Shown piece by piece: positions 1 through 45,957 of a stretch of 45,957 nt of DNA (the first letter of the stretch is position 1; each line of letters opens with the position of its first letter). The translations under genes were made by a program, and so were the position numbers. The notes under the pieces are model-generated. The model was given only the letters and a program-made list of their open reading frames with translations, did not search any database and was not told the DNA's origin. Source of the stretch: Flavobacteriales bacterium (GTDB lineage Bacteria; Bacteroidota; Bacteroidia; Flavobacteriales; ECT2AJA-044); NCBI GenBank assembly GCA_021296215.1, contig JAGWBA010000010.1, positions 1 to 45,957 of the forward strand, given 5' to 3'.

Positions 1-15
1 CGGAGCTAAGCTCCG
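1..15. repeat. Mini-hairpin, 6-bp stem, TAA loop
   Basis: CGGAGC-TAA-GCTCCG is a perfect 6-bp stem with a 3-nt loop. It resembles in size the many other short hairpins of this window, although the loop is not of the GNA type. Confidence 0.5.
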
Positions 16-73
16 AGGATAATCCCTCGAACAACTCTTGTAAGCCGGCTTTCGATATTTCTTGCTTTTTCAT
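1..73 (-). CDS. Partial CDS running off the left edge
   Basis: An ATG at 73-71 on the minus strand opens a frame with no stop up to base 1. It encodes 24 residues beginning MKKQEISKAGLQELFEGLSS. Only the N-terminus is present, so no family can be assigned. The last visible codons lie in a perfect hairpin (1-15). It could be the start of a transposase or of a regulatory protein; the sequence does not decide. Confidence 0.35.
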   Translation of the reverse strand, partial: MKKQEISKAGLQELFEGLSSELSS

Positions 74-158
74 ATCACAGTGACACACTTTTCTGAACAG
101 ACTCTGCCCCACCGAAGGATGGCTTTCAAAATTCTATTCATTCAATCAATTGAAGTTC

Positions 159-491
159 TTATATCTCAGGAAGTCTTATCACCTTACTGAAATCCGTTTT
201 CCATATATCAAGTTCGAATAAATCACCATTGTTGTCTAAGTTTAAAGAGGCAATTACTTCTATACCATCTTGGTCAGTAAATTGAAATTCACTAACCGAC
301 TCTCCAAAACTTCTATCATCTTCTTTTATCTCACCTTTTGGAAAAAGACATAAACTGCCCATTCCATCATCATTCATAGAACGAACCAGTAAACCTTCCT
401 TCCAATCTGTAGGAAGTATAACTGAAGACTGTTTAACTAAGATGGATAAAAGATTTTCCTCTTGTGGTGTAAGTTTTCTATTTGACCCCAT
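159..491 (-). CDS. Putative immunity protein of a toxin pair (hypothetical)
   Basis: A 110-residue, acidic, cytoplasmic-looking protein with no signal peptide or membrane segment. I do not recognise the family. Its ATG lies inside the last codons of the upstream toxin-like gene (14-bp overlap), so the two are very likely translationally coupled. In polymorphic toxin systems the immunity gene directly follows the toxin gene, which is the basis for the call. G+C is low here (20 of 60 bases at 241-300), against 35 of 60 at 4501-4560, which suggests recent transfer. The function is inferred from position only. Confidence 0.5.
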   Translation of the reverse strand: MGSNRKLTPQEENLLSILVKQSSVILPTDWKEGLLVRSMNDDGMGSLCLFPKGEIKEDDRSFGESVSEFQFTDQDGIEVIASLNLDNNGDLFELDIWKTDFSKVIRLPEI

Positions 492-1020
492 GTATCCTCC
501 CTATATTAAATGTACCATTAGGTAGTTTAAATGCAGTATACTGTATTCTTTGCCCACCTATATTAATAATTTGATTGAAGGGCTTACCTGCTACTACTTG
601 AGATGATACTGTTTTAAAATGTGTTTCAACTGACGACTGGACAAGTGACCTATTTAATCCTAACTTATCAGTGTGCCGAAATGCATGACTAACCTGATTT
701 GCTCCTTTACCAAACTGAATTGTAAGCTTACTACTCGACCTAGCGGCTAGACTCGCCACCTCTCCCAAAATTTCATGATCTGGTCGTACCTCTTTTTCTG
801 AAAGTACTCGACTTAGCCCACCAGTAAACCCCGTATCTGCCCAAATCGAACTTTTAGTTTTATCATAGGTATAGGTTTCTGAGATACCAGTATGATGACC
901 TGATTCAAAAATGATCGGACTTACTGAAGCAGTTACGCAAAATTGAGAAATGAAAATAGCTATTAGGCTGAGAAGTATTTTCACCAACCAAGACATACTA
1001 TATTTTAGTACTTCACTCAT
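478..1020 (-). CDS. Small polymorphic-toxin-like protein with signal/membrane segment
   Basis: A 180-residue protein. Residues about 10-30 are hydrophobic and look like a signal peptide or membrane anchor. The C-terminal 75 residues hold SHAFRHTDKLGL (about 111-122) and end NGTFNIGRIHGVK. The conserved-looking HxxRH (H112, R115, H116) and terminal GRIHG resemble C-terminal RNase-type toxin domains of polymorphic toxins (Ntox/BECR-like); this is from memory and tentative. The start chosen is the ATG at 1020, which overlaps the end of the upstream small gene by 8 bp; a TTG at 1035 is also in frame. It lacks the long delivery region of a full polymorphic toxin, so it may be a stand-alone secreted effector or a cassette remnant. 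The next gene is the likely immunity protein. Confidence 0.5.
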   Translation of the reverse strand: MSEVLKYSMSWLVKILLSLIAIFISQFCVTASVSPIIFESGHHTGISETYTYDKTKSSIWADTGFTGGLSRVLSEKEVRPDHEILGEVASLAARSSSKLTIQFGKGANQVSHAFRHTDKLGLNRSLVQSSVETHFKTVSSQVVAGKPFNQIINIGGQRIQYTAFKLPNGTFNIGRIHGVK

Positions 1021-1240
1021 TCTCCTTTTTGTCAATGGCTACCAAAACTTTTTCTCCTTCAAGTTCTCTCTGCTCCACACTGACTTTAGTACCTGGCAGA
1101 AACTCCCACTCTTCATCCTCTGGATCAAAAATTTCTTCTCCCTCCAGTTGATAGATATTCTCACCTACTTCAATAGCCGGAACAGGTCGATAAGCAAGCG
1201 TTCCTTCCCCTAAAAGCTGTATGTATATTACCTTTTTCAT
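1013..1240 (-). CDS. Small acidic hypothetical protein, first gene of toxin-like unit
   Basis: A 75-residue, strongly acidic protein beginning MKKVIYIQLLGEGTLAYRP. It contains FDPEDEEWEFLPG in its middle and has no signal peptide. Proteins of this size and pattern are, from memory, common in Bacteroidota toxin-immunity neighbourhoods and are mostly annotated as hypothetical. The ATG at 1240 is preferred over an upstream in-frame start at 1303 because the conserved-looking sequence begins there. Its stop overlaps the start of the toxin-like gene by 8 bp, giving a three-gene coupled unit. It could be a second immunity protein or an adaptor. Confidence 0.5.
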   Translation of the reverse strand: MKKVIYIQLLGEGTLAYRPVPAIEVGENIYQLEGEEIFDPEDEEWEFLPGTKVSVEQRELEGEKVLVAIDKKENE

Positions 1241-1251
1241 TTCCTTAGTAT

Positions 1252-1569
1252 TTGAATCCCGGACCGGGTCTGAAATCAAATTTACCAACACACAGAAAAT
1301 CAATTGTTAAACCCAATAGCTCTGCTAAATTAATCGGTAATTTCTGTCCAATTTATAGAGGGTGGGGGTCAATACAAAAGAACTTCGGTTTATCCAACTT
1401 CGTGGAGGGTTCTGGCTGGAGGACCGTCATCATACCCGGTACCGAATCAGCTACCGACTTCAGTCGCATGGGGAAAATAAGATACACGCTAGATTTTTCT
1501 GCCTACGGTGGAGCAACCATTAAATTCAAAAACACCCCGGCACGGGATATCGCGGTATTCGTAGAGTAA
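1252..1569 (+). pseudogene. Possible C-terminal gene remnant
   Basis: An open frame whose last 60 residues (ending KNTPARDIAVFVE) have a protein-like composition, but whose first third looks random and overlaps the start region of the minus-strand gene at 1013-1240. It may be the tail of a gene whose front has been lost. No family is recognised. The surrounding 1241-1757 stretch otherwise holds no gene, only hairpins at its right end. Confidence 0.2.
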
Positions 1570-1594
1570 TCCGTCAGCCCATTGTTTTTTGCGA

Positions 1595-1758
1595 TTCGCC
1601 AGCGGCGAAAAAAATTGAACCACAAGTTCATTCGCTTACCCCGAGTACATTCGCTCTACGAGCGAGTAGAACTGGCCACTTCTCTTGTAAAGCATCCACT
1701 AGACTTCAGTCTAATTGACTCAGGCGAAGCCTGAATAGATCTTAGCTTTGCTAAAGCT
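1595..1758. repeat. Cluster of five short hairpins
   Basis: Five perfect short palindromes lie within 165 bp: 1595-1609 (TTCGCC-AGC-GGCGAA), 1651-1665 (TCGCTC-TAC-GAGCGA), 1700-1713 (TAGAC-TTCA-GTCTA), 1720-1734 (TCAGGC-GAA-GCCTGA) and 1742-1754 (TTAGC-TTT-GCTAA, with an alternative pairing AGCTTT-GCT-AAAGCT at 1744-1758). Stem sequences are all different while size is constant. The cluster fills the spacer downstream of the acyl-CoA reductase gene. None has a following T tract on the minus strand strong enough to be called a terminator with confidence. Confidence 0.6.
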
Positions 1759-2819
1759 CAAACCGCCCTCAGAAACTTCATCACGTTCACCCCATCGGCG
1801 TACTGCCACAACTCGGGATTTTGGGTGAATCCGGGCTTTACGTGCAGTGGCCAGCTGTCGTCGCGACTTACGATGCACTGCAGTTGGTCTTTTTGGGTCG
1901 ATAAGTGCTCGCGTACCACTTCGGGGTCGGTATACTCCTCGTAGAACAAGGTGCTCACGGGGGCCGACAACTTTTCGGAACGCTTCAAAAGCACGAATCC
2001 GTTCTCGAAAATATCGTCGCGATTCATTAAAAAGATCGCCTTGTGGTAGTCGTAGTTATTCGCATACTTGTTGTTGTCGATAACGTACTTGAAGGGGGAA
2101 AACGCCCCAAAAAGCTTGTTGAGGTCGTACCCTTCGGGCACATAAATCTTGCTTACGCTGCGGCAGCCCTTACCGAAATAGCGGAACACATCTTCGGCCA
2201 ATCCGGCCAATTCCTCATCGCTCTCCTCCCCGTCCAAGATCGCCACACTACTGCGGTTTCGGCGGATCAGCGCCGGCATATCTTTAAAATAATATTCGAA
2301 ATAGCGCGCTGTATTTCCCGAACCGGTAGCGATAACGGCATCGACCTCGCCCAATCGCTCCTCGGTAAAGGTCATGCGCCCTCTCAAGGCCGGTGCCAAT
2401 TCTTCGAGCAGTCGTCCAATAACGGGTAAAAGTCGCGCGTCATCGCTACTCAGCTTGGCTACGAGCTTATGCCCTGCGGCGATCACACTCAACATATCGT
2501 GCATGCCCACCATGGGAATATTGCCGGCCATGATAACGCTAACCGTACGGTCGGAGGTCTCCGCTAACACGTTTTCACGATCGAACCACTGATCTACCGC
2601 ATCGGCCCGTAGGGCCATACCCCAAGCCCCCACAGCGTGGCGCATGTTATCGGGCGTAAACCAGCCATTCTTGGTGAACTGGTGGTCCAATAATGTTGCG
2701 AAAGCATCGTAGTAATTGGCGTTGAGCGGGTGGTCAAGGGTCACGCCCCTAGGGCCAAATTGACTCAGGAAACTACCCAGTGAAACAAGTGCGTTTTTGC
2801 GATCATCGATCGGAAACAT
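1758..2819 (-). CDS. Acyl-CoA reductase, LuxC-like
   Basis: A 353-residue aldehyde-dehydrogenase-fold protein of the LuxC-like acyl-CoA reductase family, which reduces acyl-CoA or acyl thioesters to aldehydes with NAD(P)[10 protein letters not shown] (about 97-105) and [11 protein letters not shown] (about 164-174) fit the nucleotide-binding region, and C219 in GKGCRSVSK is the expected catalytic cysteine. The ATG at 2819 (MFPIDDRKN) is preferred over 2870, because the longer form would run through the promoter region shared with the divergent ferredoxin gene. A dispersed mini-palindrome inside the gene encodes ALRAD at residues 69-73. The aldehyde product and its use are not shown by the context. 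Confidence 0.85.
2600..2617 (+). repeat. Mini-palindrome copy (inside acyl-CoA reductase gene)
   Basis: CATCGGCCCGTAGGGCCA: CATC, 5-bp stem, GTA loop, stem, A. It is read antisense by the gene and encodes ALRAD. Confidence 0.75.
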
Positions 2820-2836
2820 TGGCAAAGAATTGTTGT

Positions 2837-2844
2837 TATATTTG
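2837..2844 (+). promoter_or_regulatory. -7 element of ferredoxin promoter
   Basis: TATATTTG matches the Bacteroidota -7 consensus TAnnTTTG, with a TTG at 2819-2821 upstream at a spacing of 15 bp, a little short. It points toward the ferredoxin gene, whose ATG is 40 bp downstream. Confidence 0.5.
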
Positions 2845-2884
2845 CGATTCAAAGGTACGACGATTAACACAAAAGAGTTACCCG

Positions 2885-3232
2885 ATGGCCATCAAGATAA
2901 CCGACGAATGCATCAACTGCGGGGCTTGCGAGCCCGAGTGCCCCAATAACGCGATCTACGAAGGCGGTCAGGAATGGCGCTTTAGCGACGGAACCGACCT
3001 CAAAGGCGGTGTAACGTCCAAAACCGGTATCTTCGCCGATGCCGACGATGCGCAAGAGCCCTTAGATTACGACGTTTACTACATCGTTACCGACAAATGC
3101 ACCGAATGTAAAGGCTTCCACGAAGAGCCGCAATGCGCCGCCGTTTGCCCGGTCGATTGCTGCGTGCCCGATGAAGACCACGTGGAGACCGGAGAAGAAT
3201 TGCTGGAGAAGAAAGCTTTCCTGCATTTGTAA
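2885..3232 (+). CDS. Dicluster 4Fe-4S ferredoxin
   Basis: A 115-residue electron carrier with two [4Fe-4S] binding patterns. The first is C9-x2-C12-x2-C15-x3-C19 followed by proline; the second is the CTEC...[10 protein letters not shown] segment. The stretch between the two cysteines of the second motif is enlarged (KGFHEEPQ), as in YfhL-type bacterial ferredoxins. The start at 2885 ([13 protein letters not shown]) is chosen because the first cysteine cluster then lies at the usual N-terminal place and a promoter lies just upstream. It is divergent from the acyl-CoA reductase gene, a pairing that suggests a shared redox role, but this is inference. A terminator follows. Confidence 0.92.
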
Positions 3233-3252
3233 TCAATTTTGCCATGATCGAG

Positions 3253-3282
3253 GGCCGCTTCTGCAAAGGAGTGGCCTTTTTT
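3253..3282 (+). terminator. Rho-independent terminator after ferredoxin gene
   Basis: GGCCGCTTC pairs with GGAGTGGCC (one G-T pair and one T-G pair) around a TGCAAA loop, followed at once by six T residues. Confidence 0.75.
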
Positions 3283-3317
3283 GTATCATCGTAGTCGAAT
3301 TCCGCGTTAAACTAGTC

Positions 3318-4169
3318 ATGCAAAGACTCCTATTACTTTCCCTTTTTATTTTCTGCGCCTACGGCGCGATTGGCCAGTCCGGCGATTCGGTCACGACTTA
3401 CGGTATCGAAAAGACCACCATGGACCTCTGGGAAGACGAACTGGGCATGATGGGCCAGGTGGTGCTCAACGGGCGCAGTGACTCCCTCAAACACTACCAC
3501 AACGAGGTCATGCGGGCCGGGTTCCGCGAAATGCTCAAACAAAAGGAAAGTTACCGCTACCCTTTCGACCGACTCACCACCGTCTCCAAGCTCATGGCAC
3601 CGGACGAAAAATTTCGAATCTACACCTGGACCCTTCCGCTCGAGAACGGCATGCATGAGTTCTACGGTTTCATTCAGATTCCCGCCGAAAACGAATTCCG
3701 CGTAGTTGAACTGTTCGACTCCTACCCTACCTACGAGAATCGCGATTTCGCTACGGGCGATGCCGATTCGTGGTTCGGAGCCATCTACTACGAAATTCAA
3801 AAGGAGAAGTACAAAGGCGATACGTACTACACCTTGCTTGGCTGGAACGGCAAGGATATGTTCTCGAACATGAAGGTGCTCGAGATCCTGTACTTCGACG
3901 TTGCGGATCGTCCGCGCTTTGGTAAGCCCATCATACACGTCGATAAAAATCCGCGTACACGATTCATTATGGAGTATGCCGAAGATGCCGGGGTTAGCCT
4001 GCGATGGAACCGCAAATTGGGCATGTACATCTTCGATCATTTGGTGCCCAAGGACGGCGCCCAACCCGGTATGTTTGCCTTTTACGTACCCGACTTCAGT
4101 TACGATGCCCTCGAATTTGAGAACGGGGAATACTGGCTACGCGAAGATGTTGAAGTGAACAACCGATAA
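3318..4169 (+). CDS. Secreted protein of unknown function
   Basis: A 283-residue protein beginning with a clear signal peptide (MQRLLLLSLFIFCAYGAIGQ), so it is probably exported to the periplasm or outer membrane. The mature part is mixed charged/aromatic, with no repeats and no sorting tail. I recognise no catalytic motif. The pattern (RIYTWTLPLENGMHEFYG, YYTLLGWNGKD) looks like an uncharacterised conserved Bacteroidota family. The ATG at 3318 is chosen because it starts the signal peptide. A mini-palindrome (3354-3371) lies inside the signal-peptide codons. It stands alone between the ferredoxin terminator and the serC promoter. Confidence 0.8.
   Translation: MQRLLLLSLFIFCAYGAIGQSGDSVTTYGIEKTTMDLWEDELGMMGQVVLNGRSDSLKHYHNEVMRAGFREMLKQKESYRYPFDRLTTVSKLMAPDEKFRIYTWTLPLENGMHEFYGFIQIPAENEFRVVELFDSYPTYENRDFATGDADSWFGAIYYEIQKEKYKGDTYYTLLGWNGKDMFSNMKVLEILYFDVADRPRFGKPIIHVDKNPRTRFIMEYAEDAGVSLRWNRKLGMYIFDHLVPKDGAQPGMFAFYVPDFSYDALEFENGEYWLREDVEVNNR
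3354..3371 (-). repeat. Mini-palindrome copy (in signal peptide codons)
   Basis: On the minus strand it reads AATC, GCGCC, GTA, GGCGC, A. The stem differs from other copies, but pairing is perfect. It encodes the end of the signal peptide (CAYGAI) of the host gene. Confidence 0.6.
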
Positions 4170-4230
4170 CACCATCGTGCCGTAGGCAAAAAGTAATAGT
4201 CCGGTCACACAAAAGGGCAACGAGAATCCT

Positions 4231-4238
4231 TACTTTTG
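4231..4238 (+). promoter_or_regulatory. -7 element upstream of serC
   Basis: TACTTTTG matches TAnnTTTG and lies 20 bp before the serC ATG. A clear -33 TTG is not seen at the expected distance. Confidence 0.45.
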
Positions 4239-4257
4239 CCCCGTAAATGCCTGTTCT

Positions 4258-5331
4258 ATGAAAAAACACAACTACAGTGCCGGACCGTGCATTCTGCTAC
4301 AATCGGTATTCGATCAATCAGCCGAAGCTATTAAGGATCTGGACGGAATCGGGCTCTCGCTGCTCGAGATCTCGCACCGATCCAAGGAATTCGTTGCCAT
4401 TATGGAGGAGGCGCGCAGCCTGTCGAAAGAGCTGCTCGGATTCGGAGACGAATACGAAGCCCTGTTTTTGGGTGGTGGTGCCAGCATGCAGTTTCTGATG
4501 GTGATCTACAACCTCATGAAGGCGGAGAACGGCAAGGCCGCGTACCTGGATACCGGAACCTGGGCGAACAAAGCCATCAAAGAAGCGAAGCTTTTTGGGG
4601 AGGTCGACGTGGTCGCCAGCTCCAAGGACGCGAACTATAATTTTGTTCCGACCGAGTACAGTATTCTGACCGATGCCGATTACTTCCACTGCACATCGAA
4701 CAACACCATTTTCGGTACGTCGATGCCGGACTTCCCGAAGGCGGACATTCCGATGGTGTGCGATATGTCGTCGGACATCTTTAGCCGCGTGATCGACTTT
4801 AGCCAGTTCGATCTCATTTACGCCGGCGCACAAAAGAATATAGGTCCGGCCGGAGCGACGCTCGTGATCGTCAAGAAGGACATCCTGGGTAAGACCGGCC
4901 GCACCATTCCGAGCATGCTCGACTACAGCGTGCACATCAGCAAGGACAGTATGTTCAACACGCCACCGGTATTCCCGATCTACGCGAGTATGCTGACCCT
5001 GCGTCATCTCAAGGAGAATGGAGGAATTGCCGAGGCGGAGAAAAAGAACATCGCCAAGGCCGAGTTACTTTACGGTGAAATCGACCGCAATCCGCTGTTC
5101 AAAGGAACGGCCGAGAAAAACAGTCGATCAAAAATGAACGCTTGTTTCTTGCTCGAGAACGAGGAATTAGCGCCGCAATTCGACGCCTTGTGGCAAAATG
5201 CGGGCATCAACGGGCTCAAGGGTCACCGCTCGGTAGGTGGTTACCGCGCCTCGATGTACAATGCCCTTCCGCTCGAAAGCGTACAGGTGTTGGTCGATGT
5301 AATGAAGAACCTAGAAGAGAAATACGGTTAA
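4258..5331 (+). CDS. serC: Phosphoserine aminotransferase
   Basis: A 357-residue class V, PLP-dependent transaminase that converts 3-phosphohydroxypyruvate and glutamate to 3-phosphoserine, the second step of serine synthesis; it may also serve pyridoxine synthesis. It begins MKKHNYSAGPCILL, the family N-terminus. K193 in YAGAQKNIGPAG is the PLP Schiff-base lysine, and GHRSVGGYRASMYNA near the C-terminus binds substrate phosphate. The stop is one base before the serA start, so the two are cotranscribed from the promoter at 4231. Confidence 0.96.
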   Translation: MKKHNYSAGPCILLQSVFDQSAEAIKDLDGIGLSLLEISHRSKEFVAIMEEARSLSKELLGFGDEYEALFLGGGASMQFLMVIYNLMKAENGKAAYLDTGTWANKAIKEAKLFGEVDVVASSKDANYNFVPTEYSILTDADYFHCTSNNTIFGTSMPDFPKADIPMVCDMSSDIFSRVIDFSQFDLIYAGAQKNIGPAGATLVIVKKDILGKTGRTIPSMLDYSVHISKDSMFNTPPVFPIYASMLTLRHLKENGGIAEAEKKNIAKAELLYGEIDRNPLFKGTAEKNSRSKMNACFLLENEELAPQFDALWQNAGINGLKGHRSVGGYRASMYNALPLESVQVLVDVMKNLEEKYG

Positions 5332-5332
5332 C

Positions 5333-6289
5333 ATGAAGATTTTGGCAAATGACGGCTTGGCTGCCGTGGGTATTACCATGCTCGAAGAAGCCGGACACGA
5401 AGTACTATTGAACAAGGTCCCTCAAGAGCAGTTGGCCAATTTCATCAACGATAACGATGTTTCTGCCCTCTTGGTGCGCTCTGCTACCCAGGCTCGGAAA
5501 GACCTCATCGACGCTTGCCCAAGACTCAAGTTCATCGGCCGCGGTGGTGTAGGAATGGACAATATCGACGTTGCATACGCTCGCGAAAAAGGCCTTCGCG
5601 TGCAAAACACGACGGCCGCATCGAGCGAGTCGGTAGCTGAGTTGGTATTCGCCCACCTCTTTGGAGGCGTTCGCTTTTTGTACAGCGCCAACCGCGAAAT
5701 GCCACTCGAAGGCGAGTTGAACTTCAAAGGCCTCAAGAAGGCCTATGGAGGCGGTCGAGAGTTGCGTGGCAAAACCCTCGGAGTGCTCGGATTCGGACGC
5801 ATTGGACAAGCCACGGCGAAGATCGCTCTGGGTGTAGGAATGGACGTGGTGTATCACGATCCCTTCCTCGAGGAGGCTACCTTAAAGGTGGAATTCAGCG
5901 GTGGAAAAAGTCTCGACTTCGACTTTAAGAGCGTAAGTAAGGACGAGCTGTTGTCCAACTCCGACTTCATCACCCTGCACATGCCGGCTCAAAAGGACGG
6001 CAAGTACGTATTGGGTGCTGCCGAGTTCGGTAAAATGAAGGCCGGAGCCGGAGTCGTGAACGCCGCCCGTGGCGGTGTGGTCGACGAAGTGACTTTGTTG
6101 AAAGCCTTGGACGACGAGCATTTGAGCTTTGCGGCGTTGGACGTGTTCGAAAACGAACCTACTCCACCCGTACAAGTGTTGATGCACCCAAAGCTGAGTT
6201 TGAGCCCGCACATAGGAGCGTCAACGGAAGAAGCGCAAGACCGCATTGGTTCAGAGATGGCCGGCTACTTAATCGAGTTCTTCGGGTAA
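5333..6289 (+). CDS. serA: D-3-phosphoglycerate dehydrogenase, short form
   Basis: A 318-residue NAD-dependent D-2-hydroxyacid dehydrogenase, the first step of serine synthesis. The Rossmann motif GFGRIG is at about 151-156. The catalytic triad is visible: R246 (AARGG), E275 (FENEP) and H293 (SPHIGAST). There is no C-terminal ACT domain, so the usual serine feedback site of longer SerA proteins is absent. It follows serC by one base, which supports 3-phosphoglycerate as substrate over other hydroxyacids. Confidence 0.92.
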   Translation: MKILANDGLAAVGITMLEEAGHEVLLNKVPQEQLANFINDNDVSALLVRSATQARKDLIDACPRLKFIGRGGVGMDNIDVAYAREKGLRVQNTTAASSESVAELVFAHLFGGVRFLYSANREMPLEGELNFKGLKKAYGGGRELRGKTLGVLGFGRIGQATAKIALGVGMDVVYHDPFLEEATLKVEFSGGKSLDFDFKSVSKDELLSNSDFITLHMPAQKDGKYVLGAAEFGKMKAGAGVVNAARGGVVDEVTLLKALDDEHLSFAALDVFENEPTPPVQVLMHPKLSLSPHIGASTEEAQDRIGSEMAGYLIEFFG

Positions 6290-6296
6290 AAGCTCT

Positions 6297-6486
6297 GAAT
6301 TCTTAATTCTTAATTTTGAATTCTTAATGGGCAGTGAGCGAATGACCTCGAGCGCAGCTCGAATTTCCTCGCTCGAAGAACGAATGTACTTCAGCCCTGC
6401 TGAAATGTTCTTGAGCGCAAGGCTCCATTAAAGGTTTACATTAATCAGCCTGTGGCCTATGGCCTATGGCTTATGGCTTATAACTA
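6297..6486. repeat. Mosaic intergenic repeat: AT block, hairpins, 7-bp tandem repeats
   Basis: The spacer opens with GAATTCTTAAT-type repeats (6297-6332) ending TTAATGGGCA. Hairpins follow at 6348-6362 (TCGAGC-GCA-GCTCGA), 6390-6404 (TTCAGC-CCT-GCTGAA) and 6413-6425. It closes with about four tandem 7-mers (TGGCCTA twice, TGGCTTA twice) at about 6453-6482. The same order of an AT block and 7-bp tandem repeats recurs at 9990-10109. It lies inside the serC-serA-DUF1015 gene run and directly abuts the DUF1015 start. Confidence 0.65.
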
Positions 6487-7731
6487 TTGGCAAAGATCAT
6501 CCCCTTTAGAGCTATCCGCCCGCCGCGCGATGTGGTGCATTTGGTCGCCTCGCGTTCGTACGTGAGTTACGATAAGGCCTCGCTGTGCGATAAGCTCGAG
6601 AACAACCCCTACACCTTCTTGCACATCATCAATCCCGATTGGCAAGGCGAGGAACTAAGCGGAACCGACAAATATGAAGCTGTTCGTAAGGCGTTCGATG
6701 ATTTTCGTGCCGCAGGCACCTTTATTCAAGATTCGGCACCGTGTATTTACTTGTACGAGCAAATTGCCCACGGCGAAAGCTTTATGGGCTTGGTGGTAGG
6801 CGCTGCGGTTGAAGACTACCGGAACGGGGTCATTCGCAAGCACGAGGACACGCTGAGCCACCGCGAGAACATGTTCAAGGAGTACTTAAAGGTGACCGAT
6901 TTCAATGCCGAGCCCGTGCTCCTCACCTATCCGGATGCCCCGGGGATCGACGAGCTCATTGCCGCGAAAAGCGAGGAGCGGCCCGAGTACGAGTATTACA
7001 CCACCGACAAGCACCTGCATCGACTGTGGGTCTTTGAAGAGGCGCGGGACCTCCAGCACATTCAGGAGTATTTTTCGCACATGACGGCCCTGTACATCGC
7101 CGATGGGCATCACCGATCGGCATCGAGTAGTCTGCTGGCCGATGAGCTCCATCAAGAGCTGGGAACCGAGGGCGAGCAGCCCTTCGACTATTTCATGGCC
7201 TTTATGATCCCGGAGAGCCGCATGCACATCTGGGACTACAATCGTCTGCTGCGCGACCTCAACGGTCTGTCGAAGGAAGAGTTCTTAGAAAAATTGGAGG
7301 GATCATTTGAGGTTTACCGCCTCTCGGCGGGAACCGATCCACGTCCGCGCAGTAAACACCATTTGTCGGTGTATATCGGTGGCGAATGGTTCGCCCTCAC
7401 CTACCACGACGAATCGCTCGACCCTACCGATCCGGTGGCCGATCTCGATGCCCGTATTTTGACGGTAGAGGTGCTGCGTCCGATCCTCGGAATCGAAGAT
7501 CTGCGCACTAGCGATCGGGTCGATTTCCTCGATGGCCGAAAGGGAATGAAGGGTCTTGAAGCCGCCGTGGATTCGGGAAAATATGCAGCGGCTTTTGCGC
7601 TGTACCCGGTTTCGACCGAGCAGTTAAAGCGCATTTCGGATGCCGATTTGACCATGCCGCCTAAGAGCACCTACATAGAACCTAAACTTCGGAGCGGGTT
7701 GACCGTTTACCCTATAGAAGGTAAAAAGTAA
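6487..7731 (+). CDS. DUF1015 family protein, TTG start
   Basis: A 414-residue protein of the DUF1015 family, beginning MAKIIPFRAIRPP. YIADGHHRSASS (about residue 205) and the N-terminal PFRAIRPP stretch are family hallmarks. The biochemical role is not established; a kinase-like or nucleotide-dependent role has been suggested only from context in other genomes. The start must be TTG at 6487, because an in-frame TAA lies two codons upstream (6481-6483) and the conserved N-terminus begins there. It follows serC-serA and is four bases from yggS, a grouping that hints at a link to serine or PLP metabolism. Confidence 0.88.
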   Translation: MAKIIPFRAIRPPRDVVHLVASRSYVSYDKASLCDKLENNPYTFLHIINPDWQGEELSGTDKYEAVRKAFDDFRAAGTFIQDSAPCIYLYEQIAHGESFMGLVVGAAVEDYRNGVIRKHEDTLSHRENMFKEYLKVTDFNAEPVLLTYPDAPGIDELIAAKSEERPEYEYYTTDKHLHRLWVFEEARDLQHIQEYFSHMTALYIADGHHRSASSSLLADELHQELGTEGEQPFDYFMAFMIPESRMHIWDYNRLLRDLNGLSKEEFLEKLEGSFEVYRLSAGTDPRPRSKHHLSVYIGGEWFALTYHDESLDPTDPVADLDARILTVEVLRPILGIEDLRTSDRVDFLDGRKGMKGLEAAVDSGKYAAAFALYPVSTEQLKRISDADLTMPPKSTYIEPKLRSGLTVYPIEGKK

Positions 7732-7735
7732 GACT

Positions 7736-8395
7736 ATGTCCACCATTGCCAAAAACCTCGATCGTATCAAAGGCGAATTGCCCGGGCACGTGACCTTGGT
7801 GGCGGTGAGTAAGACCAAATCGAATTCCGCCGTCGAAGAAGCGTACGCTACGGGGCACCACGATTTCGGGGAAAACAAAGTTCAGGAGCTCCAAAAAAAG
7901 CAGCCCGCCTTGCCCGATGATATTCACTGGCATTTCATTGGTCATCTTCAGCGGAACAAGGTGAAGTACATGGCTCCTTTCGTTCATTTGATCCACGGGG
8001 TCAATAGCCTTCGTTTAGCCAAAGAAATCGACAAGCGCGCGCGTCAAAACGAGCGAAAGATCAATGCGCTGCTGCAGGTACATATTGCCGAGGAAAGCAC
8101 CAAGTTCGGGTTCGACTTCGATGAACTCAAGGCGCTCGTAGCATCGAATGACTTGGCCGGATTAGAGCATTTGCGTATTCGGGGCCTCATGGGTATGGCC
8201 ACCTACACCGACGATATGGATCAGGTGCGTCGCGAGTTCAAATCGTTGAAGTCCGCATTCGACCATATAAAAACTTCCTTCGCCGATTGCGACATACTCT
8301 CCATGGGGATGAGCAATGATTATAAAGTCGCCATTGAAGAAGGAAGCACTATGGTGCGTATCGGCACCGATATCTTCGGGGAGCGGAACTATTAG
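7736..8395 (+). CDS. YggS-family PLP homeostasis protein
   Basis: A 219-residue PLP-binding protein (YggS/PROSC/PLPBP), a single TIM barrel with no known catalytic activity that helps keep pyridoxal phosphate and amino/keto acid pools in balance. K26 in LVAVSKTK is the PLP lysine. HDFGENKVQE, HFIGHLQRNK and MGMSNDYKVAIEEGSTMVR are the family motifs in order. It begins four bases after the DUF1015 stop. Its stop overlaps the stop of the convergent outer-membrane protein gene. Confidence 0.94.
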   Translation: MSTIAKNLDRIKGELPGHVTLVAVSKTKSNSAVEEAYATGHHDFGENKVQELQKKQPALPDDIHWHFIGHLQRNKVKYMAPFVHLIHGVNSLRLAKEIDKRARQNERKINALLQVHIAEESTKFGFDFDELKALVASNDLAGLEHLRIRGLMGMATYTDDMDQVRREFKSLKSAFDHIKTSFADCDILSMGMSNDYKVAIEEGSTMVRIGTDIFGERNY

Positions 8396-9021
8396 AACCG
8401 GTAACCCAACGAAAGGATCAACTGACTCGTTCTGGAATCTACATCGAACTGCTGGCCGGCAAAGGTCACGTGGTTCGTCTGTGAGTTGAATCCATCTTCG
8501 TATTTAAGGTCGATCAATATCTTCCAAAGATCGAGTCCGATACCGGCTTGGAAACTCCAGAAGGAACCGTCCTGAAGGTCTATACTAATACCTTCGGTTT
8601 CGTTGGTGATCACTCGGCTGGCAATTGGTCCGGCATTCACGCGCACGGGTCCGAGTTTGAGTCCGACCATGATCGGGAAGTCGAGCCGTGTATAACTGAT
8701 TCGCGCATCGTCGGTATTCCCGGTAGGCATGCCGTTCTCGTACTCATCGATGGTGATCTCGGTATTGAGCTTGGTGAACAATGCTTCGGGCTGCACGTAC
8801 AATCCGAGGAACTTGAATCGGGTGTACAATCCGAGGTGGTAGCCATAATCTTGCGTACCGCTGGTGAGTTTTTGCTCGAGTTCATCGTCCATGTCGAAAA
8901 TCTCGTTGACCGCTACATCGGCTCGGTTGACTCCGGCTCGTGCACCGATTTGAAATACCTGGGCGTTCAGGGACCCCAAGGATGCAAGGCCTAAGGCGAG
9001 GGTCATCATCAACTTTTTCAT
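8392..9021 (-). CDS. Outer-membrane beta-barrel protein (PorT/OMP_b-brl type)
   Basis: A 209-residue protein with signal peptide MKKLMMTLALGLASLGSLNAQ, followed by VFQIGARAGVNRADV, the usual opening of the small Bacteroidota porin-like barrel family. Alternating hydrophobic strands continue to the C-terminal LILSLGYRF, which ends in the aromatic residue expected for outer-membrane insertion. The ATG at 9021 is used; a GTG one codon upstream is also in frame. It starts 21 bp after purC on the same strand and may be cotranscribed. Substrate unknown. Confidence 0.82.
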   Translation of the reverse strand: MKKLMMTLALGLASLGSLNAQVFQIGARAGVNRADVAVNEIFDMDDELEQKLTSGTQDYGYHLGLYTRFKFLGLYVQPEALFTKLNTEITIDEYENGMPTGNTDDARISYTRLDFPIMVGLKLGPVRVNAGPIASRVITNETEGISIDLQDGSFWSFQAGIGLDLWKILIDLKYEDGFNSQTNHVTFAGQQFDVDSRTSQLILSLGYRF

Positions 9022-9041
9022 CACTGTGTGTTTTTGTGTTC

Positions 9042-9989
9042 CTATTTGGCCAGGAATTCCCGGATGTTTCGCTCTACGCGCTCTGCGACGTTTTCCGTGT
9101 CTGCCTTCTCGAACTTTTCACCGGTGATTTGCTCATAGAGCTCGATGTATCGCTCGCTTACCGAAGACACGTAGCCGTCGGTCATTTCCGGAATGGTCTG
9201 ATCTTCTTTGCCCTGGAACCCTCCGGCGATCAGCCACTGTCGAACGAATTCTTTCGACAACTGCTTCTGCTTTTCGCCACGCGCCTGGTGCTCTTCATAT
9301 CCTTCGGCGTAGAAATAGCGGCTCGAGTCGGGCGTGTGGATCTCGTCGATGAGCACGATGGTGCCGTCTTCGAGTTTTCCGAACTCGTACTTGGTATCGA
9401 CCAAGATGAGTCCCCGCTCCCGAGCCATTTCAGTTCCTCGGGCAAACAAATGGCGCGTGTAGTTTTCCAGCTGCGAATAGTCAGATTCAACAACTATGCC
9501 ACGTTCGATGATGTCCTCTCGGCTGATGTCCTCATCGTGCCCCTCTTCCACTTTGGTAGCGGGGGTTATGATGGGTTCGGGAAAAGCGTCATTTTCATTC
9601 ATTCCCTCCGGCATGGGCACTCCACACAGCACTCTTTTACCCGCCGCGTACTCGCGAGCGGCGTGGCCCGACATATATCCGCGGATCACCATTTCAACTC
9701 GGAAGGGTTCGGCTTTGCGCCCCACGGCCACCTGTGGGTCGGGAGTCGCCATGAGCCAGTTCGGAACAATATCTTCGGTCGCGCGCATGAATTTCGCCGC
9801 GATCTGATTCAATACCTGACCTTTGAACGGAATGCCTTTGGGCAACACTACATCGAACGCCGAAATTCGATCGCTGGCCACCATGACCAACAGGTCGTCG
9901 TTAATGGTGTACACATCGCGGACTTTACCCCTGTAAAACTTGGTTTGACCCGGAAGGTTAAAGTTGGTCTCTTTCAAAGGCTGGGGCAT
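9042..9989 (-). CDS. purC: Phosphoribosylaminoimidazole-succinocarboxamide synthase
   Basis: A 315-residue SAICAR synthase. It joins CAIR and aspartate with ATP in purine synthesis. YRGKVRDVY near the N-terminus binds ATP phosphates, [16 protein letters not shown] is the family signature, and LVDTKYEFG with [13 protein letters not shown] completes the active site. The length is that of the longer eukaryote-like/Bacteroidota form. The ATG at 9989 directly abuts a GAATTCTTAAT repeat block, leaving little room for an ordinary promoter within the first bases upstream. Confidence 0.95.
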
Positions 9990-10109
9990 GAATTCTTAAT
10001 TTTTAATTCTTAATGGGCAACGGCCAACGGGTTAAGCGTTATTGGCTAATGGTTCATGGTTCATAGCCATTAGCTAACTAAAAATTCAAAATTAAACATT
10101 AAGAATTCT
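9990..10109. repeat. Mosaic intergenic repeat with inverted AT-rich ends
   Basis: The left end (9990-10019) is GAATTCTTAAT-rich and ends TTAATGGGCA. The right end (10081-10109) is an inverted version ending in ATTAAGAATTC. Between them lie short tandem repeats (ATGGTTC twice, about 10050-10063) and TTGGCTAATGG/CCATTAGCTAA inverted parts. The right end supplies the last codons (asparagine, serine) and stop of phoH, and the left end touches the purC start codon. It resembles the 6297-6486 spacer. Confidence 0.65.
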
Positions 10110-11058
10110 GTTCTTTTTCTTTTTGCTCCTGCATTTCATAAGCTTTGATCACCCTTTTCACGAGTCTATGGCGAATAACATCCTTTTCGTCGAGCTTTAA
10201 GATCGCGATCCCATCTACATCGTGCAGAATATTCAAGGCCTCTAACAGGCCTGAACGTTGATTGCGCGGCAGGTCGATCTGCGAAGCGTCACCCGTAATG
10301 ATGAAGCGGGCCGATTTCCCCATCCGCGTCAAAAACATCTTCATCTGCGCGTGGGTGGTATTTTGCGCCTCGTCCAAGATCACAAAGGCATTATCGAGCG
10401 TACGTCCACGCATGAAGGCCAATGGAGCGATCTCCACCACGTGGTTCTCGATGAAATACTGGAGCTTTTCATTCGGTATCATATCGCGCAGCGCATCGTA
10501 CAGCGGCTGCAAGTAAGGATCGAGCTTCTCTTTGAGGTCGCCCGGCAAAAAACCGAGGTTTTCTCCGGCCTCAATGGCCGGACGCGTGAGTACGATCCTC
10601 CTTACCTCTTTGCGTCGAAGTGCTCGAACCGCCAGGGCTACTGCCGTGTAGGTCTTTCCCGTTCCGGCCGGACCGATCGCAAACACCAGATCGTTCTTCT
10701 CAGAGAGCTTCACCATCTTGCGCTGGTTGGCCGTACGGGCCTTGATCATACGTCCATTAGTACCGTGCAACAGCACATCGCCCCCTTCATCACCTAATTC
10801 CTGCGCATCCTCGACCATCAATCGCTCAATGTTTCCTTCGGTTAGCTGATTGTATTTGTTCAGATGCTCCATGAGCAAGTTGAACTTGATCTCGAATTGA
10901 TCAATGTGGTCATCGGGCCCGATAACCGTGATCGAGTTTCCTCGAGCAACGAGTTTCAGTTGCGGAAAATAAGTTTTGACCAGCGAGAGTTTCTTGTTCT
11001 GAGCCCCTAAAAAATCGAGGGGATCAACGTTCTCTAAAGGGAATATGCGTTCGCTCAA
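10099..11058 (-). CDS. PhoH-family ATPase, TTG start
   Basis: A 319-residue PhoH-like protein: an N-terminal KH-like/PhoH-associated part, then a P-loop ATPase with Walker A GPAGTGKT and Walker B FVILDEAQN, followed by FIITGDASQIDLP. These proteins bind nucleotides and are tied to RNA metabolism, often near the ybeY endonuclease. No ATG suits the N-terminus; the TTG at 11058 gives SERIFPLENVDPLDF, which fits the family start. Upstream translation would run into the divergent SAM-hydrolase gene. The last residues come from a repeat end (QEQKEKEQNS). A degenerate TAATTTG on the minus strand (11086-11080) may be its -7 element. Confidence 0.9.
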   Translation of the reverse strand: MSERIFPLENVDPLDFLGAQNKKLSLVKTYFPQLKLVARGNSITVIGPDDHIDQFEIKFNLLMEHLNKYNQLTEGNIERLMVEDAQELGDEGGDVLLHGTNGRMIKARTANQRKMVKLSEKNDLVFAIGPAGTGKTYTAVALAVRALRRKEVRRIVLTRPAIEAGENLGFLPGDLKEKLDPYLQPLYDALRDMIPNEKLQYFIENHVVEIAPLAFMRGRTLDNAFVILDEAQNTTHAQMKMFLTRMGKSARFIITGDASQIDLPRNQRSGLLEALNILHDVDGIAILKLDEKDVIRHRLVKRVIKAYEMQEQKEKEQNS

Positions 11059-11124
11059 ATTGGTTACTTTTGGGGCACGCAAATTACGGAACTTTCTCCT
11101 ACTAAACAGGCGATCTGCGCACCC

Positions 11125-11940
11125 ATGGCCATCATAACGCTTACCACGGATTACGGAACTAAAGACTACCACGCCTCGGCGGTCAAAGGCTCCATTCTCC
11201 GCGAATTGCCCGATGCCACTATCGTGGACGTTACACACGAGATAAGGCCCTTTAACCTCAGCGAGGCCGCCTACATTTTGCGCAACGCCTACAAGGATTT
11301 TCCCAAGGGCACCATTCACATCATCGGTATCGATTCAGAACTCACCGAAGACAAACCCCATTTAGCCGTAGAAGTTGACGGCCACTATTTCATCGGTGCC
11401 GACACCGGTATCTTTGCATTGTTGTTTCCCGACTTGCGGCCTTCGGCTATCATTGAGCTCAATATCGCGCAGGAATCGGACAGCTACAGTTTCCCGGCTC
11501 GCGACGTATTCGTGAAAGGGGCGTGTCACCTCGCGAGGGGCGGAAATATCTCCCTGCTCGGATCGGCCCGCAGGGCCTTTGTGGAGCGTAAGAGTATTCA
11601 GCCCAGCGCCTCGAGCAACGGAAAAGAGATCACCGCGGCGGTGGTGTACATCGACCATTTCGGGAATGTGGTCACCAACGTAACCCGACAGTTCTTTAAG
11701 GACGTGGGTAAAGGGCGCGATTTCAAGATCCACTTGCCGCGCATGCGCCACAGCAAAGAGACCATCAAAGTGCTCCGAAAGTGCTACAGCGAAATGGGCG
11801 AAGGTCAGGCCCTGGCATTGTTCAACTCGGCCGGACACTTGGAGATCGCGATCGCCAAAAGCGACCTTCAAACCGTTGGTGGCGCTAGTAGTTTGCTGGG
11901 CATCGGCTATGGAGAAACCATCAAAATCACCTTCGAATGA
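11125..11940 (+). CDS. SAM hydrolase / SAM-hydroxide adenosyltransferase (DUF62)
   Basis: A 271-residue protein of the DUF62 family, which includes fluorinase and chlorinase but whose common members hydrolyse S-adenosylmethionine to adenosine and methionine using hydroxide. The N-terminal ITLTTDYGTKDYHASAVKG and the FIGADTGIFALLF and VVYIDHFGNVVTN segments are family motifs. The last fits the start of the C-terminal beta-barrel domain. No sign of the fluorinase loop was noticed. Its stop overlaps the next start (ATGA), so it is coupled to the small monooxygenase. Confidence 0.9.
   Translation: MAIITLTTDYGTKDYHASAVKGSILRELPDATIVDVTHEIRPFNLSEAAYILRNAYKDFPKGTIHIIGIDSELTEDKPHLAVEVDGHYFIGADTGIFALLFPDLRPSAIIELNIAQESDSYSFPARDVFVKGACHLARGGNISLLGSARRAFVERKSIQPSASSNGKEITAAVVYIDHFGNVVTNVTRQFFKDVGKGRDFKIHLPRMRHSKETIKVLRKCYSEMGEGQALALFNSAGHLEIAIAKSDLQTVGGASSLLGIGYGETIKITFE
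11561..11578 (+). repeat. Mini-palindrome copy (in SAM hydrolase gene)
   Basis: GATC, GGCCC, GCA, GGGCC, T. It is read in the sense direction in a third frame, giving SARRAF. Confidence 0.55.
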
Positions 11941-12230
11941 TCATCCGTATCGTCAAGATGACCTTCCGGCCGCAGGCCGTTACCGAATTTTTACACATCT
12001 TTGAGCAAAGTAAAGAGCACATTCGCGGCTTCGAAGGGTGCGAACGACTCGAGCTTCTGCAGCACGCTGAACAAGAGCACGTTTTTTTCACTTACTCTTG
12101 GTGGCAGCACCCCGATCACCTCGAAGCCTACCGACATTCGGAGCTCTTTAAAGAAGTTTGGGGAAACACGAAGGCATTGTTCGGCGATAAGCCGGAGGCG
12201 TGGAGTTTGACGAAAAAAGTAGAGTTGTAA
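11937..12230 (+). CDS. Antibiotic biosynthesis monooxygenase (ABM) domain protein
   Basis: A 97-residue ferredoxin-like-fold protein of the ABM family, which includes small dimeric monooxygenases and proteins without known activity. The hydrophobic strand MIIRIVKMTF, the central GCERLELL segment and FFTYSWWQHPDHLEAYRHSE are typical. It overlaps the SAM hydrolase by 4 bp and the gldF start by one base, so the three are translationally linked. A mini-palindrome encodes RPQA near the N-terminus. The substrate is not indicated. Confidence 0.85.
   Translation: MIIRIVKMTFRPQAVTEFLHIFEQSKEHIRGFEGCERLELLQHAEQEHVFFTYSWWQHPDHLEAYRHSELFKEVWGNTKALFGDKPEAWSLTKKVEL
11963..11980 (+). repeat. Mini-palindrome copy (in ABM gene)
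   Basis: TTC, CGGCC, GCA, GGCCG, T. It is read in sense as FRPQAV. The flank differs from the CATC consensus. Confidence 0.45.
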
Positions 12231-12961
12231 TGTGGAGACTCTTCCGCAAGGAGATCAGCAGTTTTTTGAGTTCGATCATCGGATACCTGGTGATCCTGGT
12301 GTTCTTATTGATCACCTCGCTATTTCTGTGGGTGTTCGACGGCGAATTCAATATCCTCAACGCCGGGTACGCCTTACTGGACCCGCTGTTCATCATTGCC
12401 CCCTTTGTATTTCTGTTCCTGATCCCGGCCATCACCATGCGCATGTTCGCCGACGAGCACAAGGCCGGAACCATGGAGCTCCTGGCCACGCGCCCCATCA
12501 GCGATGTGGGCATCGTACTGGCAAAATTCCTCGCCGGCTGGACCCTCGTAGCCCTGGCCCTGCTCCCTACCCTATTGTATTACTACACCGTGCACTCCCT
12601 CGGCGCCCCGGTCGGAAACATCGACAGCGGCGGCACCATCGGTTCGTACATCGGCCTATTGCTATTGGCCGGCGCCTACGTGAGCATTGGCCTCTTTGCG
12701 TCGAGCCTCACCAGCAACCAGATCGTGTCGTTCATCATTGCCCTGTTCCTAAGCTTTCTGCTGTACTTGGGCCTCGATAACCTGGCTTCGTGGTCACTGT
12801 TCGGGTCGTTCGACTACCTCATTCAGCAGCTCGGCATGAGCAACCACTACGTCAGCATGAGCCGCGGGGTAATTGATTCGCGCGACGTCCTTTATTTCTT
12901 TTCTATAATGGCGGCCTTCGCGGCCGGATGTGTAACTGTACTCCAAAGCAGAAAATGGTGA
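12230..12961 (+). CDS. gldF: Gliding-associated ABC transporter permease GldF
   Basis: A 243-residue inner-membrane protein with six hydrophobic helices, a permease of the ABC-2 type. The N-terminal MWRLFRKEISSFLSSIIGY and the FADEHKAGTMELLATRPISD motif after the second helix are characteristic of GldF. With GldG and the ATPase GldA (not in this window) it forms an ABC transporter required for gliding in Flavobacterium johnsoniae, although its need differs among species. The start at 12230 overlaps the ABM stop; the stop overlaps gldG by 7 bp. Confidence 0.93.
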   Translation: MWRLFRKEISSFLSSIIGYLVILVFLLITSLFLWVFDGEFNILNAGYALLDPLFIIAPFVFLFLIPAITMRMFADEHKAGTMELLATRPISDVGIVLAKFLAGWTLVALALLPTLLYYYTVHSLGAPVGNIDSGGTIGSYIGLLLLAGAYVSIGLFASSLTSNQIVSFIIALFLSFLLYLGLDNLASWSLFGSFDYLIQQLGMSNHYVSMSRGVIDSRDVLYFFSIMAAFAAGCVTVLQSRKW

Positions 12962-14670
12962 AAAAGCGGAACCACATACTTCGGCTCGTCCTGCTCCTCG
13001 TCATTTTGGTGCTGCTCAACGTGTTGGGCTCGTTCCGGTATTTTCGGCTCGATCTGACCGCTGAAGGGCGTTACACACTTAGCGACCCAACCAAAGAGGT
13101 CCTCGATCAGCTCGATGACAAGGTCCTTTTCCGGGTTTACCTGGAAGGGGAATTCCCGGCCGGATTCCGCCGATTGAGTAACGAAACCAAGCGCATGCTG
13201 CGCGAGTTCCACGCGTATTCCGATTACATCGAATTCGAGTTCGTAGACCCCGGCGCGGGCGAAAGTGAAGAAGAGCGCCAACAGCTCTACCGCCAACTCA
13301 GCGACAAGGGCATTGAAGGCACACAGCTGCAAATGAAGGAGGGCGATCAACGCAGCTCACAGATCATTTTTCCGGGCGGAGTAGTATACTACATGGGTCG
13401 TGAAGGCGTATTTACCTTGCTGAAGAGTCAGGCCGGGGCGAGTCCTGAGGCGCAACTCAACACTTCGGTACAGGCACTTGAGTTCGAGCTCGCCAATGCT
13501 TTGCGGAAACTTCAGATCAATGACCGCAAAGGCATTGGCTTCGTCGAAGGGCACGGTGAGCTCAGCGATGTTCAGACGGAGGGAATCGCCCGCGTCCTCA
13601 AAGAAGCCTACGACATGGCTCGCCTCGATTTGCGCGCCTTTGTCGTCGATAGCGTAACCGGACAAATCAGCATCGCCGAAAAGCAAGAACAGCTCAATCG
13701 GTTCGATCTGCTCGTAATCGCCAAGCCACGTGAGAAGTACGCCGATCTCGACAAGTACCTCATCGATCAATACATCATGCAAGGGGGTAAGGTTATTTGG
13801 CTTATCGACCGAGTATTCGCCGATATGGATTCTCTGGCCACCAAAAGCCAGGCACTCTCCTACCCGCTCGATCTAAACCTCGACGATATACTGTTCCGAT
13901 ATGGCGTTCGACTGAACGACCAGCTGGTGCAAGATGCCTTGTGTGCCGAAATCCCCGTGGTGGTGAATCTGGTGAATGGCGTTCCACAGTACGAGTTCTT
14001 CCCGTGGCTGTATTTCCCGTTGGCCATGCCGTATCAGGATCACCCGATCGTATCGAACATCAATCCGGTCAAATTCGAATTCCCCTCGAGCATCGACACC
14101 ATCGTAACGCCTGGGGTAAAGAAGACCGTCTTGCTTACCAGCTCCCCATACACCAAAGTGTCGCAAGTGCCGACCAATATCAGTCTGAGCACGTTGAACG
14201 AGCAACCGCAACCGGAGGAATTCACTCAGCAGTTCCTACCCATGGCCGTGCTGCTCGCAGGAACCTTTACCTCGAATTTCAAGAACCGATTACAACCCCG
14301 CGATGGAAATGGCGAGCAATTATCGCTCATCGAAGAAAGTGAGCCAACCGCTCAGATCGTCATTGCCGATGGAGACGTTGTACGCAACCAGTTCCAACGC
14401 GGCGAGGCCCTTCGTTTGGGGTACGATAAGTTCACGGGCAATCAATACGGCAATGAGGACTTCATTTTGAACGCCGTGGATTACCTGCTGGACGATTCGG
14501 GTCTAACCGCCGTGCGCTCGCGCGAGCTCAAGCTGCGATTACTCGACGCTGCGAAACTGCAGGGAAATAGAACCTACTGGAAAACCTTGAATACCGCCCT
14601 TCCGTTAGTACTAGTAGTACTGATCGGAATATTGTTGAACTACTGGAGACGAAGAAAATACGCGAAGTAA
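12955..14670 (+). CDS. gldG: Gliding-associated putative ABC transporter component GldG
   Basis: A 571-residue protein with a membrane helix near the N-terminus (ILRLVLLLVILVLLNVLG), a long periplasmic part beginning FRLDLTAEGRYTLSDPTKEVL, and a C-terminal helix (ALPLVLVVLIGILLNYW) followed by RRRK. The RYTLSDPTKEVLDQLDD opening is the GldG/ABC-type uncharacterised family signature. The ATG at 12955 is used; it overlaps gldF. A GTG follows as the second codon. It is followed after one base by the DUF4340 protein. Confidence 0.93.
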   Translation: MVKKRNHILRLVLLLVILVLLNVLGSFRYFRLDLTAEGRYTLSDPTKEVLDQLDDKVLFRVYLEGEFPAGFRRLSNETKRMLREFHAYSDYIEFEFVDPGAGESEEERQQLYRQLSDKGIEGTQLQMKEGDQRSSQIIFPGGVVYYMGREGVFTLLKSQAGASPEAQLNTSVQALEFELANALRKLQINDRKGIGFVEGHGELSDVQTEGIARVLKEAYDMARLDLRAFVVDSVTGQISIAEKQEQLNRFDLLVIAKPREKYADLDKYLIDQYIMQGGKVIWLIDRVFADMDSLATKSQALSYPLDLNLDDILFRYGVRLNDQLVQDALCAEIPVVVNLVNGVPQYEFFPWLYFPLAMPYQDHPIVSNINPVKFEFPSSIDTIVTPGVKKTVLLTSSPYTKVSQVPTNISLSTLNEQPQPEEFTQQFLPMAVLLAGTFTSNFKNRLQPRDGNGEQLSLIEESEPTAQIVIADGDVVRNQFQRGEALRLGYDKFTGNQYGNEDFILNAVDYLLDDSGLTAVRSRELKLRLLDAAKLQGNRTYWKTLNTALPLVLVVLIGILLNYWRRRKYAK

Positions 14671-14671
14671 C

Positions 14672-15694
14672 ATGAAAAACAGAATTTGGCTCTACGTAGT
14701 ATTGATCGCCCTATTGGGCGGACTGGTCCTTTGGATGGCTTACTTCCAAAACGAAAACACCACGCGACCTCAACTGTACAATTTCACCGTGGAAGACACC
14801 TCAGCGGTATATCGTATCGTCATTAAGGATAAGCGCCCAATGGAAACCGTGCTTACTCGAACGGCCGACGGTTGGATGGTCAACGGTGAACACCATGTGC
14901 GCCCCGACGCCATGGAGGTGCTGCTCGAAACGCTGAAGCGCCAAGAGATGCGCAGCTTTGCCCCTGAAATGGCCAAAGAGCGCGTAATGAATCAAATGAG
15001 CTCCCGAGGCGTGGAGGTGATCGTCGAATCCAATGGTGAATCCGTAAAACATTTTTACGTGGGCGGAAACGCACCCGACCTGCTCGGAACTTATATGATG
15101 ATCGACGGGTCCGATGGCCCTTACCTGGTGCATATTCCAGGGTTCAATGGATTCTTGAACACCCGCTATTTCGCCGACCCGGCCTTGTGGCGCGATCGCT
15201 CCATAGTGGGCGTAAGCCCGGAACGCATAGAGTCAGTAAGTATTCAGTATCACCGCGAACCAGAAATGGGATTCCGCGTGGAGCAACCCGAAGTGGGGGT
15301 CGTGAAAGTGGTCACCATGCCCGGAGAGCAAGCTATGAGCTTCGATTCTACAGCGGCACTGGGTTATTTGCAGGAGTTCCGCCGCATTTACTTCGAGGGC
15401 TTGATCACGGAGGACGATCGCATCTGGGAAAAGAAGGACAGCATTCTCAATAGTGAGCCGGTTTTCACCCTGCGGGTGGATGGTGAAGGTGGTCGCGATA
15501 CCGAACTCGTCGCCTACTACAAGAGCGCCCCTCCGGGAACCACGAATTCAGACGGTAACCCACGCGCGTACGATCTGGATCGCTTTTATGCGCTGTTGAA
15601 CGGTAAGGATTTCATCCTCATCCAAAACTACGCTCTGCGCAAGATCCTGCGCGATCGGTCCTACTTCGAAGGGAGCGCTGTTGTTAAAAAGTAG
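14672..15694 (+). CDS. DUF4340 domain protein, membrane-anchored
   Basis: A 340-residue protein with one N-terminal membrane helix (IWLYVVLIALLGGLVLWMAY) and a periplasmic body. TRTADGWMVNGEHHVRPDAMEVLLETL is the DUF4340 signature. Its place after gldF-gldG with one base between, as in other Bacteroidota, suggests a part in the same transporter, perhaps as an accessory periplasmic subunit. No enzymatic motif is seen. Confidence 0.85.
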   Translation: MKNRIWLYVVLIALLGGLVLWMAYFQNENTTRPQLYNFTVEDTSAVYRIVIKDKRPMETVLTRTADGWMVNGEHHVRPDAMEVLLETLKRQEMRSFAPEMAKERVMNQMSSRGVEVIVESNGESVKHFYVGGNAPDLLGTYMMIDGSDGPYLVHIPGFNGFLNTRYFADPALWRDRSIVGVSPERIESVSIQYHREPEMGFRVEQPEVGVVKVVTMPGEQAMSFDSTAALGYLQEFRRIYFEGLITEDDRIWEKKDSILNSEPVFTLRVDGEGGRDTELVAYYKSAPPGTTNSDGNPRAYDLDRFYALLNGKDFILIQNYALRKILRDRSYFEGSAVVKK

Positions 15695-15703
15695 TTGATT
15701 TCT

Positions 15704-15721
15704 TTTCGGGCCGTAGGCCCT
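15704..15721 (+). repeat. Mini-palindrome copy (between DUF4340 gene and dnaN)
   Basis: TTTC, GGGCC, GTA, GGCCC, T. It is intergenic, ten bases after the DUF4340 stop, and could act in 3' end formation of the upstream transcript. Confidence 0.5.
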
Positions 15722-15729
15722 TAAAAATA

Positions 15730-15737
15730 TATATTTG
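15730..15737 (+). promoter_or_regulatory. -7 element upstream of dnaN
   Basis: TATATTTG matches TAnnTTTG and lies 50 bp before the dnaN ATG. A -33 TTG at the usual spacing is not clear; the mini-palindrome sits just before it. Confidence 0.45.
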
Positions 15738-15787
15738 CCCTTAGGCGAAAACTGGGTCAAAAGGCCCTCAATCAACATATTCATCAG

Positions 15788-16909
15788 ATGAAATTCATTG
15801 TTTCGAGCACGCAGCTCTTGAAGGAGCTTCAAACGATTGGCGGGGTCATTAACAGCAGCAACACACTGCCGATCCTCGACAATTTCCTCTTCGAGATCAA
15901 GGAGAACGAACTTAAGATCACGGCTTCCGATTTGGAAACCACGATCTCAACCCGATTAGAAGTGCAGAGCGACGAAGAAGGCAGTGCCGCCATTCCGTCT
16001 CGCCTGTTGCTCGATACGCTCAAGACCTTTCCCGAGCAACCACTGACCTTCTTGCTTGATTCGGAGTTCAAAAAAGTTGAACTGAGCTCGGACTACGGTA
16101 AGTATTCGTTGAGCTACCTCGACGGTGATGAATTCCCTAAAGCACAGGAACTCGAAGATCCAAGCAAGGCTACGATTCAGCCCGAGATCCTCGCTAACGC
16201 CATCAACAAGACCATCTTCGCCAGCGGAAACGACGATCTGCGTCCGGTGATGTCGGGTGTGTTTTTCCAGTTCAGTTCGGAGTACGTTCGCTTTGTAGCT
16301 ACTGATGCCCACAAGCTCGTGCGCTATACGCGTACCGATGCGACCACCGATTCATCAGCCGAGTTCATTATGCCCAAAAAGCCATTGAACCTGTTAAAGA
16401 GTATCTTGGCCGGAGCCGACAGCGAAGTTTCTATTGAATACAACGACAGCAATGCGTGCTTTGTATTCGACGGCATCGATATGAGCTGCCGCCTCATCGA
16501 CGGTAAATATCCGAATTACGAAGCGGTGATTCCACAGACAAACCCGAACAAGCTCACCGTGAACCGAGTCGCTTTCTTGAGCTCTGTTCGCCGTGTCAGT
16601 ATCTTCTCGAATAAGACCACCCATCAGATCCGCCTCAAGATCGCCGGAAATGAGCTGCAGATCAGCGCTGAAGATCTCGATTTCGCGAACAAGGCCGATG
16701 AGCGTTTGACGTGCCAATACGAAGGTGAGGACATTGAAATTGGTTTCAACAGTCGTTTCCTCGTTGAAATGCTGAGCAATCTCGAGAGCGAGAACGTTAA
16801 CCTCGAAATGTCCGCTCCTAACCGCGCCGGTATTCTGCTCCCGCTCGACGGTAGCGAAGACGGCGAAGACGTGCTGATGCTGGTGATGCCGGTGATGTTG
16901 AACAACTGA
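15788..16909 (+). CDS. dnaN: DNA polymerase III beta subunit (sliding clamp)
   Basis: A 373-residue ring-forming clamp that tethers polymerase III and other factors to DNA. It begins MKFIVSSTQLLKELQTIGGV and carries NTLPILDNFLFE, typical of the first clamp domain. The three-domain length is normal for the family, and the C-terminus LMLVMPVMLNN is the conserved end with the partner-binding pocket (usual form MPMR/MPVM). It is transcribed alone here, not beside dnaA. Confidence 0.96.
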   Translation: MKFIVSSTQLLKELQTIGGVINSSNTLPILDNFLFEIKENELKITASDLETTISTRLEVQSDEEGSAAIPSRLLLDTLKTFPEQPLTFLLDSEFKKVELSSDYGKYSLSYLDGDEFPKAQELEDPSKATIQPEILANAINKTIFASGNDDLRPVMSGVFFQFSSEYVRFVATDAHKLVRYTRTDATTDSSAEFIMPKKPLNLLKSILAGADSEVSIEYNDSNACFVFDGIDMSCRLIDGKYPNYEAVIPQTNPNKLTVNRVAFLSSVRRVSIFSNKTTHQIRLKIAGNELQISAEDLDFANKADERLTCQYEGEDIEIGFNSRFLVEMLSNLESENVNLEMSAPNRAGILLPLDGSEDGEDVLMLVMPVMLNN

Positions 16910-16919
16910 TCGGTTTAGT

Positions 16920-16935
16920 AATTCCTTTCGGAATT
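16920..16935 (+). terminator. Weak hairpin after dnaN
   Basis: AATTCC-TTTC-GGAATT forms a 6-bp stem ten bases after the dnaN stop. No direct T tract follows, so termination is only a possibility. Confidence 0.3.
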
Positions 16936-17004
16936 GTGATTTAAGGGCGAAAGATTCTTTTTATTCGCTCTCGACTTCGCCTAACTTGAGTGAAAATTCA
17001 AGTT

Positions 17005-18663
17005 ATGAAGACGTTATTCACTATTCCCATCCTTTTTTTGGGCCTCATAGTCTTGGGGCAGGGATACCCGTTCATTCAGTTCAATGAAATTTTTGGTCCG
17101 GGAGACGATGAGGTCAAAGAGCTCTCTATAGCCGAAGACGGAACTAAGATCTTTATCGGGACAGGAAAGCAGATTGGGGTGTCCGGCCATTCCGATATGG
17201 TCTATACGCATCACAACTACGACTTCATCGGTGAACTCAATGACGATGGTACCAACTGGAGGCTGCGTTTACCTCAAGGGAGCATACACACTTTCAGTTC
17301 ACTAAATAATCATAAACTGATCTTTGAGTACGAGAACAAATCGGTCGGATTGGGTGATTTGCCGGGCCCACATTACTACAATCGCTCGCTGGTTCAAATG
17401 TCGAACGATTCGACCATAGACTGGAAATTTCCATTTTATGGTGAAGTACCCTACAACACTTTAGAACGTCAATTCCTTGACCAATTGCCCAACGGAAACA
17501 TACTGTATGCGGGCTACTTTCGGAAGTTCTCGTATTGGGGAACAAATGCGGTTCATAAAAGCAGACCTCACTTGGCTGTCTTAGAGATCGATCAAACCGG
17601 AGCATTGATCGATCAGGCCGCCATCCCAATTGAAGGCAGAATTGAGGAATTCATGGGAATCTCTCAAGACGATGGCTACTATTCATTTGCCTTGGTAACG
17701 AAGGAAAATGCAGTTGCTTTGAACGGCGCTGTACTCCAGGGGGACATGAAAAACAATATCGTCGTTATTCGTTATCATCTCGCCTCGAAGTCCAGCTTCT
17801 CCCTTCACGCTGCGAGTATGGATGAGCGACCATATTTAAATCACTTACATTACTCTACGGACGGACACCTTTTTCTGGGGTTCTCAACACACGCGGAACG
17901 CGTGAAATACGGCGGGGATGTTCGTTATCACCAACCTAATTACACCACCGCTTCAAACTGGTTGTTGAGCTTAAACTCCCTTGGAGAACCGGTTGGCTGC
18001 ACTCCGTTAGTCCTTAGTCAAGGAAGTCGCCTGGCCGGGTTGACCGATCACTCCGCCGGAGTTGGGGTCTTTTTATCCAGTCTTACCCCGGTATTTCGCT
18101 TGGTCGGTGATCACCCTTTCCAATTATCACCGGAAGACCACCGACATTTTGGGATGCTATCATTAACAAACACCCTCGATTTCGCATCGTTTGAGCCGAT
18201 CAATAGTCTGCCGGCAACCGCCACTATGATCTGGGAAATTCGGGAAAAAGATAACCGAATCTATGTCCTGGGCTGTGAGAATCACTGGAATGAATTCACC
18301 GCCTTTGGGCTAACGATCCCTCAACTTGTTTACGGAGAAGGAAGCTTATTCGAACATGTCTCCATGGAGTCTTTCATCGTGCAGTTCGAAAACCCTCAAT
18401 CGGTTGGTGTTGATGATGAACCATTTTCAGCCGACTTCAAGCTTTTCCCGAATCCCGCAAGGGACAATGTCAACCTGGCATTTACCACAGAGGTGCCTAC
18501 CCGTGTATCAGTGGTAGATTCGCGTGGGATAACGGTTAATCAGGTAGATGTTCATGATGGTAGAACCACCTTGGAACTAAGAGGATTTGCCCCCGGACAT
18601 TATTTATTGCGCATCGAGTTTAAGGATGGGTCCTTTGCCATCAAAAAACTCGTGGTTCAATAA
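17005..18663 (+). CDS. Secreted protein with type IX secretion sorting domain
   Basis: A 552-residue protein with signal peptide (MKTLFTIPILFLGLIVLGQG), a long body of beta-rich sequence suggestive of a propeller-like fold, and a C-terminal type A sorting domain: FKLFPNPARDNVNL, a middle strand region, and GHYLLRIEFKDGSFAIKKLVVQ. Such tails direct export across the outer membrane by the T9SS and anchoring or release at the surface. The body motif is not recognised. The ATG at 17005 starts the signal peptide; a GTG at 16990 is also in frame. A 7-bp inverted repeat (AACTTGA / TCAAGTT) ends one base before the start. Confidence 0.85.
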   Translation: MKTLFTIPILFLGLIVLGQGYPFIQFNEIFGPGDDEVKELSIAEDGTKIFIGTGKQIGVSGHSDMVYTHHNYDFIGELNDDGTNWRLRLPQGSIHTFSSLNNHKLIFEYENKSVGLGDLPGPHYYNRSLVQMSNDSTIDWKFPFYGEVPYNTLERQFLDQLPNGNILYAGYFRKFSYWGTNAVHKSRPHLAVLEIDQTGALIDQAAIPIEGRIEEFMGISQDDGYYSFALVTKENAVALNGAVLQGDMKNNIVVIRYHLASKSSFSLHAASMDERPYLNHLHYSTDGHLFLGFSTHAERVKYGGDVRYHQPNYTTASNWLLSLNSLGEPVGCTPLVLSQGSRLAGLTDHSAGVGVFLSSLTPVFRLVGDHPFQLSPEDHRHFGMLSLTNTLDFASFEPINSLPATATMIWEIREKDNRIYVLGCENHWNEFTAFGLTIPQLVYGEGSLFEHVSMESFIVQFENPQSVGVDDEPFSADFKLFPNPARDNVNLAFTTEVPTRVSVVDSRGITVNQVDVHDGRTTLELRGFAPGHYLLRIEFKDGSFAIKKLVVQ

Positions 18664-18719
18664 GCTTTAAATAACGCTGATATTTTGTTGAAAGTGGACC
18701 GACTTATTACCTTTCGCTT

Positions 18720-19385
18720 GTGGAAAGATCCAAGCTTTTTGTGGTCGGTGACGTACACGGGTGCCTCAACACATTTGAGGCCTTGGTGGCGAAGCATTGG
18801 AACCCCGAAAAGGAGATCTTAGTTCAGGTTGGAGACCTCATCAATCGCGGTAACTATTGTATTGAAACCATTGCCTTTTGCAAAGAGCTCGAAGATAGGT
18901 ATCCGGGTCGGACCGCGTTCATGAAAGGCAATCACGAGTGGGATCTTCTTCAGTATTTAAAGGGAAGTCCTCGACTTAAATGGCTGCGTGGCGGTGGTTC
19001 AAAACTCCTGAAGCAGTTGTACGAAAACCCCGAGGAATACGCTCCTTTTGTGGAGTGGATTCGCAAACTCCCCCTGTCGTGGGAAAATCAGTCGACCTTT
19101 GTGAGTCACGCCGGTTGGTCAATCACCACCTCTAACCCCTTTGAGGAAGATAATCGCCTCAGCGTACTCAACAACCGAAGGCCCATTTTGAACATCGGCA
19201 AAACTCAAGTGATCGGCCATACCCCACAAAAAAGCGGCAAACCCAAGTACGATAAACGGGGGAACTGCTGGACCGTTGATACCGGGGCGTATTTGGGTAT
19301 AGGATTATGCGGAGTGAAGGTGAGTAAAAAAGGAAATGTAAAGGAAGTGTGCTACCTTTCAACAGATAAGCGCGACATCAAGTAA
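18720..19385 (+). CDS. Metallophosphoesterase, Ser/Thr phosphatase-like
   Basis: A 221-residue calcineurin-like phosphoesterase with the metal-binding motifs in order: GDVHG (10-14), GDLINRG, GNHEW, SHAGW and IGHTPQ. It is closest in type to bacterial PrpA/lambda-type protein phosphatases and small symmetrical phosphoesterases; the true substrate (phosphoprotein or dinucleotide) is unknown. The start is GTG at 18720, six or more codons before the first motif; no ATG fits. Its stop TAA is immediately followed by the TTG start of the nuclease gene. Confidence 0.87.
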   Translation: MERSKLFVVGDVHGCLNTFEALVAKHWNPEKEILVQVGDLINRGNYCIETIAFCKELEDRYPGRTAFMKGNHEWDLLQYLKGSPRLKWLRGGGSKLLKQLYENPEEYAPFVEWIRKLPLSWENQSTFVSHAGWSITTSNPFEEDNRLSVLNNRRPILNIGKTQVIGHTPQKSGKPKYDKRGNCWTVDTGAYLGIGLCGVKVSKKGNVKEVCYLSTDKRDIK

Positions 19386-20762
19386 TTGTACTGCATCATT
19401 GACATAGAGACCACGGGCGGAAGTGCGCGGAATGAGCGTATTACTGAGATCGCTATGTACAGACACGACGGCTACAAGATCGTTGCGGAGTGGCAAAGTC
19501 TCATCAATCCCGAAAAGCGCATCCCCAAACACATCGCCGGATTAACGGGGATCACGAACGAGATGGTCGAGAATGCACCCAAGTTCTACGAAGTTGCAAA
19601 AGAGATCGTGGAGTTTACCGAGGATTGCGTCTTCGTGGCTCACAACTCCAAATTCGATTACTGGTTTTTCAAGGCCGAGTTCCGATCGTTGGGTTACGAG
19701 TATGAGCGCGAAACTTTGTGCACGGTAAAGCTGAGTCGAAAGCTGCTACCGGGTAAAAGGTCGTACAGCCTGGGCAAACTCTCTGCTGAGTTGGGCATCG
19801 AAATATCGGCCCGTCACCGAGCGGCGGGCGATGCACGGGCTACGGTGACCTTGTTCGAGATACTATTGGCCGCGGATAATGACGGGCTTATCGCCGACGG
19901 TTCCGCATCTGCCCGAAAGGGCGATTACGTCTCCGGTTTGTCACCAAAAGTGATCCGAAAACTCCCTGCCAAGACGGGGGTATACTACTTGTACGATGCG
20001 GAGGGCATGCTAATCTATGTGGGCAAGAGCACGAACATCAAGTCGCGGATCATGCAGCACCTCAACAACTACGACACCGAAAAGGGCGTGCACATGATGG
20101 AGGAGATCGCCTGGGTGGATTACGTGTTGACAGGAAGCGAATTGATTTCGCTATTGCTCGAGAGCCACGAGATCAAGAAGAATCGCCCCAAGTTCAATCG
20201 GGCATCGCGCCGAAACAGCTATACCTACGGCCTATATGAATCCATGAATGACAGCGGTTACCGCGAGTTAAGGGTGAAGTTGCAAAAAGGGGAAGACATA
20301 CCGCTATGCACCTACTCCACCGCGACGGAAGGAAGACGGCACCTCGAGTATTTGAATGAGGAGTTCGATCTGTGCCCGTGTTTGTGTGGCCTATATAAAA
20401 GCGACAAGGGCTGCTTTCACGTTAGTGTGGGTCAATGTGAGGGAGCGAACCTGGGAAAGGAGTCTCCGGAAGAATACAACTCGCGGGTAGATAAGGTCCT
20501 CGAGCACTTCGCTTATCCGAAGCCCAATTTTTTCATTCTGGGCGAAGGGCGCGACGAAAAGGAACAAAGCGTGGTATTGATCGAGGAAGGTCGCTATCGA
20601 GGATTTGGATATGTTCCTGTGAATCAGCCAATTGAACTAATAGACCAGCTGCGGTTGTTCGTTACCCCCTACGAGGACAATCGCCATACGCAAAGTCTGA
20701 TCCTGGGCTTTTTACGCCAACAAAAAAGTGCCGATATTCGCTACTTTGAAACGCAGTTTTGA
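19386..20762 (+). CDS. DnaQ-type exonuclease fused to GIY-YIG nuclease domain
   Basis: A 458-residue two-nuclease fusion. Residues 1-165 form a DEDD 3'-5' exonuclease like DNA polymerase III epsilon: DIETTG (D6, E8), AHNSKFD, and HRAAGDARA with the last catalytic H and D. Residues about 195-280 form a GIY-YIG domain like the UvrC/Cho N-terminus: GVYYLYDAEG, LIYVGKSTNIKSRI, and the catalytic glutamate in LLLESHEIKKNRPKFN. The remaining 180 residues hold a CPCLCG cysteine cluster and no known domain. The family is known in bacteria and presumed to act in DNA repair. The start is TTG, directly after the phosphatase stop. Confidence 0.9.
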   Translation: MYCIIDIETTGGSARNERITEIAMYRHDGYKIVAEWQSLINPEKRIPKHIAGLTGITNEMVENAPKFYEVAKEIVEFTEDCVFVAHNSKFDYWFFKAEFRSLGYEYERETLCTVKLSRKLLPGKRSYSLGKLSAELGIEISARHRAAGDARATVTLFEILLAADNDGLIADGSASARKGDYVSGLSPKVIRKLPAKTGVYYLYDAEGMLIYVGKSTNIKSRIMQHLNNYDTEKGVHMMEEIAWVDYVLTGSELISLLLESHEIKKNRPKFNRASRRNSYTYGLYESMNDSGYRELRVKLQKGEDIPLCTYSTATEGRRHLEYLNEEFDLCPCLCGLYKSDKGCFHVSVGQCEGANLGKESPEEYNSRVDKVLEHFAYPKPNFFILGEGRDEKEQSVVLIEEGRYRGFGYVPVNQPIELIDQLRLFVTPYEDNRHTQSLILGFLRQQKSADIRYFETQF

Positions 20763-20812
20763 TGCGGTCGGATGTGTGGAAGTTCCTATCTTTATTGGAT
20801 AAATTCGAGCTT

Positions 20813-21510
20813 ATGAGGTATTTATCCATCCTTTTGATCGCCTTTGTGGCCTATTCGTGCAACCCGGGCGTAGTTGATAACGGAAACGTTACCTCGCGTA
20901 CGATTCCCGTAGGCGAATTCGACGAGATCGAAGTCAGTGGCGCATTTGAGATCTAGGTTCGCCAAGGCAGTGAATGCGGTCTGGAGATTGAACTCGACGA
21001 AAACCTGTTCCAGTATCTCGATATCGACGAGAACGGCAGAGAATTAGAGATCTCGGGCGAACGCACGATTCGCAAGGCCGAGGCGCGCAACATCTATATT
21101 ACCGTCCGCGACCTGCAGAAGATCAACATCAACGGCGCCAATGAACTCGAAACGCGCGGCGGAATTCGGGGGAAATCGCTGAAGGTCGAAGCCAACGGAG
21201 CGTCAGAAATGCGGCTCGAATTCTACGGCGAACACCTTCGCGTGCATGCCAATGGAGGTAGTGAGCTCCGATTCAAAGGCGAAGTGGACGACCTGGAGAT
21301 CGAGGTTAACGGCGCATCCGAGATCGAATCGCTTGAAATGCGGGCCCTGCGGGCCGATGTGGATGTATCCGGTGCGGCCGACGTTAAGCTGTGGGCTGTA
21401 GACAAACTGCAAGTCAACGCCAGTGGCGCCTCGGAAGTTAATACCGCGGAAACCCGCAAATCAGCAAAGACACCTACGGAGCGAGTTCCGTAAATCAAAT
21501 CGATCGATAA
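20813..21510 (+). pseudogene. DUF2807 (head GIN domain) lipoprotein gene with two lesions
   Basis: The frame starts MRYLSILLIAFVAYSCNPG with a lipobox (AYSC) and continues ...EFDEIEVSGAFEI, typical of the head GIN domain family of Bacteroidota auto-transported or surface proteins. A TAG at 20954-20956 interrupts it where the family has a tyrosine or similar (EI-Y-V). The same frame then stays open and keeps the repeated N-G-A/S-G-A-S beta-helix turns to about 21439. There one base appears lost: the end YRGNPQISKDTYGASSVNQIDR continues in the next frame to TAA at 21508-21510. Two independent lesions argue for a real pseudogene, unless there are sequencing errors. Confidence 0.85.
21342..21359 (-). 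repeat. Mini-palindrome copy (in DUF2807 pseudogene)
   Basis: On the minus strand: CATC, GGCCC, GCA, GGGCC, C. The host frame reads it antisense as ALRAD. Confidence 0.65.
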
Positions 21511-21531
21511 ACCTATAACTTGATCTACACC

Positions 21532-23250
21532 ATGATCGAACAAGCCATCTTAGACAAAGCCAACGAATGGCTCAACGGCAACTACGACGAAGAAACCAAG
21601 GCGGCCATCCGCTCCATGATGGACAGTGACCCTAAGGAGCTTACCGATTCATTTTACCAAAGTCTGAGCTTTGGTACGGGCGGAATGCGCGGTATCATGG
21701 GACCGGGTACCAATCGAATCAATAAATACACATTGGGAATGGCCACTCAAGGCCTTTCGAATTATTTGATCCAGTGTTTTCCGAATGAAGAATTAAAGGT
21801 GGCGATCGCGTACGATTGCCGGAATAACTCGGGCACTTTCGCCCGACAGGTAGCTGAAGTATTCAGCGCCAATGGAATAAAGGTGTACTTATTCGAGAGC
21901 CTCCGCCCAACACCTGAGTTGTCGTTCACCATTCGCCATCTCGGGTGTCACAGCGGTATCGTGCTGACCGCTTCGCACAATCCTAAAGAGTACAACGGGT
22001 ATAAGGTTTACTGGAACGACGGAGCACAGATCGTTCGACCTCACGACAAAAAGATCATTGAAGAAGTACAAAAGATCACGAATCCGGATCAAGTAAAATT
22101 CGAAGGAAACGAAGGGCTTATTGAGATCATCGGCGCAGAGGTAGATCGCGTGTTCCATGAAGCCTCCGTAGCCCAAGGATTCGACGTACGGGGAAAGGAC
22201 GAATTTAAAGTCGTCTTTACCTCCATTCACGGCACAAGCATCAAGGGAGTTCCTCAAGTATTGGGAATGGCAGGTTTCAGGAACGTATACATCGTTGAGG
22301 AGCAGGCTGTTCCTAATGGAAACTTCCCTACGGTCGATTCACCTAACCCGGAAGAGCCCGAAGCTCTGAGTATGGCATTGGATTTGGCCGATGAAAAAGG
22401 GGCCGACATGGTGATCGGTACGGATCCCGATTCAGACCGTATCGGAATCGCCGTTCGGGATGATCAAGGGAAGCTGCGATTGTTGAACGGAAATCAAACC
22501 GGAGCCGTGATGACGGACTACCTCATAGATCAGTGGAAAAAGACCGGTAAGCTCGAGGGTAATGAATTCGTAGCCTCAACGATCGTGACCAGCGAGCTCT
22601 TCATCGATATCGCGGCGGCCAACGGGCTCGAGTGTCCGGTGTGTTTAACGGGCTTCAAGTGGATCGCCGAACTCATTCGCGAAAGAGAAGGCAAGAAGAC
22701 CTTTATCGGCGGTGGCGAAGAGAGCTTTGGCTATATGGTCGGAGATTTCGTTCGAGACAAAGATGCGGTAACAAGCGCGCTCATAGCCTGTGAGATCGGC
22801 GCGGAAGCACAATCGCGTGGATCGTCGTTCTTCGATCGACTGCTCGACGTATACATGAAGTACGGCTTCTACAAAGAGCGTCTGATCAGCATCGTCAAGA
22901 AAGGTCGCGACGGAGCTGCGGAGATCAAAGCCATGATGGACGAATACCGCACGAATCCGCCCGCGACGATCAACGGCTCCAAGGTTGTACGCATGCTTGA
23001 CTACGCGAGCTTGGAAGAAAAGGGTTTAATGAACGGAACAACTAGCGCCATTGACCTGCCGTCGTCCAATGTGCTGCAATTTTACACGGAAGATGGATCC
23101 AAGATCTCAGCTCGACCTTCGGGCACCGAACCGAAGATCAAGTTCTATTTTTCGGTAAAGGGAAGTTTATCGGACAAAAAGAACTTTGGGGCCGTTGAAG
23201 CCGCGCTTGAATCGCGCATCGATGCCATCATCGCCGACCTCGGATTTTAA
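21532..23250 (+). CDS. Phosphoglucomutase/phosphomannomutase
   Basis: A 572-residue alpha-D-phosphohexomutase, interconverting hexose 1- and 6-phosphates. The phosphoserine loop is TASHNPKEYNGYK, the metal loop GTDPDSDRIG, the sugar-binding loop GGEESFGYM and the phosphate-binding loop RPSGTEPKIK. The length is that of the PGM2-like group, longer than 450-residue phosphomannomutases, so a phosphoglucomutase or phosphopentomutase activity is more likely. The ATG at 21532 (MIEQAILDKANEW) is chosen over a TTG four codons upstream. Confidence 0.92.
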   Translation: MIEQAILDKANEWLNGNYDEETKAAIRSMMDSDPKELTDSFYQSLSFGTGGMRGIMGPGTNRINKYTLGMATQGLSNYLIQCFPNEELKVAIAYDCRNNSGTFARQVAEVFSANGIKVYLFESLRPTPELSFTIRHLGCHSGIVLTASHNPKEYNGYKVYWNDGAQIVRPHDKKIIEEVQKITNPDQVKFEGNEGLIEIIGAEVDRVFHEASVAQGFDVRGKDEFKVVFTSIHGTSIKGVPQVLGMAGFRNVYIVEEQAVPNGNFPTVDSPNPEEPEALSMALDLADEKGADMVIGTDPDSDRIGIAVRDDQGKLRLLNGNQTGAVMTDYLIDQWKKTGKLEGNEFVASTIVTSELFIDIAAANGLECPVCLTGFKWIAELIREREGKKTFIGGGEESFGYMVGDFVRDKDAVTSALIACEIGAEAQSRGSSFFDRLLDVYMKYGFYKERLISIVKKGRDGAAEIKAMMDEYRTNPPATINGSKVVRMLDYASLEEKGLMNGTTSAIDLPSSNVLQFYTEDGSKISARPSGTEPKIKFYFSVKGSLSDKKNFGAVEAALESRIDAIIADLGF

Positions 23251-23268
23251 GCGGGTGCGGGAGTTGTG

Positions 23269-23286
23269 CATCGGCCCGTAGGGCCA
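23269..23286 (+). repeat. Mini-palindrome copy (intergenic)
   Basis: An exact CATCGGCCCGTAGGGCCA, 18 bases after the phosphohexomutase stop and just before the promoter of the next gene. Confidence 0.75.
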
Positions 23287-23291
23287 ACTCA

Positions 23292-23319
23292 TTGGTTTTA
23301 GGGAAATTGTGTATATTTG
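23292..23319 (+). promoter_or_regulatory. Promoter of the PKD/T9SS gene
   Basis: TTG at 23292-23294 and TATATTTG at 23312-23319 are 17 bp apart and fit the Bacteroidota -33/-7 pattern. This places the transcript start after the upstream in-frame ATG at 23317 and supports the ATG at 23377 as start of the gene. Confidence 0.6.
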
Positions 23320-23376
23320 GCACTTCCATTAACTGAGCTTAGGGATCAACCAGCCCTTTTTTACTACAGAACACCT

Positions 23377-24462
23377 ATGAAGAGAATCTTTCTCCTAATC
23401 GCTGCGTTCGGTTTATTTACTGCCAGTGCGCAATCCATTACATCCGTGGTCGTTTCGGCCAATCCGGTCGACTGCCAAAGCTGGACCATTACGGTTGACG
23501 GTATGAAACCCATGCCGCAGTTTTACGTGCAAGGCGATAGCTACAGTGTATCGGGGTCGACATTGACGGTGAATATTGACTTCAATGCTCCGCCGATCGG
23601 AAACCCGATGTTTGCGCCATATACACACGTGATTACGATTCCTGCGAATGGCGTGCCACCGGGAGCGTACTCATTGAACGTAACGACTTTTAATATTCCT
23701 GCGAATCAGTCCGCAGGGAACTACAATGGTTCCGTAACCGTGGGGTCTTGTTGTCCGGCGGCGGCGAATTTTACCGTATCGGATAGCTCGTTTTGCTCTG
23801 TTGATACCGTGTATGTCACTGATCAAAGTGCCGGAACACAGAATGTTGAATGGTGGGTAAACGGAGTCCTGGATCATACAGGTCCGGGCGACTTCAGTTT
23901 GACGGGCTTATCTGGAGTCATTGAGATCGTGCAGGTTGCCATCGACTCGGCCTGTACCGACACCGTAACGCAATCCATTTATGTGAATCCGTTGCAAGCC
24001 ATGGGCTTCAGCTCGGTTCAGGTGGGACATCAATTCACGTTTACAGCTGGTGGGTCGAGTGCCTTTACGTACGAGTGGGATTTCGGAGATGGAAGCACGG
24101 AAGTGGGAGCGCTTGTGTCGCACACCTACTCACAAGACGGAAACTACAACGTTTGTTTAACAACCACGGGTGCGCAAGGATGCTCAGGCGACTCTTGCCA
24201 GAGTGTAACTTACTCGACGGTCGGATTACCAGATGGGAAACACGAATTACGTATTTATCCAAACCCGGCACGCGACCACATTACCATTGAAGGTTCAGTG
24301 GATGGTCCAATTCGGTGGTACAACGAGTTGGGTCAGGAGATCAAAGTGCCGCTTCACAATGGCTCACAAGAATACCTATGGATCTTTGATTTGGCCGATA
24401 TCCCAGCTGGTGTTTACTACTTACAGTGGGCCGATCGGGTGCAGAAGCTCCTTGTAAGGTAA
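23377..24462 (+). CDS. Secreted PKD-domain protein with T9SS sorting tail
   Basis: A 361-residue protein: signal peptide MKRIFLLIAAFGLFTASAQ, an N-terminal beta-rich region, a PKD domain around residues 210-280 (FTYEWDFGDGSTEVGALVSHTYSQDGNYNVCLT), and a C-terminal type A sorting domain (LRIYPNPARDHITI ... AGVYYLQWADRVQKLLVR). It is probably a cell-surface or released protein exported by the type IX system; a binding partner is not indicated. Paired cysteines in the centre (GSCCPAA, DSCQS) may form disulfides. It ends 10 bases from the convergent mltG gene. Confidence 0.88.
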   Translation: MKRIFLLIAAFGLFTASAQSITSVVVSANPVDCQSWTITVDGMKPMPQFYVQGDSYSVSGSTLTVNIDFNAPPIGNPMFAPYTHVITIPANGVPPGAYSLNVTTFNIPANQSAGNYNGSVTVGSCCPAAANFTVSDSSFCSVDTVYVTDQSAGTQNVEWWVNGVLDHTGPGDFSLTGLSGVIEIVQVAIDSACTDTVTQSIYVNPLQAMGFSSVQVGHQFTFTAGGSSAFTYEWDFGDGSTEVGALVSHTYSQDGNYNVCLTTTGAQGCSGDSCQSVTYSTVGLPDGKHELRIYPNPARDHITIEGSVDGPIRWYNELGQEIKVPLHNGSQEYLWIFDLADIPAGVYYLQWADRVQKLLVR

Positions 24463-24472
24463 GCAGGAACGA

Positions 24473-25519
24473 TCAACGATACAGACGCTGCTGATCGAGC
24501 CAATTGCGGTATCGCGCAGCGTTGTGATTGTGGGCGGTGAGGTTCGTTGCGAACTCGTGATAACCCGGCCTTTCAACACTAGCGCACATAAACATGTAGC
24601 TGTGTTCTTCGTAATTGAGTACCGCCTCTATGGCCCGTAAGCTCGGAACCCCTATTGGACCAGGAGGTAATCCGTCGTACAAATATGTATTGTAGGGCGA
24701 ATCGATCTGCAAATCCGTGGTGAGCACTCTGCGAATGACCGTATCCGTATGGTCTTGTTTTAATGCAAACACGACCGTGGGGTCCGATTGTAACCTCCAA
24801 CCTCTTCGAAGGCGATTGATATACAATCCGGCAACGGTCTTCATTTCGCGAAGCTGAACCGTCTCGCGTTCCACGATGGAAGCCAAAGTACTGACTTGAT
24901 TCGGGTTCATGCCGATCGACTTGGCGGCACTGGTTCGCCCTTCGTGCCAATATTGATCGTGCTCTCTAAGCATTCGCTCTATGAAGGCCTCGGCACCCGT
25001 ATTCCAATACATCACATAGGTATTGGGTAAGAAAACCCCCAGAATGGTCTCGCGGGTGTACCCTTTAGCTCTGAGATAGTCGGGATCGGTCAACAAGGTT
25101 ACAAGTTCTGTAGAGTCGGCTTCGAGTTCGCTGCTGACCACTCCAGCCAGTTCGTATACGTTATCGATGTTGTTGAAGGTGACATCTACGGGTGTTTGTC
25201 CGCCCGATCGCAGCAAGTTCACGATGTCATTGTTCGACATGCCACTCTTCAATAGGTATTTCCCACTTTTGACCTTTCGATCGTATTTCTTCAACTTAGC
25301 GACCCATTTGAAGCTCTTGACCGAAACAAGAACAGAGTCGGTGCGCAATTGCTCCACCACAGAGTCGAAGCGACTATCGGATTCGATATACAGATCGTAC
25401 TTTTCGAATCGCTCGGTCACGTTCGACGACCAGATCGCCGAATAGGTTCGCGAAGCGATCAGCGCCACGATGGCCACGACGGCTACCAACGCGATCCTAA
25501 ACCACTTACGCCGCATCAT
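24473..25519 (-). CDS. mltG: Endolytic murein transglycosylase MltG
   Basis: A 348-residue inner-membrane protein with an N-terminal helix (FRIALVAVVAIVALIAS) and a periplasmic YceG domain. It cuts nascent glycan strands and helps set their length. LASIVERETVQLREMKTVAGLYINRLRRG carries the catalytic glutamate (ASIVERE), and LQSDPTVVFAL and SPYNTYLYDGLPPGPI are family motifs. The start overlaps the stop of the multihaem cytochrome gene by 4 bp, so it is the last gene of the dapF operon. Confidence 0.93.
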   Translation of the reverse strand: MMRRKWFRIALVAVVAIVALIASRTYSAIWSSNVTERFEKYDLYIESDSRFDSVVEQLRTDSVLVSVKSFKWVAKLKKYDRKVKSGKYLLKSGMSNNDIVNLLRSGGQTPVDVTFNNIDNVYELAGVVSSELEADSTELVTLLTDPDYLRAKGYTRETILGVFLPNTYVMYWNTGAEAFIERMLREHDQYWHEGRTSAAKSIGMNPNQVSTLASIVERETVQLREMKTVAGLYINRLRRGWRLQSDPTVVFALKQDHTDTVIRRVLTTDLQIDSPYNTYLYDGLPPGPIGVPSLRAIEAVLNYEEHSYMFMCASVERPGYHEFATNLTAHNHNAARYRNWLDQQRLYR

Positions 25520-27516
25520 GGATAAACCTGTTTGAGTTGTTCATATACTTGATTGGCCCGCGGGTGATTCGGCTCGATCCGCAATATATGCACCAAATCG
25601 CGCTCGGCATCGGCCCATCGTTCTTGGTACAACGCAAGTCCCGCCCTATTCAGCAACCCGGGGACGTAATCCGGATCCAAGGCGATCGCCTCATCGTACA
25701 GCTTGGCAGCCCTTTCGAGGTCGCCTTCCCTAAGCCAATAAAAACCCAAATTATTCAAATTCTCCGGGTAGTACGGATACTCCTTATAAACGAACTCGAG
25801 CTGCGAAAGTGCCTTCTCGCGAAGCCCCATATCCATCATCAAGGTGGCTATCTTGTTACGAAACTCGAGTTGGTAGGGAGCCAGGGAGATCGCCCGGGAT
25901 AAAAAGTCAAAGGCCTCTTCGTTTCGGCCGATATTCCTATAACTCTGGCCAATACGGTAGGCGGTCCACGCATCGTTGTTCGTAAAATCCGTCGACCTCA
26001 GCGCATCCAAGGCATTCGCCCTTCCCCGCTGATCGATGTAGTCGCAAAGCCCATCGAAGTCCTCACTCAGGAAGTGCCAATTCACCACCTCATACAACGG
26101 CTCCCCCGCTCGATCGATGAACACCTTGGCCGAATCCAAAAACTGCGGATACGCGGTAAATTTCTCATACTGCTGCAGGTAGGACCTCGCCTTCGTGCGA
26201 TCGTTGGGCGAACCTTCGTTCACACTTACAAGTCCCATGAATTTTCGAATCTTTTGCGCCTGCGGCGCGATGTTCTCCTCCCCGGCCATGTCCAACTCCG
26301 GAACCCGGATCTTGTGATCGTGCACCGTTACGTGGGGTATATCGATGCTCGTGCTACTCGGCATATGGCACGCCACACAGTTGAAGTCATCGGCCGCCAC
26401 ATCCTCCTGAGGAGCCCTACATCCGAACATCGGCGTTTCACCGTGGCAATCACCACAGGTGGCGTTGAACTGCTGAATATTGGTCTCGCGCACACTTTTA
26501 TGCGGATTGTGACAGCTGATGCAGTTGAAGGTCTCCTCGGCCCCCAAGTAGCATTTACTCTGCTTGAACCGATCGACGTGCGAGGCCATGATGAATTCAT
26601 CTTCGCCGCCCTCATAACGGGGCAAAAACACGCTCATGACCTCAGACAAGCGCATGCCCGGTTTAAAGTCGTACCAGTCCTTTCCGGGCTTCAGTACCGC
26701 ATTCCCCTGTAAATGACATCGCTGACATACCTCGAACTGCAGGTCGCCTTCCAACTTGGCCGGATTCACGATGCTGTAATCGATGAATTTACTCGTGTCG
26801 ACCACTATGCCCTGCCCTTTCTCGATCACGTGGATCTGACCGGGCCCGTGACAGCGCTCACAGCTAATGCCGTCCGGAACGCCGTTGAACTTGTTCTCTG
26901 AACCCAGTACGAACTCTGGCAGGGAGTTGTGGCAACTCATGCATTCGAGCCCAATGGTTCGACTAAATCGCGTGTTGTTCCCGTTCTCGAATCCGGGCGG
27001 AAAATCGAGCTTACCGCTTTGGGTGTAGTACGTAAATGGCACTTGATGTAAGTAGCCGTTGACATTGTAGATATGCGAGTTCGTATGCTGACCCGAGCCG
27101 ATGATGTAGTCGACCGATTCGATCCGCTTGTATGTGGTGTCGAGCCCATGGAGCCGGTATTCGAGCACCTTCAACTCTTCCCCTTTCCAGAACGGGTGGT
27201 ACCAGAAATCGCGATACTCATCGTAAATCTTGGAGTCGGGGCCAAGTTTGCTCGAACTCTTGACCCGCGAGGCCTTATCAAAGCTGAGTCCCATTCCGGT
27301 GTGTACATAGGTGTCGTAGATATCGCCATGGCAGGCCTTGCAGACCTGCTTGCCGACATAGGCGACGGTATCCGCGAGGTTCTTGTAGGTCGGGTGTTGT
27401 TCATCGGGCCGCAGGCCCAAATTCTCCTTTTCATCGGCACTGCCACCGCCCGAACAACGGGCGGCCAAGATCACGACCGCGGTGGTCATCGACGCAAGCA
27501 CCAACCATTTCTTCAT
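25516..27516 (-). CDS. Multihaem c-type cytochrome with TPR domain, lipoprotein
   Basis: A 666-residue protein: a lipoprotein-like signal (VVILAARCSGGG), a cytochrome region of about 330 residues with seven CxxCH haem sites (CKACH, CMSCH, CERCH, CQRCH, CISCH, CGDCH, CVACH), and a C-terminal half with tetratricopeptide repeats (for example NDAWTAYRIGQSYRNIGRNEEAFDFLSRA, ENLNNLGFYWLREGDLERAAKLYDEAIALDPDYV). It fits the cytochrome c554/NrfA-like TPR family whose members are mostly of unknown substrate. It sits in the outer membrane or periplasm. The gene overlaps both neighbours by 4 bp. Two mini-palindromes lie inside it. Confidence 0.88.
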   Translation of the reverse strand: MKKWLVLASMTTAVVILAARCSGGGSADEKENLGLRPDEQHPTYKNLADTVAYVGKQVCKACHGDIYDTYVHTGMGLSFDKASRVKSSSKLGPDSKIYDEYRDFWYHPFWKGEELKVLEYRLHGLDTTYKRIESVDYIIGSGQHTNSHIYNVNGYLHQVPFTYYTQSGKLDFPPGFENGNNTRFSRTIGLECMSCHNSLPEFVLGSENKFNGVPDGISCERCHGPGQIHVIEKGQGIVVDTSKFIDYSIVNPAKLEGDLQFEVCQRCHLQGNAVLKPGKDWYDFKPGMRLSEVMSVFLPRYEGGEDEFIMASHVDRFKQSKCYLGAEETFNCISCHNPHKSVRETNIQQFNATCGDCHGETPMFGCRAPQEDVAADDFNCVACHMPSSTSIDIPHVTVHDHKIRVPELDMAGEENIAPQAQKIRKFMGLVSVNEGSPNDRTKARSYLQQYEKFTAYPQFLDSAKVFIDRAGEPLYEVVNWHFLSEDFDGLCDYIDQRGRANALDALRSTDFTNNDAWTAYRIGQSYRNIGRNEEAFDFLSRAISLAPYQLEFRNKIATLMMDMGLREKALSQLEFVYKEYPYYPENLNNLGFYWLREGDLERAAKLYDEAIALDPDYVPGLLNRAGLALYQERWADAERDLVHILRIEPNHPRANQVYEQLKQVYP
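26255..26272 (-). repeat. Mini-palindrome copy (in cytochrome gene)
   Basis: On the minus strand: CATC, GCGCC, GCA, GGCGC, A. Read in sense by the gene as NIAPQAQ. Confidence 0.65.
27402..27419 (+). repeat. Mini-palindrome copy (in cytochrome gene, N-terminal)
   Basis: CATC, GGGCC, GCA, GGCCC, A. Read antisense by the gene as GLRPD, just after the lipoprotein signal. Confidence 0.7.
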
Positions 27517-28046
27517 TTCGATTCTTTCAGTTTCTGCAGCAGGTATTCATCGTGCCACCGGCTGCCTTCACGCACCCACCGTTTTTTGAGTCCGACCGTC
27601 TCAAAACCCAACCTACCAAACAGGTTTAGACTCGCCTCATTACTGGAGAGTATGTTGCAGTAGACCTGTTCGAGATCGTACTGCTCAAAAGCGAAATCGA
27701 GTGCTACGGCCAGTGCTTCGCGCGCGTACCCGTGACGGCGATCGGCCGGCAGGGCTATGAAAACGCCTACGCCTACTCTTTTGTTAGCCGGATCGAAATC
27801 GAAGAAATCCACGGTCCCAAGTGGTCGATCGGCATTCACGTCTTCAATGACCAGGCGCAATTGGCGGTACTCGTAAAGATCCTTATGCGCATTTTCGAGG
27901 TACGATCGCAACGTATCGCGCGAAAACGGCGATTGCGTTTGGGTAATGAGCCATACGTCGGGGTCGTTCTCCCAAGCGAAAAAGACCTCGAGATCGGTCG
28001 ATTCGGGCGCACGTAACTTTATATGTTCACTGCTGAGCTTTACCAT
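27513..28046 (-). CDS. GNAT N-acetyltransferase (RimJ/RimL-like)
   Basis: A 177-residue GNAT-fold acetyltransferase. Residues about 95-115 (VGVGVFIALPADRRHGYAREAL) hold the R/Q-x-x-G-x-G/A-type acetyl-CoA loop. SSNEASLNLFGRLGFETVGLKKRW is the C-terminal motif seen in ribosomal-protein acetyltransferase-like and SpeG-like proteins. The substrate is unknown. The ATG at 28046 (MVKLSSEHIKLR) is chosen over upstream in-frame codons, which lie inside dapF. It overlaps the dapF end by 7 bp and the cytochrome start by 4 bp. A 7-bp hairpin lies just upstream of its start. Confidence 0.88.
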   Translation of the reverse strand: MVKLSSEHIKLRAPESTDLEVFFAWENDPDVWLITQTQSPFSRDTLRSYLENAHKDLYEYRQLRLVIEDVNADRPLGTVDFFDFDPANKRVGVGVFIALPADRRHGYAREALAVALDFAFEQYDLEQVYCNILSSNEASLNLFGRLGFETVGLKKRWVREGSRWHDEYLLQKLKESK

Positions 28047-28816
28047 TGAACTTCGCCTTTGAAGTTCTCTTCGGCCGGACCCGCAAGTTCGATGTCTGTG
28101 TATCGATCGCCATCGCTCCGCCAATGCACCTTCACTTCTCCGCCCGGAAACAGGAGTGAAACACTTCCTTTTTCGATGCCTTTTTTCGATGCCCAGACCA
28201 AGGCGGCAGCCGTAGCTCCGGTGCCACAACTCAGGGTTTCGTCCTCGACCCCGCGTTCGTAGGTGCGGATCTCAAGGAACGAATCGGTTTCGACAACGAA
28301 ATTGACGTTGGTTCCTTCTTCGCGGTATTTCGGAGCGTAGCGCACGGCCCTGCCTTCGCCCACCACATCGAAATCGTTCAGCGACTTCACGAAGCGCACG
28401 AAATGAGGCGAGCCGGTATCGATAAAGTAATCGTCGCCGAGGCTTTCTATTCCTACAACATCACTCATACCGAGCGCCACCCCTTCGGGCACTAGTTCGG
28501 CTCTATGCACACCGTCTACGGCGCGGAATTCAGTGCGGCCCGAGATCATGCCCAATTGCGCGGCGAATTTAACGGCACAGCGGCCGCCGTTTCCGCACAT
28601 GGATGCCTCGTGTCCATCGGCATTAAAGTATACCATTTGGAAATCGTACCGCACGTCATCGCGAATCAGAATGAGTCCGTCCGCCCCAATTCCGAACCGT
28701 CGATCGCACAAATAGGCGATTTGCCCGGCTTCCCCGGCCTTAAAAAAGCGTTTACGGTCATCGATCACAATAAAGTCGTTTCCCGTACCTTGGTATTTAA
28801 CAAAGGGTATGATCAC
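28040..28816 (-). CDS. dapF: Diaminopimelate epimerase
   Basis: A 258-residue cofactor-independent epimerase that converts LL- to meso-diaminopimelate for lysine and peptidoglycan. Both catalytic cysteines are visible: C74 in MCGNGGRC and C197 in SCGTGAT. KYQGTGNDFIVIDD is the N-terminal substrate site. It is the first gene of a four-gene minus-strand operon with GNAT, cytochrome and mltG; with mltG it shares a cell-wall theme. Confidence 0.95.
   Translation of the reverse strand: MIIPFVKYQGTGNDFIVIDDRKRFFKAGEAGQIAYLCDRRFGIGADGLILIRDDVRYDFQMVYFNADGHEASMCGNGGRCAVKFAAQLGMISGRTEFRAVDGVHRAELVPEGVALGMSDVVGIESLGDDYFIDTGSPHFVRFVKSLNDFDVVGEGRAVRYAPKYREEGTNVNFVVETDSFLEIRTYERGVEDETLSCGTGATAAALVWASKKGIEKGSVSLLFPGGEVKVHWRSDGDRYTDIELAGPAEENFKGEVQW
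28048..28067 (-). promoter_or_regulatory. Hairpin just upstream of GNAT start
   Basis: GAACTTC and GAAGTTC (7 bp, 6-nt loop) lie in the last codons of dapF, one base before the GNAT ATG on the minus strand. It could influence translational coupling; function unknown. Confidence 0.3.
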
Positions 28817-28943
28817 GTTAAAGTCTTGTTAAAGCTGCCGTAATTTGCAACTTGGAACTCCTGCCCGGCGTTATCTGTCAAAATTGCAGTGGCATGGCAT
28901 TTGCCCTGTTTCATCGACACCAAACATAATAATAATAAACCCT

Positions 28944-30428
28944 ATGAAGAAGTTACTCGGAACCTTTGCGGTCGCACTACTCGGCGGCGCGGTAGCTTTA
29001 GGCGCATATACTTATTTCTTTCCCCAAAATCCATACGAGGTACGCATGGTAGAACCCGCTTCGTATCCAACGAGTTTTCGCCCTGCGGGCGGAAGCACAC
29101 CTTTGTCGCGATCGGCCAGCTTATCGGCCGTGGCGGGTGCACCGGACTTCGTCAATGCTGCCAACAAAACCTTAGCATCGGTGGTACACGTAGAGGCGAT
29201 CGGCTCTCAGGAAGTGACCTATAACAACCCGTTCTATGAGTATTTTTACGGTCAAAGCCCGCGACGCTCTACCCCGACTTTGAGCTCTGGCAGCGGGGTC
29301 ATCATCGATTCGGATGGCTATATCGTAACCAACAACCACGTTATCTATGGCGCCAGTAAGATCCGGGTGACCATGGACGATAACCGGGTATTTACCGCTT
29401 CGCTCGTGGGCACGGATCCTACTACCGATATCGCTTTGTTGCAGGTCGACGAAAACGATTTGCCCTTTATCCCGTTCACCAACAGCGATGAAGTCCGGGT
29501 GGGCGAATGGGTATTGGCCGTTGGTAATCCGTTCAACCTCACGAGCACGGTGACAGCCGGAATCGTATCGGCGAAAGGCCGAAGCATCAATATTATACCG
29601 GAACGCTTTGCCATTGAATCGTTCATACAAACCGACGCTGCGGTAAATCCGGGGAACTCGGGCGGAGCGTTGGTAAATACCGACGGAGCGTTAGTCGGGA
29701 TCAATACGGCGATATCGACCCGCACGGGATCGTTCGAAGGATACAGCTTTGCCGTTCCGGCCAATATGGTGAGCAAGGTAGTGAGCGATCTCAAAGAATA
29801 CGGTACGGTTCAGCGCGCCTTTATCGGAGTCAATATTCGCGATGTCAATGCTCAATTGGCCAAGGAGTTCGACCTCAACCTGAATAACGGAGTGTATGTG
29901 GGCGGCCTAACTGAAGAAGGAGCTGCGGCCGATGCCGGAATGAAGGTCGGAGACATCATCGTGGCCGTGAATGACGTACCCGTGCAGCGCGTGACTGAAC
30001 TACAGGAGCAGATCGCCCGTTATCGCCCCGGGGATCGTGTGAATGTGTTGGTCAACCGCGAAGGACAGGAACGCAATTTCAGCTTGGTACTGCGCAACAT
30101 GCAAGGGAGCACCAGCCTCATCGACCGCGAAGAACTCATGGCGAGTCGCATACTGGGTGCGGAGCTCGAACTTCCCAGCCAGCGCGAACTCAGCGCCTAT
30201 GGCGTCGATCACGGGGTGCGCATCAAAGCGCTTGAAAGCGGAAAGCTTCGCAGTGAGGGTATTCGCGAAGGGTTCATCATAACCGAGATCACCGTTGACA
30301 ACCAAACCTACGACATCAAACGGCCGAAAGACGTGGGCGATGCGCTCAAGGGGCGCGAAGATGTAGGCGTATTCGTTAAAGGGTTTTATCCGGGTGGAAA
30401 AGTGCGCTACTACGCCTTTGGACTGTAA
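28944..30428 (+). CDS. Deg-type (DegP/DegQ) periplasmic serine protease
   Basis: A 494-residue HtrA-family protease and chaperone. N-terminal membrane/signal segment (MKKLLGTFAVALLGGAVALGAYTYFF), trypsin-like domain with H132 (TNNHV), D162 (TDIAL) and S239 (GNSGG), then two PDZ domains (about 300-390 and 400-490). It degrades or refolds misfolded envelope proteins. The ATG at 28944 begins the signal; an in-frame upstream ATG would add a meaningless stretch. A strong terminator follows. A mini-palindrome lies near residue 48. Confidence 0.94.
   Translation: MKKLLGTFAVALLGGAVALGAYTYFFPQNPYEVRMVEPASYPTSFRPAGGSTPLSRSASLSAVAGAPDFVNAANKTLASVVHVEAIGSQEVTYNNPFYEYFYGQSPRRSTPTLSSGSGVIIDSDGYIVTNNHVIYGASKIRVTMDDNRVFTASLVGTDPTTDIALLQVDENDLPFIPFTNSDEVRVGEWVLAVGNPFNLTSTVTAGIVSAKGRSINIIPERFAIESFIQTDAAVNPGNSGGALVNTDGALVGINTAISTRTGSFEGYSFAVPANMVSKVVSDLKEYGTVQRAFIGVNIRDVNAQLAKEFDLNLNNGVYVGGLTEEGAAADAGMKVGDIIVAVNDVPVQRVTELQEQIARYRPGDRVNVLVNREGQERNFSLVLRNMQGSTSLIDREELMASRILGAELELPSQRELSAYGVDHGVRIKALESGKLRSEGIREGFIITEITVDNQTYDIKRPKDVGDALKGREDVGVFVKGFYPGGKVRYYAFGL
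29079..29091 (-). repeat. Short GCA-loop hairpin in deg protease gene
   Basis: CGCCC-TGC-GGGCG (GCA loop on the minus strand) encodes RPAGG. The flank lacks CATC; it is a doubtful member of the mini-palindrome family. Confidence 0.4.
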
Positions 30429-30454
30429 GGTAAACGAATTAAATAGAACGATGG

Positions 30455-30481
30455 CGGCCCAGTTTTTACTGGGCCGTTTTT
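30455..30481 (+). terminator. Rho-independent terminator after deg protease gene
   Basis: CGGCCCAGT and ACTGGGCCG form a perfect 9-bp stem with a TTTT loop, followed by TTTTT. Confidence 0.88.
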
Positions 30482-30532
30482 GTTGCTAGTGCCATGGCCG
30501 GGCACGGAGCTGTTTTGGATGTGGGCGTTGCC

Positions 30533-30550
30533 CATCGGGCCGTAGGCCCA
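30533..30550 (+). repeat. Mini-palindrome copy (intergenic)
   Basis: CATC, GGGCC, GTA, GGCCC, A. It lies between the deg protease terminator and the gap promoter. Confidence 0.7.
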
Positions 30551-30679
30551 AAGAATTACAAGAATCCCGGAACGCTTACTCGGCGTAGGGGGTCAATGAA
30601 AGCGCGTGAGGTTGCGGTTTAGAAATTAGTTAGCGCACTTTTCATGGTTTAAAAGGTGCCTCAATAGGTGCTAAAGTTC

Positions 30680-30687
30680 TACTTTTG
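30680..30687 (+). promoter_or_regulatory. -7 element upstream of gap
   Basis: TACTTTTG matches TAnnTTTG, 40 bp before the ATG of gap. The same octamer precedes serC. Confidence 0.5.
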
Positions 30688-30727
30688 CAGCAGTTTAAGA
30701 CTTCACTAACTACACAAAAGAAAAGTC

Positions 30728-32170
30728 ATGCCCCAGTCTTATGAGGAGCATATTTCGCTTCGCGTTCAGCAGGATAAGGCCGCAGCAGAATTCGTTAAGA
30801 TCGTTACCGATCTGTGGCTCGACAAATCCATTGAAGTAACTCTTTTCCGCAAGCCCTTGCTCGATCAGAGCATCAGTGAGATCCTGAACACGCATCACTA
30901 TGCGCGTCAGATCAAGGACGAACCCATTACCATCGAGATCACGTTGGATCTATTGCGCACCATCTCTAAGGTGGATGCCGCACCGGCGCGTTTGGATGTC
31001 GGTCGTTTAGCCGCTGAGTGGATCAAGGAGAAAGATCAGTTCGAGTCGATCGACTCGTTCGTTCACGACAAGTTGGATCACTTGATCGATGCGTCGAATG
31101 AGTTGACTCCGAAAGATGTGGTCTTGTACGGTTTTGGCCGTATTGGTCGTTTGTTGGGTCGTTTGCTCATCAGCAAGGAAGGTCGTGGAGAGCAACTGCG
31201 TTTGCGTGCGATCGTGACCCGCGACAGCTTTCCCGAGCAGCTCGAAAAGCGCGCCTCGCTGTGGCGTCAGGATTCGGTTCACGGTCATTTCCCCGGCACT
31301 GTTGAAGTAGATGTGGAGAATTACCGCTTGATCGTAAATGGTCGGCCGATCCAAATCATCAGCGCCAACAATCCGGAGGATATCGACTACACCGCTTACG
31401 GCATCAACAACGCCTTGGTGATCGATAACACGGGTGCTTTCAGGGATGAAGCAGCCTTGAGTCGTCACTTGAAGGCCAAAGGAGCCGACAAAGTACTTTT
31501 GACCGCTCCCGGTAAAGGAGTGCCGAATATCGTTCACGGAGTGAATCAGCGCAATTTTGATCCGGCCACTACCGATATCTGGTCAGCTGCTTCGTGTACC
31601 ACGAATGCCATTACTCCTGTATTGAAGGTGATCGAAGACAATTACGGCATCTCCAAAGGGCATATTGAAACCGTGCATGCCTACACGAACGACCAGAACT
31701 TGGTCGACAACATGCACAAGAAGTACCGCCGTGGACGTGCCGCGGCCATGAACATGGTGATCACGGAGACGGGCGCCGGACAAGCGGTATCGAAAGCTCT
31801 GCCACAGCTCGATGGAAAGTTGACCTCAAACGCGATCCGGGTACCGACCCCAAATGGATCCTTGGCGATTTTGAGCTTGGCCGTCGACAAGAAGACGGAC
31901 AAGGACGATGTAAACTTGACCATGCGCAAGGCCGCTTTATACAGCGACTTGGTAGAGCAGATCGAATACAGCATGGACGACGAGCTCGTGTCATCGGACA
32001 TCGTGGGACGCACTGCCCCTTCGATTTTCGATAGCCCAGCAACCATCGTTTCAAACGATGGACACAGCATGAACTTGTACGTATGGTACGACAACGAGTT
32101 CGGATATAGCTGCCAGGTGATGCGATTGGCCAAGTACATTGCCAGTGTGCGTCGCTTGCGCTACTATTAA
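30728..32170 (+). CDS. gap: Glyceraldehyde-3-phosphate dehydrogenase, long form
   Basis: A 480-residue GAPDH. The NAD-binding motif GFGRIGR begins near residue 135 and the catalytic cysteine is C290 in SAASCTTNAITP; the later WYDNEFGYSCQV is the C-terminal signature. The first about 130 residues are an extra helical region absent from the standard 335-residue enzyme, as in a long GAPDH group found in Bacteroidota and some Proteobacteria. The enzyme interconverts glyceraldehyde-3-phosphate and 1,3-bisphosphoglycerate. It is a single-gene unit with its own promoter and terminator. Confidence 0.94.
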   Translation: MPQSYEEHISLRVQQDKAAAEFVKIVTDLWLDKSIEVTLFRKPLLDQSISEILNTHHYARQIKDEPITIEITLDLLRTISKVDAAPARLDVGRLAAEWIKEKDQFESIDSFVHDKLDHLIDASNELTPKDVVLYGFGRIGRLLGRLLISKEGRGEQLRLRAIVTRDSFPEQLEKRASLWRQDSVHGHFPGTVEVDVENYRLIVNGRPIQIISANNPEDIDYTAYGINNALVIDNTGAFRDEAALSRHLKAKGADKVLLTAPGKGVPNIVHGVNQRNFDPATTDIWSAASCTTNAITPVLKVIEDNYGISKGHIETVHAYTNDQNLVDNMHKKYRRGRAAAMNMVITETGAGQAVSKALPQLDGKLTSNAIRVPTPNGSLAILSLAVDKKTDKDDVNLTMRKAALYSDLVEQIEYSMDDELVSSDIVGRTAPSIFDSPATIVSNDGHSMNLYVWYDNEFGYSCQVMRLAKYIASVRRLRYY

Positions 32171-32190
32171 GCCACACGCTAAATCCAAAC

Positions 32191-32223
32191 AAAAAGCCGT
32201 TACTTTACGTAGCGGCTTTTTTT
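32191..32223 (+). terminator. Terminator after gap, abutting next start codon
   Basis: AGCCGTTAC pairs with GTAGCGGCT (one T-G pair) around TTTAC, flanked by an A run before and seven T after. The ATG of the next gene starts at the base right after the T tract. Confidence 0.8.
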
Positions 32224-32859
32224 ATGCGACGTACTCTTCTCATATTCAGTCTGATATTTACCGCAGGGACCACACATGCCCAAATGGAATGGAGCGCTCA
32301 GTCGCAAGTTTCGTTCGGACAGCAGTCGAATGCCTTTCGCACCGGTGTAAATCTGCGGATGCGCGACCTTGTGGTCAATAGTGGACTCAGACTGGCCTTG
32401 CCGAGCACCGCGACCGTTTCAGGACCGAACTTCAACGGAGCTATATCGCCTCGGGATTGGTCCGAAGTTCCGGGATTCTATGTGCAGTTTGGAATTCCCA
32501 TTGCCGTAATGCCCGATAGTTGCTGGTTTGTTTATGTGTTGGCTGACTATGAGCGTTTTAAGGGAACATACAGCTACCAATGGATCGGCTCTGACGGAAC
32601 AGATCCACATGGAAACGTCAAAGTACCCTATGTCGCAACCGTTTCTTCCGAATTCTTTGCAGTGAATCTTCACGCCCTTACCGAATATCGACTCAACGAA
32701 AAAAGTTTTGTCTTTGCAGGTGTTCAACTGGGTCGATCAAAGTTCCTCAACGATGACAACATTTGGGTTCGCTCTGAAACAAGCAATTTTGCTTTCTACT
32801 TCGGGTTTCGCTACCGATTCGCCCAAAAAGCCAGGTCTCAGCGACCGGAAAAACTTTAA
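32224..32859 (+). CDS. Secreted, probably outer-membrane, hypothetical protein
   Basis: A 211-residue protein with signal peptide MRRTLLIFSLIFTAGTTHAQ and alternating beta-strand-like sequence (GFYVQFGIPIAVM, FFAVNLHALTEYRL, FAFYFGFRYRFAQK), consistent with a small outer-membrane barrel. No family is recognised. Its start codon abuts the gap terminator, so it would be nearly leaderless unless a promoter lies inside the terminator. Its stop overlaps the stop of the convergent nucleotidase gene. Confidence 0.72.
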   Translation: MRRTLLIFSLIFTAGTTHAQMEWSAQSQVSFGQQSNAFRTGVNLRMRDLVVNSGLRLALPSTATVSGPNFNGAISPRDWSEVPGFYVQFGIPIAVMPDSCWFVYVLADYERFKGTYSYQWIGSDGTDPHGNVKVPYVATVSSEFFAVNLHALTEYRLNEKSFVFAGVQLGRSKFLNDDNIWVRSETSNFAFYFGFRYRFAQKARSQRPEKL

Positions 32860-33548
32860 AGAAATTCGCGTAATTCGCGCAGGTGAGTGATCTCGTACGT
32901 GGGTTTCTCCGAATGAAGGGTCTTCTCCGGATTAAAGTAAACCTGATCCCATCCGGCCTGTTGGGCACCGAGGATATCAGCTTCCAGGTTATCGCCGATC
33001 ATTAAGCTTTCTCTCTTCTCTGCTCCCGTGCGACTCAACGCGTAGCGGAAGATGTTCGCGTGAGGCTTTCGCACGCCTGCCTGTTCGGAGGTAACGATCA
33101 CATCGAAGTGCTCGCCCAGTGTGCTTTCGCGCAACTTGATGTGCTGAACTTCCTCGAACCCGTTGGTGATGATGTGCAGCACATAGCGTTGACGGAGGTA
33201 TTCGAGCGTTTCAATGGCTTCAGGGAAGAGGTGTTTTTTGTAGGGCGATCGGTCGAGGTATTCGAATTCCATCCACTTTGCCACGGCACGGTCCGCGATC
33301 CCGAATTCCTCCAATGCTCGTTGAAACCTCGTGGTACGTAAGGTAGCCTTGTCGATCTGACCCATCCGGTAGTGTCGCCACATTTCGTCGTTGTGTACGC
33401 GATAACGTGGAAAGAACTCCTCTATCGAGATCCGCTGCATTCCTTGATCAGAAAGCTCAGCGAGCAGTTCGGTAAGGGTTTCTTGTGCATTCTTTTCGAA
33501 ATCCCACAGCGTGTGGTCGAGGTCAAAGAATAGGTGCTTGTACGCCAT
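32856..33548 (-). CDS. YjjG-family pyrimidine 5'-nucleotidase (HAD)
   Basis: A 230-residue HAD-superfamily phosphatase. Motif I is DLDHT (FFDLDHTLWDFE), motif II lies in HIITNGFEE, motif III includes KPHANIF and motif IV GDNLEADI. The YjjG group removes phosphate from (deoxy)pyrimidine monophosphates, including damaged ones. The ATG at 33548 (MAYKHLFFDLD) is chosen over an upstream start in the preceding gene. It follows upp by one base, which agrees with a role in pyrimidine metabolism. Confidence 0.9.
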   Translation of the reverse strand: MAYKHLFFDLDHTLWDFEKNAQETLTELLAELSDQGMQRISIEEFFPRYRVHNDEMWRHYRMGQIDKATLRTTRFQRALEEFGIADRAVAKWMEFEYLDRSPYKKHLFPEAIETLEYLRQRYVLHIITNGFEEVQHIKLRESTLGEHFDVIVTSEQAGVRKPHANIFRYALSRTGAEKRESLMIGDNLEADILGAQQAGWDQVYFNPEKTLHSEKPTYEITHLRELREFL

Positions 33549-33549
33549 G

Positions 33550-34200
33550 TCAGAGTTTTGGTCCGAAGGCGAGGTCACCCGCATCACCGAGTCCGGGCAC
33601 GATGTATTTTTTATCGTTCATTTCCTCGTCTACCGCGGCAACGTACAGTGTTCCCAAGCCCTTCATCTCGCGCGAAACGTATTCGACCCCTTCTCGACTC
33701 GCGATCACGGACAGGCAATCGACCCGCTTGGGCTTAACTTTTGTTAGCAGAGCCTCATAAGCCAAAACCATGGAACGGCCGGTCGCCAGCATAGGATCGC
33801 AAAGGATAACATGGCGGTCGGTCAAGTCCGGACAAGCCAGGTATTCCACCACAACCTTAAAGCTGTGGTCTGCGTGCACCTCTCTGTAGGCACTTATGTA
33901 GGCATTGTCGGCTCTATCAAAGACCTCGAGCACTCCGCTATGAAGAGGCACCCCGGCCCTTAAGATACTGGCTACCACCGGTTGCTCACGGGGTACTGAC
34001 ACTTCGGAAACTCCCAATGGTGTTTGAACTGATTGACTCGAATAGCTGCAGTCTTTGCTGAGTTCGTAAGCCAAGTGAATTCCAATGCGCTCAATGTTTC
34101 GCCTGAATCGCATACGGTCTTGCTGAATCCCTTGGTCGCGGATCTCAGCCATATACTGGTTAACGATGGTCGGTTGCGCGCTTAAGTCTACTATTTTCAT
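33550..34200 (-). CDS. upp: Uracil phosphoribosyltransferase
   Basis: A 216-residue salvage enzyme making UMP from uracil and PRPP. The PRPP loop is CDPMLATGRSM, and VPGLGDAGDLAFG at the C-terminus is the uracil-binding motif. The ATG at 34200 overlaps the stop of the upstream gene by 4 bp and fits the family N-terminus (MKIVDLSAQPT). The YjjG nucleotidase follows, so salvage and breakdown of pyrimidine nucleotides are encoded side by side. Confidence 0.94.
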   Translation of the reverse strand: MKIVDLSAQPTIVNQYMAEIRDQGIQQDRMRFRRNIERIGIHLAYELSKDCSYSSQSVQTPLGVSEVSVPREQPVVASILRAGVPLHSGVLEVFDRADNAYISAYREVHADHSFKVVVEYLACPDLTDRHVILCDPMLATGRSMVLAYEALLTKVKPKRVDCLSVIASREGVEYVSREMKGLGTLYVAAVDEEMNDKKYIVPGLGDAGDLAFGPKL

Positions 34201-35081
34201 GCCTCGGGTCGATACCAATTGAGGTGCCAAGGTAGGCGATTCAGGTAGAATTCGGGAATTAATTTAACATCGGGGTACAGGGCATTTACGAGATCGTGGC
34301 CCTCGGCGGAACCATACCATTCGACCCGTACCGAATAGGGCTCGGCCTCTTTGAGGATATGCCAGAGCAGTCGACGCTCTTCGCGGCGATCTTTCTCGTT
34401 TCGACCGGCCAAAGTCACGATCGTAATACATTCGGCGTCGTACAGCATATAGGCCCCAGCCGAAAGCGTATTACTACGATCGTACAGGCTCCACACCTGA
34501 CCGCGACGCTTGTAAATACCCACGTGCATCAGGTGCTTCAGACGTTCCCGTGCATGCCGATCGAACGGGTGTCGCTCAGTGCGCTTTCGAAACATCAGCT
34601 CGATCAAGGCCTCGGGCGGATCGTTCTTGAACAAGGTGTAATCTTCATTATCGGCCAACAGATGTTCATCGGCCCGTAGGGCCAAAGACTCGGGACCGCA
34701 CTGCCACCAAAAGAGTTTTTGCCGCCCACCCTTTTCCGAATCGCCCTGCAAACCGGGCAGCCGAGTGTACTTGATCTCGGCAGGCCAATGCTCGCGAAAA
34801 AGGGCGCACATCTCGGCCTGCTTTTCTGGGTTATGGGCCTGCGGCCCGATTGGGAACATCGCGTATACCCAAGGCGGCGTTACGCAATATTCTACTCCAA
34901 ACGGCTTATAGCTGGGCAACGGCATAATCCATTCGTAGTCTTCGTAAACGAGTGCATTCCAACGCTCACAAACCGTGTCGAGGTACCAAGTGAATAGAAA
35001 TGGCCGGCCTTGACCGTGCTTTTTAACGCACTGGTTCCAGGCGTCTTCGTCGAGCTCTTGTTGGCGAATGAATTTGACCAT
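34197..35081 (-). CDS. Acetyltransferase-like protein of unknown function
   Basis: A 294-residue protein beginning MVKFIRQQELDEDAWNQCVKK. The layout (an N-terminal half with ERWNALVYEDYEWIMPLP, and a C-terminal half with VWSLYDRSNTLSAGAYMLYDAECITIVTLAGRNE) resembles FemAB/GNAT-fold acyltransferases, which is a weak resemblance only. The ATG at 35081 is chosen as it starts the conserved-looking sequence. It overlaps upp by 4 bp and lies 32 bp after the polysaccharide deacetylase. Two mini-palindromes lie inside it. Confidence 0.7.
   Translation of the reverse strand: MVKFIRQQELDEDAWNQCVKKHGQGRPFLFTWYLDTVCERWNALVYEDYEWIMPLPSYKPFGVEYCVTPPWVYAMFPIGPQAHNPEKQAEMCALFREHWPAEIKYTRLPGLQGDSEKGGRQKLFWWQCGPESLALRADEHLLADNEDYTLFKNDPPEALIELMFRKRTERHPFDRHARERLKHLMHVGIYKRRGQVWSLYDRSNTLSAGAYMLYDAECITIVTLAGRNEKDRREERRLLWHILKEAEPYSVRVEWYGSAEGHDLVNALYPDVKLIPEFYLNRLPWHLNWYRPEA
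34667..34684 (+). repeat. Mini-palindrome copy (in acetyltransferase-like gene)
   Basis: An exact CATCGGCCCGTAGGGCCA, read antisense by the gene as ALRAD. Confidence 0.75.
34834..34851 (-). repeat. Mini-palindrome copy (same gene, opposite direction)
   Basis: On the minus strand: AATC, GGGCC, GCA, GGCCC, A. Read in sense by the gene as IGPQAH. Confidence 0.65.
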
Positions 35082-35113
35082 ATGCAAGGAACACTCCTTA
35101 TGCGGAATTGTTG

Positions 35114-36418
35114 TCAGGACCTCGATGCGTGGATAAGCCCTTCGTAGAAGTCGCGCCACCCTTTCCACATGGCATTTTCGCAGGCCGATTCATTGTGCCA
35201 GAGCGAGATGAAAGTGCCTTGGACCTCCTTCACGGCGTCCACCACAGGCAATACGCGCTCCAGCGCTTTTTGCGGTCCGAGGTTTTGATAGAACTTCAGT
35301 ATACCTTCCATTACGGCAAAGGGGTGGATACGTAGCGGGGTCATGAATTCGAGGTCGAGATCGTAAAAGTAAAACGAACTACACGTACCTGCGCGGAAAC
35401 CGATCTCCGAGGCATAACCCATGGTGTAGTCATCTGTGATGTCGAGGTCGATCAGGTTCCTGTAGGTTTCGGGAATGGTCAATTTCAGAAAATGCTGGCG
35501 GCTGCGGGTCACTTCTCGGTGGATAATGCCCTCGAATCGATTGACTTCGGCCTCCAGTTTCGATTTCTTTTTGTTGCTACCGTAACTCGGGTGAATCCCC
35601 ACCATGGCATAGTCGGCAACATCCTTGATCAAACTGCGGAAGCGAGGATTCGTGTACGGAACGTTCTTATCGTTAAGTCCGTAATCGGCCAGCAAGAAGA
35701 AATAGATCGTTTTTAACTCATAGGTCCGTTGTAGATCCTTGAGGTAGGCGAAAGTATCGTAGGGGTCGGGGCGTAACCCCAAGGTGACCAATAGCCGATC
35801 TAAAAATTCGCGCCCTTTAAGCTCTAGGAGCGAACGTGCGAATCCGCCCAAGCTTCTCATGAGCCCTTTGGCCTTATAGGCGTAGGCATTATCGATATCG
35901 ATGGTATTCACGAACTCGAACTTTCGCTGCGGCCATACAAAGTCCGGAAAGCGAACTGAAATGATATCCTTGATCATCAAGGCCCACTGATCAACCACGG
36001 GGCGTTGCAGGAATCCCGCCTTATACGCTATGCTCGACTCTGCCGAAAAGCGCTCGTGTTTATCCTTAATGTGCGGAAGGTATTCTTCGTATCGCGAGAT
36101 CAAGTAAAAAGTGGCGGCAAATGGGTCGAACGGAACTTCCGAGGGCTCCGGTACCGGAAAAAGAGTTGGAGTATCGCGGTACTCCCCTACTTGAATGTCC
36201 CATTCGTTGATTCCGGACTCGAACAACAACTCACTACTTCTAAAATTAAGCTCCTTCCCAAAAGGTCGCTGCGAATAGCTCAGCTTGGGTCCTTTGTGAT
36301 CGATAAAGGTGGATATATCGCTTGTCAACTCCACCGAAACCCCGAGGAACTGTTGAAATACTTGCCTGAACGTGTAGATTACGCGCGGCGTTCGTTTATG
36401 TGAGTAAACGAGTATCAT
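35114..36418 (-). CDS. Polysaccharide deacetylase family protein
   Basis: A 434-residue protein. The N-terminal about 170 residues are a Bacteroidota-specific region (MILVYSHKRTPRVIYTFRQVF). The C-terminal part looks like a NodB-type polysaccharide deacetylase: NTIDIDNAYAYKAKG holds the two metal-site aspartates, and VGIHPSYGSN and the later SLWHNESA provide histidines. It likely removes acetyl groups from a surface glycan or acts on an intermediate; the true substrate is unknown. It overlaps wecB by 4 bp, which supports a role in surface polysaccharide. Confidence 0.8.
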   Translation of the reverse strand: MILVYSHKRTPRVIYTFRQVFQQFLGVSVELTSDISTFIDHKGPKLSYSQRPFGKELNFRSSELLFESGINEWDIQVGEYRDTPTLFPVPEPSEVPFDPFAATFYLISRYEEYLPHIKDKHERFSAESSIAYKAGFLQRPVVDQWALMIKDIISVRFPDFVWPQRKFEFVNTIDIDNAYAYKAKGLMRSLGGFARSLLELKGREFLDRLLVTLGLRPDPYDTFAYLKDLQRTYELKTIYFFLLADYGLNDKNVPYTNPRFRSLIKDVADYAMVGIHPSYGSNKKKSKLEAEVNRFEGIIHREVTRSRQHFLKLTIPETYRNLIDLDITDDYTMGYASEIGFRAGTCSSFYFYDLDLEFMTPLRIHPFAVMEGILKFYQNLGPQKALERVLPVVDAVKEVQGTFISLWHNESACENAMWKGWRDFYEGLIHASRS

Positions 36419-37545
36419 CCGAATACCTTCCAAATTTCACGAGTGATCTGCTCAGCGGCATCACCATTTCCGAAAGTACCGTTGATCTTATCGAATCCCG
36501 GAGATCCTAAAAGTCTGTGCCAATGGTGCGCTAGAAGGTCGCGATCGGCGTCGACCAACGTTGCAAAGGTATTCTCTACCAATTCGTTCCATTCGGTCTC
36601 GGTCCTTAAGATAATGCTCGGCGTACCAAAGAAGTACGCTTCTTTTGGAATCCCTCCCGAATCGGTCACAACGAAACGCGCGTGTTTTTCCAAGGCCAAG
36701 GTCTCGAAGTACGTCGTTGGCTCTTTAAAATGAAAATGGCCTTTATCGCGAATGAGCTTCCAAAACTCGGGATAGTGCATATCGATCGCCGTTCTCGTGC
36801 GCGGATGGCAAGGAAAGTAAACTGCAATACCCGTGTCTCTACTTAATTCGAAAACCGTTTTAAGCAAAGCCTTTAGTCGCGGCCCGTCGTCGGTATTGCC
36901 CGCTCGGTGCAAGGTGAAAAGCACAAAGTCATTTTCTAGCAATTGCTGAGGCAACCTCGATTTCGACTCGAAGTACAAGGCATTGTCGTACATGACGTCG
37001 CCACATAAAATCACTCTCGGGTTTACTGAATCTGGTGAACTTGTTTCAGAATCGGTTATTCCTTCCGCCGCTAATTGCTCCACGGCCTTTGGCACAGGGC
37101 AGGCCAGTATAGAGCTCAAGTGATCGGTCAAATGCCGATTCACCTCTTCGGGCATGCCTCTATTGTAAGATCTGAGGCCGGCCTCAACGTGAATGAGCGG
37201 AATCTCGAGATCGCTGGCGGCTAGTGCTCCACCCAATGTGGTGTTGGTATCGCCGTACACCAGAACGGCATCGGGGCACTCTAGCTCCCATAGCTTGTGC
37301 AGTTCTATCGTGATCATGGCCGTTTGTACGGCCGGGCGTCCCGGTTTAACTCCAAGGTTATGCTTTGGGTTCTGTAATTCAAGCTCCCTGAAGAATGACG
37401 CGGACATATTATCGTCGTAATGCTGGCCGCTGTGGATCAGTGTTTCTTCGATCAATCCCGAATAGTACGATCTCAGCACTCGGTCCAGTGCCGAAGCTTT
37501 GATGAATTGTGGGCGTGCCCCAACGACCGTGTGCAGCTTTACCAT
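36415..37545 (-). CDS. wecB: UDP-N-acetylglucosamine 2-epimerase (non-hydrolysing)
   Basis: A 376-residue enzyme converting UDP-GlcNAc to UDP-ManNAc for surface polysaccharides. VVGARPQFIKASAL is the N-terminal signature, HSGQHYDDNMS the substrate motif, and HVEAGLRSYNRGMPEEVNRHLTDH the central catalytic region with D and E residues of the family. SGGIPKEAYFFGTP is the UDP-binding segment. It follows radC by three bases and precedes the deacetylase gene. Confidence 0.93.
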   Translation of the reverse strand: MVKLHTVVGARPQFIKASALDRVLRSYYSGLIEETLIHSGQHYDDNMSASFFRELELQNPKHNLGVKPGRPAVQTAMITIELHKLWELECPDAVLVYGDTNTTLGGALAASDLEIPLIHVEAGLRSYNRGMPEEVNRHLTDHLSSILACPVPKAVEQLAAEGITDSETSSPDSVNPRVILCGDVMYDNALYFESKSRLPQQLLENDFVLFTLHRAGNTDDGPRLKALLKTVFELSRDTGIAVYFPCHPRTRTAIDMHYPEFWKLIRDKGHFHFKEPTTYFETLALEKHARFVVTDSGGIPKEAYFFGTPSIILRTETEWNELVENTFATLVDADRDLLAHHWHRLLGSPGFDKINGTFGNGDAAEQITREIWKVFG

Positions 37546-37548
37546 GAC

Positions 37549-38259
37549 TTAGAGTTGCTGTTCATCAGCAAAGCTAAAATATTCTTGCTCAGTGATGATG
37601 AGGTGATCCAAGACTTTAATATCGAGAACCTCTCCAGCCTGTTTTACCCGCTCCGTCAATTTTCGATCGGCCTGACTCGGCCGTAGGTTTCCGCTAGGGT
37701 GATTGTGAGCCATGATGATCGATGTAGCTCCGCAATAAAAACACTCGCGAAAGAGCACTCTGAGGTCGACCACCGTGCCACTGATGCCTCCTTTGCTAAT
37801 AGGCATTTTACGGAGCACCTTGTTGGCGTTGTTCAAGAACACCACCCAAAACTGCTCGTGATCGAGATCGACGAGTGATGGATACAGGATATCGTATGCT
37901 TCGCGGCTCGATTGAATCACGGGTCGTTCCAAAGCTGCGGTTCCCTCCCTTCTCCTTCCCAGCTCTATGGCGGCCAAAAGACGCGAGGCCTTTGCGCTTC
38001 CGACACCTTTCATAGCACACAAACGGGCATGGTCGAGCTTCCCGAGTTCTTTGAGGTTTTCGTCGACCGTATCTAGGATTCTACGCGCAAGCTCAACCGC
38101 ACTCATATTACGCAGTCCAGAACCCAGTAAGATCCCGATGAGCTCGGCATTGCTCAGGTGATGCCTGCCCCAGCGAGCCAGCTTTTCGCGAGGCCGATCT
38201 TCTTCGGCCCAAGATTTAATTTTAGTCGTCCTTTGATAAATCACTGACGCAATTTGCAT
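37549..38259 (-). CDS. radC: RadC-family JAMM-domain protein
   Basis: A 236-residue protein with an N-terminal helix-hairpin-helix region (LGKLDHARLCAMKGVGSAKASRLLAAIELGRR) and a C-terminal JAMM metal site HNHPSGNLRPSQAD. RadC proteins were once linked to DNA repair; their true function is uncertain. It is the first gene of the minus-strand run. The first ATG at 38259 is used; MQIASVIYQRTTKIKSW is longer than some homologues, so a start a few codons on is possible. Confidence 0.92.
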   Translation of the reverse strand: MQIASVIYQRTTKIKSWAEEDRPREKLARWGRHHLSNAELIGILLGSGLRNMSAVELARRILDTVDENLKELGKLDHARLCAMKGVGSAKASRLLAAIELGRRREGTAALERPVIQSSREAYDILYPSLVDLDHEQFWVVFLNNANKVLRKMPISKGGISGTVVDLRVLFRECFYCGATSIIMAHNHPSGNLRPSQADRKLTERVKQAGEVLDIKVLDHLIITEQEYFSFADEQQL

Positions 38260-38397
38260 CTAGCGAGGGCCATGCACAAGTACTTTACGGACTAAAATCG
38301 CACGACCATCGATCAGTCCCGATTCGCTTAACTCAAACTGTGTCGATTTCACCCGTTTTCACTAAGTTCGATATCTCTCTCTTTTGAATCGAACGCC

Positions 38398-39732
38398 GTG
38401 AATCTAAAATCCCTGACCCTTGCCCTATTGATAGGCTTGACATGCCATGCTCAATTATGGCCCGGAACCCATGTGCGAGAAAATCTGGATTATCTGATTG
38501 CCAGTATTCATCAATATGAGCCCGCATTGGACGAATACGCTCCTTATTTCGATAAAGAAGCATCAAAGATCATGTCGGAGCTTCAGCCCGAGTGCACGGC
38601 TTTCGAGTACTTCACCTATGTCAGTCGCATTTGCGCCTTGGCCAAAGAGGGGCATTTTGGGGTGGGAAATTGGTCCGGCACCATACACAGAGGCATTCCC
38701 AAAAATGCCTATGCCTATTTGCCTGTAGAGGTAAAGATCATTGACGGTCGAATATTCGTCTGGGAGGATATCTCGAACGAAGCAGTACTTCATCGAGGCG
38801 ACGAGATTCTTTCGATCAACGGTCGCTCCGTACGCCAAATCATCGAGACACTATACGCCTGTACACCAGGTCACGGAGCTATTTATAGTTACTTGGAACG
38901 TACGATCGAAATGGTATTTCCCTGGCTTTACTATTTCCACATAGAGCAACCCAAAACCTTCGAAGCTGCCTATCGCGCTGCAGGAGAAATGGCTACGCTT
39001 TCAGCTTTGACACGCGAGCAACAAGTCGAAAATTTCAAAGAGCGAAACAAAAGCAAGGCCAAACCGGAAGACGAGCCCTTTGCATTCGATATAGACGGAA
39101 ACAAAGCTTACTGGTATTTGCCCGCGTTTGCCCGCGGAAAAGCGGAGTCAATGGGCATCAAAGCAAAAAAAGAATACAAAGCGAACTTCAAGGAAATGCA
39201 AGAGCGGGGCGTTGAGATACTCGTGATCGACCTGCGTGGAAACATGGGCGGACTCCACGAATTCGCCGACGAAATGGTCCCCTATATTCTACAGAACGAT
39301 CCGGATGAAACTTGGCTCAAGGCATCGGAATCATGGGAGGGCAAAACAAAGAAGCACAAGCTACCCAAAGCATCGAAGTATCTCTTTACCGGACAGATCT
39401 ACGTGCTGGTCAATGGTAGAACTTTTTCGAACGGCAGTACTTTGACCAGATACCTGAAAGAATACGGCGATGCGATTGTAATTGGCGAGGAAACGGGCAG
39501 CTGCTATGAAGGGTATGCCGCAGGATCGAAACAATTCATCACACTTCCGCATTCTAAGATGAGTATCGGAATTCCGAGGTATCATATATCGTACCCATCG
39601 GCGGTCAAACAAGCAACCAGTGATCGCGGTGTAATTCCCACGCACATCGTGAAGCCGAGTATAGAGGACCTTATGGAGGACCGCGATGTAGCTGTACTGT
39701 TACTGATGCAGTTGCTCGACAAACAAGACTGA
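38398..39732 (+). CDS. S41-like peptidase, secreted, GTG start
   Basis: A 444-residue protein with a short signal peptide (LKSLTLALLIGLTCHAQ). A PDZ-like segment (VLHRGDEILSINGRSVRQII) is followed by an S41 peptidase-like core (EILVIDLRGNMGG, IYVLVNGRTFSNGSTL, AIVIGEETGSCYEG). In S41 enzymes the serine in the NGRTFS position is the nucleophile; the usual glutamate of SAGE/SSAE is not present (SNGS), so activity is uncertain. GTG at 38398 is the start as no ATG precedes the signal. It is 4 nt before the kinase gene and may belong to that operon. Confidence 0.82.
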   Translation: MNLKSLTLALLIGLTCHAQLWPGTHVRENLDYLIASIHQYEPALDEYAPYFDKEASKIMSELQPECTAFEYFTYVSRICALAKEGHFGVGNWSGTIHRGIPKNAYAYLPVEVKIIDGRIFVWEDISNEAVLHRGDEILSINGRSVRQIIETLYACTPGHGAIYSYLERTIEMVFPWLYYFHIEQPKTFEAAYRAAGEMATLSALTREQQVENFKERNKSKAKPEDEPFAFDIDGNKAYWYLPAFARGKAESMGIKAKKEYKANFKEMQERGVEILVIDLRGNMGGLHEFADEMVPYILQNDPDETWLKASESWEGKTKKHKLPKASKYLFTGQIYVLVNGRTFSNGSTLTRYLKEYGDAIVIGEETGSCYEGYAAGSKQFITLPHSKMSIGIPRYHISYPSAVKQATSDRGVIPTHIVKPSIEDLMEDRDVAVLLLMQLLDKQD

Positions 39733-39736
39733 AGCT

Positions 39737-41131
39737 ATGAGCTGTAGTATATTAGATCTGCGCATGTTTGAACCGCTTGAATCGGTTCCGGAGTCGGAGC
39801 TCAATTGGTTGATCAAGCGCGCCGAGTACCGGGAACTCGAAGAGGGGGCGTTCCTATTTAAGAAGGGTGATCCGGCAGACGAGATGTTTCTGATCATCGA
39901 GGGTGAAGCCGTTTTCTACATGTTGCAAAATGGCGAGCGTCGCGATTTTGGAAGTGTTAAGAAAGGGAGCATAACCGGGTTACTGCCCTATTCCCGTATG
40001 ACCCATGCTTCTGGATATGGGATCGTTACCAAACCAGTGAGACTGTTGGCCGTTTGTCGGAAAGACCTTCGCGATTTAATCGTGGAATGTCCTGAGATCA
40101 CGACTGCTCTCGTTCATCACATGACTTCGAGGGTACGCGATTTTACCAGCACTCAGCAGCAAGTTTATCAACTTGCTGCTTTGGGTAAGTTATCCGCCGG
40201 ACTTGCACACGAGCTGAATAATCCGGCCGCGGCGATCGTCAGAAGTGCGGATTCATTAAAGGAATATCTCGGCCATGTGCCGGATAGATTCAAGAAAGTC
40301 ATCAGCTTGCAGCTCCCCGAAGAAGCCATAGACAGCCTTAACGAATTCACGAGCAGGAAAATCGAAGCGGGTGTTCGAGATATTGGGTTGCTCGAGCGGA
40401 ATGACCTCGAAGATGAGCTTTTCGACTGGCTCGACGATCACGACATTTCCTACGGCGATGAATGGGTTGAGCAATTGGTTGATTTTGACGTTCGCATCGA
40501 AGAGCTCGAAAAGATTTGTGAAACTACTGGAGCCAAAGCACTGGGTCCACCTTTGGGCTGGCTGGTCAATGTATTGACGACGGAAAAAATGGTGGACGAG
40601 ATCCAAGATGCGTCCAAGCGGATATCGGAGCTGGTTCAATCGGTGAAGACCTACAGTCACATGGACCAAAGCACGGACCGTCAGCTGTTGGATTCCCTTG
40701 AAGGGCTGCGCAATACAGTACGGATGCTAGGTCATAAGGCTCGCAGATTTCAAATCAAGATTCGCGAAGACTTTGATCCGAATACGGGCAAGGTTTTGAT
40801 CTACCCATCTGAAATGAATCAAGTGTGGACGAATTTGCTCGATAATGGACTCGATGCCTTGGAAGGAAAAGTCGATAACCCGCAGATAACGCTGAAAACG
40901 GGGCGTCACAGTCAAACGCTAGAGATCTCGATCGTAGACAATGGCCCCGGAATACCACTTGAAGTGCAAGACCAGATCTTTAACCCGTTTTTCACTACCA
41001 AAGCCATGGGCAAGGGTACCGGACTGGGCTTGGACGTGGTAAAGCGAATTATAGATCGACATGGCGGGCGGATCGAATTGGACTCAGTAGTGGGTCGACC
41101 GGAATTTAAAATCGTATTGCCGACGAATTAA
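39737..41131 (+). CDS. Histidine kinase with cyclic-nucleotide-binding domain
   Basis: A 464-residue, soluble sensor kinase without membrane helices. Residues about 10-130 form a cNMP-binding (CRP-like) domain ([24 protein letters not shown]). The phosphorylation site is H158 in GLAHELNNP. About 100 extra residues lie between this and the ATPase domain, forming an unusual insert ([11 protein letters not shown]). The N-box (NLLDN near 366-370), VDNGPGIP and GKGTGLGL complete the HATPase domain. The stop shares one base with the start of the response regulator gene, its likely partner. The ligand could be a cyclic nucleotide, but the binding residues are not clearly conserved. Confidence 0.92.
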
Positions 41132-42795
41132 TGGAGCAAAAACCGATCATATTCTGTGTGGACGATGATCCACAAATATTGAGAGCGATACAGCGCGATC
41201 TCCGTTCGGAGTTTCGCCGGGAGTACCGCGTCAAGAATACGTCATCGGCCCGCGAGGCCTTAACGGCCCTCGAAGAGTTGAAGAAAAAAGGGGAAACGGT
41301 CGCCCTATTTCTGTCGGACCAGCGCATTCCCGAAATGCTCGGGGTTGAATTCCTGGAGCTCGCCAAGAGGTTTTATCCGACCGCAAAACGCGTACTCTTA
41401 ACCGCCTATTCGGATACCGATGCGGCCATTAAGGCGATCAACGACGTTCAATTGGACTATTACCTCCTCAAGCCTTGGGATCCGCCCGAAGAAAAACTGT
41501 TTCCAGTCCTCAAGGATCTATTGGACGATTGGTGGGCTCAGTACACTCCTGAGTTTCGCGGGGTTCGATTGATCGGTTATCAATACAGTCCCAAGAGTCA
41601 CGAGATCAAGGATTTCTTGGCCGGGAATCTGATCCCTTACGAGTGGATCGAATACGAGAATACCGAACGGGCCGCGCCGTTTGTAGAGCGACACTCGTTC
41701 GATGCAACTCATTTGCCCGTTCTTGTGACCGAAGGCGGCGAAGCACTATTAAAGCCCACCGTACAAGAGGTGGCGCGAAAGCTTGGAATGAGCTTGACCG
41801 CAAGTGAAAAACCCTATGATGTAGTGATCATCGGCGCGGGTCCGGCCGGATTGGCAGCTGGCGTTTACGGCGGCTCTGAAGGGCGTGTAACGGCGCTCAT
41901 AGAGCGGTGTGCTCCCAGTGGTCAGGCGGGGACATCGAGCCGAATTGAGAATTATTTGGGGTTTCCGAACGGATTGAGCGGGGCAGACCTCGCTCGACGG
42001 GCCATTACACAAGCGACGCGGTTCGGAATCGAGTTCTTGTCGCCGACCGAAGTGTCGAGCATTGAGCGCGTGAATCCTTACAATATCCTCAAACTGAAAG
42101 AAGGTGGAGAATTGAAGGCTCGCGCAGTAGTGGTCACCACGGGCGTCAACTACCGAAAACTAAGCGCTCCGGGGATGGATCGGTTTACGGGCGCGGGAAT
42201 CTACTATGGGGCGGCCACTACTGAAGCATCTGCCTGCCAGGACGGCGACGTATATATCGCGGGCGGAGGTAACTCGGCGGGGCAAGGAGCCGTGTACCTC
42301 AGCAAGTTCGCGCGAAAGGTCCACATCTGCATTCGCCGCGAAGATCTCACCTCGAGCATGTCGCAATACCTCATCGACCAAATAGACGGAATAGAGAACA
42401 TCGAAGTGCTCTCGAAGACCGAAGTGATCGAGGCACATGGCGACGATCGTCTCGAAGCCCTGACCATCAAGAACATCGAAAGTGAAGCGACTGAAAAGGT
42501 ATCGGCCCGAGCACTCTTCGTTTTCATTGGTGCTCGCCCCTACACCGATTGGCTGAGTGCCGATTTCAAGCGCGACTCCAAAGGCTTCTTGCTCACGGGC
42601 AACTCCCTCATGAACCACGAATCGTTCAAAAGAGAATGGTTACTGCAGCGCGACCCTTTCACCCTCGAAACATCCGTACCCGGCGTTTTCGCGGCGGGCG
42701 ACGTGCGAAGTGGTGCCATGAATCGCGTCGCTTCAGCCGTAGGTGAAGGAGCTATGAGCATCAGCCTGGTACATCAATACCTCAGCGAAAACTAA
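41131..42795 (+). CDS. Response regulator fused to thioredoxin-reductase-like flavoprotein
   Basis: A 554-residue fusion of three parts. Residues 1-120: receiver domain with acidic DDD (11-13), phosphoacceptor D63, TAYSD and K in LLKPW. Residues about 145-220: thioredoxin/glutaredoxin-like fold without cysteines (LIGYQYSPKSHEIKDFLAGN). Residues about 228-554: FAD/NAD(P)H domain of the TrxR family with IIGAGPAGLAAG, IAGGGNSAGQGA and GVFAAGDVRSG. Where TrxR has its CxxC pair this protein has GAATTEASAC, so no dithiol exists and it cannot be a standard thioredoxin reductase. Fusions of this kind are known in databases, function unknown. The kinase gene overlaps it; egtB follows after 3 bases. 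Confidence 0.92.
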   Translation: MEQKPIIFCVDDDPQILRAIQRDLRSEFRREYRVKNTSSAREALTALEELKKKGETVALFLSDQRIPEMLGVEFLELAKRFYPTAKRVLLTAYSDTDAAIKAINDVQLDYYLLKPWDPPEEKLFPVLKDLLDDWWAQYTPEFRGVRLIGYQYSPKSHEIKDFLAGNLIPYEWIEYENTERAAPFVERHSFDATHLPVLVTEGGEALLKPTVQEVARKLGMSLTASEKPYDVVIIGAGPAGLAAGVYGGSEGRVTALIERCAPSGQAGTSSRIENYLGFPNGLSGADLARRAITQATRFGIEFLSPTEVSSIERVNPYNILKLKEGGELKARAVVVTTGVNYRKLSAPGMDRFTGAGIYYGAATTEASACQDGDVYIAGGGNSAGQGAVYLSKFARKVHICIRREDLTSSMSQYLIDQIDGIENIEVLSKTEVIEAHGDDRLEALTIKNIESEATEKVSARALFVFIGARPYTDWLSADFKRDSKGFLLTGNSLMNHESFKREWLLQRDPFTLETSVPGVFAAGDVRSGAMNRVASAVGEGAMSISLVHQYLSEN

Positions 42796-42798
42796 TTT

Positions 42799-43950
42799 AT
42801 GATCGACCGCTACAACGCCATTAGACAACGCACTGAAGACCTCTGTAAGCCGCTCGAGATCGAGGATTACGTACCTCAGTCGATCGTCGATGTGAGTCCG
42901 CCCAAGTGGCATCTCGCCCACATGACCTGGTTCTTCGAGACCTTCATTCTAAAGCCGAATGATCCCTTTTACAAGGAATTCCACCCGAAGTACAACTACC
43001 TCTTCAACAGCTACTACGAATCGGTCGGTGATCGTGTATTGCGCGATCGCCGCGGCCATATGAGTAGGCCCACGGTCGCCGAGGTCTACGCGTATCGAGC
43101 ACACGTGAATGAAGCCGTGAATCGCCTAGCTCAAAAGCGCGGCTTCGATGGGCTGGAAGACACGCTTGCACTGGGTTTGCAGCACGAGCAGCAGCATCAG
43201 GAATTGCTCATCACCGACCTCAAATACACGCTGGCGCACAGCCCTTTGTTTCCGGCCTATGACGAAAGCTGCGACTGGGAAACGAATTTTCCGGCGCCTA
43301 GCGGCGCGATGGTGGAGCTCGCGGAAGGATTGTACGATATCGGTGCCACAGGAGATCGGTTCTTTTTCGACAACGAACAAGGAAGGCATAAGGTGTATTT
43401 GGAAGGTGCGCGCATCAGTGCCGATTACATTACCAACGCCGAATACCTCGAATTCATGGAGGGCGGTGGGTACGGCGATTTTCGCCATTGGTTGAGTGAA
43501 GCCTGGGGAATGGTTCAAGAGGAGCATTGGCGAGCCCCACTTTACTGGTACAAGGTCGACGGCGACTGGTACCAGTATCAACTGAATGGACTGGTGGCCA
43601 TCGAGCCGCAGGCTCCGGTTAGGCATATTAGTTACTTCGAGGCCGATGCCTTTGCACACTGGGCGGGCAAAAGGCTGCTCACGGAATTCGAGCGCGAGGC
43701 GGTGGCCGATCAGCTGAATGGCGGTTGGCTTTGGGAGTGGACTTCGAGTGCCTACCTCCCCTACCCGCGATTCCAGGCGGCCGAGGGCGCTATGGGTGAA
43801 TACAACGGCAAATTCATGGTGAATCAGATGGTACTGCGCGGTGGATCGTTGGCGTCGCCACCGGGACATGTCGACCGGCCGACGTATCGAAACTTTTTTC
43901 ATCCTCACCTTCGTTGGCAATTCAACGGAATCAGGCTCGCAGAAAAATGA
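42799..43950 (+). CDS. egtB: Ergothioneine biosynthesis sulfoxide synthase EgtB
   Basis: A 383-residue non-haem iron enzyme that joins a thiol to trimethylhistidine with O2. The N-terminal DinB-like domain gives the probable iron ligands H41 (HLAHMTWFFE), H130 and H134 (HEQQHQE). The C-terminal half is the FGE-sulfatase fold, ending LRGGSLASPPGHV ... YRNFFHPHLRWQFNGIRLA. The double tyrosine in FNSYYESVGD (72-73) may be the catalytic pair seen in type II enzymes; this is an inference. No egtA or egtC is nearby, so cysteine rather than glutamyl-cysteine may be the thiol. A mini-palindrome (IEPQAP) lies inside. Confidence 0.92.
   Translation: MIDRYNAIRQRTEDLCKPLEIEDYVPQSIVDVSPPKWHLAHMTWFFETFILKPNDPFYKEFHPKYNYLFNSYYESVGDRVLRDRRGHMSRPTVAEVYAYRAHVNEAVNRLAQKRGFDGLEDTLALGLQHEQQHQELLITDLKYTLAHSPLFPAYDESCDWETNFPAPSGAMVELAEGLYDIGATGDRFFFDNEQGRHKVYLEGARISADYITNAEYLEFMEGGGYGDFRHWLSEAWGMVQEEHWRAPLYWYKVDGDWYQYQLNGLVAIEPQAPVRHISYFEADAFAHWAGKRLLTEFEREAVADQLNGGWLWEWTSSAYLPYPRFQAAEGAMGEYNGKFMVNQMVLRGGSLASPPGHVDRPTYRNFFHPHLRWQFNGIRLAEK
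43599..43616 (+). repeat. Mini-palindrome copy (in egtB)
   Basis: CATC, GAGCC, GCA, GGCTC, C. Read in sense as IEPQAP. The stem differs from the GGCCC copies, but pairing is perfect. Confidence 0.6.
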
Positions 43951-44876
43951 TCATTTACACCCCGAATAAAGCTTTTGGCCGCGACATCCTACATTTAGGC
44001 CACAGCCGGACCATGCGCAAGCTCATGTACTACACTCTGGGCGTTGGCGTCGTGACCGCTATTCTTATCGCCCCTATCATTCATTTAGAGATCTCGGAAG
44101 AGCTGAAAATGAACCCGACCGTTTTCTCTTTCCTCGGGATCGTGCTGAGCATACTACTCGTATTTCGGACCAATTCGGCCTACGACCGCTGGTGGGAAGG
44201 CCGCAAACAGTGGGGAGCACTGGTGAACAACACCCGAAACCTCGCCATTCTGGTTCAAACGGCATTTCCCAAGGACGACGAACAGGTGCGGCATTTCATG
44301 GCCACGCGGATTAGTAACTTTTGCCTGGCGCTCGTGGAGCATTTGCGCAACGGGGTCATTATGGAAGAGCTCATCAACTTGACCGATGACGATCGACATC
44401 GCTACGATCAAAAGGACCATGTGCCCAACTACATTGCCACAGGGATTCAGCAGAAATTCCACGACGCCTACAAGGCGCACGTAATAGGCCCTGAGGATCA
44501 CCGGAACACCATGCAGGTGTGGAGGGGTTTTCTGGATATTCTGGGCGCTTGCGAGCGAATCAAGAAAACCCCTATCCCCTTTAGCTATGCGGTACATATA
44601 AGAACCTTCATCCTGGCCTATACGGTGCTTCTTCCCTTTGCCTTGGTAGCAACCTTTCAGTTTTGGACGGTGCCCTTGGTCATGTTCATTTTCTACGCGT
44701 TCATGGGCGTGCAGATGATGGCCGAGGAGATCGAGGACCCCTTTGGGACGGATTGCAATGATTTGCCCACCAGTACCATTGCCCATAACATCAAGAATAA
44801 CGTTTTCGAGATACTGGAAGACAAGCACCACGTCAAAACGGAATCAACTCAACGCGACTACGATAAAATTCATTGA
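43947..44876 (+). CDS. Bestrophin-family (UPF0187) channel protein
   Basis: A 309-residue membrane protein with four helix regions (MYYTLGVGVVTAILIAP, FSFLGIVLSILLVFRTNSAY, TFILAYTVLLPFALVATF, VPLVMFIFYAFMGVQMMAEE). FRTNSAYDRWWEGRKQWG is the conserved bestrophin signature, and EEIEDPFGTDCNDLP the C-terminal one. Bacterial members form pentameric, sometimes anion or cation channels. It starts within the stop of egtB (ATGA) and ends one base before egtD, so it is made together with the ergothioneine enzymes. Confidence 0.92.
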   Translation: MIIYTPNKAFGRDILHLGHSRTMRKLMYYTLGVGVVTAILIAPIIHLEISEELKMNPTVFSFLGIVLSILLVFRTNSAYDRWWEGRKQWGALVNNTRNLAILVQTAFPKDDEQVRHFMATRISNFCLALVEHLRNGVIMEELINLTDDDRHRYDQKDHVPNYIATGIQQKFHDAYKAHVIGPEDHRNTMQVWRGFLDILGACERIKKTPIPFSYAVHIRTFILAYTVLLPFALVATFQFWTVPLVMFIFYAFMGVQMMAEEIEDPFGTDCNDLPTSTIAHNIKNNVFEILEDKHHVKTESTQRDYDKIH

Positions 44877-44877
44877 T

Positions 44878-45819
44878 ATGACCTCTTTTGCCGACGACGT
44901 CCGCACCGGATTCAGCACTGAGCGAAAACATATATCGTCGAAATACCATTACGACGACAAAGGCAGCGCCATTTTCCAGGCTATTATGCGCATGCCGTCG
45001 TACTACCTGACCGATAGCGAGTTTGAGATCTTCGAGACCAACAAGGCCGATATACTGGCGCAATTCGATCCGTCGGTCGGCCCATTCAATCTGGTGGAGT
45101 TCGGCGCAGGAGATGGCCAAAAGACCAAGGTCTTGCTCGAGTATTTTCTGGAACAAGGAGCCGACTTTACCTATGTGCCGATCGATATCTCGAAATCGGC
45201 CTTGGATGATCTGTGCTATGATCTTTGTGCACGCTGGCCCGAAATGAACGTAAGCCCGCTCAACACCGACTACATGAGCGGGTTGGATGTGCTGCGCAAA
45301 GGAGATCGACGAAACATCGTGCTCTTTTTGGGCTCTAATTTGGGCAACTTCTCGCGTGAGGCCGCGGATCGATTCTTGACCGAGCTGCGTTCACATTTAG
45401 CACCGAACGACGCTTTATTCATAGGACTCGATTTGCAGAAGGACCCCAAGGTAATCCTGCGCGCGTACGATGATCCTGAAGGTATTACCAAGTCCTTCAA
45501 CTTGAATCTGCTTACACGTATCAACCGGGAGCTCGGCGGACACTTTGACCCGATGAAGTTCGATTTCTACTGCAGTTATTCACCGGAGACGGGCGAGGTT
45601 CGCTCCTATTTAGTGAGTAAAGTAGAACAAGATGTGCGCATTGATGCCTTGGGTGAGTCGTACCACTTTGATCAATGGGAGACGATCCACACGGAGATCA
45701 GCCGAAAATTCAAGTTGAGTAATCTACCCGGGTTGGCCGAACGAAACGGGTTCGAGCACCAGGCGAATGATTTCGATTGCAAGCACTATTTCGTGAATAG
45801 TTATTGGAAGGCGGTGTAG
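44878..45819 (+). CDS. egtD: L-histidine N-alpha-methyltransferase EgtD
   Basis: A 313-residue SAM-dependent methyltransferase that makes hercynine (trimethylhistidine), the substrate of EgtB. KYHYDDKGSAIFQAIMRMPSYYLTDSEFEIF is the family N-terminal signature, VEFGAGDGQKTKVLLEYF the SAM-binding motif, and LFLGSNLGNFS the middle motif. The ATG at 44878 is preferred over an upstream in-frame start that would lie within the bestrophin gene. It is the last gene of the unit; 71 bases later an inverted repeat is found. Confidence 0.93.
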   Translation: MTSFADDVRTGFSTERKHISSKYHYDDKGSAIFQAIMRMPSYYLTDSEFEIFETNKADILAQFDPSVGPFNLVEFGAGDGQKTKVLLEYFLEQGADFTYVPIDISKSALDDLCYDLCARWPEMNVSPLNTDYMSGLDVLRKGDRRNIVLFLGSNLGNFSREAADRFLTELRSHLAPNDALFIGLDLQKDPKVILRAYDDPEGITKSFNLNLLTRINRELGGHFDPMKFDFYCSYSPETGEVRSYLVSKVEQDVRIDALGESYHFDQWETIHTEISRKFKLSNLPGLAERNGFEHQANDFDCKHYFVNSYWKAV

Positions 45820-45859
45820 CTAGCCTAGGACCTGGGTTGGTTATAGTCGTGGAGGACCG

Positions 45860-45877
45860 CATCGGCCCGTAGGGCCA
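45860..45877 (+). repeat. Mini-palindrome copy after egtD
   Basis: An exact CATCGGCCCGTAGGGCCA followed by an A run, 41 bases after the egtD stop. It is followed by a longer inverted repeat. Confidence 0.75.
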
Positions 45878-45889
45878 AAAAAAAGGTGC

Positions 45890-45925
45890 TGTATTAAATC
45901 GCAAGTGAACGTGCGATTTAATACA
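45890..45925. repeat. 14-bp perfect inverted repeat near the right edge
   Basis: TGTATTAAATCGCA and TGCGATTTAATACA are separated by 8 bases (AGTGAACG). Being AT-rich with TTTAAA after it, it could end the egt transcript, act as an operator for a gene beyond the edge, or be part of a mobile element. No gene is seen in 45820-45957. Confidence 0.6.
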
Positions 45926-45957
45926 TTTAAACTATAAAGACGTCTACTACTGACGAT

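Follow-up and report, generated by a model that had tools for sequence, protein, structure and literature searches.

Thioredoxin reductases (TrxRs) pass electrons from NADPH to FAD and from the reduced flavin (FADH-) to the disulfide of a CxxC motif, and the resulting dithiol then departs to reduce thioredoxin. AhpF, in which a thioredoxin-fold domain lies N-terminal to a TrxR-like domain, relays electrons via two CxxC centres. The TrxR fold can also work without the TrxR CxxC, as in the YumC-type TrxR-like ferredoxin-NADP reductases (FNRs) and the YpdA/Bdr bacillithiol disulfide reductases. Response regulators with a TrxB output constitute a named, catalogued class (PMC5847659, PMC9739842, PMC9953108), exemplified by SCO7298, with its kinase SCO7297 (PMC9739842), and by a 'Mycobacterium-like' fusion of a receiver (REC) to TrxR (PMC5847659). 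On the function of fused receiver/thioredoxin reductases, or of CxxC-less TrxRs carrying a REC or cNMP domain, only censuses and reviews were found, and the literature searched yielded no enzymology on any REC-type member.

The window analysed here is a 45,957-nucleotide stretch of a Flavobacteriales genome (GenBank assembly GCA_021296215.1, contig JAGWBA010000010.1); the assembly amounts to 2.5 Mb and contains the gliding gene GldG and T9SS genes. A complete open reading frame on its forward strand (41131..42795, ATG to stop) encodes a 554-residue protein with, in order, a receiver domain (residues 3-137; 41137..41541), a glutaredoxin-like domain (residues 143-222; 41557..41796) and a FAD/NAD(P)H domain with the low-Mr TrxR fold (residues 227-553; 41809..42789), all on the + strand. 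Strong purifying selection acts on the gene (pN 0.13 and pS 0.83 against its same-genus copy). Its receiver residues, adjacent kinase and domain order (Pfam and NCBIfam) place the protein among the response regulators of the TrxB-output class, which is compared here through its published descriptions; the censuses sort by fold only. Like the members of that class, it joins a receiver to a TrxR-like domain and is encoded next to a histidine kinase. No mention of dithiol absence, of a cysteine-less glutaredoxin-like middle domain or of a link to ergothioneine was found in the TrxB-output censuses.

The receiver is recognized by Pfam (Response_reg at 7-119, 54.7 bits for a cut-off of 30.2) and has the full set of signalling residues: D11, D12, D13, the phospho-acceptor D63, T91 and K114. 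Among 39 homologues, D11, D12, D63 and K114 are invariant, while D13 and T91 are kept in at least 90%. The same homologues retain the FAD/NAD(P) glycine motifs, namely G235-x-G237-P-x-G240, GGGNSAGQ near 378-385, and G523-D524. The C-terminal domain matches Pyr_redox_2 at 229-540 (109 bits), and a search of PDB sequences puts low-Mr thioredoxin reductases nearest, with alignments covering residues 228-552. The middle domain of the window protein itself returns no Pfam match; those of relatives score 27.4 and 25.0 bits against PF00462 (cut-off 22.9). The protein resembles TrxB in its fold and in both nucleotide-binding sites (FAD and NAD(P)H), is about 27-32% identical to it and has an acidic residue where TrxB has its catalytic Asp. 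The differences are the lack of a CxxC, the additional glutaredoxin-like and REC domains, and a conserved insert (residues 474-513; 42550..42669, + strand), mostly missing in TrxR, in which W503, R507, P509 and E513 are invariant in the alignments.

In sequence alignment, the TrxR cysteine pair falls on G360 and T364, which are separated by one additional residue, and the Asp that serves in TrxR catalysis falls on E365, so that the C-x-x-C-D of TrxR is represented by G360-A-A-T-T364-E365 (42208..42225, + strand; column counts over 129 relatives and 15 TrxRs). The CPxC position of the glutaredoxin-like domain reads S153-P-K-S156 (41587-41598, + strand). Both equivalents of the AhpF relay centres are, therefore, absent. 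A first, sequence-only reading of this DNA had claimed an intact receiver, an enzymatic rather than DNA-binding output and the replacement of the dithiol within GAATTEASAC, and on these three points it was right. The glutaredoxin-like fold is, as it stated, cysteine-free (none in residues 143-222); the whole protein has four cysteines (9, 260, 369 and 399), C369 lying inside GAATTEASAC. It had also presented a phosphorylation-controlled flavoenzyme as an unusual form of signalling; this needs qualifying, as fusions of REC to thioredoxin reductase have already been catalogued as a class of response regulators, and the same protein is found in at least eight phyla.

On curated profiles the protein scores 225 bits for the thioredoxin-disulfide reductase equivalog TIGR01292 (cut-off 343) and 140 bits for AhpF (cut-off 503). 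It is classed neither with the thioredoxin reductases nor with the glutaredoxins or AhpF because the defining dithiols were tested for and are absent; their absence still leaves room for it working like any of the three.

Dithiol loss extends well beyond this genome. Relatives were drawn from Bacteroidota, Acidobacteriota, plasmids and a GTDB-wide set in which each species is represented by a single genome, giving 129 proteins: 86 fused to REC, 37 with another N-terminal domain (CRP/cNMP-like in seven of the eight scanned) and six lacking any long N-terminal domain. Of the 129, 128 have neither TrxR cysteine. A CxxC at the equivalent place, which would have spoken against a dithiol-less family, occurs in none of the 128 sampled members of the clade of REC- or CRP-like-fused proteins. 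Since this clade without CxxC spans at least eight phyla, the loss characterizes the family as a whole; it is neither peculiar to a single genome nor a matter of chance. The acid position is conserved, with Glu in 119 of the 129 relatives and Glu or Asp in 123, and the glutaredoxin CPxC has become S-P-x-S in 56 of the 86 REC members. The single exception, the nearest outgroup, from a SAR202 bacterium, keeps both the glutaredoxin CPDC and the TrxR CATC. In a tree built on a thinned sequence set, it falls outside the clade of 107 dithiol-less sequences (SH-aLRT 100), and the loss of both relay stations, therefore, dates to the family's stem branch. Some REC members from acidobacteria and verrucomicrobia do contain another CxxC (CHVC and similar); it was set aside, being located some 30 residues ahead of the dithiol site, at core positions 186-189, and missing from all other members. 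As for C369, it is found in 91 of the 129 relatives and is, thus, not invariant; it is replaced by Phe or Tyr in 23 of the 86 REC members, and from the alignment it is therefore unlikely to be essential. No description of the family-wide loss of both dithiols was found in the literature searched, most subscription papers lying outside reach.

The closest relatives of the REC type are the CRP/cNMP-domain 'thioredoxin-disulfide reductases', which share the glutaredoxin-like plus TrxR-like core (40-46% identity), belong to the same clade and, in the members sampled, also lack the CxxC. They differ in that the sensor domain is fused directly to the core, with no receiver and no adjacent kinase of the same family. 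Public product names in this family are either FAD-dependent oxidoreductase or cNMP-domain thioredoxin-disulfide reductase. The YumC-type FNRs and YpdA/Bdr show a much weaker similarity to the window protein and no REC fusion.

An AlphaFold2 model was built from 39 sequences (mean pLDDT 88.8, pTM 0.71). Its best full-length Foldseek match is AhpF (4xvg, E 4.5e-32), and low-Mr TrxRs match the FAD/NAD domain. The modelled domain superimposes far better on a flavin-reducing TrxR structure (5mh4, TM 0.93, rmsd 2.1) than on a flavin-oxidising one (5mjk, TM 0.63). This is a faint hint from the model, as a flavin-reducing conformation would suit an enzyme that need not move a dithiol up to its flavin.

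The gene immediately upstream (39737..41131, + strand) encodes a soluble histidine kinase, with a CRP/cNMP-like domain (residues 32-115), H158 in the H-box and HATPase_c (359-461), as assigned with Pfam; its stop overlaps the ATG of the flavoprotein gene by 1 nt. The kinase CRP domain shows no obvious canonical cyclic-nucleotide cassette. A kinase of the same family adjoins the REC-type gene on the same strand at 78 of 82 loci (36 upstream, 42 downstream), versus only one of 49 loci for receiver-less relatives, and the catalytic motifs of these adjacent kinases are kept. In the sister subfamily, a CRP-like domain is fused straight onto the same glutaredoxin-like/TrxR-like core. It would appear that the same kind of input and output is found either as a single protein or split into a two-component pair. 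The same-strand run starts with an S41-family peptidase gene with PDZ_4 (38398..39732, + strand; Peptidase_S41, 67 bits, Pfam), which ends 4 nt ahead of the kinase gene and also comes first in the same-genus genome.

Downstream, the run continues with ergothioneine genes, all on the + strand. EgtB, the sulfoxide synthase of ergothioneine biosynthesis (42799..43950; TIGR03440, 495 bits for a cut-off of 360), begins 3 nt past the flavoprotein gene. Its stop overlaps by 4 nt a gene for a bestrophin-family membrane protein (43947..44876; PF25539, 242 bits), which is followed after 1 nt by EgtD, the L-histidine N-alpha-methyltransferase (44878..45819; Methyltransf_33, 320 bits). The EgtD score on TIGR03438 (280 bits) is slightly under the cut-off of 291, while its Pfam score is far above cut-off. 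Kinase, flavoprotein, EgtB, bestrophin and EgtD genes, thus, form an operon in which neighbours overlap or are separated by 3 nt at most, with both EgtB and EgtD in the locus. This operon, on which the sequence-only reading was silent, is the most informative clue to the window protein, and the ergothioneine link of the family is new as far as the literature searched goes (most subscription papers outside reach). The same-genus genome has the same gene order, with the bestrophin absent; synteny there reaches well past the operon, so its conservation adds little.

In Dyadobacter frigoris, the order is an OpuB/EgtUV-type ABC transporter, EgtB, EgtD, kinase and REC-flavoprotein. In seven acidobacterial genomes, CRP-type members lie beside an EgtB-like sulfoxide synthase and EgtD, with the OpuB/EgtUV-type transporter also present at three of these loci; the acidobacterial EgtB-like proteins obtain near-equal scores for EgtB and OvoA, both under cut-off. 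At REC-type loci, adjacency to ergothioneine genes is rare: outside the window genus, about 24 loci had good flanking sequence, and just one of these shows it. Co-occurrence across genomes is wider. EgtD is found in 29/32 flavoprotein carriers and 33/166 non-carriers in Bacteroidota, in 35/38 and 40/161 in Acidobacteriota, and in 14/23 and 38/226 in Pseudomonadota. With katG as a lifestyle control, the association persists among katG-positive genomes only (EgtD in 23 of 26 carriers versus 26 of 102 non-carriers, odds ratio 22), and it also holds when genomes with family labels are stratified by family (CMH p ~0.0009), these p-values being indicative, since the genomes are related and kinship inflates the statistics. 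As nine of the 23 pseudomonad carriers lack EgtD and adjacency is rare at REC-type loci, ergothioneine is not the only setting of the family.

It may be that the link merely follows from life under aerobic stress, combined with chance gene order, the flavoprotein being unconnected to ergothioneine; we hold this to be a serious possibility, if somewhat short of an even one. It would account for the many REC-type loci, the majority, that lie away from egt genes, and for the pseudomonad carriers devoid of EgtD. In addition, the six egt-adjacent acidobacterial loci included in the tree belong to one clade of ten, and their adjacency may have a single origin. Lifestyle and chance explain less well that egt adjacency is seen in three separate lineages, or that the EgtD association withstands stratification by katG and by family, katG itself being associated with EgtD with an odds ratio of only 2.7.

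Taken together, these observations suggest that the protein is probably a phosphorylation-gated NAD(P)H reductase, the dedicated output of a two-component system, in which electrons pass straight from the flavin to a small oxidant or a partner. The soluble kinase, with its CRP-like sensor domain, would phosphorylate D63, and phosphorylation would change the activity or the oligomeric state of the fused NAD(P)H-dependent FAD reductase. The latter would descend from a glutaredoxin-TrxR fusion that has since lost both dithiols. With no dithiol, the reduced flavin would have to react directly with its acceptor, giving electrons to a small oxidised molecule or a partner with no protein-cysteine relay; E365, placed where TrxR has its own acid, would be the likely acid. 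The sequence-only reading had stated that electrons must go to some other acceptor, unless the domain is a sensor of NAD(P)H or oxidant. The 'must' is an inference; ATII-TrxR, a CRP-domain protein of matching layout, is reported to reduce thioredoxin. The in vitro oxidation of NADPH and NADH reported for ATII-TrxR also speaks for a working reductase.

The most likely physiological setting is oxidative stress and the redox balance of low-molecular-weight thiols, which in this genome would mean above all the ergothioneine pool. A high-potential acceptor would fit direct transfer from the flavin. The redox potential of ergothioneine is listed as -60 mV (PMC10950700), and the EgtE biosynthetic step yields a sulfenic acid, for which a reductant is needed to obtain ergothioneine (PMC4493562). 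Furthermore, Jenny et al. 2022 (PMC8868364) presented the mammalian selenoenzyme TrxR as the first system in which an enzyme directly recycles oxidised ergothioneine, and saw little or no activity with non-selenium TrxRs. The potential, the sulfenic acid and the selenoenzyme precedent make oxidised ergothioneine a good candidate substrate, and it is the leading but unproven candidate for the acceptor of the window protein. No bacterial enzyme recycling oxidised ergothioneine was found in the literature searched, where only censuses and reviews came up. The broader proposal, that REC- and CRP-fused dithiol-less flavoproteins at large use NAD(P)H to reduce oxidised ergothioneine (its disulfide, the EgtE-derived sulfenic acid or 5-oxo-ergothioneine), with phosphorylation as the switch of the two-component proteins and direct ligand binding as that of the CRP proteins, is rather doubtful, and is put forward tentatively.

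The acceptor could also be a protein disulfide, the window protein then being an unconventional, phosphorylation-controlled thioredoxin or general disulfide reductase acting, for example, via C369 or by direct flavin-to-disulfide transfer. The main evidence, provided that ATII-TrxR is without CxxC, is the report that this enzyme, of the same layout, reduces thioredoxin (Km 1.03 uM, kcat 28.4/s) as well as DTNB, using NADPH or NADH (PMC6544261). This activity comes from a single study, and ATII-TrxR is matched to the sister subfamily by its published layout, as a putative orthologue of the L094 or L159 proteins. One cysteine named for ATII-TrxR has the number 376 (PMC6544261), as does a cysteine in the Cupriavidus protein L094. 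C369 is kept in most relatives, which would suit such chemistry, but many REC members have an aromatic residue in its place, and the window genome already has an ordinary TrxB with CxxC on another contig. This makes a disulfide reductase unlikely here. Conversely, turnover may have been lost along with the dithiols, leaving a sensor from which the receiver, or a partner, would read whether FAD/NAD(P)H is bound or in which redox state the flavin is. The disappearance of both relay dithiols alongside the retention of both nucleotide sites is consistent with this, and a cysteine-less glutaredoxin-like fold could serve as a docking module. Nevertheless, the conservation of E365, of the putative active-site surroundings and of the insert with W503 and R507 exceeds the needs of a passive sensor, and the CRP-type protein is reported to be active, so that a mere sensor seems improbable. 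An FNR-type electron-transfer flavoprotein, or a peroxide-making NAD(P)H oxidase, only incidentally controlled by the receiver, is very unlikely. TrxR-like FNRs do function with no TrxR CxxC, and some are among the matches of the PDB sequence search (3lzw, 6gar, 5ygq), but they score far under TrxRs (1e-17 versus 1e-46), and neither the annotated neighbourhoods nor the window operon contain a ferredoxin or flavodoxin gene.

The architecture itself is already known. In this family, proteins annotated in many genomes as thioredoxin reductases are without the residues that define this activity, and redox models built on the annotation are, therefore, misled for actinobacteria, cyanobacteria, acidobacteria and bacteroidetes. 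Should phosphorylation gate the flavoenzyme, the pair would constitute a direct switch from signal to metabolism, bypassing transcription. The position in the operon suggests a role in ergothioneine recycling, and if the substrate is oxidised ergothioneine, the window protein would fill an open gap, as a dedicated bacterial recycling enzyme placed under signal control.

The histidine kinase encoded just upstream of the REC-flavoprotein gene (39737-41131) contains a CRP-like domain (residues 32-115) with no obvious canonical cyclic-nucleotide cassette, and an unusually long stretch separates its H-box from the HATPase. In many Bacteroidota members of this kinase family, the CRP-like domain carries a G-x-(L/I)P-(Y/F)-SR motif. 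The Deinococcus (L036:2038-3435) and Caballeronia (L038:4478-5908) loci each have an additional kinase of this family near the REC-flavoprotein gene.

A UBP-type zinc-finger gene comes after the kinase in both actinobacterial loci read (plasmids of Tsukamurella, L037, and Streptomyces, L040), followed in Tsukamurella by an S-(hydroxymethyl)mycothiol dehydrogenase gene. The gene for LtrA (low-temperature-requirement protein A) is immediately downstream of the kinase on the Nostoc plasmid (L035); on the Deinococcus plasmid (L036) it lies some 2 kb farther away.

Within the ergothioneine operon of the window, a gene for a bestrophin-family membrane protein (43947-44876), with borders that overlap or nearly touch its neighbours, sits between EgtB and EgtD; it is absent from the same-genus genome G445. 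Elsewhere, a 666-aa protein (25516-27516, reverse strand) combines multihaem cytochrome similarity with TPR repeats.

The flavoprotein itself holds a family-specific segment (residues 474-513; 42550-42669) with invariant W503, R507, P509, and E513, which is mostly missing from TrxR and is possibly a site for a substrate or partner. The outgroup to this dithiol-less family is a SAR202 glutaredoxin-TrxR fusion (L100:7884-9209), in which CPDC and CATC are both intact; it is a natural enzyme to compare with the family.
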